The notes under the pieces are model-generated. The model worked only from the letters and a program-made list of their open reading frames with translations, searched no databases and was not told the DNA's origin. A program made the position numbers and the translations under genes. Of a DNA stretch of 47,052 nt, positions 1-47,052 are shown in pieces; within the stretch, counting starts at the first letter, position 1, and every line of letters begins with the position of its first letter. The DNA is from Ignavibacteria bacterium (GTDB lineage: Bacteria > Bacteroidota > Ignavibacteria > Ch128b): assembly GCA_016873845.1 (NCBI GenBank), contig VGVX01000012.1:1-47052 (forward strand), written 5' to 3'.

Positions 1-615
1 ACAAAAACACCCTTTGCCTCAATAAGGCGAATTGTTCAGGACCCGAGATTCTTCTTTAAAATACGCCCTGGATTATGGGCGCTTAAAGAATTCAAGCAGA
101 AGTTGCCAGAATCAATTGTTCCAGTAGTAAGAGAATCGAAGAGATCTGAATATGCACATTCATATTACCAAGGTCTCTTGGTTGAAATTGGGAATTTGAG
201 AAAGTTCAATACTTTTGTACCGAGCCAAGACAAAAATAAAACATTTTTAACGAAGCCTCTTTCCGAATATGTTACGGTTCATAAAATTTATCCTTTCAGC
301 TATGATCACCTTGTTAAGCGAGTTCAGACAATTGATGTTGTGTGGTTCAATGAGAGAAAAATGCCGGATTCATTCTTCGAAGTTGAACATTCCTCCGATA
401 TTAATAATTCGCTTCTTAAATTTATCGAACTTCAAGACCTCAACGTGCACTTCAGAATTGTTGCCGACAAAAACAGAAAGAAAGAATATCACTCCAAATT
501 ATCCAACAACGCATTCAAACCTATATCGGAACGGGTCAGATTTATAGATTATGAAACACTTTCAGCACTACACTCAAAGACCATTGAAATTAGTTTGTTG
601 CAAGAACGTATCTAA
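1..615 (+). CDS. HARE-HTH plus restriction-nuclease-like protein, 5' end outside window
   Basis: The frame is open from base 1, so the gene starts upstream of the window; the TTG at 103 is only an internal codon. The first about 35 visible residues (TPFASIRRIVQDP...FFKIRPGLWAL) resemble the HARE-HTH winged-helix domain often joined to restriction or modification enzymes. Further on, a stretch with DVVWF, then FEVEHSSDI and FRIVADKNRKK resembles a PD-(D/E)xK nuclease-like core in which an acidic residue is followed by the ExE motif. This would fit a modification-linked endonuclease or DNA-binding protein. It lies just upstream of a DNA-methylase stub (1117-1323), consistent with remains of a restriction-modification locus. 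The domain reading is by eye; function is inferred. Confidence 0.55.
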   Translation, partial: TKTPFASIRRIVQDPRFFFKIRPGLWALKEFKQKLPESIVPVVRESKRSEYAHSYYQGLLVEIGNLRKFNTFVPSQDKNKTFLTKPLSEYVTVHKIYPFSYDHLVKRVQTIDVVWFNERKMPDSFFEVEHSSDINNSLLKFIELQDLNVHFRIVADKNRKKEYHSKLSNNAFKPISERVRFIDYETLSALHSKTIEISLLQERI

Positions 616-638
616 CCATCTTGCTACAAGGGCATTTT

Positions 639-866
639 ATGAAAAAAGTAAATACAAAAGAATTACTAGAAATAATGATAAACTTGCAAAATCGTACCAT
701 AGAAGCTTCCCTCAACAACGGTATATTCAATGCTACTCATTTTCTTAGATTCGGTGGACGTAAGTTATACGACTGCGGTATTGATAGTGCAGACATATCA
801 TGGAATATCGATGAGTTCTTGAGGCACTATCCACAGGCTTTCTGGGAGATAGAACAAATTGTTTAA
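639..866 (+). CDS. Small protein of unknown function (75 aa)
   Basis: The ATG at 639 is preceded by an AAGGG ribosome-binding-like sequence 7 bases upstream, which makes it a better start than the in-frame TTG at 621. The product begins MKKVNTKELLEIMINLQNR and is rich in aromatic residues in its second half (ISWNIDEFLRHYPQAFWEIEQIV). There is no signal peptide, membrane segment or recognised domain. It sits 23 bases after the nuclease-like gene and 34 bases before another small gene, so the three may be co-transcribed. Function unknown. Confidence 0.45.
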   Translation: MKKVNTKELLEIMINLQNRTIEASLNNGIFNATHFLRFGGRKLYDCGIDSADISWNIDEFLRHYPQAFWEIEQIV

Positions 867-900
867 AGATTTAACTAAAGATATTAGGAGTACAAGTTAA

Positions 901-1107
901 ATGCGAACATTACTTAAAAAGAAGAATTGGAAGAAGGAATTTGATCAGATCAAGGATCTTGAGTCGTTTACAGAATTCTTTTGTGAAAATGAAGATGCGT
1001 GGCTACAATATTCTGATTGGGGCCCAAAAATTAGAGCAGTTTTTGGGTCATATAAAAACGCTGTTCTACTATTCCAGGCTATCAATAATTCGCAACAGAA
1101 GGTTTAG
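901..1107 (+). CDS. Small protein of unknown function (68 aa)
   Basis: The ATG at 901 follows a good purine-rich site (TAGGAG, 11 bases upstream). The product is 68 residues with a basic start (MRTLLKKKNWKKEFDQ) and a Trp/Tyr-containing middle (ENEDAWLQYSDWGPKIRAVF). No signal peptide or known motif was recognised. The stop is just ahead of the methylase stub, whose readable frame starts at 1117, so this gene marks the left edge of the degraded segment. It may be a small accessory protein of the former restriction-modification locus, but nothing in the sequence proves that. Confidence 0.4.
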   Translation: MRTLLKKKNWKKEFDQIKDLESFTEFFCENEDAWLQYSDWGPKIRAVFGSYKNAVLLFQAINNSQQKV

Positions 1108-1116
1108 TATTGATAA

Positions 1117-1323
1117 ATCGTTCTCGAACGTTGCCTCCGGAATGGCTTTGCATTGAAAGAGGAAATTATTAAGACTCAGCACAATACAAAATATGCTCAA
1201 CGCTGGAAAGCTAAGGCGAAGAGTTTTAAGTTCTATCTCATAATGCACGAACACTTGTTTGTATTTCGAAAACCGATTGCGGATGAAGACTTATCAAGAA
1301 TTCGTTATAGTATTCTCAGGTGA
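1117..1323 (+). pseudogene. C-terminal stub of a DNA methyltransferase
   Basis: The frame is open from 1117 to the TGA at 1321-1323. It contains NGFALKEEIIKTQHNT, then FYLIMHEHLFVFRKP. This is the characteristic C-terminal ending of N4/N6-type DNA methylases, where 'LKEEIIK.QHN' and 'HE.LFVFRKP' are strongly conserved. No start codon, SAM-binding FxGxG or catalytic (D/N/S)PP(Y/W) motif lies upstream in any frame, because positions 901-1107 hold an unrelated small gene. Only about 65 residues of a protein usually several hundred residues long remain, so it is a truncated relic. It supports past presence of a restriction-modification system here. Confidence 0.7.
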
Positions 1324-1340
1324 GGGCAATGCGCCTAAAA

Positions 1341-1544
1341 CGCCTAACAACTACGCCCCCACATTTGATGAGAACTAAAAAGTTGCTCAATGTTTTTTAC
1401 CGTCCTGACTTGTCGGGAGTTTGCAGCTTAAGCTGCAGGAAATGAGTTGATGATAACGGCTTCCGCCGCATCTTTTTGTAGCGGCAAAAGCAACTCCCGA
1501 AGGGTCGCCTTCGGCAGGCGTTGTTGCCGCACACGTTAGCGACA
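1341..1544 (+). repeat. Structured spacer with attC-like ends (boundary element 1)
   Basis: This is a non-coding stretch dense in inverted repeats. CGCCTAAC at its left end faces CGTTAGCGACA at 1534-1544. TCGGGAGTT (1413-1421) is the exact inverse of AACTCCCGA (1492-1500). GCAGCTTAAGCTGC at 1422-1435 is a perfect palindrome, and there are smaller GCCGC/GCGGC and CGAAGG/CCTTCG hairpins. The right-end motif recurs at 2486-2496 and, diverged, at 3540-3550, each 20-80 bases ahead of a gene start. The layout resembles integron attC sites or another cassette boundary. The core departs from the GTTRRRY consensus, so this is a candidate only. Confidence 0.45.
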
Positions 1545-1620
1545 ATTTTTGTGCTGCGAACAAACGGCATCACAAATTCAAAGTGTCAGCAAGTATTAAC
1601 CAAAAATAAAGTGACATCAA

Positions 1621-1818
1621 ATGGATAAAATTTTCGGCTACTTTGACGATAGCGGAAACGAACTTAACCCTGACTTAATTCCGAAACCCCAACTTTGTCT
1701 AAGTTGCAAGAAGAATGACGAGCAAGGTGAAGAAGAAATACTTTGTAACTTAACACGGCTTGACCAGAGAAATTCAGATGAATTTATTTGTCACGCATAC
1801 GACAAAATAACTAACTAA
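1621..1818 (+). CDS. Small Cys-containing protein of unknown function (65 aa)
   Basis: The ATG at 1621 opens a 65-residue acidic protein with CLSCKKND followed by single cysteines at ILCNL and FICHAY. The CxxC pair plus two later cysteines could bind zinc or form a small metal-binding fold, but this is inference from spacing only. There is no signal peptide. The next gene starts 13 bases after its stop, so the two form a unit that follows boundary element 1. Its use of GAC, AAC and ACA codons looks different from the GAT/AAT-rich housekeeping genes further right, which hints at acquisition. Confidence 0.5.
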   Translation: MDKIFGYFDDSGNELNPDLIPKPQLCLSCKKNDEQGEEEILCNLTRLDQRNSDEFICHAYDKITN

Positions 1819-1830
1819 AAATACTTCACT

Positions 1831-2330
1831 ATGGCAAACTTAATTCTAAAACTTGGCGACATAGACCGCAAGATTGACAAGCAAGAAGTTGTTCGCATCG
1901 CCAATGAAAACGGTCAAGTAGTTATATTGACAGCAAGAAATACGACTTGCTAACAGTTTACATTGAACTTAAACGGTATGAAACATATTTGAAAACGCTC
2001 ATTGACAAAATCAAGAAATACACCCTCGTTCAAGCAAGCGTCCAAGTTGCGCAGACAAATAAGCAAGAGAATACCAATAGAAAAACCTCCTCATATTCAA
2101 ATGCGACAGTTGCAATTTCAACAAGAACTGTCTGGGATTTTTCCTTAGACAAACTTTGGAAAGAACTTGACGATAAAATCAAAGAGTTGACGGAAAAGAA
2201 AAAGGAACGAGAAAAATATTTGAAGGCGCACTCCAAACCTACGTCAATCGTTGACAAAGAAACGGGAGAGATAATTGAGAAGTCCGAACTTCCAAAAGAA
2301 ATAAATCGTGGACTGATTATACGACTATGA
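1831..2330 (+). pseudogene. Frameshifted gene of unknown function (about 165 aa when joined)
   Basis: The ATG at 1831 starts a frame (MANLILKLGDIDRKIDKQEV...) that hits TAA at 1951. A second frame, readable from about 1920 (YIDSKKYDLLTVYIELKRYE...), continues to the TGA at 2328. Restoring one base near 1921-1925 joins them as ...ENGQVVYIDSKKYDLLTVY..., which reads naturally. The loss therefore looks like a single-base deletion, or an assembly error. The joined protein has a long Lys/Glu-rich helical middle, likely coiled coil (KELDDKIKELTEKKKEREKY), and ends EINRGLIIRL. No known family was recognised. Taking only the TTG at 1947 as a start would miss the N-terminal third. Confidence 0.6.
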
Positions 2331-2491
2331 AAAGTAAAACTGCAACTAACAAAAAGATTAAACGAAAATATTTTTTGGCAGGGTTGATAAGCAAGATGAA
2401 AATGAGAGCAAAAAATTTACTTTCGTGCAATGCGACACTGACGAGCAATGAACCCCCGCAAAAAAATAGTCCGTTAGTCCCTGACCGTTAG
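2327..2491 (+). CDS. Possible small basic protein (54 aa)
   Basis: The ATG at 2327 overlaps the TGA of the preceding frame (ATGA), suggesting translational coupling. The 54-residue product starts MKSKTATNKKIKRKYFLAG and is Lys/Arg-rich. Its stop codon TAG falls inside the CGTTAGCGGCA core of the second spacer (2486-2496), so much of it may simply be spacer sequence read in frame. No homology or domain was recognised. Reported only because of the clean ATGA overlap. Confidence 0.2.
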   Translation: MKSKTATNKKIKRKYFLAGLISKMKMRAKNLLSCNATLTSNEPPQKNSPLVPDR

Positions 2492-2496
2492 CGGCA
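2486..2496 (+). repeat. CGTTAGCGGCA core of boundary element 2
   Basis: This 11-base motif matches the right end of boundary element 1 (CGTTAGCGACA, 1534-1544) at 10 of 11 positions and resembles CGTTAACAGCA at 3540-3550. It lies 38 bases before the next gene start at 2535. A CTAACA near 2346 may be its left partner, but the intervening inverted repeats are weaker here than in elements 1 and 3. Confidence 0.35.
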
Positions 2497-2534
2497 TTGT
2501 TGTAAGCCACAGCAGGCAATGAACATAAATAGAA

Positions 2535-3386
2535 ATGAAACATTTTAAACTGACATTAATTGTAATTGGACTTTTTCTTTTCGGGTGCAACCAAACCGAC
2601 AATAAAAATACATCAACAACAGATGAAAAATTGGTTGACACAACAGATGACCAAAAACTAAAACAAGAAATGTTTGACGACATTGAAGAATTTGACGACA
2701 ACAAAATGACATTTATCAAGAACGTAATAACATTATTCAAGGAGGGCAACATTGACAGCATTTCTAAAGTAGTTAATTATCCGTTAACGAGAGAGTATCC
2801 GATACCAAGTGTAAAAAACGGAAAAGAATTAAAGATGAGATTCAATGAAATATTTGACAAATCACTTACAGACAAGATTTCAAATTCAAAAGTGGAACAA
2901 TGGTCTGAAATTGGTTGGAGAGGTATTATGTTAGACAATGGTGCTGTTTGGATAGATAGCTACGAAGGAAAAATAATAGCAGTGAACTATCAAAGTGAGT
3001 TTGAAAAAAATCAAATTCAAGCATTAATTGAAAAGGAAAGAGAAAAACTGCACAACTCGTTAAAAACTTTTCAAAGTCCAACATATAAAATAATCACCAA
3101 AAATTATCTTATCCGAATAGATAAATTATCAGACTACAAATACAGATATGCTTCTTGGAAAATTGGCGAAAAAGAATCGTCAAAACCTGACTTAATTATA
3201 AACAACGGAGAATTAGAGTTTCAAGGGAGTGGTGGTAACCATGTTATTACTTTTACAAACGGTATCTATACATATAAAATTTACAGAAATATAATTGGAA
3301 CGGACGACACGCCAGAGATTACTCTTGAAGTTGAAAAAAATGAAAAATTGATTTTAACAGAAGATGGTAAATTAATTATAGAATGA
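2535..3386 (+). CDS. Predicted lipoprotein of unknown function (283 aa)
   Basis: The start MKHFKLTLIVIGLFLFGC is a short lipoprotein signal with the lipobox LFGC, so the mature protein should be lipid-anchored at Cys18. A Thr/Asp-rich linker (TDNKNTSTTDEK) follows. The middle (PLTREYPIPSVKNGKELKMRF...VEQWSEIGWRGIMLDNGAVWID) resembles a small NTF2-like or DUF-type periplasmic domain. The C-terminal third is beta-rich (ITFTNGIYTYKIYRN...LEVEKNEKLILTEDGKL), suggesting a sandwich fold. No catalytic motif was seen. It lies between boundary elements 2 and 3 as a free-standing gene, like a cassette. Function unknown. Confidence 0.6.
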   Translation: MKHFKLTLIVIGLFLFGCNQTDNKNTSTTDEKLVDTTDDQKLKQEMFDDIEEFDDNKMTFIKNVITLFKEGNIDSISKVVNYPLTREYPIPSVKNGKELKMRFNEIFDKSLTDKISNSKVEQWSEIGWRGIMLDNGAVWIDSYEGKIIAVNYQSEFEKNQIQALIEKEREKLHNSLKTFQSPTYKIITKNYLIRIDKLSDYKYRYASWKIGEKESSKPDLIINNGELEFQGSGGNHVITFTNGIYTYKIYRNIIGTDDTPEITLEVEKNEKLILTEDGKLIIE

Positions 3387-3399
3387 AAAAACAACGAAC

Positions 3400-3550
3400 C
3401 GCTAACACGGGTTTTGCGTAATGACGGGTGCAGTGGAAAATTGAAAAGTAATTCTTCTATTCAGGTTCAGTGCTTATTGAGAGTTTTGTGCTTCAAAACC
3501 CGCTCGAACCTGCCTGCCGCCAGGCGTAATGCCCGAGAACGTTAACAGCA
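3400..3550 (+). repeat. Structured spacer with attC-like ends (boundary element 3)
   Basis: The left end CGCTAAC (3400-3406) faces CGTTAACAGCA (3540-3550). Inside, GGGTTTTG (3409-3416) is the inverse of CAAAACCC (3494-3501). GCGTAATG near 3416 recurs as GCGTAATG near 3525, and GCCTGCCGCCAGGC at about 3513-3526 is nearly palindromic. It begins 14 bases after one gene's stop and ends 21 bases before the next start, as a cassette recombination site would. Similar spacers next to small unknown genes are familiar to me from Bacteroidota genomes, but I cannot confirm the family here. Confidence 0.45.
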
Positions 3551-3571
3551 AGCAAAACAGACACCTTACAT

Positions 3572-3877
3572 ATGGATACAAGCGATTTATCAACAGAAGC
3601 ATACGATGGTATTTTAATCCAAGCCGAACAATTGACTCACGATTTAACTTTGCGTTACGGCTTTCTATCTTATGACCGTAAAAATGAGACTGAATACATT
3701 GAGAAAGCTGAAAAACTAACTCGGAAAATAATGGAAGCCGATGACAATGAATTGGATGACTTATTTTGTGGAACTCCCCCAGATAAAGAAAGATTAGATT
3801 CTACATTAAAAACAATATTGAAAAATATCGCAAAAGTAAAATCTATTCCGATGGAAAAACGTAAATATGATTTTTAA
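3572..3877 (+). CDS. Protein of unknown function (101 aa)
   Basis: The ATG at 3572 starts a 101-residue, mostly helical acidic protein (MDTSDLSTEAYDGILIQAEQL...RYGFLSYDRKNETEYIEKAEKL) with a central DDLFCGTPPDKERLDSTL and a basic end (PMEKRKYDF). No signal peptide, membrane segment or recognised motif is present. It stops 15 bases before the ATG of the P-loop kinase-like gene at 3893, so the two likely form one transcription unit. Unknown function; the pairing with a kinase-like gene is the only clue. Confidence 0.5.
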   Translation: MDTSDLSTEAYDGILIQAEQLTHDLTLRYGFLSYDRKNETEYIEKAEKLTRKIMEADDNELDDLFCGTPPDKERLDSTLKTILKNIAKVKSIPMEKRKYDF

Positions 3878-3892
3878 TTTTAACAGTTGCCA

Positions 3893-4513
3893 ATGATTTT
3901 ATATCTGATTGGGATTAGTTGTGTTGGAAAAACAACAATTGGAAGATTATTAGCTGATAAAATTGGTCTCAAATTCTACGACTTGGATATTGAGATCCAA
4001 AATTATTACAAAAAATCCATAGAAAGGATTCAAGATGAATGTTTTTCAATGAATGAGTACAGAGAAAAAGCAAGCATAGTTTTAGACAGTCTGTTTTCCA
4101 AAGACACTGATTCCGTAATTTCAGGGACACCATCAGGATTAAAATTTTCGTATCTTCAGGTATACAAAAAACACAAAGCTGCTAATGACTTGTATTCAAT
4201 CTATATAAAGGATTCGTTTGAGAATGTATTAGGCAGATTAACATTTTATGACAAAGACTCAAATCCTATTACGGTAATAATGGATAAAACAAGGAAAAGA
4301 AGATATTTAAAAGAGATCAAAGCAGATTATAACTATTTTAAAGATTCTTATAGCCGAGCAGATTTTACTATTGATATTAACAATGTCTGTCTGAATAACA
4401 TACCAAACTTAATAGTAAATGAATTACAAAAGAATAAAAAATTGAAAATTGCCAAACACAATGTAACCAATGGCGGGCGTAGTGGTAACTTGGTTGGTTC
4501 TGCACTGCACTAA
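3893..4513 (+). CDS. Shikimate-kinase-like P-loop protein
   Basis: The ATG at 3893 (rather than TTG at 3887) gives MILYLIGISCVGKTTIGRLLADKIG, a Walker A motif GISCVGKTT directly at the N-terminus. It is followed by FYDLDIEIQ, the substrate-binding Asp region of shikimate-kinase-fold enzymes, and later by RKRRYLKEIKADYNYF, a possible lid. The 206-residue length is longer than typical AroK (about 170). The last residues (VTNGGRSGNLVGSALH) do not look like the family. They are encoded by GC-richer DNA resembling a spacer, so the original stop may be lost. More likely an accessory small-molecule or nucleotide kinase than the biosynthetic AroK. Confidence 0.6.
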   Translation: MILYLIGISCVGKTTIGRLLADKIGLKFYDLDIEIQNYYKKSIERIQDECFSMNEYREKASIVLDSLFSKDTDSVISGTPSGLKFSYLQVYKKHKAANDLYSIYIKDSFENVLGRLTFYDKDSNPITVIMDKTRKRRYLKEIKADYNYFKDSYSRADFTIDINNVCLNNIPNLIVNELQKNKKLKIAKHNVTNGGRSGNLVGSALH

Positions 4514-4616
4514 GATTTGTAACGAAAGATAGTGGTGCCCCTCCCCACAAACCGCAAATGGACATATTACCAAACCCATAATCGATAAATCGGAATCAGA
4601 ATGACTAGCGGGTCGT

Positions 4617-4730
<114 letters not shown>

Positions 4731-5053
4731 TTATTTGTGAGGGATAAATTAACTCGCAGACTAAATTGATAATTTATTGCTTCATGAAAAATCCCGCTGA
4801 AAAATGATCCACCCATAAAAATAAATGAGCCTGCTCTAAAAAGGTCATCCGTTAGCTAATGGATATAAATTCGTCTTACATTTTAGAAGAAATTCGAAGC
4901 ATCTTCCATTTTAAGATACCTTATTAGACTTGTCTGCCGATAGGCATGATTCGACTCATAAATCTCTCTCCTGTTTTGTGCATTGCAGCACCCAACAATT
5001 AAATTATTTTCATTATCTGCTTTTGAGTATCATTTAACCGTAGGAGTTTAGTT

Positions 5054-5296
5054 TTAATGTGCTTTGATTTGGGAAGCGTATTTGTAGTTGGAGTATTGCT
5101 TTATTTCTTCAATTGATTTTTCAACGCTTATACAAAATTGATTTTTTTCTAACACTCTCTCAAATTCTTTGTAGACTGGATAAGCCGTAACGCGAATGCA
5201 AATATGTATGATTTTATATCTTTGATAATGACGTTTTGTGCTTCGCATCGAGATTCGTGAAACTACATTGTGTTTTATTAAATTTAATTCTTTCAT
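5054..5296 (-). CDS. Doubtful small protein (80 aa)
   Basis: A minus-strand frame from ATG at 5296 gives MKELNLIKHNVVSRISMRSTK and ends IEEIKQYSNYKYASQIKAH. It is basic, with no signal peptide and no recognised domain; the C-terminal half (FERVLEKNQFCISVEKSIEEIKQYS) has protein-like composition. There is no ribosome-binding sequence. It starts only 10 bases from the divergent GNAT gene, leaving little room for promoters. It may be another relic rather than a working gene. Confidence 0.25.
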   Translation of the reverse strand: MKELNLIKHNVVSRISMRSTKRHYQRYKIIHICIRVTAYPVYKEFERVLEKNQFCISVEKSIEEIKQYSNYKYASQIKAH

Positions 5297-5306
5297 AAAT
5301 TAAACT

Positions 5307-5843
5307 ATGAATCGACCCAATTTCTCGTCTTTTCCCGAGTTGACATCTCAAAGGTTTTGCTTACGTCAAGTTGTAAGAGAGGATGACAATGAAATATTCG
5401 CACTCCGAGCTGATAAGAATATTGCGAAATATCTAAATAGACCAAGAGCTCAATCTGTTAATGATGCCAGAGAGTTCATAAAAAAGATTAATTCAAGTAT
5501 CTCAGAGAACGAACTGACTTATTGGGGAATAACTCGGAAGGGAGAAGATAAATTACTCGGTACGATCTGTCTCTGGAAAATCTCAATTGAACACTCAAAA
5601 GCAGAAATTGGTTTTGAACTGCTTACAACTCAACAAGGCAAGGGTATCATGCAAGAAGTGATTCCCAAAGTGATTGAGTTTGGATTTAAGAATTTAGGAC
5701 TGAGTATTCTCGAGGCCGAAGTAGCATTTGATAATATTAAATCGATTAAACTATTAGAGAAGTTCGGCTTTAAGCCTTCAAAGTCGTTGAAGAACACGCT
5801 AATTTATGAGCTGTTAAATTCACACAAGGAAGCAGATAAATGA
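5307..5843 (+). CDS. GNAT-family N-acetyltransferase (RimJ/RimL type)
   Basis: The 178-residue protein opens with the Acetyltransf_3 pattern, LTSQRFCLRQVVREDDNEIFALRAD. It then has LLGTICLWKI (strand beta4) and AEIGFELLTTQQGKGIMQEVI, where QQGKGI corresponds to the acetyl-CoA pyrophosphate-binding Q/R-x-x-G-x-G/A loop. The C-terminal LEAEVAFDNIKSIKLLEKFGFK is the usual 'N..S..L.EK.GF' ending. Such enzymes acetylate N-terminal or small-molecule amines; the substrate cannot be told. It follows the relic-rich region and is separated from the histidine kinase by 186 bases, so it is probably monocistronic. Confidence 0.85.
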   Translation: MNRPNFSSFPELTSQRFCLRQVVREDDNEIFALRADKNIAKYLNRPRAQSVNDAREFIKKINSSISENELTYWGITRKGEDKLLGTICLWKISIEHSKAEIGFELLTTQQGKGIMQEVIPKVIEFGFKNLGLSILEAEVAFDNIKSIKLLEKFGFKPSKSLKNTLIYELLNSHKEADK

Positions 5844-6029
5844 AAATTTACTTCTTAATAAATTAAGTTGTTAATTATTGTTTGCATCTAACTTTTATTT
5901 TTAGAGATTTCATTTGAATGTTAGATAGTCTTTTCTTAATATGAACAAGGAAAATTCCCATGAAAAAAGTTATAAATGAAATAGAGCGCCTTCGGGAATG
6001 TTTTTGAATTTTTTTTATTTTTTCAACCA

Positions 6030-8318
6030 ATGAATACTATCAATAAATTTATTATACAACTTTTATTCATATCTCTTTTTTTTAATATCTCATATTCAAG
6101 TCAGATTGATAGTCTTAAAAACCTTTTAGAAAAATCAACTGGAAAAGAACGCATTGAGCTGCTTATCGAACTTGGTGAATTAATAGTCAAACCACAGCCA
6201 AATGAAGCATTAAAATTGGGTAATGAAGCTCTGGAATTATCATTAAAATTAGATTCTCGGTCGTCGATTGCTTCATCCAATCAATTGATTGGGAAGGCTT
6301 ATTACCGATTAAAGATATATGATAAAGCAGAACAGAACCAAAAAATTTCATTTCAAATTTTCAAATCTCTGAATGATTCTGCAAAGATGGCGGCTTTGTA
6401 TGACAATCTCGGAGATACATATGAAAAAAGTGGAAGGATCGACAGTGCAATATTAATTTTTGAAAAAGCTCTGATGCTGTTCAAAGCAGTCGATGATAGA
6501 AAAAATGAAGCCCTTTCTAATTCAAGTCTCGGTATGCTCTTTTGGAGAAAAGGTCAAAATTCTGAAGCTCTGAAGTATCATTACAGAGCTTATGAGATAC
6601 GAAAAGAACTCAATATTCAGTCAAGTATAGCAATGTCTGCTAATAATATTGGGGTAGTTCATTGGCGGTTGGGCAATTACCAAAAAGCATTGGAACATTA
6701 TACCGAATCGCTATCGATTCGTGAACGCATTGGAGACAGTACTGGAATAGTAGTGACAAGCAACAATATTGGTTATATATATCTCAAATTAAACCACTTC
6801 GATAAGGCACAATCTGGATTCGAGAAATCGCTGAAGGCCTCAAAAGAATTGGGATATACTTTCGGTGTTGCATATTCTAATCATCTACTAAGCATTTTAT
6901 ATCTTCAGCGGAAGGAATTTCAGAAGTCAATACAAGCGAGCCTGGAAGCAATTACACATTATCACGAAGCATATGAACTGAATTCAGTCGCCTATTCAAT
7001 GATCTATTTAGGTGAGGCATATGCAGGTTTGGGAAATTTCAGTAAAGCAAAAGAAATATTCTATGCCGCCTTAGATACTGCACGGAAAGCAAATGATAAA
7101 TTTTCGCTCGCAACTACTTACTATTCTTTTGCTAAGATAAATTATGAGCAGGAGGATTTGACTACTGCAAGAAAAAATTTAGATAATGCACTTGAAATCG
7201 CTTATCAAGAAAATTTTATTGACTTAATTATAGATGGCAGCTTTCTTTATTCAAGAATAATGAAAAAGGTTGGCGAGCATGCAAAAGCATTAGAATACTA
7301 TGAGAATTATATGCAGGCTTTGAATAACTTACGACTTGAACAGCTAAGCACTAATGTGAGCGAATGGGAATTAAAATATCAAGAAAATAAGAGAGAGTCA
7401 GAGCTTTATAAGTTACGAGAGGATAACAAACTTAAAGAAGCTGAAATAGAAAAAGAAAAGATATTTCGCAATTGGCTTGCAGTCACTTTGCTGATCATGG
7501 TATTGTTTGTACTTGGCCTATTGCGCTATTATTACTTCAAGAGAAAAGTATCTTCACAACTTTTGCAGCAGAAAGATGAATTGGAGCGGCTTAACCAGAA
7601 ACTTTCTCAAATAAATATTTCACTTGAAGAAGATGTTCGAATGAAGGACAGATTGTTTTCGGTTATAGCCCATGACCTCAAAGGACCTTTTAATTCATTG
7701 CTTAATTATTCGGAAATTCTGATCTCAGAAACTGATAGTCTAACAACTCAGCAGATCTCGGATTACAGCAGGATCGTTTATAAAGCATCCAAGGTGTTAT
7801 TGGAAGTTACTGAGAATCTTTTACATTGGTCAAGACTCCAGGTGAAAAAACTTGCGGTTCGAAAAGAGACTGTAGATTTATACGAACTTATCAGTTCGGT
7901 TATTGATTTCGAAAGTCAGTATGCGAAGAGTAAGAATATAGCTATACTGATTATTTCCGATCAAATTGTCCATTTCAAATCGGACAGGGAAATGCTTCAT
8001 ACTATATTGAGAAATTTGATTTCAAATTCAATTAAATTCAGTCATCCTAATAGTAAAGTTACGATCAAACTATCGAAATATGATCGTTTGGTTGAAATAT
8101 CAATTCAGGATAATGGTGTTGGGATCGCATCAGAACGGCTAAACCGAATTTTTTCTGTTGATGATATGGAGTCAACCCTAGGAACTAATAACGAAAAAGG
8201 AACCGGGATAGGACTTGTAATTTGCAAAGAATTTGTCGAAGCTCTCTCAGGAACTATCAAAGCTGCTAGTGAAGTCGGTGTCGGTTCGACATTCACCATT
8301 TCCTTCCCAATTGAATAA
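6030..8318 (+). CDS. TPR-containing sensor histidine kinase
   Basis: A signal peptide (MNTINKFIIQLLFISLFFN) leads into about 440 residues of tetratricopeptide repeats, recognisable as recurrent ALxxYxxxLxIRxxxxD and GNxxKAxxxY units. A coiled-coil-like stretch follows, then one membrane helix at about residues 481-503. The kinase core has the phospho-acceptor His548 in FSVIAHDLKGPFNS, the N-box LISNSIKFSHP, G1 DNGVGI and G2 GTGIGLVICKEF. The TPR part would therefore be periplasmic and the kinase cytoplasmic, the common Bacteroidota sensor layout. No response regulator is adjacent; the nearest is the single-domain one at 36622-36981. The ligand is unknown. Confidence 0.92.
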   Translation: MNTINKFIIQLLFISLFFNISYSSQIDSLKNLLEKSTGKERIELLIELGELIVKPQPNEALKLGNEALELSLKLDSRSSIASSNQLIGKAYYRLKIYDKAEQNQKISFQIFKSLNDSAKMAALYDNLGDTYEKSGRIDSAILIFEKALMLFKAVDDRKNEALSNSSLGMLFWRKGQNSEALKYHYRAYEIRKELNIQSSIAMSANNIGVVHWRLGNYQKALEHYTESLSIRERIGDSTGIVVTSNNIGYIYLKLNHFDKAQSGFEKSLKASKELGYTFGVAYSNHLLSILYLQRKEFQKSIQASLEAITHYHEAYELNSVAYSMIYLGEAYAGLGNFSKAKEIFYAALDTARKANDKFSLATTYYSFAKINYEQEDLTTARKNLDNALEIAYQENFIDLIIDGSFLYSRIMKKVGEHAKALEYYENYMQALNNLRLEQLSTNVSEWELKYQENKRESELYKLREDNKLKEAEIEKEKIFRNWLAVTLLIMVLFVLGLLRYYYFKRKVSSQLLQQKDELERLNQKLSQINISLEEDVRMKDRLFSVIAHDLKGPFNSLLNYSEILISETDSLTTQQISDYSRIVYKASKVLLEVTENLLHWSRLQVKKLAVRKETVDLYELISSVIDFESQYAKSKNIAILIISDQIVHFKSDREMLHTILRNLISNSIKFSHPNSKVTIKLSKYDRLVEISIQDNGVGIASERLNRIFSVDDMESTLGTNNEKGTGIGLVICKEFVEALSGTIKAASEVGVGSTFTISFPIE

Positions 8319-8417
8319 TCAATTTGTTATAATAACTTTTTTATTTGAAGTATTGTATGAGTACTTCCAATTGAATATTTTGAATTGAATTAACAAAAAT
8401 CGGATTTAGATCTAATA

Positions 8418-9065
8418 ATGAAACATGAAGAAAGATATTTTGACGGACGAAGAAATGCTGAAATTCTAAGGCGATTGAAAAAGAATTATCCTGACTCGGA
8501 AATCCAGCTGGAGTTTAACGATCCATTTGAACTGCTGATTGCAACGATTTTATCCGCTCAATGTACTGATGAACGGGTAAACATCGTAACTGAGAAATTA
8601 TTCAAAAAATTAAAGACTCCTCATGACTTTATCGAAATAAGTAAGGAAGATTTGGAAAAAGAAATTTTTTCAACTGGTTTTTATAAACAGAAAACTAAAA
8701 GCATTAAAGCCTGCTGTAAAGAATTGATAGATGAATACGGTGGCAAAGTTCCTTCAGATATGGAATCATTAACAAAACTTCCTGGAGTCGGAAGGAAAAC
8801 TGCTTCAGTGGTTCTTGGTAATGCATTTAACACCCCTGCTTTTGCCGTTGATACGCATGTCAAACGACTTTCAAAACTTTTCCACTTCGTCGATACTGAT
8901 GATCCAGAAATAATTGAGTATGAGCTGACGAAAATTATCCCAAAGAAAGATTGGGTGAAAACTTCGCATAGAATCGCAAATCATGGAAGACATGTTTGTA
9001 ATGCCAAAAAACCTAAGTGTGAGATTTGTTTTCTAAATGATATTTGCCCATCTGTGATTGTATAA
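8418..9065 (+). CDS. nth: Endonuclease III (base-excision DNA glycosylase/AP lyase)
   Basis: 215 residues, the normal length for Nth. It removes oxidised pyrimidines and nicks the abasic site. The helix-hairpin-helix LPGVGRKTAS carries the catalytic Lys127, and the Asp145 of AFAVDTHVKR is the second catalytic residue. The [4Fe-4S] loop is complete: C-x6-C-x2-C-x5-C in CNAKKPKCEICFLNDIC. The N-terminal region has FELLIATILSAQCTDERVN, typical of the family. It is followed after about 55 bases by an HD-domain gene in the same direction. Confidence 0.96.
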   Translation: MKHEERYFDGRRNAEILRRLKKNYPDSEIQLEFNDPFELLIATILSAQCTDERVNIVTEKLFKKLKTPHDFIEISKEDLEKEIFSTGFYKQKTKSIKACCKELIDEYGGKVPSDMESLTKLPGVGRKTASVVLGNAFNTPAFAVDTHVKRLSKLFHFVDTDDPEIIEYELTKIIPKKDWVKTSHRIANHGRHVCNAKKPKCEICFLNDICPSVIV

Positions 9066-9120
9066 TGTAAAATTTATAATTGAAAATAAAATAAAGATAA
9101 AAAAATTTTGGAATAGTGGA

Positions 9121-9672
9121 ATGAATCGAGAGCAAGCAATCGATATCCTATTTGAATACACTAAAAGTGATGCATTGAGAAAGCACGCATTTGCTGTTGA
9201 GGTATGTATGCTTGCTTATGCCGAAAAATTTAATGAGGAAAATGAAGAATGGAGTGTCACTGCAATCCTGCACGACTTTGATTATGAAATGTATCCAACA
9301 GCTCCAGAACATCCAAAGAAGGGGGCTGAGATTTTAGCCGAGAAGGGAGTAAGTGAAAAGATCCGGCGTGCAATACTTGGTCATGCATCATATACAGATG
9401 TTCCGCGGGATACTTTATTGGCAAAGTCGCTTTTTGCTTGTGATGAATTAGCGGGCTTCATTACCGCTGTCGCATTAGTAAGACCTAATAAAACTGTCGA
9501 GGAAGTAGAGGTAAAATCGGTTCTTAAAAAAATGAAGGATAAAGCATTTGCAAGAAACGTAAGCCGGGAAGATATAATTCTTGGAGCTGATGAAATAGGG
9601 ATTAAACTCGATGATCACATTCAATTTTGTATCGATGCAATGAGGAAAAATAAAGAGTTATTAAGATTATGA
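9121..9672 (+). CDS. HD-domain protein (predicted phosphohydrolase)
   Basis: ATG 9121 gives a 183-residue product, and the family normally begins right here (MNREQAIDILFEYTKSDALRKHAFAVE). The in-frame extension to TTG 9058 would add a Lys-rich leader and overlap nth. HD-type metal ligands are His in RKHAFAVE, the HD pair in AILHDFDYEM, and further His/Asp in HPKKGAE, ILGHASYTD and CDELAGFI. Such proteins are uncharacterised hydrolases, often annotated as HDIG domain proteins. The 55-base gap after nth suggests co-transcription. The substrate is unknown. Confidence 0.85.
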   Translation: MNREQAIDILFEYTKSDALRKHAFAVEVCMLAYAEKFNEENEEWSVTAILHDFDYEMYPTAPEHPKKGAEILAEKGVSEKIRRAILGHASYTDVPRDTLLAKSLFACDELAGFITAVALVRPNKTVEEVEVKSVLKKMKDKAFARNVSREDIILGADEIGIKLDDHIQFCIDAMRKNKELLRL

Positions 9673-9705
9673 AGAAACAATTTTTTGCATCCAATGTTAA
9701 ATAAC

Positions 9706-9737
9706 TTGACAAAACTTCAAAAAAGTATTTATATTTG
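9706..9737 (+). promoter_or_regulatory. Bacteroidota-type promoter ahead of porU
   Basis: TTG at 9706-9708, 21 bases, then TATATTTG at 9730-9737. This matches the -33 TTG / -7 TAnnTTTG consensus used by the Bacteroidota primary sigma factor. It lies about 145 bases before the porU start, leaving a leader that contains the hairpin at 9841-9878. Confidence 0.6.
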
Positions 9738-9840
9738 TGCCGAACAAAAAAGGAAAATGACTATTTAATCTCTTTACGATATAATTCAAACAAATATATC
9801 AATTGACATAAGAATGTATTGTAAAGAAATTAAAAAGGGG

Positions 9841-9878
9841 AACCGGGTGTTCATGAATTTATGAACAGTCGGTTTTTT
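9841..9878 (+). terminator. Terminator-like hairpin between the promoter and porU
   Basis: AACCGGGTGTTCAT pairs with ATGAACAGTCGGTT over 14 positions with one mismatch and one G-U, around a GAATTT loop. A run of six T ends at 9878, three bases before the ATG at 9882. Because a promoter lies upstream at 9706, the hairpin sits in the porU leader and could act as an attenuator. Alternatively it ends transcripts coming from the HD gene. Confidence 0.6.
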
Positions 9879-9881
9879 ATT

Positions 9882-12800
9882 ATGAAAAAAGTAATCTTTC
9901 TCCCAGTCTTATACGTTATCCTCATCTTTGCCGGCACTATCAATGCAGCTGATGATATTAAGGTTCTGCTATCATCCGCAAGAGGGATAACTTTTGAGTT
10001 TACTCCTCAGTATATAGAAGACATCACTAAATTAGAGAGTAAACGAAATGAGATTCTTCCTTTATTTAGGAAAGCATCCAGCGCTGATTTTAGAAATGCC
10101 GGTTCGTTGGATTATCGTTACCGTTCACAAAATATAGGTTTGCAGTCGCTTTACGGTAATGTTGTTTCCATTATTTCAACTGAGTTTGTAGATATTCAAG
10201 GTACTAAACTTAAAACTGTACCTTATTTAGTTTATGAAAATGGTTTCTTAACCGAGAGTGAAGTTGCATCAGCGTCGTTTCAACCGAATTTGACCGATGC
10301 ACCGGCGATTGCTCAATTAGAAGAAGTTGGATTTCTTAGAGATCAAATCATTGGAACTATTAAAATTTTTCCTTACCAGCAAATTACATCACAAAATCTT
10401 GTTCGCATTTTCAAAAAGATTGTTGTACAAGTAACCTATGGACCTATGAGCTCAGATCTGTCTTTGACTGGAAAATCTACATTCGTGGTGGATGACCTAT
10501 TGAACTCAAATGTTGCATGGAATTGGACTTTTGAAAAAAGAACTAAGAACTTTAAGAAAGTAACAAATAGTGTTCTTAGCAGTGGGAACTGGTATAGAAT
10601 AAAGATCACTGATGAAGGCATTTACAAAATGGATAATGCCTTTTTGAAAGCAAAGGGTATTGAACTGGGTGGAGTAGATCCACGTACTATAAAAATTTTC
10701 AATAATGGCGGAAGAATGCTTGATGAGCGTCCGGAACAGCCCCGTACAACTGATCTAATTGAAAATGCGATACAAGTTATCGGTGAGGATGATGGTAAGT
10801 TTGATAACTCAGATGCAATTGTGTTTTATGGAAGAGGAACAAAAAGTTGGGAGTATAATAGTTCGTTAAAAACTTTCTCTCATTACTTTCACAGTTATTC
10901 TGATAACAATTATTATTGGCTTAGCTGGGGTGGTTCAAATGGTAAAAGAATTTCTCTAAAAGCGTCGTCCACCGAACCGGCAACTGAAGTAGTAAATTCA
11001 GTTACTGGATTCATACTAAATCATGAATTCAAAAAGAAAGTTTCAAAAACCGGAAGAGAATGGTTCGGTGATGAATTTAATGATAGGACTAATTATAGAG
11101 TCTACACAAATAAATTACCTGGCTTGATTCCTGAACAAACAATATCGTATAAGATAAATGTTCTATCACGTGCTCCCTCCATTGTAACTTTTTCAGTTGA
11201 CGAAAATTCTTCTCTGCTTGGATCGATTCCGGTAAATCCAATTTCCATCGATGATGGAATTGGATATTATGCTCAAAAAGCATCTCGGACTTTTACACGT
11301 AGTTCAACACTTCCTGATAGTCGAAGTGTTTTGCGATTAACTTACAATGTTACTGATCCAGTCGCCAATGGGTATCTTGATTATTTTGAAATTCACTACC
11401 CCAGATCTCTGAGTGCAGAATCAGACAAAATCATGTTTTTTTCTCCTCTTAAAACTGCTGTTAATGAATACCGCGTCGGGAATTTCAGCAGCAGTGAGAT
11501 AAACATATTTGATGTGACTGATTTCAGCGATGTTAAATTCATCGGCGGCGGGTCTGTCAGTGGAATGCAATTTAATTTCAAAGCTAATGAGTCTGAAACT
11601 AATCCATCTCGATATTATGCCGTTGGAAAAAATGGTTTCACAAATCCGGTAGAAGTTGTGAAAATCAGCAATCAAAATTTACACGGCTCAACCGAGGGAG
11701 CTGAATTTATAATAATTACTCCATTAGAATTTAAATCTCAAGCGGATAGGTTGAAGTCTTACAAAGAAACTCGAAAGAGACATCCTATTAAAACGACAAT
11801 CGTAAGATTAGAAGAAATTTATAATGAGTTTAGCTCAGGAATTTTAGATGTCTCTGCCATTCGAGATTTCTTAAGATTCGCTTATCAGAATTGGACAGTC
11901 AAACCTGTTTATGTTTTGCTGTTTGGCGATGGTGACTATGACTATCGAAACATCGAAGCATATGGAAAAAATTTCATTCCGCCGTATGAGACACAAGAAA
12001 GTCTGTTTCTAATTTATAGTTACCCGACAGATGATTTTTATGCAAGGATAATTGGAAATGATTTGAATGTCGATCTTGTGATGGGGAGAATAACATGCCG
12101 TTCCACTGAAGAAGCAAAAACCGCGGTCGATAAAATTATCAGCTATGAGAATACACAAGATTTCGGTCAATGGAGAAATTTAATTACCTACGTTGCAGAT
12201 GATGGAAAAACCACAAAAGGAGATGATGGCGATCTGCACACTTCTCAAACTGAAAGGTTATCACGTGGTACGGTAACTGCTCCAAAGCATTTTGATAAGA
12301 AGAAGATTTATTTAATTCAATATCCGACTGTTGAGACCGCAAGCGGCAGAAGAAAACCGGATGTGAATAAAGCGATAGCTAATGCCGTGAATGAGGGGAC
12401 TTTAGTTTTGAATTTTATCGGGCATGGCAATCCTGAAGTTTGGACACACGAATTCGTATTTGAAAAAGCGATTTCGATCCCGCAGTTCAAGAACAAAAAT
12501 CGATTGTTCTTTCTCTCTGCGGCAACTTGTGATTTCGGTGAGTACGATAATCCTGCAAGTCAAAGTTCTGCTGAGCTGTTGCTTATAAAAGATGATGGCG
12601 GAGCGATTTGTGTTTTCACCTCTGCACGGGCAGTGTGGTCTCACTTAAATGCCGAACTCAATGAAGAACTTTTTACGAAAATGTTCAATTGGCGTAACTC
12701 AAATTCAACTCAGCCAACGATTGGGATGGCATATTTTCTCACAAAGAAAAATCGAATAGACGATAATGATCAGAAGTATCATCTTTTTGGTGACCCGACA

Positions 12801-13898
12801 ATATTCTTGAATGTTCCAATTCACATTGCAGGTGTGGATTCAATTAATTCAAGATCGACTAATGCAATTGTTGAGATCAAGTCTCTTTCAAATACCTCTC
12901 TTGCAGGAGTAATTAAGGATTCGACTGGAAATGTATTGACGAGTTTGAGTGGTGAAGCATTGATCACCGTATACGATTCAAAAAGATTTCAGGAAATACC
13001 AGAATGGCCTTATTTTAATGCTTTCTTTGGGGGTATTGAACTCTCAGGCGGAATAATATTTCGCGGCAGAAGCATGATTAGGAATGGAGAATTTAAATCT
13101 GAATTCGTTGTGCCGAAAGATGTTTCATATGAAAGCAATCGAGGCAAAGTTACGGTTTACTTCAGTAGTACAGATGTGGATGGTTTTGGAATGACTGAAA
13201 ACATCAAAGTCGTTGCTGCCGATACAATTAATATTACTGATAAGCTCGGTCCCAAAATTGACATCTTCTTTGATAATGATGCTTCTTCAGGAGCTTATCT
13301 CGTTGGAACTTCGCCAATGCTTATTATCAAATTAGAAGACGAGACTGGTATAAACACAACTGGTACCGGAATTGGGCACAAGATGGAAGCTGTTTTGGAC
13401 GAAGATATCACCAACCCAATTGATCTAACAAATTATTTTCAAGGTGCATTAGATCAAGGAAATAAAAAAGGGGAAGTGAAATATCAATTGAGTCAGCTTT
13501 CCCAAGGCTCGCATCGGTTAAATGTTACAGCATGGGATGTTTTCAACAATCCATCAGCATTATCGACTGATTTCGAAGTGGTCGGGGATAATATTGTAAC
13601 CATAAGAGACGTATTTAATTATCCAAATCCTACGGCTGGAAATACAGTCTTCACATTCCAACACAATTTTGATAAGCCTGTGAATTTTAAGATTAAAATT
13701 TATACAATAGCGGGCAGACTGATTCAGACCATTGAGCGAAACAACGCAGTTGAAAAATTTATAAAAGTCTCTTGGGATGGAAGAGATGCTGAAGGAGATC
13801 AGCTTGGTAATGGTGTTTATTTGTATAAAATAATAGTAAATTCGCTCGATAATAATTACAAAAACGAAGCGATTGGTAAATTAGCAATAGTAAGATAA
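9882..13898 (+). CDS. porU: Type IX secretion sortase PorU (C25 peptidase family)
   Basis: The ATG at 9882 gives a clean signal peptide (MKKVIFLPVLYVILIFAGTINA); the in-frame ATG at 9861 lies inside the hairpin. The central part is a gingipain-type C25 peptidase. His848 lies in LNFIGHGNPEVW and Cys883 in FLSAATCDFGEYDNPA, the catalytic His/Cys pair. Upstream VYVLLFGDGDYDYRN and FYARIIGN..VDLVMGRI are family strands. The end (FNYPNPTAGNTVFTF ... WDGRDAEGDQLGNGVYLYKI) is an FlgD-like C-terminal sorting domain. PorU cleaves such domains from cargo at the outer membrane and attaches the cargo to the surface. It is directly followed by porV, as in Porphyromonas. Confidence 0.93.
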   Translation: MKKVIFLPVLYVILIFAGTINAADDIKVLLSSARGITFEFTPQYIEDITKLESKRNEILPLFRKASSADFRNAGSLDYRYRSQNIGLQSLYGNVVSIISTEFVDIQGTKLKTVPYLVYENGFLTESEVASASFQPNLTDAPAIAQLEEVGFLRDQIIGTIKIFPYQQITSQNLVRIFKKIVVQVTYGPMSSDLSLTGKSTFVVDDLLNSNVAWNWTFEKRTKNFKKVTNSVLSSGNWYRIKITDEGIYKMDNAFLKAKGIELGGVDPRTIKIFNNGGRMLDERPEQPRTTDLIENAIQVIGEDDGKFDNSDAIVFYGRGTKSWEYNSSLKTFSHYFHSYSDNNYYWLSWGGSNGKRISLKASSTEPATEVVNSVTGFILNHEFKKKVSKTGREWFGDEFNDRTNYRVYTNKLPGLIPEQTISYKINVLSRAPSIVTFSVDENSSLLGSIPVNPISIDDGIGYYAQKASRTFTRSSTLPDSRSVLRLTYNVTDPVANGYLDYFEIHYPRSLSAESDKIMFFSPLKTAVNEYRVGNFSSSEINIFDVTDFSDVKFIGGGSVSGMQFNFKANESETNPSRYYAVGKNGFTNPVEVVKISNQNLHGSTEGAEFIIITPLEFKSQADRLKSYKETRKRHPIKTTIVRLEEIYNEFSSGILDVSAIRDFLRFAYQNWTVKPVYVLLFGDGDYDYRNIEAYGKNFIPPYETQESLFLIYSYPTDDFYARIIGNDLNVDLVMGRITCRSTEEAKTAVDKIISYENTQDFGQWRNLITYVADDGKTTKGDDGDLHTSQTERLSRGTVTAPKHFDKKKIYLIQYPTVETASGRRKPDVNKAIANAVNEGTLVLNFIGHGNPEVWTHEFVFEKAISIPQFKNKNRLFFLSAATCDFGEYDNPASQSSAELLLIKDDGGAICVFTSARAVWSHLNAELNEELFTKMFNWRNSNSTQPTIGMAYFLTKKNRIDDNDQKYHLFGDPTIFLNVPIHIAGVDSINSRSTNAIVEIKSLSNTSLAGVIKDSTGNVLTSLSGEALITVYDSKRFQEIPEWPYFNAFFGGIELSGGIIFRGRSMIRNGEFKSEFVVPKDVSYESNRGKVTVYFSSTDVDGFGMTENIKVVAADTINITDKLGPKIDIFFDNDASSGAYLVGTSPMLIIKLEDETGINTTGTGIGHKMEAVLDEDITNPIDLTNYFQGALDQGNKKGEVKYQLSQLSQGSHRLNVTAWDVFNNPSALSTDFEVVGDNIVTIRDVFNYPNPTAGNTVFTFQHNFDKPVNFKIKIYTIAGRLIQTIERNNAVEKFIKVSWDGRDAEGDQLGNGVYLYKIIVNSLDNNYKNEAIGKLAIVR

Positions 13899-13929
13899 TA
13901 GTTTTAATCATCGGAGGATATAAATTAAG

Positions 13930-15126
13930 ATGAAGATATCATCAAAAATATTAATAATCGTTGCGCTCGCAGGATTATTTTTTCAAACAAATTCAGTTTA
14001 TGCACAAGGCGAAGCTGCAGTACCATTTTTATTATTAGCCCCAGATTCGCGGGCTGGCGGCATCGGTGAGTCAGGCTCAGGATTGGCGGATAACTCGGCG
14101 GCAATTTTCTGGAATCCAGCAGGCATTGCATTCTTAGATGGAACAGAATTAAGCATCACGCATTCAAATTGGCTGCCTCAATTCAAGCTCGATTTGTTTT
14201 ACGACTACTTGACGTTTCGACATTACTTGCCAAGCATTAGCGGAAGCATTACATCAAGTGTGACTTACATGAACTACGGTGAGTTTGTTCGAACTGCATC
14301 TAATAGTCCCGATCCGATTGGCACATTCAGATCATTTGATGCTGCATTAACTTTTGGTTATGCGACAAAGCTTTCTCCCTCGTGGGGAATTGGTGGAAAT
14401 CTTAGATTAATCCACAGCCGTCTTTCAGACAAAGGTACAGAATTAGAAGAAGGTAAAGGTGTTGCAACTACTGTAAGTTTTGACGTTGCTGGAATGTGGA
14501 GACCTCAAAATCTTCCAATTCCTTTAATTGGAAATCTTGGTAAGAAACTGAGCATAGGAATGAACTTAAGTAATATCGGACCAAAAATATATTACATTGA
14601 TCAAGAACAGGCAGATCCGATCCCGACAAATTTCAGACTTGGCATGGCGGTGCGTTTGCTCGATTTAGATTACAACTCTCTCACTTACACAGTTGATTTC
14701 AGCAAACTCTTGGTTGATAAGGGAAAAGCATTTCGCGGTACTGTCGATACAACAGCCGCACCAGTAAAGCGTAAGGAATTTTACGAAACAATTTTCACTG
14801 CTTGGGCAGATCAACCATTTAGAGAAGAGTTAAGGGATATAGTCACTTCGATGGGACTGGAATATTGGTACGGTATCCCTGGCGAATTTATGTTTGCAGT
14901 CCGTGCCGGATTCTTTTATGAAGACCCGGACTATGGAAATAGGAAATTCATCACACTCGGAGCTGGAATTCGTTATGAAATGTACGGGTTCGATTTCAGT
15001 TATATTACTACTTCAGTATTCAAAGGAATGGAAAATCATCCACTTGCTGAAACACTCCGATTCACATTGCAGATCGGCTGGGGTTCGATTCTAAAACCAT
15101 CTAAAGGATTTCCTTCAGGGATTTGA
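13930..15126 (+). CDS. porV: Type IX secretion outer-membrane protein PorV
   Basis: The signal peptide (MKISSKILIIVALAGLFF..SVYAQ) is followed by the family hallmark FLLLAPDSRAGGIGESG and ADNSAAIFWNPAGIAFLDG. The rest is alternating beta strands (ITSSVTYMNYGEFVRT, GYATKLSPSWGIGGNLRLI, FRLGMAVRLLDLDYNSLTY), as expected for a FadL-like 14-strand barrel. The terminal part ends LRFTLQIGWGSILKPSKG. PorV shuttles cargo from the translocon to PorU. A GGAGG box lies 12 bases ahead of the ATG. The 31-base gap after porU indicates one operon. The terminator at 15152-15192 closes it. Confidence 0.92.
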   Translation: MKISSKILIIVALAGLFFQTNSVYAQGEAAVPFLLLAPDSRAGGIGESGSGLADNSAAIFWNPAGIAFLDGTELSITHSNWLPQFKLDLFYDYLTFRHYLPSISGSITSSVTYMNYGEFVRTASNSPDPIGTFRSFDAALTFGYATKLSPSWGIGGNLRLIHSRLSDKGTELEEGKGVATTVSFDVAGMWRPQNLPIPLIGNLGKKLSIGMNLSNIGPKIYYIDQEQADPIPTNFRLGMAVRLLDLDYNSLTYTVDFSKLLVDKGKAFRGTVDTTAAPVKRKEFYETIFTAWADQPFREELRDIVTSMGLEYWYGIPGEFMFAVRAGFFYEDPDYGNRKFITLGAGIRYEMYGFDFSYITTSVFKGMENHPLAETLRFTLQIGWGSILKPSKGFPSGI

Positions 15127-15151
15127 TCGTTGGAATTAAGTTGTTAGTATG

Positions 15152-15192
15152 AAAGTCATGTTCAATTGTCCGAGCATGACTTTTATTTTTTT
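15152..15192 (+). terminator. Rho-independent terminator after porV
   Basis: AAAGTCATG (15152-15160) pairs perfectly with CATGACTTT (15175-15183) around a 14-base loop, followed by TATTTTTTT. It ends the porU-porV unit and stands about 40 bases before the start of the next gene at 15233. Confidence 0.75.
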
Positions 15193-15232
15193 AAGAAAGC
15201 TTTCATTGATAGGATTCACAAAGTTTCAAAGT

Positions 15233-18200
15233 ATGAAAAAATCAGCGTTTGTTATTCTGCTCGTCGTTTATAATCTCGGATTCTCACAATCACTAGTTCA
15301 AAAAATAAATCCTTCACAGGGTATTTATCAGCCAAAAGCTTTTATTTCAGATTCTGTAGTATATAATTTATTAGCTGTTATGGTCGAGTTTGCAGCCGAC
15401 AAAGATGCTGCAACATACGGAAATGGAAAATTTGGTTCCCACTATTCAAAAGATTATGGGAATAGAATTATTGATCCTCTTCCTCACGATAATAGCTACT
15501 TTGAAAATCATCTTAAATTTCTTTCAAATTATTATCGAAAAGTTTCCAATGGAAAAGTTATTATAAACTTTCTCGTTCTCGATAAGATCGTTGAATTGCC
15601 GGAAGTAATGAGTAAATATTCACCTCCAGCTGGCTCAAGCGACCTGAAAAATCTTGGGAAACTTTTTGAAGAAGTTTGGAAGAAAGCAGATTCGTTAAAT
15701 CCTGGTTTTGATTTCTCAAAATACGATGTATTCACGATTTTTCATGCTGGAGTTGGACGCGATATAAATTTAACTGAGAACTTCAATCTCGATAAAGACA
15801 TTCCTTCGGTTTTTTTGAATATAAAAACTCTAAAGGAATTTTTTGGAAGTTCCTACGATGGAGTTAGTGTCGGATTGTCATCATTTAAAATTAAAAATTC
15901 GATGATAATTCCCGAAACTGAGAGCCGTGAAGTTTTTTCATTTACTGGAACAGCTTTACTCGAGTTAAGCATTAATGGACTGATGGCTGCAAGTTTTGCA
16001 AGTTACATTGGCTTACCTGATTTATTCGATACGGAGACTGGACTGACCGCTATTGGAAGATTCGGATTAATGGATGGACAAGCAATGTTCAATTATGGCG
16101 GATTGTTCCCGCCTGAACCATCAGCTTGGGAAAAATGGTATCTCGGTTGGATAAAATTCGATGAATACGATCTTTCACAGAATGGAATAAGTGTACTTAC
16201 GTCTTTATCGTCTTCTGACAGAAAAAAAACTGCAATAAAAATTCCGGTCAATCCATCAGAATATTTTTTGGTTGAAAATCGCCAGCGTGATGCAGCAGGG
16301 AATGGAATCAAAATAAAAACAGTCATTGACGGTTCAATAATTGAAAAAATATTTCCTAAAGACACAACTGGATTCAGATATTACCAAATTGATTCTGTTG
16401 ATGGCGTTGTAATTGACGTGGATGAATTTGATTGGGCTTTACCCGGCTCTGGGATTTTGATTTGGCATATCGATGAGAATATTATTGCTTCGAAATTAAT
16501 TGATAATAAAATCAATGCGGATAAAAATAATCGCGGCATCGACCTCGAAGAAGCTGATGGGATTCAAGATATTGGCGTACAGTTTACAACAATCTTCGGG
16601 GATGTTGTGGTTGGAGATGGTGAACCAAACGATTTTTGGTTCAAAGGAAATTCGGCTAAACTTTATAAGAATGAATTCAGTGGAACGAGTCTGCCGAATT
16701 CCAACGCAAACAGTAATGCACCAAGCTATATTAAGTTGAATAATTTTTCGAACAATGGTAATTCAATGACTTTTGATTTGAGTATTGGAAGCGATGAGAT
16801 AAAACAAGTTTATAAAACAAAGGTCGCTGATAAATCAAGCAATTACTATCTATTACCAAATTTTTTGACTTCAAACAGAGTTTATTATTCAAAGGATAAT
16901 TTCTTCGGTTACTATGATAAAAATTTACAGCAGAATATTCCTATTACTAATCAGCTTAAAGGTAAACCTCTTAGTTTTATTTTGAAAGGAATTGGTCTCA
17001 GCGAAAAACATCACTTTGCTTATTTAGAACCTGATAGTTTGAAATTAATTTTTGTGCAGGATTCTGTTTTTACTGTCTCCTCATTCTCAGTAGGGCAAAA
17101 ACTCGGTTCAAACTTGATTGCTGTAGAATACTTAGTATATTCAATCCCAGTACCCTATGGTAATTTTCATTTAGTTTTTGATGACTCCTTAGGAAATATT
17201 TATCGATTTTCTCCAAATGATTCAACTATCACAAGGATAGTGAATGGAACTGGACAGATTGCTGATTTATCCTTTGGATTTAATAGTCTTTCATATGTAA
17301 CATCAGTTAAAATAAATAATGCTCATTTGTTAAGGTCCGCCCATCCCGTACAACTCGGAAATCTGATTGATAATGCTATATCACTTCCTGGTGTAGGAGA
17401 CCTTCTTCCAACGAATGATGTGAAATCAATTATATTATACAAGGGTGGAGAGATAGAAGTTTTTGACCGAAATGGTTCTGTTACCAATTTCAAAATCAAT
17501 TCTTCAAAAGATGTCACCTCGTTCTCTCTTGGCGATATTAAAAACGATGGAAATAATTATATAATTGTGAATGCCGGTGATAAAATCCTTGCTTATAATA
17601 ATAACGGGCCCCTGGCTATGAATTTTCCTATCTATCATCCAACGAAGAAAAACTTTGTGGGAAACGTTTATTTAGCTGATTTGAATTCGGATAAAACTCC
17701 GGACCTGATTGTCGAATCCGAAGATGGACAGTTGCTTTGCTTCGATCCGCTTACCGGGAAACTGCTTAATGAATTTCGAGTTTCACTCGGTGTTGGTTCA
17801 AGGAATTCTTCTGTTTTAGTCAACGAGAATGGAAAGTTGTATTATCATACCGTCAGCGACAGCGGTTGGTATCAAGTATTTCAACTCAGTTCATCGGAAA
17901 AAGAAATTCACTGGAACGGATTGAAAGGGAATTTTCTCTCCCAGAATTCATCGTCTTTTCCAAAAAGTAATTTGAGGAAACAAGAATTCCTTTCGAAGAA
18001 CCTTGTTTATAACTGGCCGAATCCAGTCTACGATGGAAAAACTAACATCAGATATTACGTCAGTGAGGATGCGAAAATTAACATTAGAATTTTTGATCTC
18101 GCTGGAGATTTCATTACCGAACTGAATAACTCAGCCAAGGGTGGAATTGAATCTGAAACAGTCTGGGATGTGTCGAATGTTCAGAGTGGGATATATCTTG

Positions 18201-18268
18201 CACGCGTTGAAGCTGTTGCTGGAATAAAAAAAGATTTTGCGATTATTAAGATTGCGGTTATAAAATAA
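15233..18268 (+). CDS. M6-family peptidase-like secreted protein with destroyed zinc site
   Basis: The ATG at 15233 (MKKSAFVILLVVYNLGFSQ) gives a signal peptide; the frame upstream to 15149 only reads through the terminator. Residues about 45-320 follow the immune-inhibitor-A/M6 pattern: LLAVMVEFAADKD, FENHLKFLSNYYRKVSNGKV, IGLPDLFDTETGLTAIGRFGLMDGQ, and PSAWEKWYLGWIKF. At the zinc site the usual HEFGH is replaced by ASFAS (residues 253-257), so metal ligands and the catalytic Glu are gone. The long middle resembles a beta-propeller or FG-GAP-like repeat (DLNSDKTPDLIVESEDGQLL). The end NWPNPVYDGKTNIRYYV..WDVSNVQSGIYLARVEA is a type IX sorting domain. It is probably a surface-attached, non-catalytic protein and likely PorU/PorV cargo. 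Confidence 0.8.
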   Translation: MKKSAFVILLVVYNLGFSQSLVQKINPSQGIYQPKAFISDSVVYNLLAVMVEFAADKDAATYGNGKFGSHYSKDYGNRIIDPLPHDNSYFENHLKFLSNYYRKVSNGKVIINFLVLDKIVELPEVMSKYSPPAGSSDLKNLGKLFEEVWKKADSLNPGFDFSKYDVFTIFHAGVGRDINLTENFNLDKDIPSVFLNIKTLKEFFGSSYDGVSVGLSSFKIKNSMIIPETESREVFSFTGTALLELSINGLMAASFASYIGLPDLFDTETGLTAIGRFGLMDGQAMFNYGGLFPPEPSAWEKWYLGWIKFDEYDLSQNGISVLTSLSSSDRKKTAIKIPVNPSEYFLVENRQRDAAGNGIKIKTVIDGSIIEKIFPKDTTGFRYYQIDSVDGVVIDVDEFDWALPGSGILIWHIDENIIASKLIDNKINADKNNRGIDLEEADGIQDIGVQFTTIFGDVVVGDGEPNDFWFKGNSAKLYKNEFSGTSLPNSNANSNAPSYIKLNNFSNNGNSMTFDLSIGSDEIKQVYKTKVADKSSNYYLLPNFLTSNRVYYSKDNFFGYYDKNLQQNIPITNQLKGKPLSFILKGIGLSEKHHFAYLEPDSLKLIFVQDSVFTVSSFSVGQKLGSNLIAVEYLVYSIPVPYGNFHLVFDDSLGNIYRFSPNDSTITRIVNGTGQIADLSFGFNSLSYVTSVKINNAHLLRSAHPVQLGNLIDNAISLPGVGDLLPTNDVKSIILYKGGEIEVFDRNGSVTNFKINSSKDVTSFSLGDIKNDGNNYIIVNAGDKILAYNNNGPLAMNFPIYHPTKKNFVGNVYLADLNSDKTPDLIVESEDGQLLCFDPLTGKLLNEFRVSLGVGSRNSSVLVNENGKLYYHTVSDSGWYQVFQLSSSEKEIHWNGLKGNFLSQNSSSFPKSNLRKQEFLSKNLVYNWPNPVYDGKTNIRYYVSEDAKINIRIFDLAGDFITELNNSAKGGIESETVWDVSNVQSGIYLARVEAVAGIKKDFAIIKIAVIK

Positions 18269-18273
18269 AAAAC

Positions 18274-18484
18274 TTTTCACCACAGAGGACACAGAGAGCA
18301 CAAAGTCAGAAAAAGTATTGAAAGATATTAATAAAATAAGTTATGATATCATTGGATTTGCGATGAAGGTTCAATCCGGACTTCAACTCTTCATCAATTT
18401 CAATGTGAAGCTATTAAAGGAAGGAATTAGACGATTTGTTCTTTAGTCATTTACATATTGCTCTGTGCAACTCTGTGGTGAAAA
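18274..18484. repeat. Inverted-repeat-bounded element holding a GxxExxY relic
   Basis: TTTTCACCACAGAG at 18274-18287 is the exact inverse of CTCTGTGGTGAAAA at 18471-18484. The similarity continues inward (ACAGAGAGCA against TTGCTCTGT). A third, diverged copy in the left orientation, CTTCACCACAAAGTTCACAA, begins at 18496. The repeats enclose the deleted GxxExxY gene, so the 211-base unit looks like a small mobile or repeat-associated element. Confidence 0.65.
18303..18446 (+). pseudogene. Internally deleted GxxExxY-family gene
   Basis: One continuous frame reads KVLKDINKISYDIIGFAMKVQ, then SGL, then LFINFNVKLLKEGIRRFVL and stop at 18444-18446. The first part is the conserved N-terminus of GxxExxY proteins (ISYEIIG.A..VH..LGPGLLE). 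The second is their C-terminus (LLINFNV..LK.GIRRFV). The middle of about 75 residues, including the GxxExxY signature and the PD-(D/E)xK-like acidic core, has been removed without breaking the frame. What remains cannot carry the family's activity. It lies between inverted repeats at 18274 and 18471. Confidence 0.75.
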
Positions 18485-21400
18485 TTAAGTGTTTTCTTCA
18501 CCACAAAGTTCACAAAGAAGCACAGAGAATATTATTTATCTTATTAATTATTTTCTCATTCAATCTTGGATTCGCTCAATTCAACGAGTATCATCCGGAG
18601 GTGAATTGGTTGACGATTGATCGTGAAAATTTTGCGGTTCACTTTCACGATGGAGCTGAACGCACGGCAAAGGTTGTCGCAAAAATAATGGAAGAGATTT
18701 ACGAACCACTGACTTCATTTTATGGATACAAGCCAGATAAAGTTCACTTTGTAATAAAAGATATAGACGATTATGCAAATGGAGCGACATATTTTTTTGA
18801 TAATAAAATTGAAATCTGGGCATCTCCATTAGATACGGACCTTCGTGGAACTCACAACTGGCTTCGCAATGTAATCTCTCACGAATTCACTCACATGATC
18901 CAGCTTCAAGCTGCCATGAAAGCACCGCGTACTCTGCCCGCACTCTATCTTCAATGGTTGAACTATGAGGACGAAAGACGGCCGGATGTTTTGTATGGTT
19001 TTCCGAATATGATTATTTCGTATCCAGTTCCAATGATCAATGTTCCCCCATGGTTCGCTGAAGGGACTGCACAATATATGCGAAAAGAATTCAACTATGA
19101 TTTTTGGGATTCGCACCGAGACATGATTTTACGTGAATACGTAATGAATGGACGAATGCTTACATGGAATGAAATGAGTGTATTCGACAAGACGAGTCTC
19201 GGCAATGAATCAGTGTATAATTCAGGATTTGCGCTTGTTAAATACATCGCTGAAAAATATGGTGAATCAAAATTAATTGAGATTAATAACAATCTTCGCT
19301 CCGGCTTTTCGTTTACAATCGATGGTGCGATTAAAAAGGCGATTGGAATTTCCGGAATTGAACTCTACGAAGAATGGCAGGATTATTTACGAAATGATTA
19401 CGAGCAACGGACACTGAACATCCGAAAAAACTTAGTTGACGGCGAAAAAATTGAAACGGAAGGATTTGGAAATTTTTATCCTACTTATTCACCTGATGGA
19501 AAAAAGATTTACTATATATCAAATAAAGGTGCCGATTATTTCATCAGTTCTTTATATGAATATGATGTTGAGAAAAAGAAATCAAAATTGATTCAAGGGG
19601 GCATTGGTTCCACTCTGGCAGTTAGCAATGACAACTTGAAACTTTACTACTCCAAGTTAACAGAGAAAAATAAAAATTGGGTAAGCATTCACGATATCTA
19701 TGTTTACGATTTGAAAACTGAAGAGGAAACAAGATTAACCTTTGGGATGCGTGCAAATAATCCTTCACTTTCGCATGATGGCAGTAGGATTGTTTTTATC
19801 TTTCAAAAAGATGGAACCATAAACATAGGAATAGTCGATACGGAAGGGAAGAATTTCAAAGTCATTACTTCATTTTCTAATGGGGAGCAAGTTTTCAATC
19901 CAAAATTTTCACCGAATGGTGAATTTGTTGTTTTTGATTATTCAATGAATAGCAGCCGAGATATCGCAAGAATTAATACTGATGGAACCGGTTTTCAATT
20001 TCTATTGAGCTCCACTCAAATTGATGAAAGAAATCCTGTAATGCAGAATGACAGCACATTAATTTATTCGGCAGACGAGAATGGAATATTCAATCTTTAC
20101 AGCATTAATTTGAATTCGAATAATAAGAGACAGTTAACAAATGTTCTCGGAGGAGCATTCATGCCGTCGCCTTATAAATCAAATAAAATTGTATATGCAG
20201 GATACGAATCGACTGGTTATAAAATATATGAACTGCAAAATACGAACGAAATTGATCTTTCAAATTTTAATTATTTACCCAAAACTGTTGGTGATGGATT
20301 AAATAAAAATACTAATTCGTTGTCGGGAGCTGAATTTAACTTTCAGCGATTGAAAAACTTTGATGATCGAATTACCCCAGATTATGAAATAAATAATTAT
20401 AAAGGCACATTCACAAAGCTCGCAATCATACCTTTTATTAGGTTGGATAATTACAGCAAGAAAGCAAAAGGAATTGAATTGTTAAAACCTGGAGTATATT
20501 TCTATTCAAGCGATATGCTTAACCGTTTCAACATTTTCGGAAGTGCCGCTATCAATACACGTTGGGAAAGAGATATTTTTGCATCACTCGAATATCGCGA
20601 TAGAATTCCAGGACTATTTTCACTCGGTTTGAAACCGGAAATATCTTTGCAAGCGTTCAATGTCAGCAGAACAAGTGAAAATGTTATCGGTTTGTTTCCG
20701 GATACTGTCGGTGGAATTATTAATTATGGTTTGAAAATACCAATAGAAGTTGGCTACAATCTCTTAGAATTTGATTTTATTGCCAAGCATCCGATTTTCT
20801 CAAAACTTCACAATCTTGAGCTTAAAGTTGTGTATAGCCGTTATGAGGCGATCATTGGAAGCTTTTTGCTTCCAGGTAATTTACTATATCCAACAACGCG
20901 TGATGTTTATTTGAAAGGATGGAATGTTGGACTTGCATACCGCTTGGAGAATTTTGACCGTACGAAAGATATGGAAATAAATCCTTATGGAACTAAAATC
21001 GATTTTCAATACGAGTACTCAATAAATGATTTTAATCCTGAAGAATTTTATGATGAGAATTCAGGCACACTGGTAACTCGATTTGAAAAGACTAATTTTA
21101 ATCGATTCGAATTGAATTTACTTCAGGCAATGAAATTACCTGGCTGGAAACATTCTCTCACTGTTCAGCTTCGCGGTGGGACGATTTTAGGTCCGCAGAC
21201 AGATGATTTCTTCGACTTTTATCTCGGTGGTTTAATCGGGATGAAAAGTTATCCATTCTATTCAATCAGCGGTAATGAATTCGCTCATGTTAATGTAACT
21301 TATAGGTTTCCTGTTTTTGAACATATCGATACGCGCCTTGGGCATTTATACATCGATAAAATTTATGCTTCTATTTATGGCGATTTTGGGAATGCATGGA

Positions 21401-21618
21401 ATGGAACTAGTACAAAGTTGAGTGATTTTAAAAAGGGAATTGGTGGAGAACTTAGGTTACAACTGAATTCTTTTTATCTTTTCCCTACGAGCATCTTTTT
21501 CAATGCATCATATGCTTTCGATGAGTTCCGAAGAGAAAATGCGTTTACTAAAGAAACAATCAGATACGGAAAAGAATGGCGAATGTATTTTGGAATTCTA
21601 TTTGGATTCGAATTTTAA
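18478..21618 (+). CDS. Surface metallopeptidase-like protein with beta-propeller and C-terminal barrel
   Basis: The start is uncertain. The hydrophobic signal RILFILLIIFSFNLGFAQ has no ATG before it, and GTG 18478 (VKIKCFLHHKVHKEAQ...) is the nearest usable codon, with TTG 18436 further out. The N-terminus is written by a CACCACAAAG repeat copy. HEFTH (residues 135-139 from GTG 18478) with Glu195 in PPWFAEGTAQY matches the zinc site of MA-clan gluzincins. Residues about 320-620 hold TolB/PD40-type propeller blades (YPTYSPDGKKIYYIS, NPSLSHDGSRIVFIF, NPKFSPNGEFVVFD). The last about 400 residues are amphipathic strands ending in FGILFGFEF, a terminal Phe typical of outer-membrane barrels. Probably an outer-membrane-anchored protease or processing factor. 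Confidence 0.8.
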   Translation: MKIKCFLHHKVHKEAQRILFILLIIFSFNLGFAQFNEYHPEVNWLTIDRENFAVHFHDGAERTAKVVAKIMEEIYEPLTSFYGYKPDKVHFVIKDIDDYANGATYFFDNKIEIWASPLDTDLRGTHNWLRNVISHEFTHMIQLQAAMKAPRTLPALYLQWLNYEDERRPDVLYGFPNMIISYPVPMINVPPWFAEGTAQYMRKEFNYDFWDSHRDMILREYVMNGRMLTWNEMSVFDKTSLGNESVYNSGFALVKYIAEKYGESKLIEINNNLRSGFSFTIDGAIKKAIGISGIELYEEWQDYLRNDYEQRTLNIRKNLVDGEKIETEGFGNFYPTYSPDGKKIYYISNKGADYFISSLYEYDVEKKKSKLIQGGIGSTLAVSNDNLKLYYSKLTEKNKNWVSIHDIYVYDLKTEEETRLTFGMRANNPSLSHDGSRIVFIFQKDGTINIGIVDTEGKNFKVITSFSNGEQVFNPKFSPNGEFVVFDYSMNSSRDIARINTDGTGFQFLLSSTQIDERNPVMQNDSTLIYSADENGIFNLYSINLNSNNKRQLTNVLGGAFMPSPYKSNKIVYAGYESTGYKIYELQNTNEIDLSNFNYLPKTVGDGLNKNTNSLSGAEFNFQRLKNFDDRITPDYEINNYKGTFTKLAIIPFIRLDNYSKKAKGIELLKPGVYFYSSDMLNRFNIFGSAAINTRWERDIFASLEYRDRIPGLFSLGLKPEISLQAFNVSRTSENVIGLFPDTVGGIINYGLKIPIEVGYNLLEFDFIAKHPIFSKLHNLELKVVYSRYEAIIGSFLLPGNLLYPTTRDVYLKGWNVGLAYRLENFDRTKDMEINPYGTKIDFQYEYSINDFNPEEFYDENSGTLVTRFEKTNFNRFELNLLQAMKLPGWKHSLTVQLRGGTILGPQTDDFFDFYLGGLIGMKSYPFYSISGNEFAHVNVTYRFPVFEHIDTRLGHLYIDKIYASIYGDFGNAWNGTSTKLSDFKKGIGGELRLQLNSFYLFPTSIFFNASYAFDEFRRENAFTKETIRYGKEWRMYFGILFGFEF

Positions 21619-21638
21619 TCATGAATTTAAGTTACACA

Positions 21639-21683
21639 AAACGGTCATTCTGACTTTTCAGACAAGTCTGAATCCGTTTTTAT
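21639..21683 (+). terminator. Rho-independent terminator
   Basis: AAACGG pairs with CCGTTT, and inside it ATTCTGACTT pairs with AAGTCTGAAT with one mismatch, around a 7-base loop. It is followed by TTTAT. It ends the preceding surface-protein gene, 20 bases after its stop. Confidence 0.7.
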
Positions 21684-21731
21684 AAAATGAAGAAATATTT
21701 AATTGAATTTAGAACCTACTGAGACCCGTTT

Positions 21732-22592
21732 ATGAAAAAACTATTTGTTGTTAGTTGTTTGCTGCTCATCACTCAATCGATATTCGCACAAAGAATGAGC
21801 GAGAATTATTCAACCGGAAACCTAAGAACTGATTTAAATGCAAATTTTAACTATCAAGCGCTTGATACAAAAACTATGTCAGTTTCGTCAAGTGAAAAAT
21901 CTGTATTTCTAGCTGGAGTGCTATCGGCCTTGATTCCCGGTGCTGGCGAAATTTATTCGGAAAGTTATATCAAGGGGGGAATATTTTTACTGATTGAAGC
22001 CGCTGCCTGGTATTTTAATTTTTCTTACATCCAAAAAGGGGATGATCAAACAGTTGTTTTTAAAAACTTTGCTGATTCATATTGGAGTGTCGTTCGATAT
22101 GCTGAATGGCTCAACAGATTTGCAGCGGATCTTGGCGGGACAAGCAGTATTCTTATTAATCCTGATTCATCGCTTAATCCATGGAAGCGAGTGAATTGGG
22201 ATGAAGTTATTGCAGCGGAAAAAAGTGTCAAAGAGTTTTCGCATACACTTTATCCGCACGGGCATCAACAGTATTATGAATTGATTGGAAAATATCCTCA
22301 GTACAACAAAGGTTGGAACGATGCTGATCCAAATTCAAAAAGATATTACGATAATCTTTCTGCAAACTTTCTCCATTATTCCGGACTCCGAGGGAATGCA
22401 AACGATTATTACAACGTTGCGGCTAAAGCAGTCTTAGCAGTTGTTTTAAATCATGTACTGAGCTTAGCAGATGCAATCTGGACAGCGAATAGTTATAACG
22501 CAGAATTAAAAGCAAACCTAACAATGGAAAGATTGGATTTGGGATTATTCACAGAATATTATCCGCAGTTAAATCTGAAGATTGCCTTTTAA
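21732..22592 (+). CDS. DUF5683-like membrane-associated protein
   Basis: The signal peptide (MKKLFVVSCLLLITQSIFAQ) is followed by a short polar stretch. Then comes the marker segment FLAGVLSALIPGAGEIYSESYIKGGIF and a hydrophobic helix FLLIEAAAWYFNFSY. This 'PG.G..Y....KG' pattern is typical of DUF5683-type proteins of Bacteroidota. The rest has YYELIGKYPQYNKGWND and a second hydrophobic segment (VAAKAVLAVVLNHVLSLADAIWTA). No catalytic residue pattern is visible. It stands alone between a terminator at 21639-21683 and the promoter-like site before der. Function unknown; it is possibly cell-envelope related. Confidence 0.65.
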   Translation: MKKLFVVSCLLLITQSIFAQRMSENYSTGNLRTDLNANFNYQALDTKTMSVSSSEKSVFLAGVLSALIPGAGEIYSESYIKGGIFLLIEAAAWYFNFSYIQKGDDQTVVFKNFADSYWSVVRYAEWLNRFAADLGGTSSILINPDSSLNPWKRVNWDEVIAAEKSVKEFSHTLYPHGHQQYYELIGKYPQYNKGWNDADPNSKRYYDNLSANFLHYSGLRGNANDYYNVAAKAVLAVVLNHVLSLADAIWTANSYNAELKANLTMERLDLGLFTEYYPQLNLKIAF

Positions 22593-22596
22593 TTAT

Positions 22597-22627
22597 TTGA
22601 TTTTAGTACCACTCTTGAATATATTTT
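22597..22627 (+). promoter_or_regulatory. Bacteroidota-type promoter ahead of der
   Basis: TTG at 22597-22599, 20 bases, then TATATTTT at 22620-22627. The predicted start of transcription would fall almost on the der ATG at 22634, implying a very short or absent leader. Confidence 0.4.
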
Positions 22628-22633
22628 GCATTA

Positions 22634-23950
22634 ATGAAAATACCAATTGTTGTAATTGTTGGAAGACCGAACGTCGGCAAATCTACGTTGTTCAATCGGC
22701 TCGTTGGTAAGCGCGATGCTATTGTCGATAAAGTAAGTGGTGTGACGAGAGACCGTAATTACGGCGAAGTTGAATGGTGCGGGAAAATATTTAATCTTAT
22801 TGATACCGGGGGCTTCGTACCTGACTCAGAAAACGTATTTGAGCAAGCCATAATTGAACAGGTTGATGCTGCAGTAAAGGAAAGCGATTCAGTAATTTTT
22901 TTGCTCGATGTTATAGATGGCGTCATGCCCGTCGATAAGTTAATTGCAAATCACTTGCGAAAATCTCAAAAGCCAGTTTTTATTGTGGCAAATAAGACTG
23001 ACTCTGCAGAGCGAGAGAATTTAGTGCCGGCATTATATGAGTTAGGATTTGAAACTGTTCACAATCTATCCGGTCAGTTCGGAAGAAATGTCGGTGACTT
23101 CCTGGATATTCTCACAAAAGATTTTCCGCTAAATACTGACTTAATTTCTGAAACTTCATCCATACCAAGATTTGCAGTAGTGGGCAGACCAAACGTAGGG
23201 AAGTCATCTTTCGTAAATGCATTACATGGGTATGACAGAAATATAGTTACGGACATTCCAGGTACAACCCGCGACTCAATTGATTCCACACTTAAGTATT
23301 ACGGAAAAGAAATAATTTTAGTTGATACCGCAGGCTTGAGAAAACGCAGCCGAGTTGATGAGAATATAGAATTTTACAGTGTCTTAAGAACATTGAAATC
23401 ACTTGACAGATGCGACATTGCTATTGTGTTAATTGATGCAAACTTTGGAATTGAAAAACAAGACATGCGGATTATTAATGAAGCTGTCAAACGAAAACGA
23501 GGAGTTATTATTTGCATCAACAAATGGGATTTGGTAGAAAAAGATGATAAGACGGCGCAACAATTAGAAAAAGCATTGAAGATTCAACTTGGTGAATTGG
23601 ATTACATCCCAATAATTTTCATTTCGGCTCTTACCAAACAGCGGATTTATAAAGTGATAGATTTATCATTAAAAATCTTGGATGAAATGGGAAAAAAAAT
23701 TTCAACGAGTGAATTAAATGAGTTTATCGAAAGGACATTTAGGAATATTTCCTTACCCTCTACAACAACTGGAAAAGAGGTGAAGATTAAATATGGTATT
23801 CAGATTAAATCGAGCCCTCCAATCTTTTCTTTCTTTGTGAATGATCCTAGATCGATACAAGAAAACACAAAAAGATTCATCGAGAACAAAATTAGAACAG
23901 AATATGGTTTCGAAGGAGTCCCCTTAACATTACTTTTTAAGAATAAGTAA
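22634..23950 (+). CDS. der: Ribosome-assembly GTPase Der (EngA)
   Basis: 438 residues with two tandem GTPase domains, the defining feature of Der. Domain 1 has GRPNVGKSTLFNRLVGKRDAIV, DTGG and NKTD. Domain 2 has GRPNVGKSSFVNALHG, DIPGTTRDSID, DTAGLRKR and NKWDLV. The C-terminal KH-like domain follows (from about residue 350, ELNEFIERTF...KIKYGIQIKSSPPIFSFFVNDP). Der acts in maturation of the 50S ribosomal subunit. Eight bases separate it from the next gene, so der, the flavoprotein, upp and the TPR gene form one unit. Confidence 0.97.
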   Translation: MKIPIVVIVGRPNVGKSTLFNRLVGKRDAIVDKVSGVTRDRNYGEVEWCGKIFNLIDTGGFVPDSENVFEQAIIEQVDAAVKESDSVIFLLDVIDGVMPVDKLIANHLRKSQKPVFIVANKTDSAERENLVPALYELGFETVHNLSGQFGRNVGDFLDILTKDFPLNTDLISETSSIPRFAVVGRPNVGKSSFVNALHGYDRNIVTDIPGTTRDSIDSTLKYYGKEIILVDTAGLRKRSRVDENIEFYSVLRTLKSLDRCDIAIVLIDANFGIEKQDMRIINEAVKRKRGVIICINKWDLVEKDDKTAQQLEKALKIQLGELDYIPIIFISALTKQRIYKVIDLSLKILDEMGKKISTSELNEFIERTFRNISLPSTTTGKEVKIKYGIQIKSSPPIFSFFVNDPRSIQENTKRFIENKIRTEYGFEGVPLTLLFKNK

Positions 23951-23958
23951 CTCAAAAA

Positions 23959-25311
23959 ATGCTTAAGCGTAAGATAATAGTGATTGGCGGTAGTGCGGCA
24001 GGTCCAGCTGCTGCTGCAAAAGCTAAACGAGTTAACCCCGAGCACGAAGTTGTTATGTATGAAGCCGGAGAATACATTTCGATCGGCACTTGTGAGATCC
24101 CGTATGTACTCAGCGGAGAAATTGATAATTACGAAAAAATTCTGTTCTACAATCCAGAATCTTATGAATCCGAAAAAAAAGTTAGGGTGAAAAACTTTCA
24201 TCGAGTTGAATCTATTGATAGAATCAAAAAGAGAATCTTTGTTCGGGACACAAAAAATAATATTCAGTTTAATGATAACTATGATAAACTGATTCTGTGT
24301 ACAGGTTCAGTTAAACGATTTCATCCTGAATTTCCAAAAGGATTGAAAAATGTTTTTTATCTTAAAACTGTTGATGATTTGCGTGCAATTCAACGATTCA
24401 TCCAAGAGAAAAAAATTACAAATTCGGTCATCATTGGTGCAGGGCTAACCGGATTGGAATCAATTGCTTTCGTAAGTAAGTATTCGGGCTCAGTGCTGCT
24501 TATTGATAGTAATCCACTTCCACTGAATGGATATTCTGAAGAAGTGCAAAAAATTGTATTGGACAAGTTACACTCTGATAAAATTGAATTTCTTGGCGGA
24601 GTTTCTTCAGTTTCGCCAAAACTGAAAAATGATTATGTCGAAGCGATTGTGATAGATGGGGAGGTTCATTCAGTAGATTTTGTATTAGTTACCATTGGAT
24701 TTGAACCGAATACTTCTTTATCACAAGCGTCAAAATTATCCCACCATAAGGATAATGCAATTCGAGTTGATAGAAAGTTGCAAACCAGCGATGATAATAT
24801 ATTTGCTGCAGGCGATTGCATCTCGGTTGAAAATTTTATTACAAAGAAACCTATGTGGCTACCCCTGGCGACACTTTCTCATAATTTTGGTCATGTTGCC
24901 GGAGCAAATGCTGCTGGCGAATCATTTTATGCAGAATCAGTTGTAAAGAATCTTCTTCTCAAACTGGGTGATCTATCTATTGCACATGTCGGATTAACTT
25001 GGAAAGAAATAAAAAATTTTGGAATTCATTGCGAAGAATTATCAGCAGTTGGAAATTCACGTATTAAAATTATACCGAATGGGGAGAAACATTTTGTGAA
25101 GATTTTTTATGAATCGAGAACAAAAAAAATCATTGGTGCTGATCTGATCGGAGGCGAAGACATCATAGGCAAAGCTAATTTATTATCTTTCGCTATAAAA
25201 AATAATATAACAATGAACAAACTGAATGCTGTGGATTACGCATACACGCCAGTATTATCTACATTCATAGAAACTTTATCCATCATGGGAAGGAAAGCAG
25301 GAACTGATTAA
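23959..25311 (+). CDS. FAD-dependent pyridine-nucleotide disulfide oxidoreductase (CoA-disulfide reductase/NADH oxidase type)
   Basis: The FAD-binding Rossmann motif VIGGSAAGPAAAAKAKR is at the N-terminus. Cys45 in GTCEIPYVLSGEI stands where CoA-disulfide reductases and water-forming NADH oxidases carry the single redox Cys ('CGLPYY.GG'). A second Rossmann motif VIIGAGLTGLESIAF binds NAD(P)H, and FAAGDCISV is the flavin-contact motif. The dimerisation domain spans about residues 335-450. Substrates could be CoA disulfide, O2, polysulfide or sulfenic adducts; the sequence alone does not decide. 450 residues is normal length. It sits between der and upp, overlapping upp by one base. Confidence 0.85.
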   Translation: MLKRKIIVIGGSAAGPAAAAKAKRVNPEHEVVMYEAGEYISIGTCEIPYVLSGEIDNYEKILFYNPESYESEKKVRVKNFHRVESIDRIKKRIFVRDTKNNIQFNDNYDKLILCTGSVKRFHPEFPKGLKNVFYLKTVDDLRAIQRFIQEKKITNSVIIGAGLTGLESIAFVSKYSGSVLLIDSNPLPLNGYSEEVQKIVLDKLHSDKIEFLGGVSSVSPKLKNDYVEAIVIDGEVHSVDFVLVTIGFEPNTSLSQASKLSHHKDNAIRVDRKLQTSDDNIFAAGDCISVENFITKKPMWLPLATLSHNFGHVAGANAAGESFYAESVVKNLLLKLGDLSIAHVGLTWKEIKNFGIHCEELSAVGNSRIKIIPNGEKHFVKIFYESRTKKIIGADLIGGEDIIGKANLLSFAIKNNITMNKLNAVDYAYTPVLSTFIETLSIMGRKAGTD

Positions 25312-25943
25312 TGAAATTAAAAAATCTTATTCTAGTCGATCATCCTCTTGCTCAGAGAGATTTATCAATTTTAAGAGATAAAAAAACTAGTTCTTTAGAA
25401 TTTAGAAATTCTATAAAACGAATTTCATCTGTATTAATAACAGCAGTTGCAAAAAATTTTGAACTCAAAAAAACGAAAATTGAAACTCCTCTCGAAAAAA
25501 CTACTGGATTTCAGTTAAAACACCAGATTGTAATTGTGCCGATCTTAAGAGCAGGTTTGAGTTTAGTTGAGTCTTTTCTTGAGATGATCCCAGATGCTAA
25601 AGTGGGGCATATTGGTCTGTATAGGGATGAAGAAACTCTCAAGCCAGTAGATTATTATTTAAAGCTACCAATGAATATTGGCGGTGCAAAAGTATTAATC
25701 ATAGATCCGATGCTCGCAACGGGTGGAAGCGCGAGTGCGGCAATTCAATTTTTAAAAGATCGAGGTGCAAAAGATATAACTCTTGTGTGTTTACTTGCTG
25801 CCCCTATTGGTGTGAGTACAGTAAACAAAAATCATAAAGATGTGAAAATTTACTCCATAGCACTAGACAGAGGATTAAATTCCAAAGGTTATATACTTCC
25901 AGGATTAGGAGATGCTGGTGATCGTACTTTTGGAACGATTTGA
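25311..25943 (+). CDS. upp: Uracil phosphoribosyltransferase
   Basis: 210 residues. It makes UMP from uracil and PRPP in pyrimidine salvage. The PRPP-binding motif is VLIIDPMLATGGSASAAI, and the uracil-binding loop is near the C-terminus in YILPGLGDAGDRTFGT. The N-terminal NLILVDHPLAQRDLSILRDKKTSS.EFR is the usual opening of Upp. The ATG overlaps the upstream stop (TAATGA), which indicates translational coupling with the flavoprotein gene. Confidence 0.96.
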   Translation: MKLKNLILVDHPLAQRDLSILRDKKTSSLEFRNSIKRISSVLITAVAKNFELKKTKIETPLEKTTGFQLKHQIVIVPILRAGLSLVESFLEMIPDAKVGHIGLYRDEETLKPVDYYLKLPMNIGGAKVLIIDPMLATGGSASAAIQFLKDRGAKDITLVCLLAAPIGVSTVNKNHKDVKIYSIALDRGLNSKGYILPGLGDAGDRTFGTI

Positions 25944-25971
25944 ACATTCTTAATAATTGTAAATAATTTTG

Positions 25972-27000
25972 ATGATACGTTCATTCCACTTCAGTTTGCC
26001 ATTCCGAATAATTATTCTATTTGCCATTTTCCCTCTACCAACTTTCTCACAGATTGATCCAAATAAAAAAGTGGATGAGATAATTAGCGAGGGAGTGCAA
26101 CAAATTTTATTACAGAATTACCCCGCAGCGGATTCAATTTTTTCGCACATCAAATGGATCGAAAAAAATAATCCGATGAGTGAACTCATGCATGCATCTA
26201 TAATGATTTCTAAAGTGACTGACTTTGAAGATGAATTGGATAAAACCGAGTTCGAGAAACTTTTAAACTCAGCAGAAGAAAAAATTGAAAATAATTCAAT
26301 CCACAATTCACGAAAAAAATATTATTATGGATTGCTTCATGGATTTAGAGCTTTTGCCGGCTGGTATCAGGGCAATTGGTTTAAAACATTTACGGAAGGT
26401 TATCGAGCATTAAACTTTTTTGAGGCATACTTAGAAAATGAAAGAGATGCAAATGATGCACAAATTGCTATCGGGATTTATAAATATTGGAGAAGTAGAA
26501 AATCTGAAATTCTTTCGTGGCTTCCTTTTTTAAGTGATGAAAAACCCAAAGGAATTGCCATGATCGAGAAAGGTTTAAGTGGAGAAACTTATTTCAAACA
26601 TTTGGCAATGCATTCATTAGCTTGGATCTATATTGATTACAAAACTCCAATTAAAGCAATAAAAATTTGTGAAGATATATTAGCCAAATATCCTGAGAAC
26701 AGATTTTTTCTATGGGCAATTGCAAGAGCATATGAAGAAATTGACTCGAAAAAATCGGTTATTTTTTACAGTAAGCTCCTACAATCTATTAGAAATGCAA
26801 AAATGAATGGGTATAACGAAATAGTCGTACTTCATATTCTTGCACAAAAGAATTTTGAAATTGGTAGTTATGAAGGCGCACTGAAAAATATTGAAAACAT
26901 TTATTCAATTAATCTTGAAGCATCTGTTAGAGAGAGATTAGCAGCCAGATTTAATAAGATTTCTTCTTTGAGAAAGTCTATCTACGAATTAACCAAATAA
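25972..27000 (+). CDS. Exported TPR-like protein of unknown function
   Basis: ATG 25972 gives an N-terminal signal (MIRSFHFSLPFRIIILFAIFPLPTFSQ). The mature part is all-alpha with TPR-like helices (LLQNYPAADSIFSHIKWIEK, KHLAMHSLAWIYIDYKTPIKAIKICEDILAKYPENRFF, VVLHILAQKNFEIGSYEGALKNIE). Such proteins scaffold envelope complexes in Bacteroidota. A distinctive block, IYKYWRSRKSEILSWLPF, recalls conserved hypothetical proteins of this group. It starts 28 bases after upp and ends the operon; the region to 27080 is AT-rich with no clear terminator. Periplasmic, function unknown. Confidence 0.65.
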   Translation: MIRSFHFSLPFRIIILFAIFPLPTFSQIDPNKKVDEIISEGVQQILLQNYPAADSIFSHIKWIEKNNPMSELMHASIMISKVTDFEDELDKTEFEKLLNSAEEKIENNSIHNSRKKYYYGLLHGFRAFAGWYQGNWFKTFTEGYRALNFFEAYLENERDANDAQIAIGIYKYWRSRKSEILSWLPFLSDEKPKGIAMIEKGLSGETYFKHLAMHSLAWIYIDYKTPIKAIKICEDILAKYPENRFFLWAIARAYEEIDSKKSVIFYSKLLQSIRNAKMNGYNEIVVLHILAQKNFEIGSYEGALKNIENIYSINLEASVRERLAARFNKISSLRKSIYELTK

Positions 27001-27080
27001 CAACTTAAATTTAGCGCTGTCTCAAATAGGGCATGTTACATATTCATTTTTGCTAATAAAATGTAATTGCTATAATACTC

Positions 27081-27110
27081 TTGATTTTCGATAATCCCTT
27101 AGTATATTTA
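27081..27110 (+). promoter_or_regulatory. Bacteroidota-type promoter ahead of rel/spoT
   Basis: TTG at 27081-27083, 19 bases, then TATATTTA at 27103-27110. An AAGGA ribosome-binding-like site lies at 27116-27120, 9 bases before the ATG at 27130, so the leader is short. Confidence 0.45.
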
Positions 27111-27129
27111 TGGTAAGGAATATGTATTT

Positions 27130-29313
27130 ATGCTAAATACTAAGCAGAAAAAGATGCTGGACCAACTTCTCAACCGTTGCCAGAAGAATCTTCGATCTGT
27201 TAATACAAATTTGATTAGGAAAGCATTCGATTTCAGTATCGAAGCTCACAAGAACGATTTACGTGCATCTGGCGAACCCTATTTTGAGCATCCCTATGGC
27301 GTAGCAATGATCATTGCAGATGAAATTCCATTAGATGACCAATCAATCGCCGCAGCCCTTCTCCACGATGTTTTAGAAGATACCGAATTTGAACCGCTTG
27401 ATTTGGCAAAAGAATTCAATCCTACAATTGCCGAAATTGTTGATGGAGTTTCAAAAATTGGGGGAGTGATAAAGGAGCATGACGCTAGTCAAGCAGAAAA
27501 TTATCGAAAGCTTCTGCTTTCAATGGTAAAAGATATCCGTGTTATTCTTGTTAAGTTTGCTGATCGATTGCATAATATGCGAACTCTTGAATTTGTTTCT
27601 CCGGATAAACAAAGAAGAATTGCGAAGGAAACAATCCAAATTTATGCTCCATTTGCTCATCGCTTTGGACTCGCACAAGTTAGATGGGAGATGGAAGACC
27701 TTTCCTTTAAATATTTAGAACCATCTGCATATGAAAACATCCGAAAGAAATTGCGTGATAAACGGCGAGAGCGCGAAAGTTTTATCAAAAAAATCATTGA
27801 CCCGATAAAGAAAAAACTTGAAACTGAGGAAATCGATTTCGAAATAATCGGAAGGCCCAAACATTTTTACAGTATCTATCGGAAGATGATGACTCGTGTT
27901 AATTCATTTGATGAGATTTATGATCTGTTTGCAATAAGGATCATTCTCGAGACTGAAAATATTTATGAGTGCTACAATGTGCTCGGAATTATTACTCAAA
28001 TTTATACTCCAGTTCCAGATCGTCTACATGATTACATAGCACTCCCCAAAAAAAATAATTATCAATCTTTGCACACGACTGTTATAGGACCGAATGGTAG
28101 AATGGTTGAAATTCAAATTCGTACACGAAGGATGCATGAAGTTGCAGAACGTGGTGTCGCAGCTCATTGGAAGTACAAAAATAGTTATAAAGCAACCGGT
28201 AAGGAGCTTGAAGAGTGGGTGGATTGGATTCGTGATGTTTTCGAAAATGTAGCAAGCAGAGAGGAAGCTCAGAAAGATATAATTGAAAGCTTTAAGCTCA
28301 ATCTTTACCAAGATGAAATTTACGTATTCACACCAAAAGGTGATTTGAAAGTGCTTCCGTCCAAATCAACTCCAGTTGATTTTGCATTTGAAATCCACTC
28401 GAATGTCGGATTCCATTGTCTTGGAGCGAAGGTTAATGGAAAGATCGAGCCCCTTGATACTCTATTAAAAAGTGGTGATCAAGTTGAAATTATCACATCA
28501 AAAAATCAAACTCCAAACCGCGGGTGGGAAAAGTTTGTGGTAACTCACAAAGCTAGAACTAATATTCGTAAGTGGATTCGAAAAGAAGAAAGTCGTTTTG
28601 TTCAGGAAGGAAAAACACTTCTTGAAAAAACTATGAAGAAGTCAAAACTTCATATAAATAATGATGATTTATTGAAACTTGCACGCGGCTACAAATTCGA
28701 TAATCTAACTGAATTGTATAGAGCAATAGGAAACGGGCGATTCCCAGCGGAGAAAATTTTTGAGAGCAAAGTTGATCAAATTGAAAAAGATGATTCGCAG
28801 AAAACAGATGGAGAATTCACATTTAATAAATTCGCCGATACTGCAAGGGAGTCCACTGGTGGTGTATTAATTCAGGGCGATAAAATTGATGTTCTTCATA
28901 ATTTCGCGAGATGCTGCAATCCTGTACCGGGAGATGAAATAATCGGATTTATTACACGCGGGGAAGGAGTTAAAATCCACCGAAGCACTTGTAAAAATTT
29001 TCAAAGACTATCAAAACTATATGACAGCCGAATCATGGAGGTTTCGTGGCCGGAAACAAACGGTTCTTTCTTCATAGCTGGCATAAAAGTATTAGGTGAA
29101 GATACTCCAGGGATGCTTAATGAAATCTCTCAGACAATTGTTAATACCTACAATACAAATATTAAAGGGATTTCAATCAAAACTCATCATTCCATTTTCT
29201 ATGGAACTATCAGTGTCCAAGTAAAAGATTTGGAGCATTTAATTAGAATTATTGAAAGATTAAAAAAAATAAAAGGCATTGATGTAGTCGAAAGATTTGA
29301 GGAGACGAATTGA
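27130..29313 (+). CDS. Bifunctional (p)ppGpp synthetase/hydrolase (Rel/SpoT family)
   Basis: 727 residues with the full long-RSH layout. The HD hydrolase domain has HPYGVAMIIADEIPLDDQSI and ALLHDVLEDTEFE, with its metal ligands intact. The synthetase domain has GRPKHFYSIYRKMMTRVNSFD and NYQSLHTTVIGPNGRMVEIQ. The TGS domain starts at about residue 397 (IYVFTPKGDLKVLPSKSTPVDFAFEIHS). The zinc-finger/CC region has ARCCNPVPGDEIIGF, and the C-terminal ACT domain has IKVLGEDTPGMLNEIS. It controls the stringent response. The family's charge-switch motif, RxKD in bifunctional Rel/SpoT, reads RLHD here (residues 298-301). It is followed by ruvX 15 bases later. Confidence 0.95.
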   Translation: MLNTKQKKMLDQLLNRCQKNLRSVNTNLIRKAFDFSIEAHKNDLRASGEPYFEHPYGVAMIIADEIPLDDQSIAAALLHDVLEDTEFEPLDLAKEFNPTIAEIVDGVSKIGGVIKEHDASQAENYRKLLLSMVKDIRVILVKFADRLHNMRTLEFVSPDKQRRIAKETIQIYAPFAHRFGLAQVRWEMEDLSFKYLEPSAYENIRKKLRDKRRERESFIKKIIDPIKKKLETEEIDFEIIGRPKHFYSIYRKMMTRVNSFDEIYDLFAIRIILETENIYECYNVLGIITQIYTPVPDRLHDYIALPKKNNYQSLHTTVIGPNGRMVEIQIRTRRMHEVAERGVAAHWKYKNSYKATGKELEEWVDWIRDVFENVASREEAQKDIIESFKLNLYQDEIYVFTPKGDLKVLPSKSTPVDFAFEIHSNVGFHCLGAKVNGKIEPLDTLLKSGDQVEIITSKNQTPNRGWEKFVVTHKARTNIRKWIRKEESRFVQEGKTLLEKTMKKSKLHINNDDLLKLARGYKFDNLTELYRAIGNGRFPAEKIFESKVDQIEKDDSQKTDGEFTFNKFADTARESTGGVLIQGDKIDVLHNFARCCNPVPGDEIIGFITRGEGVKIHRSTCKNFQRLSKLYDSRIMEVSWPETNGSFFIAGIKVLGEDTPGMLNEISQTIVNTYNTNIKGISIKTHHSIFYGTISVQVKDLEHLIRIIERLKKIKGIDVVERFEETN

Positions 29314-29328
29314 GGAGAATATACTGTT

Positions 29329-29745
29329 GTGGAAAGTAGAGTCCTTGCAATCGACTATGGCGAGAGAAGAATTGGAATTTCGATCAGCGATCCAACAAAT
29401 CTTTTTGCTACAACCCTTGATACAATTGAAAACTCAAAAGATTCAATTAAAAAAATTGCAGAGATTACTGAAGCTTATAGTGTCAAATTGATTTTAGTCG
29501 GCTATCCATTGAATATGAATGGGACGCCATCGAAACTTTGTTCATTAATAGATGAATTTATTGACGAAATGCAAAAGCTTGTTAATATACAAATTATTCG
29601 CAGAGATGAACGTTTAAGCTCTTATACTGCTCAAAAAAAAATTCTAGAAACAGTTAAATCAAAAAAAAGAAGAAGAGATAAATCTCTGATAGATAAATTC
29701 TCTGCAGCAACTATTTTACAGGATTATTTAGATGAAAAGAATTAA
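29329..29745 (+). CDS. ruvX: Putative Holliday-junction resolvase/pre-16S rRNA nuclease (YqgF family)
   Basis: The GTG at 29329 gives VESRVLAIDYGERRIGISISDP, the RNase H-like fold opening with its first catalytic Asp in AIDYG. Later motifs are LILVGYPLNMNGTPS, RRDERLSSYTAQ (acidic residue and Ser/Thr) and DKFSAATILQDYLD (last catalytic Asp). 138 residues is normal. GAGGAG lies 12 bases upstream. YqgF homologues process the 5' end of pre-16S rRNA in E. coli and have been proposed as resolvases. The end overlaps the start of the next gene by 14 bases. Confidence 0.92.
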   Translation: MESRVLAIDYGERRIGISISDPTNLFATTLDTIENSKDSIKKIAEITEAYSVKLILVGYPLNMNGTPSKLCSLIDEFIDEMQKLVNIQIIRRDERLSSYTAQKKILETVKSKKRRRDKSLIDKFSAATILQDYLDEKN

Positions 29746-31558
29746 GTATGAATCCTTAAGTTTAATTTTTATCTTTTTATTAGCTTTTACGTCATGCGCA
29801 GCCCAAACAAACTATTGGGATTTCGAATTGAATAAAAACTGGAAAATAAAAATCGATCCTGAAAAAAATGGATTCGAAAAAAAATGGTTTGAGAAAATCG
29901 ATGAAGTGGGACTGCAAGAAATCGAAGTCCCATCTTTTTGGGAAAACGAGATCGGATTCGAATTCGATGGCTGGGTATGGTATTTCAACACGTTTTCAAT
30001 TCCATCAAACCTTGAAAAAGTTGCAGTCAAGTGCGATGCAATTGATGATGATGCAATAATCTGGATAAACGGTAAAGAAGTCGGCAGACATACGGGATAT
30101 AGTGAAAGTTTCTATTTTGATATTACTGATTACATAAGACTTGGTGATAATGTCATTACGATTCTCGTTGAAGATCATGGTGGACCAGGCGGCATCTATA
30201 AACCAATCCGCGTATCGGAATATTCAGTTTCAGAGGATCTGCTAAAAACTAAATATTCGGATATGAATGCCCGTCATTCGGTCAAGTGGATCAATGAAGG
30301 AATTATATATGAAATCTATCCGCGTGTTTTCTCAAAAGAAGGAAACTTCAAGGGAATTACGAATCGGCTTGAACAACTTAATCAACTTGGAGTAACTATT
30401 TTATGGTTGATGCCGATTAATCCAATCGGTGAAATTAAAAGAAAAGGGGGATTGGGAAGCCCATATTCGGTGAGGGATTTTTATGGTATTAATTCTGAAT
30501 ACGGAACTCCCGCTGATTTGAAGGAACTTGTAAGTAAAGCTCACAATCTAGGGCTGAAAGTAATAATCGATGTTGTACTAAATCACTCAGCTTGGGACAA
30601 TCCCCTCGCTAATGATCATCCTGATTGGTACACCAAAAATGAATCAGGAAAAATTATTCCCCCAAATTCGGATTGGATGGATGTAGCAGATTTCAATTAC
30701 GAATCAATCGAATTAAGAAAATATATGATTGAAATGTTGAAATATTGGATCAGCGAATTTGACATTGATGGCTTCCGTTGTGATGTTTCTGAACTTGTCC
30801 CAACTGAATTTTGGGAAGAAGCAAGGAAGGAATTGGATGAGATAAAAACAATTTTTATGTTATCCGAGGGGACATTGCCGGAGCATCATTTATCTGCTTT
30901 TGATATGACGTATTCATGGAATGTTTATGATAATTTTAGTGGAATCCTCGCACGAGTTAAAAAGCCATCAATGATCACTGAAGTTATTAAAACAGAAAAA
31001 TTCATGTTCCCCAAAAACTCTCTTCGCATGAGATTCAATGAGAATCATGATAAACCGCGTGCAGCTGGATTTTTTGGAAATGATGGAGCAGTAATAACTT
31101 CAGCGATTATTTTTTCACTCCCTGGAGTCCCATTAATCCACAATGGTCAAGAAATTGGCGAAATGGAGTATTCTTCACTTTTCGAAAAAGGTGAGATTGA
31201 TTGGAGCAAACTGGACGGGGATAATAAATTATTCCGATTCTATCAGGATTTGATTTCATTCAGAAAAAGAAATTCAAGTTTAGTTTACGGATCATTTGAC
31301 CCAATTGATTTCGGAGATGAAATTCTAGCTTATATCCGTTCCAATCAAGAAAATCACATTATTAGTATTTATAATTTCTCTAACACAGTTAAAACGGTTG
31401 ATCTTAATTTTTTGCCAGAAAAATTTAAAGCTCTAAAACCAAATTTTAATAATTCATTTGGAAAAAAATACAGAATCGATGAAATTCGAATGGGAAGACC
31501 TGCTAATAAATTGATTGAACTTGAGCAATTTGGATTTATACTTTTGGAACTGAAATAG
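29732..31558 (+). CDS. GH13 alpha-amylase-family lipoprotein with N-terminal jelly-roll domain
   Basis: The lipoprotein signal (LIFIFLLAFTSC) has the lipobox FTSC. Residues about 30-165 form a galactose-binding-like sandwich (WYFNTFSIPSNLEKVAVKC, DDDAIIWINGKEVGRHTGY) of the kind found in GH2 enzymes. The GH13 barrel starts at IIYEIYPRVFSKEGNF. The catalytic set is complete: nucleophile Asp351 in GFRCDVSE, acid/base Glu379 in MLSEGT, and transition-state Asp440 in NENHDKPRA, plus IIDVVLNHSAW. It is expected to cleave alpha-glucan or related oligosaccharides at the cell surface or periplasm. It overlaps ruvX by 14 bases. Confidence 0.9.
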   Translation: MKRIKYESLSLIFIFLLAFTSCAAQTNYWDFELNKNWKIKIDPEKNGFEKKWFEKIDEVGLQEIEVPSFWENEIGFEFDGWVWYFNTFSIPSNLEKVAVKCDAIDDDAIIWINGKEVGRHTGYSESFYFDITDYIRLGDNVITILVEDHGGPGGIYKPIRVSEYSVSEDLLKTKYSDMNARHSVKWINEGIIYEIYPRVFSKEGNFKGITNRLEQLNQLGVTILWLMPINPIGEIKRKGGLGSPYSVRDFYGINSEYGTPADLKELVSKAHNLGLKVIIDVVLNHSAWDNPLANDHPDWYTKNESGKIIPPNSDWMDVADFNYESIELRKYMIEMLKYWISEFDIDGFRCDVSELVPTEFWEEARKELDEIKTIFMLSEGTLPEHHLSAFDMTYSWNVYDNFSGILARVKKPSMITEVIKTEKFMFPKNSLRMRFNENHDKPRAAGFFGNDGAVITSAIIFSLPGVPLIHNGQEIGEMEYSSLFEKGEIDWSKLDGDNKLFRFYQDLISFRKRNSSLVYGSFDPIDFGDEILAYIRSNQENHIISIYNFSNTVKTVDLNFLPEKFKALKPNFNNSFGKKYRIDEIRMGRPANKLIELEQFGFILLELK

Positions 31559-31653
31559 TCAATAATATGTCTAACCAAGTCTTATTCACAAAAATCGAGT
31601 TCAAATTCGAAAAAAATTGGATAAAATAATTCGAAAAAAAGAAAGAATTTTAA

Positions 31654-31684
31654 TTGACAAAGAAATAATGCTTAGCTATATTTT
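31654..31684 (+). promoter_or_regulatory. Bacteroidota-type promoter ahead of the BMC genes
   Basis: TTG at 31654-31656 within TTGACA, 20 bases, then TATATTTT at 31677-31684. The leader before the ATG at 31706 would be only about 14 bases. It gives the two shell genes their own promoter, separate from the amylase gene. Confidence 0.5.
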
Positions 31685-31705
31685 CAAAAAATTTGGAGCA
31701 CAAAT

Positions 31706-31987
31706 ATGACACTTGATGCCCTTGGCATGATTGAAACAAAAGGTCTTGTCGGTTCGATTGAAGCTGCCGACGCAATGGTAAAGGCCGCGAAGGTCGAATT
31801 GATTGGAAAAGAAACCATAGGTGGTGGTTATGTTACAGTTATGGTTCGTGGTGATGTCGGAGCAGTAAAAGCTGCAACAGATGCAGGTGCAGCCGCCGCG
31901 CAACGCGTTGGTGAACTTGTTTCAGTTCATGTAATTCCGCGTCCACATTCAGATGTCGAATTAATTTTACCCAAAAGATCAAAATAA
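31706..31987 (+). CDS. Bacterial microcompartment shell protein (BMC-H, PduA/EutM-like)
   Basis: 93 residues, a single BMC domain. [55 protein letters not shown] and [13 protein letters not shown] follow PduA nearly residue for residue. Such proteins form hexameric tiles of protein-walled compartments. The pore loop, GSG in PduA, is GGG here (residues 39-41), so the central pore should be wide and neutral. A second BMC gene follows after 15 bases. No aldehyde dehydrogenase, phosphotransacylase or other cargo enzyme is encoded in the 47-kb window, which is unusual for a BMC locus. Confidence 0.95.
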
Positions 31988-32002
31988 CATATTTTAATTC
32001 TT

Positions 32003-32530
32003 ATGGAATTAGCTCTTGGATTAGTTGAAACTAAGGGATTAGTAGGTGCAATAGAAGCAGCTGATGCAATGACGAAAACTGCAAATGTTAAACTGCTTGG
32101 AAAAGAAATTGTTAAGGGTGCATTAGTTACAGTAAAGATAATTGGTGAAGTCGCGGCTGTGAAAGCTTCCGTTGATGCTGGTGCTGCTGCCGCTCAGCGA
32201 GTGGGTCAGTTAGTTTCAATTCATGTAATACCCCGTCCGGATGATCAAATTGATTTTGTTGTTGATGAAAGTGAAAAGAAAAGTACGCCAGTTAAGGAAA
32301 AGCAAAAACGTTCTTCACTTAAAAAAGAATCAATTGATGAACTTTTCGGTACTGAAGAAAAATCCTCAATTGAAGTGACTGAAACGTTTGAAGATGAAAA
32401 TCTTTCGAAAATGACGGTTGAAGAACTTCGTCGCTTGGCAAGAAAAACCCCTGGGTTTCCAATCCTAGGACGCGAAATTTCAAGAGCAAATAAGTCGTTA
32501 TTATTGGACTATTTCAAAAATCTTAAATAG
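32003..32530 (+). CDS. BMC-H shell protein with a C-terminal Rho_N/SAP-like tail
   Basis: Residues 1 to about 88 are a BMC domain (MELALGLVETKGLVGAIEA ... VSIHVIPRPDDQID) closely similar to the gene upstream. The pore loop reads KGA (residues 38-40) instead of GSG, placing a Lys ring at or near the pore. A charged, probably disordered linker (about residues 92-130, Lys/Glu/Ser rich) follows. The tail at residues 134-175 starts LSKMTVEELRRLARKTPGFP and ends SRANKSLLLDYFKNLK. This resembles the helical Rho_N/SAP fold that binds nucleic acid or peptides. The extension could recruit cargo or anchor the shell; this is inference. It shares the promoter at 31654. Confidence 0.9.
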   Translation: MELALGLVETKGLVGAIEAADAMTKTANVKLLGKEIVKGALVTVKIIGEVAAVKASVDAGAAAAQRVGQLVSIHVIPRPDDQIDFVVDESEKKSTPVKEKQKRSSLKKESIDELFGTEEKSSIEVTETFEDENLSKMTVEELRRLARKTPGFPILGREISRANKSLLLDYFKNLK

Positions 32531-32558
32531 CATTTTACCATTATATAATTTATTTTAG

Positions 32559-32585
32559 AACTCCACTATTAGGTGGAGTTTTTTT
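32559..32585 (+). terminator. Terminator hairpin abutting the ybbR start codon
   Basis: AACTCCAC (32559-32566) pairs exactly with GTGGAGTT (32573-32580) around a 6-base loop. A T-run to 32585 follows, directly before the ATG at 32586. It ends the BMC transcript. Because no promoter fits between hairpin and start, the ybbR gene must depend on read-through or on a leaderless start upstream. Confidence 0.75.
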
Positions 32586-33503
32586 ATGAAAAAAAATCAA
32601 ATATTCATCGGATTAGCTTTTCTTTTGCTTGCTGCAATTCTGTGGGGAGCTGTATCCTTTAATGGTGAATTTGTTGTAAATCTGAAAATTCCATTACAAG
32701 TTTCAGCTACTACTACTGATTTATCGGTCGACGAAGATATCCCATCTCATGTACGATTAAAAGTAAAAGCATCAGGCTGGAATCTTTTGCGGACTAAATT
32801 AGACGTAAATAAACAAGTCATTATTGACTTGAGTCAGTATCAAAACAATTCTGTAATTCAACTTTCTAAATTTAATCCCGAACAATTTGACCTTTTGCCT
32901 AATTTCGAAATACTTGACGTTAAACCCGAAACTATTCTGCTGACACTAAAAAGGACCTACGAGAAAAAAATTAAAGTTATACCCAATTTAAAATTAACTT
33001 TCAAGAATGAGCATGCAATAGTTTCACCGATTTACGTCACGCCAAGCGAAATCAAAATCCGCGGTTCGAGTAAGAACTTATTAAAAATTGATTCGATTTA
33101 TACCAATGAAATTATACTAAAAAATTTATTTGAAGATGTTGATATCTCAACTTCACTTCAAGATACAATGATGAATGTGATTGTATATGAAAAGATTCCG
33201 ATACAGGTTAAATTCAAAGTAGAACAAATTGCAGACAAGACTTTTGAATCAATTCCAGTCGAAATGGTTAATTCTCCAGAAGGCAAGTTTGTCGTTTTAA
33301 TACCTAATGAAATTGGTGTAAAACTTCGTGGGGGGATAAAAATTCTTACTGGACTTACTACAGATTCAATAAAAGCATTCATTGATCTTAGCAATGTAAA
33401 TTTAGATTCGACGAACATTGTTACGCCAATTATTTTCGCCCCGATAGGATCGGAATTAATAGAAACTTCTCCAAATCAAATTAACCTCATAATCCGAAAG
33501 TAG
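32586..33503 (+). CDS. YbbR-domain protein (CdaR-like)
   Basis: An N-terminal membrane anchor (IFIGLAFLLLAAILWGAVSF) is followed by tandem extracytoplasmic YbbR-like beta domains (FVVNLKIPLQVSATTTDLSVDEDIPSHVRLKVKASG; KIKVIPNLKLTFKNEHAIV; RGSSKNLLKID). The last segment FAPIGSELIETSPNQINLIIRK matches family ends. In many Bacteroidota and Firmicutes such proteins accompany the di-adenylate cyclase CdaA and regulate c-di-AMP synthesis. Here cdaA is not adjacent, so only the domain is certain. tmk follows one base after the stop, beginning the compact ybbR-tmk-ctp-tauE unit. Confidence 0.8.
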   Translation: MKKNQIFIGLAFLLLAAILWGAVSFNGEFVVNLKIPLQVSATTTDLSVDEDIPSHVRLKVKASGWNLLRTKLDVNKQVIIDLSQYQNNSVIQLSKFNPEQFDLLPNFEILDVKPETILLTLKRTYEKKIKVIPNLKLTFKNEHAIVSPIYVTPSEIKIRGSSKNLLKIDSIYTNEIILKNLFEDVDISTSLQDTMMNVIVYEKIPIQVKFKVEQIADKTFESIPVEMVNSPEGKFVVLIPNEIGVKLRGGIKILTGLTTDSIKAFIDLSNVNLDSTNIVTPIIFAPIGSELIETSPNQINLIIRK

Positions 33504-33504
33504 T

Positions 33505-34134
33505 ATGTTCATAACATTTGAAGGCATAGACGCATCAGGCAAATCCACGCATGTAAAACTTCTTGAAAAGTATTTTTTGGAGCAAGGTCGAAAGGTCATT
33601 ATTGTCAGAGAACCAGGCGGTACAAAAGTCTCAGAGGAGATCCGAAAAATTCTTCTCTCAAAAAAAAATCTTGAAATGGTAAGAGAATGTGAAATATTCC
33701 TTTTTTGTGCCAGCCGCACTCAGTTGGTTCAAGAAACAATTCTCCCAAAGTTAAAGGAAGGTTACGTTGTAATCTCAGATCGATTTCATGATTCGACTAC
33801 AGCTTATCAAGGAGCAGGACGTGAGATTTCACCAGAAGACATAAATACGCTTCATAAAATCGCAATCGATGGGTGTCTGCCGCATCTTACCTTTTTTATT
33901 GATATTGAGTATGAAGAAGCACTTAGAAGACAGACGGCAAATAAAAAAAGTCATGATAGAATAGAATCGACGGGTAAGGAATTTTTTGACAGGGTCCGTG
34001 ATGGATATGTTGAGATAAGCAAGCGAGAGCCAAATCGTGTACACATCATAAACGGTTACGAGAACGTCAATAAAATTCACGAAAAGATTGTCAATATAAT
34101 AAAAGAGAAAATGGAATTGGATAAAAGCTTATGA
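33505..34134 (+). CDS. tmk: Thymidylate kinase
   Basis: 209 residues. It phosphorylates dTMP to dTDP. The P-loop is EGIDASGKSTHVKLLEKYF, followed by REPGGTKVSEEIR and the family motif SDRFHDSTTAYQGAGRE. FIDIEYEEALRRQT is the lid region. Its stop codon shares four bases (ATGA) with the start of the downstream protease gene, indicating coupling. The neighbouring ybbR ends one base earlier, so the start is well fixed. Confidence 0.96.
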   Translation: MFITFEGIDASGKSTHVKLLEKYFLEQGRKVIIVREPGGTKVSEEIRKILLSKKNLEMVRECEIFLFCASRTQLVQETILPKLKEGYVVISDRFHDSTTAYQGAGREISPEDINTLHKIAIDGCLPHLTFFIDIEYEEALRRQTANKKSHDRIESTGKEFFDRVRDGYVEISKREPNRVHIINGYENVNKIHEKIVNIIKEKMELDKSL

Positions 34135-35780
34135 AACGATTTGAAATAATACTGATATCAATGTTTCTTTTAACTTTTTCGGTCGGATTTTTTGTCGCAA
34201 GCAGTGACATTTACTTTGAGATCAACAAAAACATAGAACTTTTTGGCAAAGTATATAGAGATGTCACGCTAAATTATGTGGATGAAATATCACCCGAAAA
34301 ATTCATGCTAAGTGGTATTAAAGGAATGCTTCAAACTCTTGATCCATATTCAGTATTTATTGATGAAAGCAAGAAAGGAGAAGTTGACCTGCTCACTACC
34401 GGCAAATATGGAGGCGTAGGAATTCTGATCGGCCTTAAAGGTGATGAAATTTCAATTACAGAAGTAATGGCCGGTTATTCTGCTCAGCGGCAGGGATTAA
34501 AAGTCGGAGATGTGATAATCGAAATAAATAGGAATAAAATTAATAGAGATAATTATGATGATATAAGTAGTTTGGTTCGAGGTGAGCCTGGCACCGAAGT
34601 TCATTTCAAAATCAGAAGATCAGAGGAATCTACCGAAATAGAATTTCATTTGATACGAGAAGAAATTCAGGTTAAGAATTTATCTTTTGCAGATTTCATC
34701 CCAGGTGAAGATGGGATTTTATATCTCAAGCTCGATCGTTTCTCCCGCAGAGCAGGGGAAGAGATTGAAGAAGCATTAAATTCTTTAAATCATAAAGAAA
34801 AAACTAAAATGGTTGTTTTAGATTTAAGGTCAAATCCTGGAGGATTGCTGCAAAGTGCCGTAGATGTCCTTGAAAAATTTATTATCCCGGGTGAAAAATT
34901 AGTCGAAATGAGAGGTAGAGCCCCAGAATCAAATAAATCTTATTCTTCAGTTGAAAGCCCAGTTTTCAATAATATTCCGCTTGCCGTTCTCGTTGATGAG
35001 AATTCGGCAAGTGCCAGTGAAATTGTTGCTGGATGCATGCAAGACTTAGACAGAGGAATAATTACAGGGAGTCCGACATTTGGCAAAGGTCTCGTGCAAT
35101 CCATACTTCCTTTGCCTTACAAGGCAACTTTGAAATTAACTACAGCAAAATATTTCACTCCCAGCGGGAGATGTATCCAAAAATCTGAACATTCAGCTAT
35201 GTCTAAAAGTGTAATAATTAAATCGGCTGATTCTACAAATACAAATTATAAAACTAAAAATAATCGCATAGTAAAAGGTTCGGGTGGTGTGACTCCGGAT
35301 TCAGTAATAATCAATCCTGAGCTTTCTGATATTGCGCTGGATTTTTACAAGAGAGCTATATTTTTCAAGTTTGCTGCTAAATACTTGAATGAGAATCAAA
35401 ATATTAATTTAGCCAAAATACCGAAGGACACATTTATTCAAGATTTTAAATCTTATCTACTGTTAAATAAGATTAACTACAAATCAAAATTCGAAAAGGA
35501 ACTTGACGACGTCATTGAAATTGCCGGAAAAGATAATAATTTAGCAGGAATTATTTCAGAGCTTCATGCAATAAAAAACAAAAGTAATTTATCCGTGAAT
35601 AATTTGATAGATAAAAACGCCGATGAAATTTACTGGATATTAATTTCAGAACTTGCAAGTCATCTTAATGGTGAAAACGGCAGAATCAAATATTTGTTGA
35701 AGTCCGACCACCAACTTATGGAAACGGTAAAAATATTAAAGAACCGAAAGCTGTACAATAAACTTTTGAATATAAATTAA
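34131..35780 (+). CDS. C-terminal processing protease (S41, CtpA type)
   Basis: An N-terminal membrane anchor/signal (IILISMFLLTFSVGFFVA) precedes a PDZ domain (YGGVGILIGLKGDEISITEVM .. GLKVGDVIIEINRNKI). The S41 core has LDLRSNPGGLLQSAVDVLEKF, then Ser294 in ENSASASEI and Lys319 in TFGKGLVQS. They lie 25 residues apart, as in the Ser/Lys dyad of the family. A C-terminal helical extension of about 150 residues (from FYKRAIFFKFAAKYL) is longer than minimal CtpA. It would cleave or trim periplasmic proteins. Starts inside the tmk stop and its own stop overlaps the tauE start. Confidence 0.93.
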   Translation: MKRFEIILISMFLLTFSVGFFVASSDIYFEINKNIELFGKVYRDVTLNYVDEISPEKFMLSGIKGMLQTLDPYSVFIDESKKGEVDLLTTGKYGGVGILIGLKGDEISITEVMAGYSAQRQGLKVGDVIIEINRNKINRDNYDDISSLVRGEPGTEVHFKIRRSEESTEIEFHLIREEIQVKNLSFADFIPGEDGILYLKLDRFSRRAGEEIEEALNSLNHKEKTKMVVLDLRSNPGGLLQSAVDVLEKFIIPGEKLVEMRGRAPESNKSYSSVESPVFNNIPLAVLVDENSASASEIVAGCMQDLDRGIITGSPTFGKGLVQSILPLPYKATLKLTTAKYFTPSGRCIQKSEHSAMSKSVIIKSADSTNTNYKTKNNRIVKGSGGVTPDSVIINPELSDIALDFYKRAIFFKFAAKYLNENQNINLAKIPKDTFIQDFKSYLLLNKINYKSKFEKELDDVIEIAGKDNNLAGIISELHAIKNKSNLSVNNLIDKNADEIYWILISELASHLNGENGRIKYLLKSDHQLMETVKILKNRKLYNKLLNIN

Positions 35781-36598
35781 TGGAAATTCTCGTTGCTGCA
35801 GCATATCTTTTGCTCGGCTTATTAGTTGGTTTTATTGCTGGCGCTTTTGGATTGGGTGGCGGTGTAATAATGGTACCTGCATTTTTGTACCTTTTTAAGT
35901 TCCACGGCTTCTCAAATGAGATAATCCCATTTCTCGCAATCGGAACAAGTCTTTTTGCTTCAACTGCAGCTTCATCGGCTGGGACTTATAGACACCTTAA
36001 AAACAAAAATCTTAATATCAAAGTTGGAATACTCTTTGGCTTATTTGCAGTTGTAGCGAGTTCCTCACTATCTTTTGTTGCTGTTAGTTTACCAGCGAAG
36101 ACTCTAAAATTGATTTTTGGTTTTGTACTAATTCTTGTTACAATACGTCTATTCATGCAGAATGGGATCAAAGATGTTGAGGATCAAAAACCAGCAAAGT
36201 ATTCATATTTGTTTGCTCCTATCTTTGGCGGAATGGTTGGCTCACTTTCGGCATTTGCGGGCGTAGGCGGAGGAATCATTGCTGTTCCAATTCTGCATTA
36301 TATATTCAAACTTCCATTTAAGAAAGCGATTGGGACAAGTAATATAATAATTATTTTTTCAGCATTCGCAGCGGCCGTATCATATATTATAACTGGATTG
36401 CAAAATTCAAGCCTGCCTCAATTTACACTTGGATATATTTTCCTGCTCGCAGGTATTCCGGCTGGAATTGGTGCTATCCTCTCGGCAGGAATGGGAGCTC
36501 AATATTCATTCGTATCTCAAAACAGAAAATTGAAAATTCTATTCGCATTGTTGATCCTATTAGTGGATTTAAAAATTTTCTTTGATGTTTTGAATTGA
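35780..36598 (+). CDS. TauE/SafE-family anion permease
   Basis: 272 residues with about eight hydrophobic helices. The family's internal duplication is clear: AGAFGLGGGVIMVPAFLYL in the first half and AFAGVGGGIIAVPILHYIF in the second. ATG 35780 overlaps the stop of the protease (TAATG). Members export sulfite, sulfoacetate or other organosulfur anions; the real substrate cannot be read from sequence. It is the last gene of the ybbR-tmk-ctp-tauE unit, facing the convergent minus-strand response regulator 24 bases downstream. Confidence 0.88.
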   Translation: MEILVAAAYLLLGLLVGFIAGAFGLGGGVIMVPAFLYLFKFHGFSNEIIPFLAIGTSLFASTAASSAGTYRHLKNKNLNIKVGILFGLFAVVASSSLSFVAVSLPAKTLKLIFGFVLILVTIRLFMQNGIKDVEDQKPAKYSYLFAPIFGGMVGSLSAFAGVGGGIIAVPILHYIFKLPFKKAIGTSNIIIIFSAFAAAVSYIITGLQNSSLPQFTLGYIFLLAGIPAGIGAILSAGMGAQYSFVSQNRKLKILFALLILLVDLKIFFDVLN

Positions 36599-36621
36599 AT
36601 TTATCACTTTTCGTGAGGGGT

Positions 36622-36981
36622 TTATAAGAATTTAACCGCTTTATCAAGTAAAGCCTGTTTAAAGAACGGCTTAGAAATATAGTCATCACATCCAACTTCA
36701 AGAAATCTTTCCCGATCGCCTACCATTGCATACGCCGTTACAGCAATAATTGGAATCTTCTTAAATCGTTCGTCCCGTCGAAGCAGCTTTACTGCATCAA
36801 CTCCATCGATTCTGCCGGGGAGATTGATATCCATCAGAATCAAATCGTAATGATTATCAGTAACTATTTGCATAATATTTTCTGCCATATCAAAACAATC
36901 AAGTTCAGCAAGACCACGAAAATATATTTTTACGAGCTCTTGTGAGTCAGGATTGTCTTCTATGTATAAAATTTTCTTCAT
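36622..36981 (-). CDS. Single-domain response regulator (CheY-like receiver)
   Basis: ATG 36981 (MKKILYIEDNPDSQELVKIYF) gives 119 residues, one receiver domain with no output domain. The in-frame extension to 37038 is hydrophobic and AT-rich and is not part of the fold. Acidic pocket Glu8/Asp9, phospho-acceptor Asp51 in LILMDINLPG, Thr in AVTAYAMVGD and the invariant Lys in YISKPFF are all present. Such stand-alone receivers often work with hybrid or orphan kinases, for example the TPR histidine kinase at 6030-8318, but no link is shown here. It is one of very few minus-strand genes in the window. Confidence 0.9.
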   Translation of the reverse strand: MKKILYIEDNPDSQELVKIYFRGLAELDCFDMAENIMQIVTDNHYDLILMDINLPGRIDGVDAVKLLRRDERFKKIPIIAVTAYAMVGDRERFLEVGCDDYISKPFFKQALLDKAVKFL

Positions 36982-37130
36982 TCTAATAAAATTTTGAAAA
37001 ATTTGTACCAAATATAAAATCAAAACTTCTAATATCAAAGAATTTTATAAATTTCAGATAAAATAAAACTATTCGACTAATTTTATTATCTGTCTTGGTC
37101 AAAGTGGTTAATCTTTTTATTGGCATTTCC

Positions 37131-37160
37131 TTGACTTTATAAACCTCTTTTTTAAAATTG
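37131..37160 (+). promoter_or_regulatory. Possible promoter ahead of the hydrolase gene
   Basis: TTG at 37131-37133 within TTGACT, 19 bases, then TAAAATTG at 37153-37160. It is a weak match to TAnnTTTG. The predicted start of transcription is close to the ATG at 37168, as at der. Confidence 0.3.
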
Positions 37161-37167
37161 GTACTGC

Positions 37168-38013
37168 ATGAAGAAAGATTTTCAATTGGTAACTTCCCGA
37201 GGAAATCTTGTGAGGATATCGACCTATTTTATTTCTGCCCCCGATACTTCACCATGTGTTTTTTTAGTACATGGTTTTAAGGGATTTAAAGATTGGGGTT
37301 TTGGTCCTTTCCTATGTGAAAAACTTGCAGAATCTGGTTTCTTCGCAGTTGGTTTCAATTTCTCTCATAATGGAGTTGGGGAGGACTTATTCAATTTTTC
37401 TGAATTGGATAAGTTTGCCAATAATACAATTACACTCGAAGTTGAAGAACTCGGAGAAGTAGTTAACTTTTATAAAAATAGCGGTTTGGGTTTTAAACCA
37501 AAAAATAATCAAATAGGATTGATAGGACACTCAAGAGGTGGAGCGATTTCATTAATCTACTCGGCTGAAAACTCTGATGTTAAAGCCTTGGCACTTTGGG
37601 CTGCTGTTTCGCAATTAGATAGATATTCAGAAAGACAGAAGAGTGCATGGATGAAAAATGGATTTTTCGAAGTTTTGAACACTCGAACAAATCAAGTTAT
37701 GCGTTTGAACAGTGTGCTTTTGGAAGATATAATAGAAAACATGAATCGATTTGATCTGATGAGCAAAATCGCGAAAATTAATGCACCTGCACTTATTGTT
37801 CATGGTGAACAAGATCTCGCCGTTCCTGTAGCTGAAGCGTATGAGCTCTATCAATCCTCAAAGATTGAAAATTCCGAATTGCTTTTAATTGAAAAAACCG
37901 GTCATACGTTTGATATCGTTCATCCATTTCAAGGAAGTAATAAAAAATTCGATTTCGTTATTGAACGAACCATTGAATTTTTTCAAGAAAAATTAAACCA
38001 AAAAGATTTATGA
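37168..38013 (+). CDS. Alpha/beta-hydrolase (dienelactone-hydrolase/esterase-like)
   Basis: 281 residues. The nucleophile elbow GLIGHSRGGAIS contains Ser122. The acid is likely Asp216 in VHGEQDLAVPVAE and the base His246 in EKTGHTFDIVHPF. The oxyanion strand VFLVHGFKGFKDWGF is near the N-terminus. No signal peptide, so it is cytoplasmic. The substrate is unknown; family members act as carboxylesterases or acyl hydrolases. It is translationally coupled (ATGA overlap at 38010) to the Fe-S membrane oxidoreductase, which hints at a shared role, possibly in fatty-acid or acyl metabolism, but this is a guess. Confidence 0.85.
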   Translation: MKKDFQLVTSRGNLVRISTYFISAPDTSPCVFLVHGFKGFKDWGFGPFLCEKLAESGFFAVGFNFSHNGVGEDLFNFSELDKFANNTITLEVEELGEVVNFYKNSGLGFKPKNNQIGLIGHSRGGAISLIYSAENSDVKALALWAAVSQLDRYSERQKSAWMKNGFFEVLNTRTNQVMRLNSVLLEDIIENMNRFDLMSKIAKINAPALIVHGEQDLAVPVAEAYELYQSSKIENSELLLIEKTGHTFDIVHPFQGSNKKFDFVIERTIEFFQEKLNQKDL

Positions 38014-39974
38014 AAACAATAATATTCACAATTATACTAATCACCGCATTCACATTTTTCTTCTATAACTTAAGAAGAATGTTTGGCTACCTGAAAATCG
38101 GGCAAAAAGATAATCGGTTCGATAAGCCTTTACTGCGATTCAAAAATGTTATCCTCATTGGTATAGGGCAATCTAAGCTGCTGCGAGAACCATTCGCAGG
38201 TTTCATGCATGCATTCATATTTTGGGGATTCTTAGCTTTAATTATTGTTGTTGTTGAATCTATAATTCAAGGATTCATCCATGATTTTCATTTTTCTGGA
38301 TTAAAGAGCGTTTATAGTATCATTACGGCAACACAAGATATTTTCAGTGTGTTAATCGTTTTAAGCGTTCTGGCAGCAATTTATAGAAGATTCATCCGGA
38401 AAGTTGAACGATTAAAATCCGAGCATGACGGCAATCTTGATGCTGCATTCATACTCGGAATGATTTTAATTGTTATAACTTCGATGGTGGCTCAGAATGT
38501 TTTTAACACAAACATTAGTGAATATGATTCGAGATTCATGAGTCCTGCTATTAGTGCAAATCTTGATTTTTCAGGAATTGATGTGAATTTTTATTACGAA
38601 CTATTTTGGTGGATTCATATCGTAACGATATTTGTTTTTGTGAATTACCTCCCCTTTTCAAAACATTTCCATGTAATTACTTCCTTGCCAAATGTTTATT
38701 TCGCTAAGCTTGAACAACAAAGGGATCAAATCTCTCCAATTAATCTCGAAGATGAAAGTTTGACTCATTTCGGTGCTTTAGATGTTGAGCATCTAACTTG
38801 GAAACAATTATTCGATGGTTACACTTGTACTGAGTGCGGGCGATGTACTTCAGCTTGTCCAGCGAATAATACGGGAAAGACTCTTTCACCGCGAAAAGTG
38901 ATTATGGATATTCGCCAAAGAGTTTTAGACAGAGCTAAGCAAAATTCTGCAATTACGGGAGAAGATCAGATTAAAACTCTTGTGCATAATTATATTTCTG
39001 ATGAGGAAATTTGGGCATGTACGACTTGTAATGCTTGTGTCCATGAGTGTCCCGTGATGATTGAACATGTAGATTCAATTGTTGAGATGCGGCGAGGTTT
39101 AGTTTTATCCGAAGCTAACTTCCCGAATGAATTAAACGTTGTATTCAAAAACTTTGAGACAAATTTTACCCCTTGGGCTTTCAGTTATGAAGAACGTGCA
39201 GATTGGGCCGAAGGATTGGATATTCCAATAGCAAATCATAACAACGATGCAGAGTATTTGTTTTGGGTCGGTTGTGCCGGTTCATTTGATGAAAGGTATA
39301 AAAAAGTCAGCCGAGCATTTTCTCAATTAATGAAAAAAGGGGGGATAAGTTTTAAGATCCTTGGCAAGGAGGAAAAATGTAATGGAGATGCCGCTCGTCG
39401 ATTGGGTAATGAATATCTTGCACAAATTCTTATGAAAGAAAATATCCAGACTCTTGAAAAATACAACATCAAAAAAATTATCACTGCGTGTCCTCATTGT
39501 TTTCATTCATTGAAAAATGAATACAAACAGTTTGGCGGTAATTACGAAGTCTATCACCATTCAGAAATAATTGGAAAACTGATTAAGGAAGGTTCTATAA
39601 ATCTACAAAATGAATTAGCTAAAACTGTGACTTATCACGATTCGTGCTATCTTGGACGTTACAATGAAATCTACGATGAACCGCGTAATTCGATCAGCAA
39701 AATAAACAAAGTTAATTTAGTGGAAATGAATCGAACGCGAGATCGAGGATTCTGCTGCGGAGCTGGAGGTGGGAGAATGTTTCTCGAAGAAACTGAAGGG
39801 AAACGGATCAACGTTGAGCGCGTCGAAGAAGCTCTCAAACTGAAACCCGATGTGATTGCATCTGCATGTCCATTTTGCATGATTATGCTCAATGATGGAG
39901 TGAAGTCATTCGAAACGGCAAGTGATCTTGTAGAGATTAAAGATATTTCCGAATTAATTTTGGAATCTCTTTGA
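38010..39974 (+). CDS. Membrane Fe-S oxidoreductase, ETF:menaquinone-oxidoreductase-like (HdrD/CCG domains)
   Basis: 654 residues. The first about 230 hold five or so membrane helices with conserved histidines (GFMHAFIFWGF, WWIHIVTIF, PFSKHFHVIT) like NarI-type haem-b domains. Two 4Fe-4S motifs follow: CTECGRCTSACP (first Cys 273) and CTTCNACVHECP (first Cys 337). Two CCG domains come next, the first with WVGCAGSFDER, EEKCNGDAARR and ACPHCFHSL. The second has HDSCYLGRYN and FCCGAGGGRMFLEET. This architecture is shared by proteins proposed to pass electrons from electron-transfer flavoprotein to menaquinone. No etfAB genes are in the window. Overlaps the hydrolase stop by four bases. Confidence 0.85.
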   Translation: MKTIIFTIILITAFTFFFYNLRRMFGYLKIGQKDNRFDKPLLRFKNVILIGIGQSKLLREPFAGFMHAFIFWGFLALIIVVVESIIQGFIHDFHFSGLKSVYSIITATQDIFSVLIVLSVLAAIYRRFIRKVERLKSEHDGNLDAAFILGMILIVITSMVAQNVFNTNISEYDSRFMSPAISANLDFSGIDVNFYYELFWWIHIVTIFVFVNYLPFSKHFHVITSLPNVYFAKLEQQRDQISPINLEDESLTHFGALDVEHLTWKQLFDGYTCTECGRCTSACPANNTGKTLSPRKVIMDIRQRVLDRAKQNSAITGEDQIKTLVHNYISDEEIWACTTCNACVHECPVMIEHVDSIVEMRRGLVLSEANFPNELNVVFKNFETNFTPWAFSYEERADWAEGLDIPIANHNNDAEYLFWVGCAGSFDERYKKVSRAFSQLMKKGGISFKILGKEEKCNGDAARRLGNEYLAQILMKENIQTLEKYNIKKIITACPHCFHSLKNEYKQFGGNYEVYHHSEIIGKLIKEGSINLQNELAKTVTYHDSCYLGRYNEIYDEPRNSISKINKVNLVEMNRTRDRGFCCGAGGGRMFLEETEGKRINVERVEEALKLKPDVIASACPFCMIMLNDGVKSFETASDLVEIKDISELILESL

Positions 39975-39988
39975 GATTTTTATATTTG
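39960..39988 (+). promoter_or_regulatory. Bacteroidota-type promoter ahead of the deoxyhypusine-synthase homologue
   Basis: TTG at 39960-39962, 18 bases, then a perfect TATATTTG at 39981-39988. It overlaps the stop of the Fe-S protein gene (39972-39974) and lies 37 bases before the ATG at 40026, with AAAAAGGAAA in between. Confidence 0.45.
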
Positions 39989-40025
39989 TTATAGGTAAAT
40001 CCTCAGAAAAAGGAAAAATTATAAA

Positions 40026-41129
40026 ATGAAAAAGAAATATCTTTCAGGAAAAAAGATCTCGACTAAATCAATTCCATCGAATGTAAAAATAGTGGATTTA
40101 GTGGATAATTATTTTCAAGCATATAATGCCGGCAGATTGCATGATGCGTGCAGGTTGTTTGTTGATAAAATGTTAGAACCGGATGTCACAGTCGGGATGA
40201 GCTTAACTGGCGCATTAACTCCTGCCGGGCTGGGTGGAACTTGCATTGTTCCATTAATTAAAGCTGGTTTTATTGATTGGATTGTGAGCACAGGTGCAAA
40301 TTTATATCATGATACGCATTTCGGAATTGGTTTAAATCTGCACAAAGGGAGTCCTTTTTATAATGACGTTTCACTTCGTGAAAATGAAGTTGTTCGGATT
40401 TATGACATAGTATTTGATTATAATGTGCTTCTTTCCACAGATTCTTTCTATAGAAAAGTCCTAAGATCCGCCGCATTTCAGAAAGAAATGAGTACTGCAG
40501 AATTTCATTATATCTTAGGAAAATTTGTGTATGAAAGGGAGAAAGCGCTGAAAATCCCCCATCAAAGTCTTTTATCAAATGCGTATCTCCACAAAGTTCC
40601 CGTTTATACTTCTTCTCCTGGAGATAGTTCAATAGGTATGAATGTAGCAGCGCTAGAATTTCATGGAAGTAAACTAAAATTTGATGTCAATAAAGATGTT
40701 AATGAAACAACTGCAATCGTGCTGGATGCTAAACTAAACGAAGGAAAAAGTGCAGTTTTAATATTTGGAGGAGGCTCTCCAAAAAATTTTATGCTTCAAA
40801 CTGAACCCCAAATTCAAGAAGTTTTAAGAATTGATGAAAAAGGACACGATTATTTTCTGCAAATTACTGATGCTCGACCAGATACGGGTGGACTTTCAGG
40901 CGCTACACCGGCAGAAGCTGTTAGCTGGGGGAAAGTTGATCCGAATCGACTCCCTGATGCTGTTGTATGTTATTGCGACACGACAATTGCAATGCCTATA
41001 ATTACTTCCTATTCGTTATCAGCAAAAAAGAGAAGAAAGCATAAAAAACTATATCTAAAGTTAGATAAGATGATGAAGCAACTTGAGTCAGCTCATCGCT
41101 ATTCTTTGAAAAAAAACAAAAAGTGGTAA
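40026..41129 (+). CDS. Deoxyhypusine-synthase-family protein
   Basis: 367 residues, the normal length of [27 protein letters not shown] and [19 protein letters not shown] are the NAD/spermidine-binding blocks. [25 protein letters not shown] carries Lys303 at the place of the essential enzyme-linked Lys (SWGK in the human enzyme, Lys329). The C-terminus is very basic ([10 protein letters not shown]). Bacteria do not have eIF5A; bacterial members are thought to act in polyamine chemistry such as homospermidine-type reactions, or to have unknown targets. It has its own promoter and stands before the small DNA-binding protein gene. Confidence 0.88.
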
Positions 41130-41144
41130 AATGTTAGAAAAAGC

Positions 41145-41174
41145 TTGTTTTCGGATTATAAATGTTTATATTGT
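41145..41174 (+). promoter_or_regulatory. Promoter of the histone-like gene
   Basis: TTG at 41145-41147, 19 bases, then TATATTGT at 41167-41174. A strong AGGAGG ribosome-binding site at 41205-41210, 5 bases before the ATG at 41216, follows; such a full Shine-Dalgarno is rare among the genes of this window. Confidence 0.5.
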
Positions 41175-41215
41175 CCTATGAATAATTACATTTTTCCAAA
41201 AAATAGGAGGAATAA

Positions 41216-41410
41216 ATGAGCAAATTAGAAGAATTAAAGTTCTTTATAGACTCTATGCAGCCTGATTACGAGAAATTCTATATGAAGGGGCAAAATGCCG
41301 CTGGAACTCGTTTAAGAAAAGGATTGCAGGAATTAAGAAAAAAAGCCCAAGATTTTCGGAATGAAATTCAGCAAGAAAGAATTAACCGAAAAGCTGAAAA
41401 AAGCAGCTAA
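41216..41410 (+). CDS. Histone H1-like nucleoid protein (Hc1 type)
   Basis: 64 residues, Lys/Arg/Glu-rich and all-helical. The block EKFYMKGQNAAGTRLRKGLQ with RKKAQDFRNEIQQER resembles the Hc1-like proteins of Bacteroidota and Chlamydiae ('N..AA..RARK...L.....FRK.'). These bind DNA non-specifically and help compact the nucleoid. It has its own promoter, the best Shine-Dalgarno in the window and a strong terminator after it, all consistent with high, independent expression. The family call rests on a short motif. Confidence 0.7.
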   Translation: MSKLEELKFFIDSMQPDYEKFYMKGQNAAGTRLRKGLQELRKKAQDFRNEIQQERINRKAEKSS

Positions 41411-41422
41411 AATTTTAACTTA

Positions 41423-41508
41423 GAGGCGTAGTTTTTTAAAAGTTACCCTGCTTTTGCAGGTTACAATGTTAAGAATTCTTGACTATTAAATAATTACGCC
41501 TCTTTTTT
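41423..41508 (+). terminator. Branched terminator ahead of capA
   Basis: The outer stem GAGGCGTA (41423-41430) / TACGCCTC (41495-41502) extends several A-T pairs inward and is followed by TTTTTT. Inside lies a second hairpin with CCTGC/GCAGG around TTTT (41447-41460). It ends the histone-like gene, with its U-tract only 12 bases from the next start codon at 41521. Confidence 0.7.
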
Positions 41509-41520
41509 ATCCTCAATGCG

Positions 41521-42690
41521 ATGTTCAAAATTTGGGCTTTGATCTCTATCGTATACATTTCTACTCTCTTCCAACTGTTGAGTTCGGATAATAACGTCTC
41601 TCAGTTTACAATTACGAACAGTGATTCAATTAAAACCATCAATATCCTTTGTGTCGGCGATTTAATGTGCCATAAACCTCAAGCAGAGGGTGCTTATATT
41701 GATTCGTTGAAAAGCTATGACTTCAATCCAAGTTTTAGATTCGTTCGTGAATTACTATCAAGCGGAGATATAGTTATTGGCAATTTCGAAACTGTAACTG
41801 CAGGAGGTGCATATTCTGGTTATCCACTCTTCAACTCGCCTGATGAATTTTTACATGCAATTAAAAATGCTGGTTTTAATGTATTAGTGACCTCCAATAA
41901 TCATTGTCTCGATAGAGGCGAGAAGGGATTGATTCGTACAGCCAATTTAATTGATGATCTCGGGATCACAAGAGTTGGTACATTTTTATCTTCCAATGAT
42001 AGAGACTCAATTAGAGTATTGAAAATCGCTGATTTCCAAATTGCTGTTTTAGCTTACACTTATGGCACGAATGGAGTTCGATTGCCTGAAGCGAAAAGTT
42101 ATCTTGTAAATCAGATTAATGATAATCAGATCAGTTCTGATATCAATCGATGCAAAATATTAGGGGTGGATTTAGTTCTTGTCTATTTTCATTTCGGTGA
42201 TGAATATCAACTTTATCCTAATTCTTGGCAAAAAAGTATAGTGGAGAAGACTTTTTCACTTGGTGCAGATATTATCATTAGCTCACATCCACATGTTATT
42301 CAACCTCTGGAATTAATAGAACTTGGTGATGAATCAAAACTCGATACTGGACTTGTTGCGTTTTCACTCGGAAATTTCATCTCAAATCAAAGAGGAAGAT
42401 TTAAGCAAGCAGGAGTAATTCTTGAAATTGAGCTCGAAAAGAATTTGGTAACAAATACTAGCCGCATTTCTTTGGTTAAATCTCATCCGACTTGGGTTCA
42501 TATAGAAAGAATTAATGCAAAGACTTCCCACGTAATAATTCCCCTGACAAGCTATAACAAAGAATTATACTCGAAACAGGATCTTTCTTTAATGGAACAA
42601 GCGAGGTCGGATACTTGGAATCAGCTTTCAGGTGAACATAAAATTTTATCAAATAAAAAATCCTCAGGAGGGACAAAATCACCCGATTGA
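41521..42690 (+). CDS. CapA-family metallophosphatase-like protein
   Basis: An N-terminal hydrophobic segment (MFKIWALISIVYISTLFQLL) could anchor or export it. The CapA/PgsA pattern is complete: NILCVGDLMCH, IVIGNFETVTAGG, VLVTSNNHCLDRGEKGL, VYFHFGDEYQLYPNSWQ, ADIIISSHPHVIQPLE and FSLGNFISNQRG. These supply metal ligands of a calcineurin-like fold. CapA homologues act in poly-gamma-glutamate capsule or related envelope polymer export, but no pgsB/capB partner lies near. Length (389) is normal. Its stop overlaps the start of the DNA polymerase gene (TTGA). Confidence 0.85.
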   Translation: MFKIWALISIVYISTLFQLLSSDNNVSQFTITNSDSIKTINILCVGDLMCHKPQAEGAYIDSLKSYDFNPSFRFVRELLSSGDIVIGNFETVTAGGAYSGYPLFNSPDEFLHAIKNAGFNVLVTSNNHCLDRGEKGLIRTANLIDDLGITRVGTFLSSNDRDSIRVLKIADFQIAVLAYTYGTNGVRLPEAKSYLVNQINDNQISSDINRCKILGVDLVLVYFHFGDEYQLYPNSWQKSIVEKTFSLGADIIISSHPHVIQPLELIELGDESKLDTGLVAFSLGNFISNQRGRFKQAGVILEIELEKNLVTNTSRISLVKSHPTWVHIERINAKTSHVIIPLTSYNKELYSKQDLSLMEQARSDTWNQLSGEHKILSNKKSSGGTKSPD

Positions 42691-44996
42691 TTAAGTTTGA
42701 TCCACTTATAATGGGTCATGGGAACACACAGCATATAATCTATGTTCAGCAAATTTCAGCCAATAGGATGAGACTCTACTGCAGAGAAGGAAATTATATT
42801 ATTCAGTCAGAGAAAGATTTCTATCCATTTTTTTACCTAACAGATAATATTCTCCTTAAAGGATTTAATGAAAAGTTTTGGCAAAAAAAAATGGAGGGAA
42901 GCGGAGAGTACCAGTATCTGAGTGTATTTGATGATTGGAACAGTATGTGGCGGGCTGTAAGAACAATCTATAGGAATTTAAAAATCGAAAATGTTCCCAC
43001 GACAATTTTTTCCGATGTACCAGAGATTTATATCAAAACCGATCCAGTAACACAATTTCTACTGCAAAGCGGCGAAACGTTTTTCAAAGGGCTTGAATAC
43101 GAAGACTTAATCCGAATGCAGCTCGATATCGAAACTTACTTCACGAAAGGATTCAGTCAGCCATCACGACCATCGGATAGAATTATTGTAATCGTGTTAT
43201 CGGATAATAGCGGTTGGGAAAAGGTGATTTCCGGAGAAAAACTTTCTGAAAAAGAAATGTTAATCGAATTGATGAATACTATCATCGAGCGCAATCCAGA
43301 TATTATTGAAGGGCATAATATTCTCTCATTTGATCTACCTTATATTTGTGCAAGGTGTAAGTATAATGAGGTGGAGTTTCGAATTGGTCGCGATAAAAGT
43401 GTCCCGCTGGTTGAATCAGTCGATTCATCTTCCGGCTGGGAATCAAGATTCGATTATGTAACCATCGTTGGGAGACAGATAGTTGACACACTGCCGCTCG
43501 TCATTCAATATGATTCAGTTAAACGCGATATGGAAGACCACGGTTTAAAATATTCGGCAAAGCATTTTAATGTTGCGGCAGAAGATCGTATTTACATCGA
43601 AGGGGAGAAAATTAGCTGGTATTGGGATAACGATCCGGAAATATTAATCGAATATGCAAAAGATGATGTCAACGAAGTTAAAGGATTGAGTGAGATTCTT
43701 TTTCCGTCTTATTTTTATCAGGCTCAAATGCTTCCGCTTGATTTTGATCAACTTATAAGAGTTGGCGTATCCACTCGGATTGAACTATTAATGGTGAGGG
43801 AATATCTTAGAGAAAAACGAGCGCTCCCGCAGGCAAAAGTCGGAGGACAGACAACCGGCGGTTACACAAATATTTTTTATACTGGAGTTTATAATAATAT
43901 CGTTCACGCAGACGTTGAATCGCTGTATCCTTCCATAATTCTCAGCCAAAAACTCTCACCCGAATCTGATGAAAAACAAATCTTTCTAAAATTATTAAAA
44001 GAGTTAACTGAGCAGAGGATTAAACTAAAGCATTTGATGCAAAAAGAAAAAAATACGAAGCTTCGTCAGAAATACGATTCAATGCAATCCACATTTAAAA
44101 TTTTTATTAATTCGTTTTACGGCTATCTTGGTTACTTCAAAGGAATTTTTAATGATTACGAAAAAGCTGATACTGTAACTAATTCCGGACAGAAGATTCT
44201 CAAAGAAATAATTGACAAATTTGTAAAAGAGAATTGTAAAGTAATCGAAGTTGATACGGATGGACTATATTTTACTTTAGAAGATGAAAGTTCGGATGAA
44301 ATTTCAGAGAAAACTCTGGTTGATAAAATTAATGATGAATTGCCTGAGGGAATAAATTTAAGTTTTAGCGGCAGATTTTCGCAAATGATGAGCTATAAGA
44401 AAAAAAATTACGCTTTATTAACTTATGATAATCGACTCATAATCAAGGGATCGTCTCTCATATCCCGTTCAATTGAAAAGTATGCAAGGAACTTTATAAA
44501 GTTTTGTATCGAATCAATAATTACGAACAACCTCGATGGTATACCAAAAGTTTATATGAACTTACGTGCTGATATAATCAATCACGCAATTTCGATTCAA
44601 GATTTATCAAAAAGAGAAACTCTCCGAGATGCTTACTCGGTTTATACAAGTGCCGTGGAAAGTGGAAAGCGAACGAAAAGTGCTGCCTATGAGCTTGCAA
44701 TAAAATATTACGGAAGCAAATATGAACCTGGAGATAAAATTACTTACTTCATCACTGGAAGCGATCCAAACGTCACGATTTATGAAAATTGCGAGCTTAT
44801 GGAGTACTATAATTCAAATTCGCCTGTCGAAAATGTCTCTTATTACCTGAAAAAACTTGAAGAATATATTTCCCGTTTCGAGATATTTTTCGCAAAATCA
44901 GATTTCCAAAATCTTTTTCCATCCGAAGAGCAGCTCCAATTTCAAGTCGATAAAATAAAAGTAATCAATAAACCCGTTGTATATGAGGAAGAGTAA
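42687..44996 (+). CDS. Family-B DNA polymerase with proofreading exonuclease
   Basis: 769 residues. The 3'-5' exonuclease has Exo I LDIETYF (Asp147, Glu149), Exo II EGHNILSFDLPYI and Exo III YAKDDVNEV. The polymerase domain has motif A DVESLYPSIILS (Asp409), motif B STFKIFINSFYGYLGYF and motif C VDTDGLYF (Asp523, Asp525). All catalytic acids are present, so it should be active. The TTG start at 42687 overlaps the CapA stop; ATG 42711 is the alternative, with GGAGGG at 42667-42672 as ribosome site. Bacterial family-B enzymes usually serve in repair or lesion bypass. Compact compared with E. coli PolB (783 residues). Confidence 0.92.
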   Translation: MIKFDPLIMGHGNTQHIIYVQQISANRMRLYCREGNYIIQSEKDFYPFFYLTDNILLKGFNEKFWQKKMEGSGEYQYLSVFDDWNSMWRAVRTIYRNLKIENVPTTIFSDVPEIYIKTDPVTQFLLQSGETFFKGLEYEDLIRMQLDIETYFTKGFSQPSRPSDRIIVIVLSDNSGWEKVISGEKLSEKEMLIELMNTIIERNPDIIEGHNILSFDLPYICARCKYNEVEFRIGRDKSVPLVESVDSSSGWESRFDYVTIVGRQIVDTLPLVIQYDSVKRDMEDHGLKYSAKHFNVAAEDRIYIEGEKISWYWDNDPEILIEYAKDDVNEVKGLSEILFPSYFYQAQMLPLDFDQLIRVGVSTRIELLMVREYLREKRALPQAKVGGQTTGGYTNIFYTGVYNNIVHADVESLYPSIILSQKLSPESDEKQIFLKLLKELTEQRIKLKHLMQKEKNTKLRQKYDSMQSTFKIFINSFYGYLGYFKGIFNDYEKADTVTNSGQKILKEIIDKFVKENCKVIEVDTDGLYFTLEDESSDEISEKTLVDKINDELPEGINLSFSGRFSQMMSYKKKNYALLTYDNRLIIKGSSLISRSIEKYARNFIKFCIESIITNNLDGIPKVYMNLRADIINHAISIQDLSKRETLRDAYSVYTSAVESGKRTKSAAYELAIKYYGSKYEPGDKITYFITGSDPNVTIYENCELMEYYNSNSPVENVSYYLKKLEEYISRFEIFFAKSDFQNLFPSEEQLQFQVDKIKVINKPVVYEEE

Positions 44997-45006
44997 GTAA
45001 CTTATT

Positions 45007-46188
45007 ATGAAATCTGCACGCAAATCGATTATTTTTCTTGTTGTACTTATTGACTTGATTGGGTTTGGAATAATTATTCCAATCCTTCCGCACTATTCTG
45101 AGATCTATTTTCATGCAAATGAATTCGAGATCGGGATGCTCATTGCAGCATTCTCATTTTTCCAATTTTTGTCGACACCATTTTTAGGACGCTTATCAGA
45201 TCGAATTGGAAGAAAGCCTGTTATCACTTCAATGCTCGTTGTTTCATTTTTTGCTTACATGCTCTATGCATTCGCTACAAATTATTGGATTGCTCTGTTC
45301 GCACGTTGTGTCGCTGGAATTGGCGGTGGAAGTCTTTCTGCTGCACAAGCATACATAGCAGATGTCACAGATAAAAGTGAACGTGCCAAAGGAATGGGAC
45401 TTATCGGCACAGCATTCGGAGTCGGTTTCGTACTTGGTCCTTTCATCGGCGGCGCCTTGAGTGTCTATGGTTTTCTTGTTCCTAATCTTGCTGCAGCAGG
45501 GTTTTCGTTGATCGCATTTTTAATTGCACACTTTGTGCTGGATGAATCACTGCAATTCCGATCTGATGAACCGAGGGGAAAAACTTCACTACTCAACATC
45601 GAAGGTTATATTGCTGCTTTTTCCAAGAGAGAAACTGGTGCGTTAATTACAATCTTTTTCATTTTAACATTTTCAATTGCCAACACATACGGCACGGCAC
45701 CTATATTAGGATATCGAATGTTGAAATTGACAGATTCACAAATCGGCTATCTCTTTGGGGTAATAGGGCTAATTACAATCTTTGTTCAAGGATATTTGAT
45801 CGGAGTACTTACAAGAAAATATACAGAGAAGTCTCTCCTTTATTTTGGGATAATCATTATGACGATTGGACTTTTTTTGATTCCGCAAAGCAACTCTTTA
45901 TTACTATTAATTATATTTTTTGGATTTACAATGTTTGGTGTTGCGATTTTAAGTCCTGTTATTTTCAGTTTGGTCTCGCAGACAGCTTCACCGACTGAGC
46001 AAGGAAAAGTGCTTGGAATTAATCATTCGATGGGTTCGCTTGGCAGAGTTCTTGGTCCGCTCTGGGGTGGATTTGCTTTCAATTTTTTTGGGTACCAAAG
46101 CCCATTTATAACAGCAGGTATTTTTACATTTATAGGTTTGATAATTAGTTTAACACTCTTTCGAGTTTCAGTAAAAATGTCTCAATAA
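45007..46188 (+). CDS. Major-facilitator multidrug/tetracycline-type exporter
   Basis: 393 residues with about 12 hydrophobic helices. Motif A of drug:H+ antiporters is clear in FLGRLSDRIGRKPVI between helices 2 and 3. Motif C, typical of exporters, is in GMGLIGTAFGVGFVLGPFIGG. A repeat of the fold starts near residue 205 (ETGALITIFFILTF). It resembles TetA-type exporters, but the substrate cannot be told. It begins 10 bases after the polymerase stop, so capA, polB and this gene are probably one unit. Confidence 0.88.
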   Translation: MKSARKSIIFLVVLIDLIGFGIIIPILPHYSEIYFHANEFEIGMLIAAFSFFQFLSTPFLGRLSDRIGRKPVITSMLVVSFFAYMLYAFATNYWIALFARCVAGIGGGSLSAAQAYIADVTDKSERAKGMGLIGTAFGVGFVLGPFIGGALSVYGFLVPNLAAAGFSLIAFLIAHFVLDESLQFRSDEPRGKTSLLNIEGYIAAFSKRETGALITIFFILTFSIANTYGTAPILGYRMLKLTDSQIGYLFGVIGLITIFVQGYLIGVLTRKYTEKSLLYFGIIIMTIGLFLIPQSNSLLLLIIFFGFTMFGVAILSPVIFSLVSQTASPTEQGKVLGINHSMGSLGRVLGPLWGGFAFNFFGYQSPFITAGIFTFIGLIISLTLFRVSVKMSQ

Positions 46189-46489
46189 AAGAAAAAGAGC
46201 TTGAAGGTTGGTGAAATTCTGAATTGATGAACAACCTTCAGGGTCCAATTAAGTCAGCTTAAAAAAGCCAAACTGCTGGAATGCATTTGCTGCAGAAAAG
46301 TTGGATTATTACTGAAATGAGAAAGATACCATCTCTCTAAATGGTGATTTGATTTTGAGGAGGTGGCATCTTTTCAGAGGAAAATCTTAAATCTCAAAGT
46401 CTTTCTTTTCTATTTTATTTGATTTATTTTTAAAACAGAGATTATATTACTGTTATATCTTAGACATCCATAAGCTTTAATCATTTTAA
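46189..46489. other. Structured intergenic region
   Basis: About 300 bases without a gene but with several predicted stems. TGAAGGTTG (46202-46210) pairs perfectly with CAACCTTCA (46232-46240). TCCAA (46244-46248) pairs with TTGGA (46301-46305), enclosing a CTGC/GCAG hairpin. AAAGATACCATCTC pairs with GAGGTGGCATCTTT at 46322-46373. The last about 90 bases are AT-rich. No known riboswitch or small RNA consensus was recognised. It could be a regulatory leader for dus, a small RNA, or nested terminators after the exporter. Confidence 0.4.
46322..46374 (+). terminator. Long hairpin with short T-run
   Basis: AAAGATACCATCTC (46322-46335) pairs with GAGGTGGCATCTTT (46360-46373) over 14 positions with two G-U pairs, around a 24-base loop, followed by only TTTT. 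It may terminate the exporter transcript, though the tail is short, so it may instead be part of a regulatory RNA. Confidence 0.4.
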
Positions 46490-47052
46490 GTGAAAATTGG
46501 AAATATAAATATCGATAAACCATTACTTCTTGCACCAATGGAAGATGTTACGGATGCTTCCTTCAGATTGATATGCAAGAGACTTGGTGCAGATATTGTC
46601 TATACTGAATTCGTGAACTCAGAAGGGCTGATTCGTAAATCTGAAAAGACACACAAAAAATTACGCTTGCTCGATGAGGAACGTCCTGCTGGAATTCAGA
46701 TTTATGGTGCGAACATCGATTCAATGGTTGAAGCAGCTCGAATCGCCGAACAAAAAAATCCAGACCTGATAGATATTAATTGCGGCTGCTGGGTTAAGAA
46801 TGTCGTTGGACATGGTGCTGGTGCGGGATTACTGAAAGATATTCCCTACATGGAGAAAATGATTACGGCAGTTGTTAAAGCAGTACAAATTCCGGTTACA
46901 GTAAAAACCCGTCTTGGTTGGGATCTTGAAAGCATAAAAATTTTCGATGTCGCTAAAATGGTTGAACAAGTAGGTGCGAAAGCAATTACCATTCACTGCC
47001 GTACGAGATCGCAAGGGCACAAAGGTGATCCAGATTGGAATTGGATTCCGCG
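46490..47052 (+). CDS. dus: tRNA-dihydrouridine synthase, 3' end outside window
   Basis: GTG 46490 starts VKIGNINIDKPLLLAPMEDVTDASFRLICK, with the flavin-site PMEDVTD motif of Dus enzymes. TEFVNSEGLIRKSEKT, GIQIYGAN, and VTVKTRLGWD are further family blocks. The catalytic Cys lies in INCGCWVKNVVGHGAGAGLLKD. The family's usual N-x-G-C-P is N-x-G-C-W here, while the Cys and the following GxGAG remain. The frame is open to the last base, about 187 codons of an expected 330. It reduces uridine in the D-loop of tRNA using FMN and NADPH. Confidence 0.92.
   Translation, partial: MKIGNINIDKPLLLAPMEDVTDASFRLICKRLGADIVYTEFVNSEGLIRKSEKTHKKLRLLDEERPAGIQIYGANIDSMVEAARIAEQKNPDLIDINCGCWVKNVVGHGAGAGLLKDIPYMEKMITAVVKAVQIPVTVKTRLGWDLESIKIFDVAKMVEQVGAKAITIHCRTRSQGHKGDPDWNWIP

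Follow-up and report, generated by a model that had tools for sequence, protein, structure and literature searches.

How did a fragment of a GxxExxY gene come to lie between two perfect inverted repeats, and what does the combination say about this protein family? The fragment occupies a 211-bp unit (18274–18484) of a 47,052-nt contig from an Ignavibacteria bacterium (VGVX01000012.1), the whole of which was analyzed and is called the window here. The earlier note on this DNA had described a GxxExxY relic inside perfect 14-base inverted repeats, with the ends of the gene joined in frame after loss of the middle. Both observations held up. The arms, TTTTCACCACAGAG at 18274–18287 and its exact reverse complement at 18471–18484, form the window's sole perfect 14-bp inverted repeat with a spacing of at most 250, and about 0.1 perfect 14-bp inverted repeats would be expected in the window at a spacing of at least 100. 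Between them, a continuous open frame lacking an ATG at its beginning runs from 18273 to a stop at 18444–18446 and is translated as LFTTEDTESTKSEKVLKDINKISYDIIGFAMKVQSGL followed directly by QLFINFNVKLLKEGIRRFVL. When all six frames of the window were searched with an alignment profile built from 74 GxxExxY proteins, the top match was a stretch of 24 residues in the C-terminal part of the relic (i-E 4e-4, whole-stretch E 1.5e-4), with the runner-up at 0.8. The N-terminal part, IIGFAMKVQSGL, received no separate score from the profile and is assigned by pairwise resemblance and an 82% DNA match over 33 nt to a relative, L037. Curated family models called no family on the relic, the cut-offs for TIGR04256 and PF13366 not being reached; these models are too demanding for such a fragment. 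The features of the unit and its surroundings are collected in Table 1.

Table 1. Features of the GxxExxY relic and the adjoining DNA, in window positions.
Feature	Position	Strand	Description
Left inverted-repeat arm	18274..18305	+	TTTTCACCACAGAG-GA-CACAGAG-AG-CACAAAG; three iterons (CACAGAG, CACAGAG, CACAAAG) with a 9-bp period
N-terminal remnant of the GxxExxY frame	18327..18383	+	INKISYDIIGFAMKVQSGL; assigned by resemblance, 82% over 33 nt to L037
C-terminal remnant of the GxxExxY frame	18384..18446	+	QLFINFNVKLLKEGIRRFVL, stop at 18444-18446; best profile match in the window
Right inverted-repeat arm	18461..18484	-	Two iterons, CTCTGTG-CAA-CTCTGTGGTGAAAA
Separate third half-array	18499..18527	+	CACCACAAAG-TT-CACAAAG-AAG-CACAGAG; immediately 5' of the coding part of the next gene
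Two in-frame GTG codons inside the right arm	18475..18480	+	Putative new start of the downstream Peptidase_MA/PD40 gene (ORF 18436-21618)

Lost along with the middle of the gene are the GPGLLE..Y motif and the catalytic D, ExK, and Q residues, such that the relic contains neither the GxxExxY motif nor the PD-(D/E)XK residues. Having lost its active site, the window copy is a fossil. The earlier note had further proposed a MITE-like unit derived from an autonomous GxxExxY-carrying element. Origin from a GxxExxY gene with inverted CACAGAG-type repeats is supported, but the idea of an amplified MITE is not: the unit is present as one DNA copy in its own genome, and it is therefore better described as a decayed resident. 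The sequence CACCACAGAG, on the other hand, was counted nine times in the genome versus once for its reversed control. Rfam searches of the unit returned weak matches to eukaryotic microRNAs or scaRNAs, far below family thresholds, and an RNA family identity was rejected, such matches being attributable to chance on a hairpin.

Five further GxxExxY matches were detected in the same genome. One of them, L001, is a full-length gene (160 bits versus a cut-off of 35) flanked on both sides by inward-pointing CACAGAG arrays like those of the relic. The other GxxExxY genes of this genome lack CACAGAG, and one (L002) has a different inverted motif. CACAGAG hairpins also occur on their own (L010, L011, and L013), and hairpins of the window's type are multicopy; such gene-less partners, at about 50–100 bp, are shorter than the relic. 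In four genomes of the same family, the site that corresponds to that of the relic has a short, repeat-free spacer, and in a congener (G001) it carries a hairpin of another motif (CACAGAT/CACGGAT). Empty sites, one of the signs of mobility that the earlier note had called for, thus exist here as well as at the scpB and miaB sites described below. The relatives retain the native ATG of the downstream gene after their empty spacer. That gene likely now starts at a GTG within the right arm, its native start apparently having been displaced by an insertion that included the half-array at 18499–18527. Within 18436–18560 of the window, the native ATG is seemingly displaced, and the GTG codons at 18475–18480 stand before a signal-peptide-like stretch.

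To assess the repeat-gene link more broadly, 80 full-length GxxExxY loci were fetched from more than a dozen phyla, and 78 of these were included in flank tests. The sources include Bacteroidota, Ignavibacteria, Alpha-, Beta-, and Gammaproteobacteria, Acidobacteria, Verrucomicrobia, Chloroflexota, Planctomycetota, Nitrospinota, Cyanobacteria, Armatimonadetes, and a methanogen. The upstream flank matched the inverted downstream flank with a score of at least 16 at 38 of the 78 loci, versus 5.8% of mismatched pairs and 2 of 198 neighboring genes. In the 50 nt upstream, forward-oriented CRCRRAG was 33-fold enriched (1.19 versus a background of 0.036 per 50 nt), and downstream the reverse orientation was enriched 56-fold (1.40 versus 0.025); the motif was found on at least one side of 73 loci. 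Its variants, including CACAGAG, CACGGAG, CGCAGAG, CACGAAG, CGCAAAG, and others, are spaced 8–11 bp apart, mostly 8–10 bp, and the arrays have the outer-end consensus TT(A/C)ACC-CRCRRAG. The element measures a median of 472 bp between its outer iterons and has GxxExxY as its sole gene, and no neighboring gene recurred as a potential operon partner at more than 4 of the 78 loci. Among 198 genomes of the window's phylum, about half of which have GxxExxY, TIGR04256 is present in 35 of the 38 that have triple arrays, versus 66 of the 160 array-less genomes (p=4e-9, a statistic that ignores genome kinship); in the three array genomes without the gene, the arrays resemble plain 9-bp tandem repeats. 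A consistent link to such repeats, which the earlier note had raised as a possible clue, is borne out. Neither of the refuting outcomes set out in that note, a random placement of the repeats relative to the gene or unrelated flanks on full-length genes, was observed, although no more than about nine in ten loci display CRCRRAG on at least one side and some display other motifs.

Several locus settings were also recorded. By eye, the element lies between MoxR ATPase-like and DUF58-like genes at L076, L085, and L130 (two labelled Acidobacteria and one Armatimonadetes), which is possibly a recurrent target or an old inheritance. In two betaproteobacterial MAGs (L077 and L082), it is located directly 5' of an anthranilate synthase component II (trpG)-like gene. 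The possibility that GxxExxY is a phage gene was rejected since there were no matches in 50,697 phage records, a single match on viral contigs, and eight distant ones on plasmids. The viral locus, L184, has inverted CACAAAG/CACGAAG iterons on both sides.

GxxExxY proteins constitute the family TIGR04256/PF13366 (PDDEXK_3) of the PD-(D/E)XK nucleases. D62, E72, and K74 are invariant in the 74 sequences, Q86 and Y90 are nearly so, and full-length members keep both the GxxExxY motif and the PD-(D/E)XK residues. No homologue was found by sequence search among solved structures. An AlphaFold prediction (pLDDT 95.9) was compared with solved folds using Foldseek; the best entries were 6m9k, 4ic1, and 3syy at modest E values (4e-3 to 9e-3), and the nearest folds are those of lambda exonuclease, Cas4 SSO0001, and LHK-Exo. 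GxxExxY is thus predicted to be a minimal PD-(D/E)XK nuclease of the Cas4/lambda-exonuclease kind.

Filled, decayed, and empty versions of one site were found next to scpB in a single genus, in a comparison between species rather than strains. The full element is present in four species (G128, G085, G061, and G190), and in three more distant ones (G094, G098, and G201) the site is empty and the two genes almost touch. In G071 all that is left of the decayed element is the outer arms and the C-terminal end of the gene, a state close to that of the relic in the window. With such an allele at an orthologous filled/empty site, decay in place is shown to produce relics of this kind. The 5' half of the GxxExxY gene in G190 (L208) is like its orthologues and the 3' half has been swapped for diverged sequence, as after gene conversion. 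Direct repeats of at least 6 nt were found by the element ends at 7 of 42 loci (two of the seven being tandem units) versus 8.6% of shuffled pairs. Target duplications, which the earlier note had suggested looking for, were therefore not detected above chance at these 42 loci.

Gene-less hairpins can be abundant. The genomes of L127, L116, L097, and L105 have 83, 90, 51, and 54 arrays, respectively, versus none for the reversed control, and dimer arrays number 81 in G036 and 42 in G018. Among the arrays listed for the genome of L127, nearly all are CACAGAG, the same type as that of the resident gene, and the composite CGCGGAG-GCG-CACAGAG-GCG-CGCGGAG of G025 is found at the gene as well as in dispersed copies. 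G209 is an exception, as its one resident gene differs in type from its 28 arrays. Across 56 loci, protein distance was correlated with iteron type (Mantel r 0.26, 0/2000 permutations), also after correction for GC content (r 0.18, 0/2000). The two forms meet in G002, a member of the window's family, where tandem 100-bp hairpins are arranged with three before and five after the gene (L038, 1164–2357) and the GxxExxY gene lies in the A-rich loop of one hairpin unit; L075, L095, and L241 have similar settings. The type match and the gene-in-loop arrangement together indicate that a single unit exists with and without the gene. The hairpin copies of L038 seem to vary chiefly at the A/G position of the iteron. 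One hairpin common to G036 and G018 has perfectly preserved arms amid diverged sequence, and comparison of these two genomes yielded no clean empty site.

The most detailed series comes from the spacer that separates miaB from a sigma-54 regulator gene, which was compared over 250 species of what appears to be a Flavobacterium-like genus. An element is present in 30 fetched species and falls into three types, A (GCCACAGATTAAAATGATT), B (GCCACGAATTTCACTAATT), and C. The motif determined the type, with manual assignment or correction for five rows. Mean protein identity is 86% within A, 80% within B, and 64% between A and B, whereas the identity of the flanking genes is equal within and between types. 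On a quick flank tree with many weak forks, the type changed 14 times (shuffled mean 12.8) with no clustering, and type A as a single clade was rejected (p 2e-6). Up to the repeat end, spacer differences correlate with the species (r 0.34, 0/2000); with the type there is no such correlation (r -0.01), and an A species (G466) and a B species (G423) have an identical 18-nt spacer. We conclude from the alternation of types and the species-tracking spacer that whole cassettes, protein and repeats together, have been exchanged at one site among relatives; the breakpoints of the swaps are the repeat ends. Among elements of one type, protein distance rises with flank distance (r 0.75 and 0.82), and copies fetched from other sites reached at most about 48% identity. 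The types appear to behave as long-lived alleles, for which allelic exchange among relatives fits better than free hopping. Other species have short hairpins of another motif at the miaB site or an empty site (G241), and a second site beside hemW has full elements or hairpins of two other motifs. Inserts of ~600 nt at the miaB site of further species were considered and rejected as GxxExxY. At four of the miaB-site loci (L300, L302, L303, and L304), a 173-aa membrane-protein-like ORF that is not GxxExxY lies inside inverted TTGAAAC/CTGAAAC iterons, a further repeat type that here lacks the nuclease gene.

Based on these comparisons, we read the feature as a decayed single-gene nuclease element, with a probability of roughly two in three; its nuclease would bind and cut its own iterons, and it would spread by break repair. 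The intact element would be ~0.45–0.6 kb long, with one GxxExxY gene between inverted arrays in which a ~7-bp iteron recurs about once per helical turn and which end in TT(A/C)ACC. The nuclease may bind these iterons and cut them, or cut a hairpin or cruciform that they form, and repair of the break from a copy would spread the element in a homing- or replacement-like fashion instead of by a cut-and-paste transposase. Several points count against this reading: the element encodes no strand-transfer enzyme, target duplications were not detected, the miaB-site types behave like alleles, and genomes such as G209 have many arrays that do not match the resident gene. The short hairpins would be non-autonomous partners of the nuclease, and the window copy, lacking an active site, would be a fossil of such an element. 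At the level of sequence, the comparisons show arrays and gene behaving as one unit, with iteron type and protein changing together and matching gene-less hairpins scattered in the same genome. They likewise show insertion of the unit between ordinary genes, decay in place, and replacement of one type by another at a fixed site; mobility itself we infer. That relatives insert, decay, and swap at one spot suggests a selfish or cassette-like role for the family. We propose tentatively, at somewhat less than even odds, that GxxExxY proteins are the drivers of an undescribed class of selfish DNA characterized by a lone Cas4/lambda-exonuclease-like nuclease that would recognize iterons at its own ends and maintain cognate hairpins in the genome. 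In such a selfish-DNA reading, spread by replacing the resident element at fixed intergenic sites would cause nuclease and repeat specificity to diversify together.

The most serious rival, which we regard as unlikely, is an allelic nuclease system maintained by frequency-dependent selection, for example against phages, plasmids, or rival strains, in which the repeats would be self-marking or regulatory sites and cassettes would be exchanged, with movement being incidental. Three diverged types alternating at one site without phylogenetic clustering are what such selection would give, and the conserved active site and the tracking of host flanks by each type also fit. However, a defense cassette has no need of the tens of dispersed gene-less hairpins that some genomes have or of a tandem hairpin array enclosing one gene, and most loci lack a recurring partner gene. 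An improbable alternative is that the hairpins are signals useful to the host (terminators or sites for nucleoid proteins or regulators) among which the GxxExxY gene just happens to be located. Their intergenic position, the preservation of arms in the hairpin common to G036 and G018, and the interpretation of inverted tandem octanucleotide pairs in Geobacter metallireducens as regulator sites (PMC2700814) are in keeping with this idea. Host signals would not be expected to come and go or to switch motif at the same site among relatives, to match the resident nuclease in type, or to displace a start codon as in the window. More improbable still is a classical MITE family mobilized in trans by an unrelated transposase with GxxExxY as a passenger: inverted repeats, short gene-less copies, and an internally deleted relic are its hallmarks, but at loci of many phyla the repeats enclose GxxExxY and no other gene, the arrays track the presence and type of GxxExxY, and target duplications were not found. 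Finally, the chance placement of a gene fragment beside unrelated repeats has nothing in its favor other than the single-copy status of the 211-bp unit, is contradicted by all of the enrichment tests, and can be dismissed.

Should the nuclease-element reading be correct, a large and widespread family of hitherto unassigned role would gain a testable one, with a putative binding motif for each protein. The filled, decayed, and empty sites form a natural series, and in the A/B/C allele sets protein and motif switch together. The element may likewise account for the intergenic hairpins, CACAGAG-type and relatives, that form a widespread class, and it points to homing-like spread without a transposase.

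How does the element compare with known systems? A search of the open literature by repeat sequence returned nothing, and a passage naming GxxExxY in an open paper had no bearing on function. The closest described repeat architecture is that of G. metallireducens, in which tandem octanucleotides occur as inverted pairs at many intergenic places and were interpreted as global regulator sites; the architecture is alike, but the motif there is GTTGCTYN and no link to a gene was drawn (PMC2700814). MITEs of insertion sequences share with the element the terminal inverted repeats and the short gene-less and internally deleted copies. The GxxExxY element differs in that it lacks a transposase from the known transposing classes, target duplications were not detected, its repeat ends vary in type with the protein, and the window unit has a single copy in place of multiple near-identical ones. 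Cas4, lambda exonuclease, and LHK-Exo resemble GxxExxY in its predicted fold and have the same D, ExK, QxxxY pattern, but GxxExxY proteins have about 117–124 residues, lack the iron-sulfur cluster region, and are unrelated to them by sequence search.

Homing endonuclease genes are lone small nuclease genes, PD-(D/E)XK ones included, that reside in an intron or intein, replace alleles at a fixed site, and decay as copies. The GxxExxY element is similarly a lone small nuclease gene with the PD-(D/E)XK fold and decaying copies, and repeated fixed-site replacement with precise boundaries was found in the Flavobacterium-like relatives, though not for the window copy. Unlike homing genes, it is intergenic and carries inverted iteron arrays. 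The closest working analogue is REPIN/RAYT, which consists of short dispersed intergenic palindromes and a gene flanked by inverted copies of them, each type having one nuclease gene that shares its genome with the cognate repeats (PMC3116915, PMC8266576); REPs end in a GTAG/CGTC tag (PMC3733652). Dispersed palindromes, inverted copies flanking the GxxExxY gene, and one nuclease gene per type with cognate repeats in the same genome are all found here. The differences are that the GxxExxY protein is a PD-(D/E)XK (PDDEXK_3) and not an HUH/Y1 enzyme, the arms are arrays of a 7-bp iteron, the outer end is TT(A/C)ACC-CRCRRAG in place of the GTAG/CGTC tag, and alleles swap at a fixed site. The best reading is that the element works like REPIN/RAYT or homing genes and belongs to neither.
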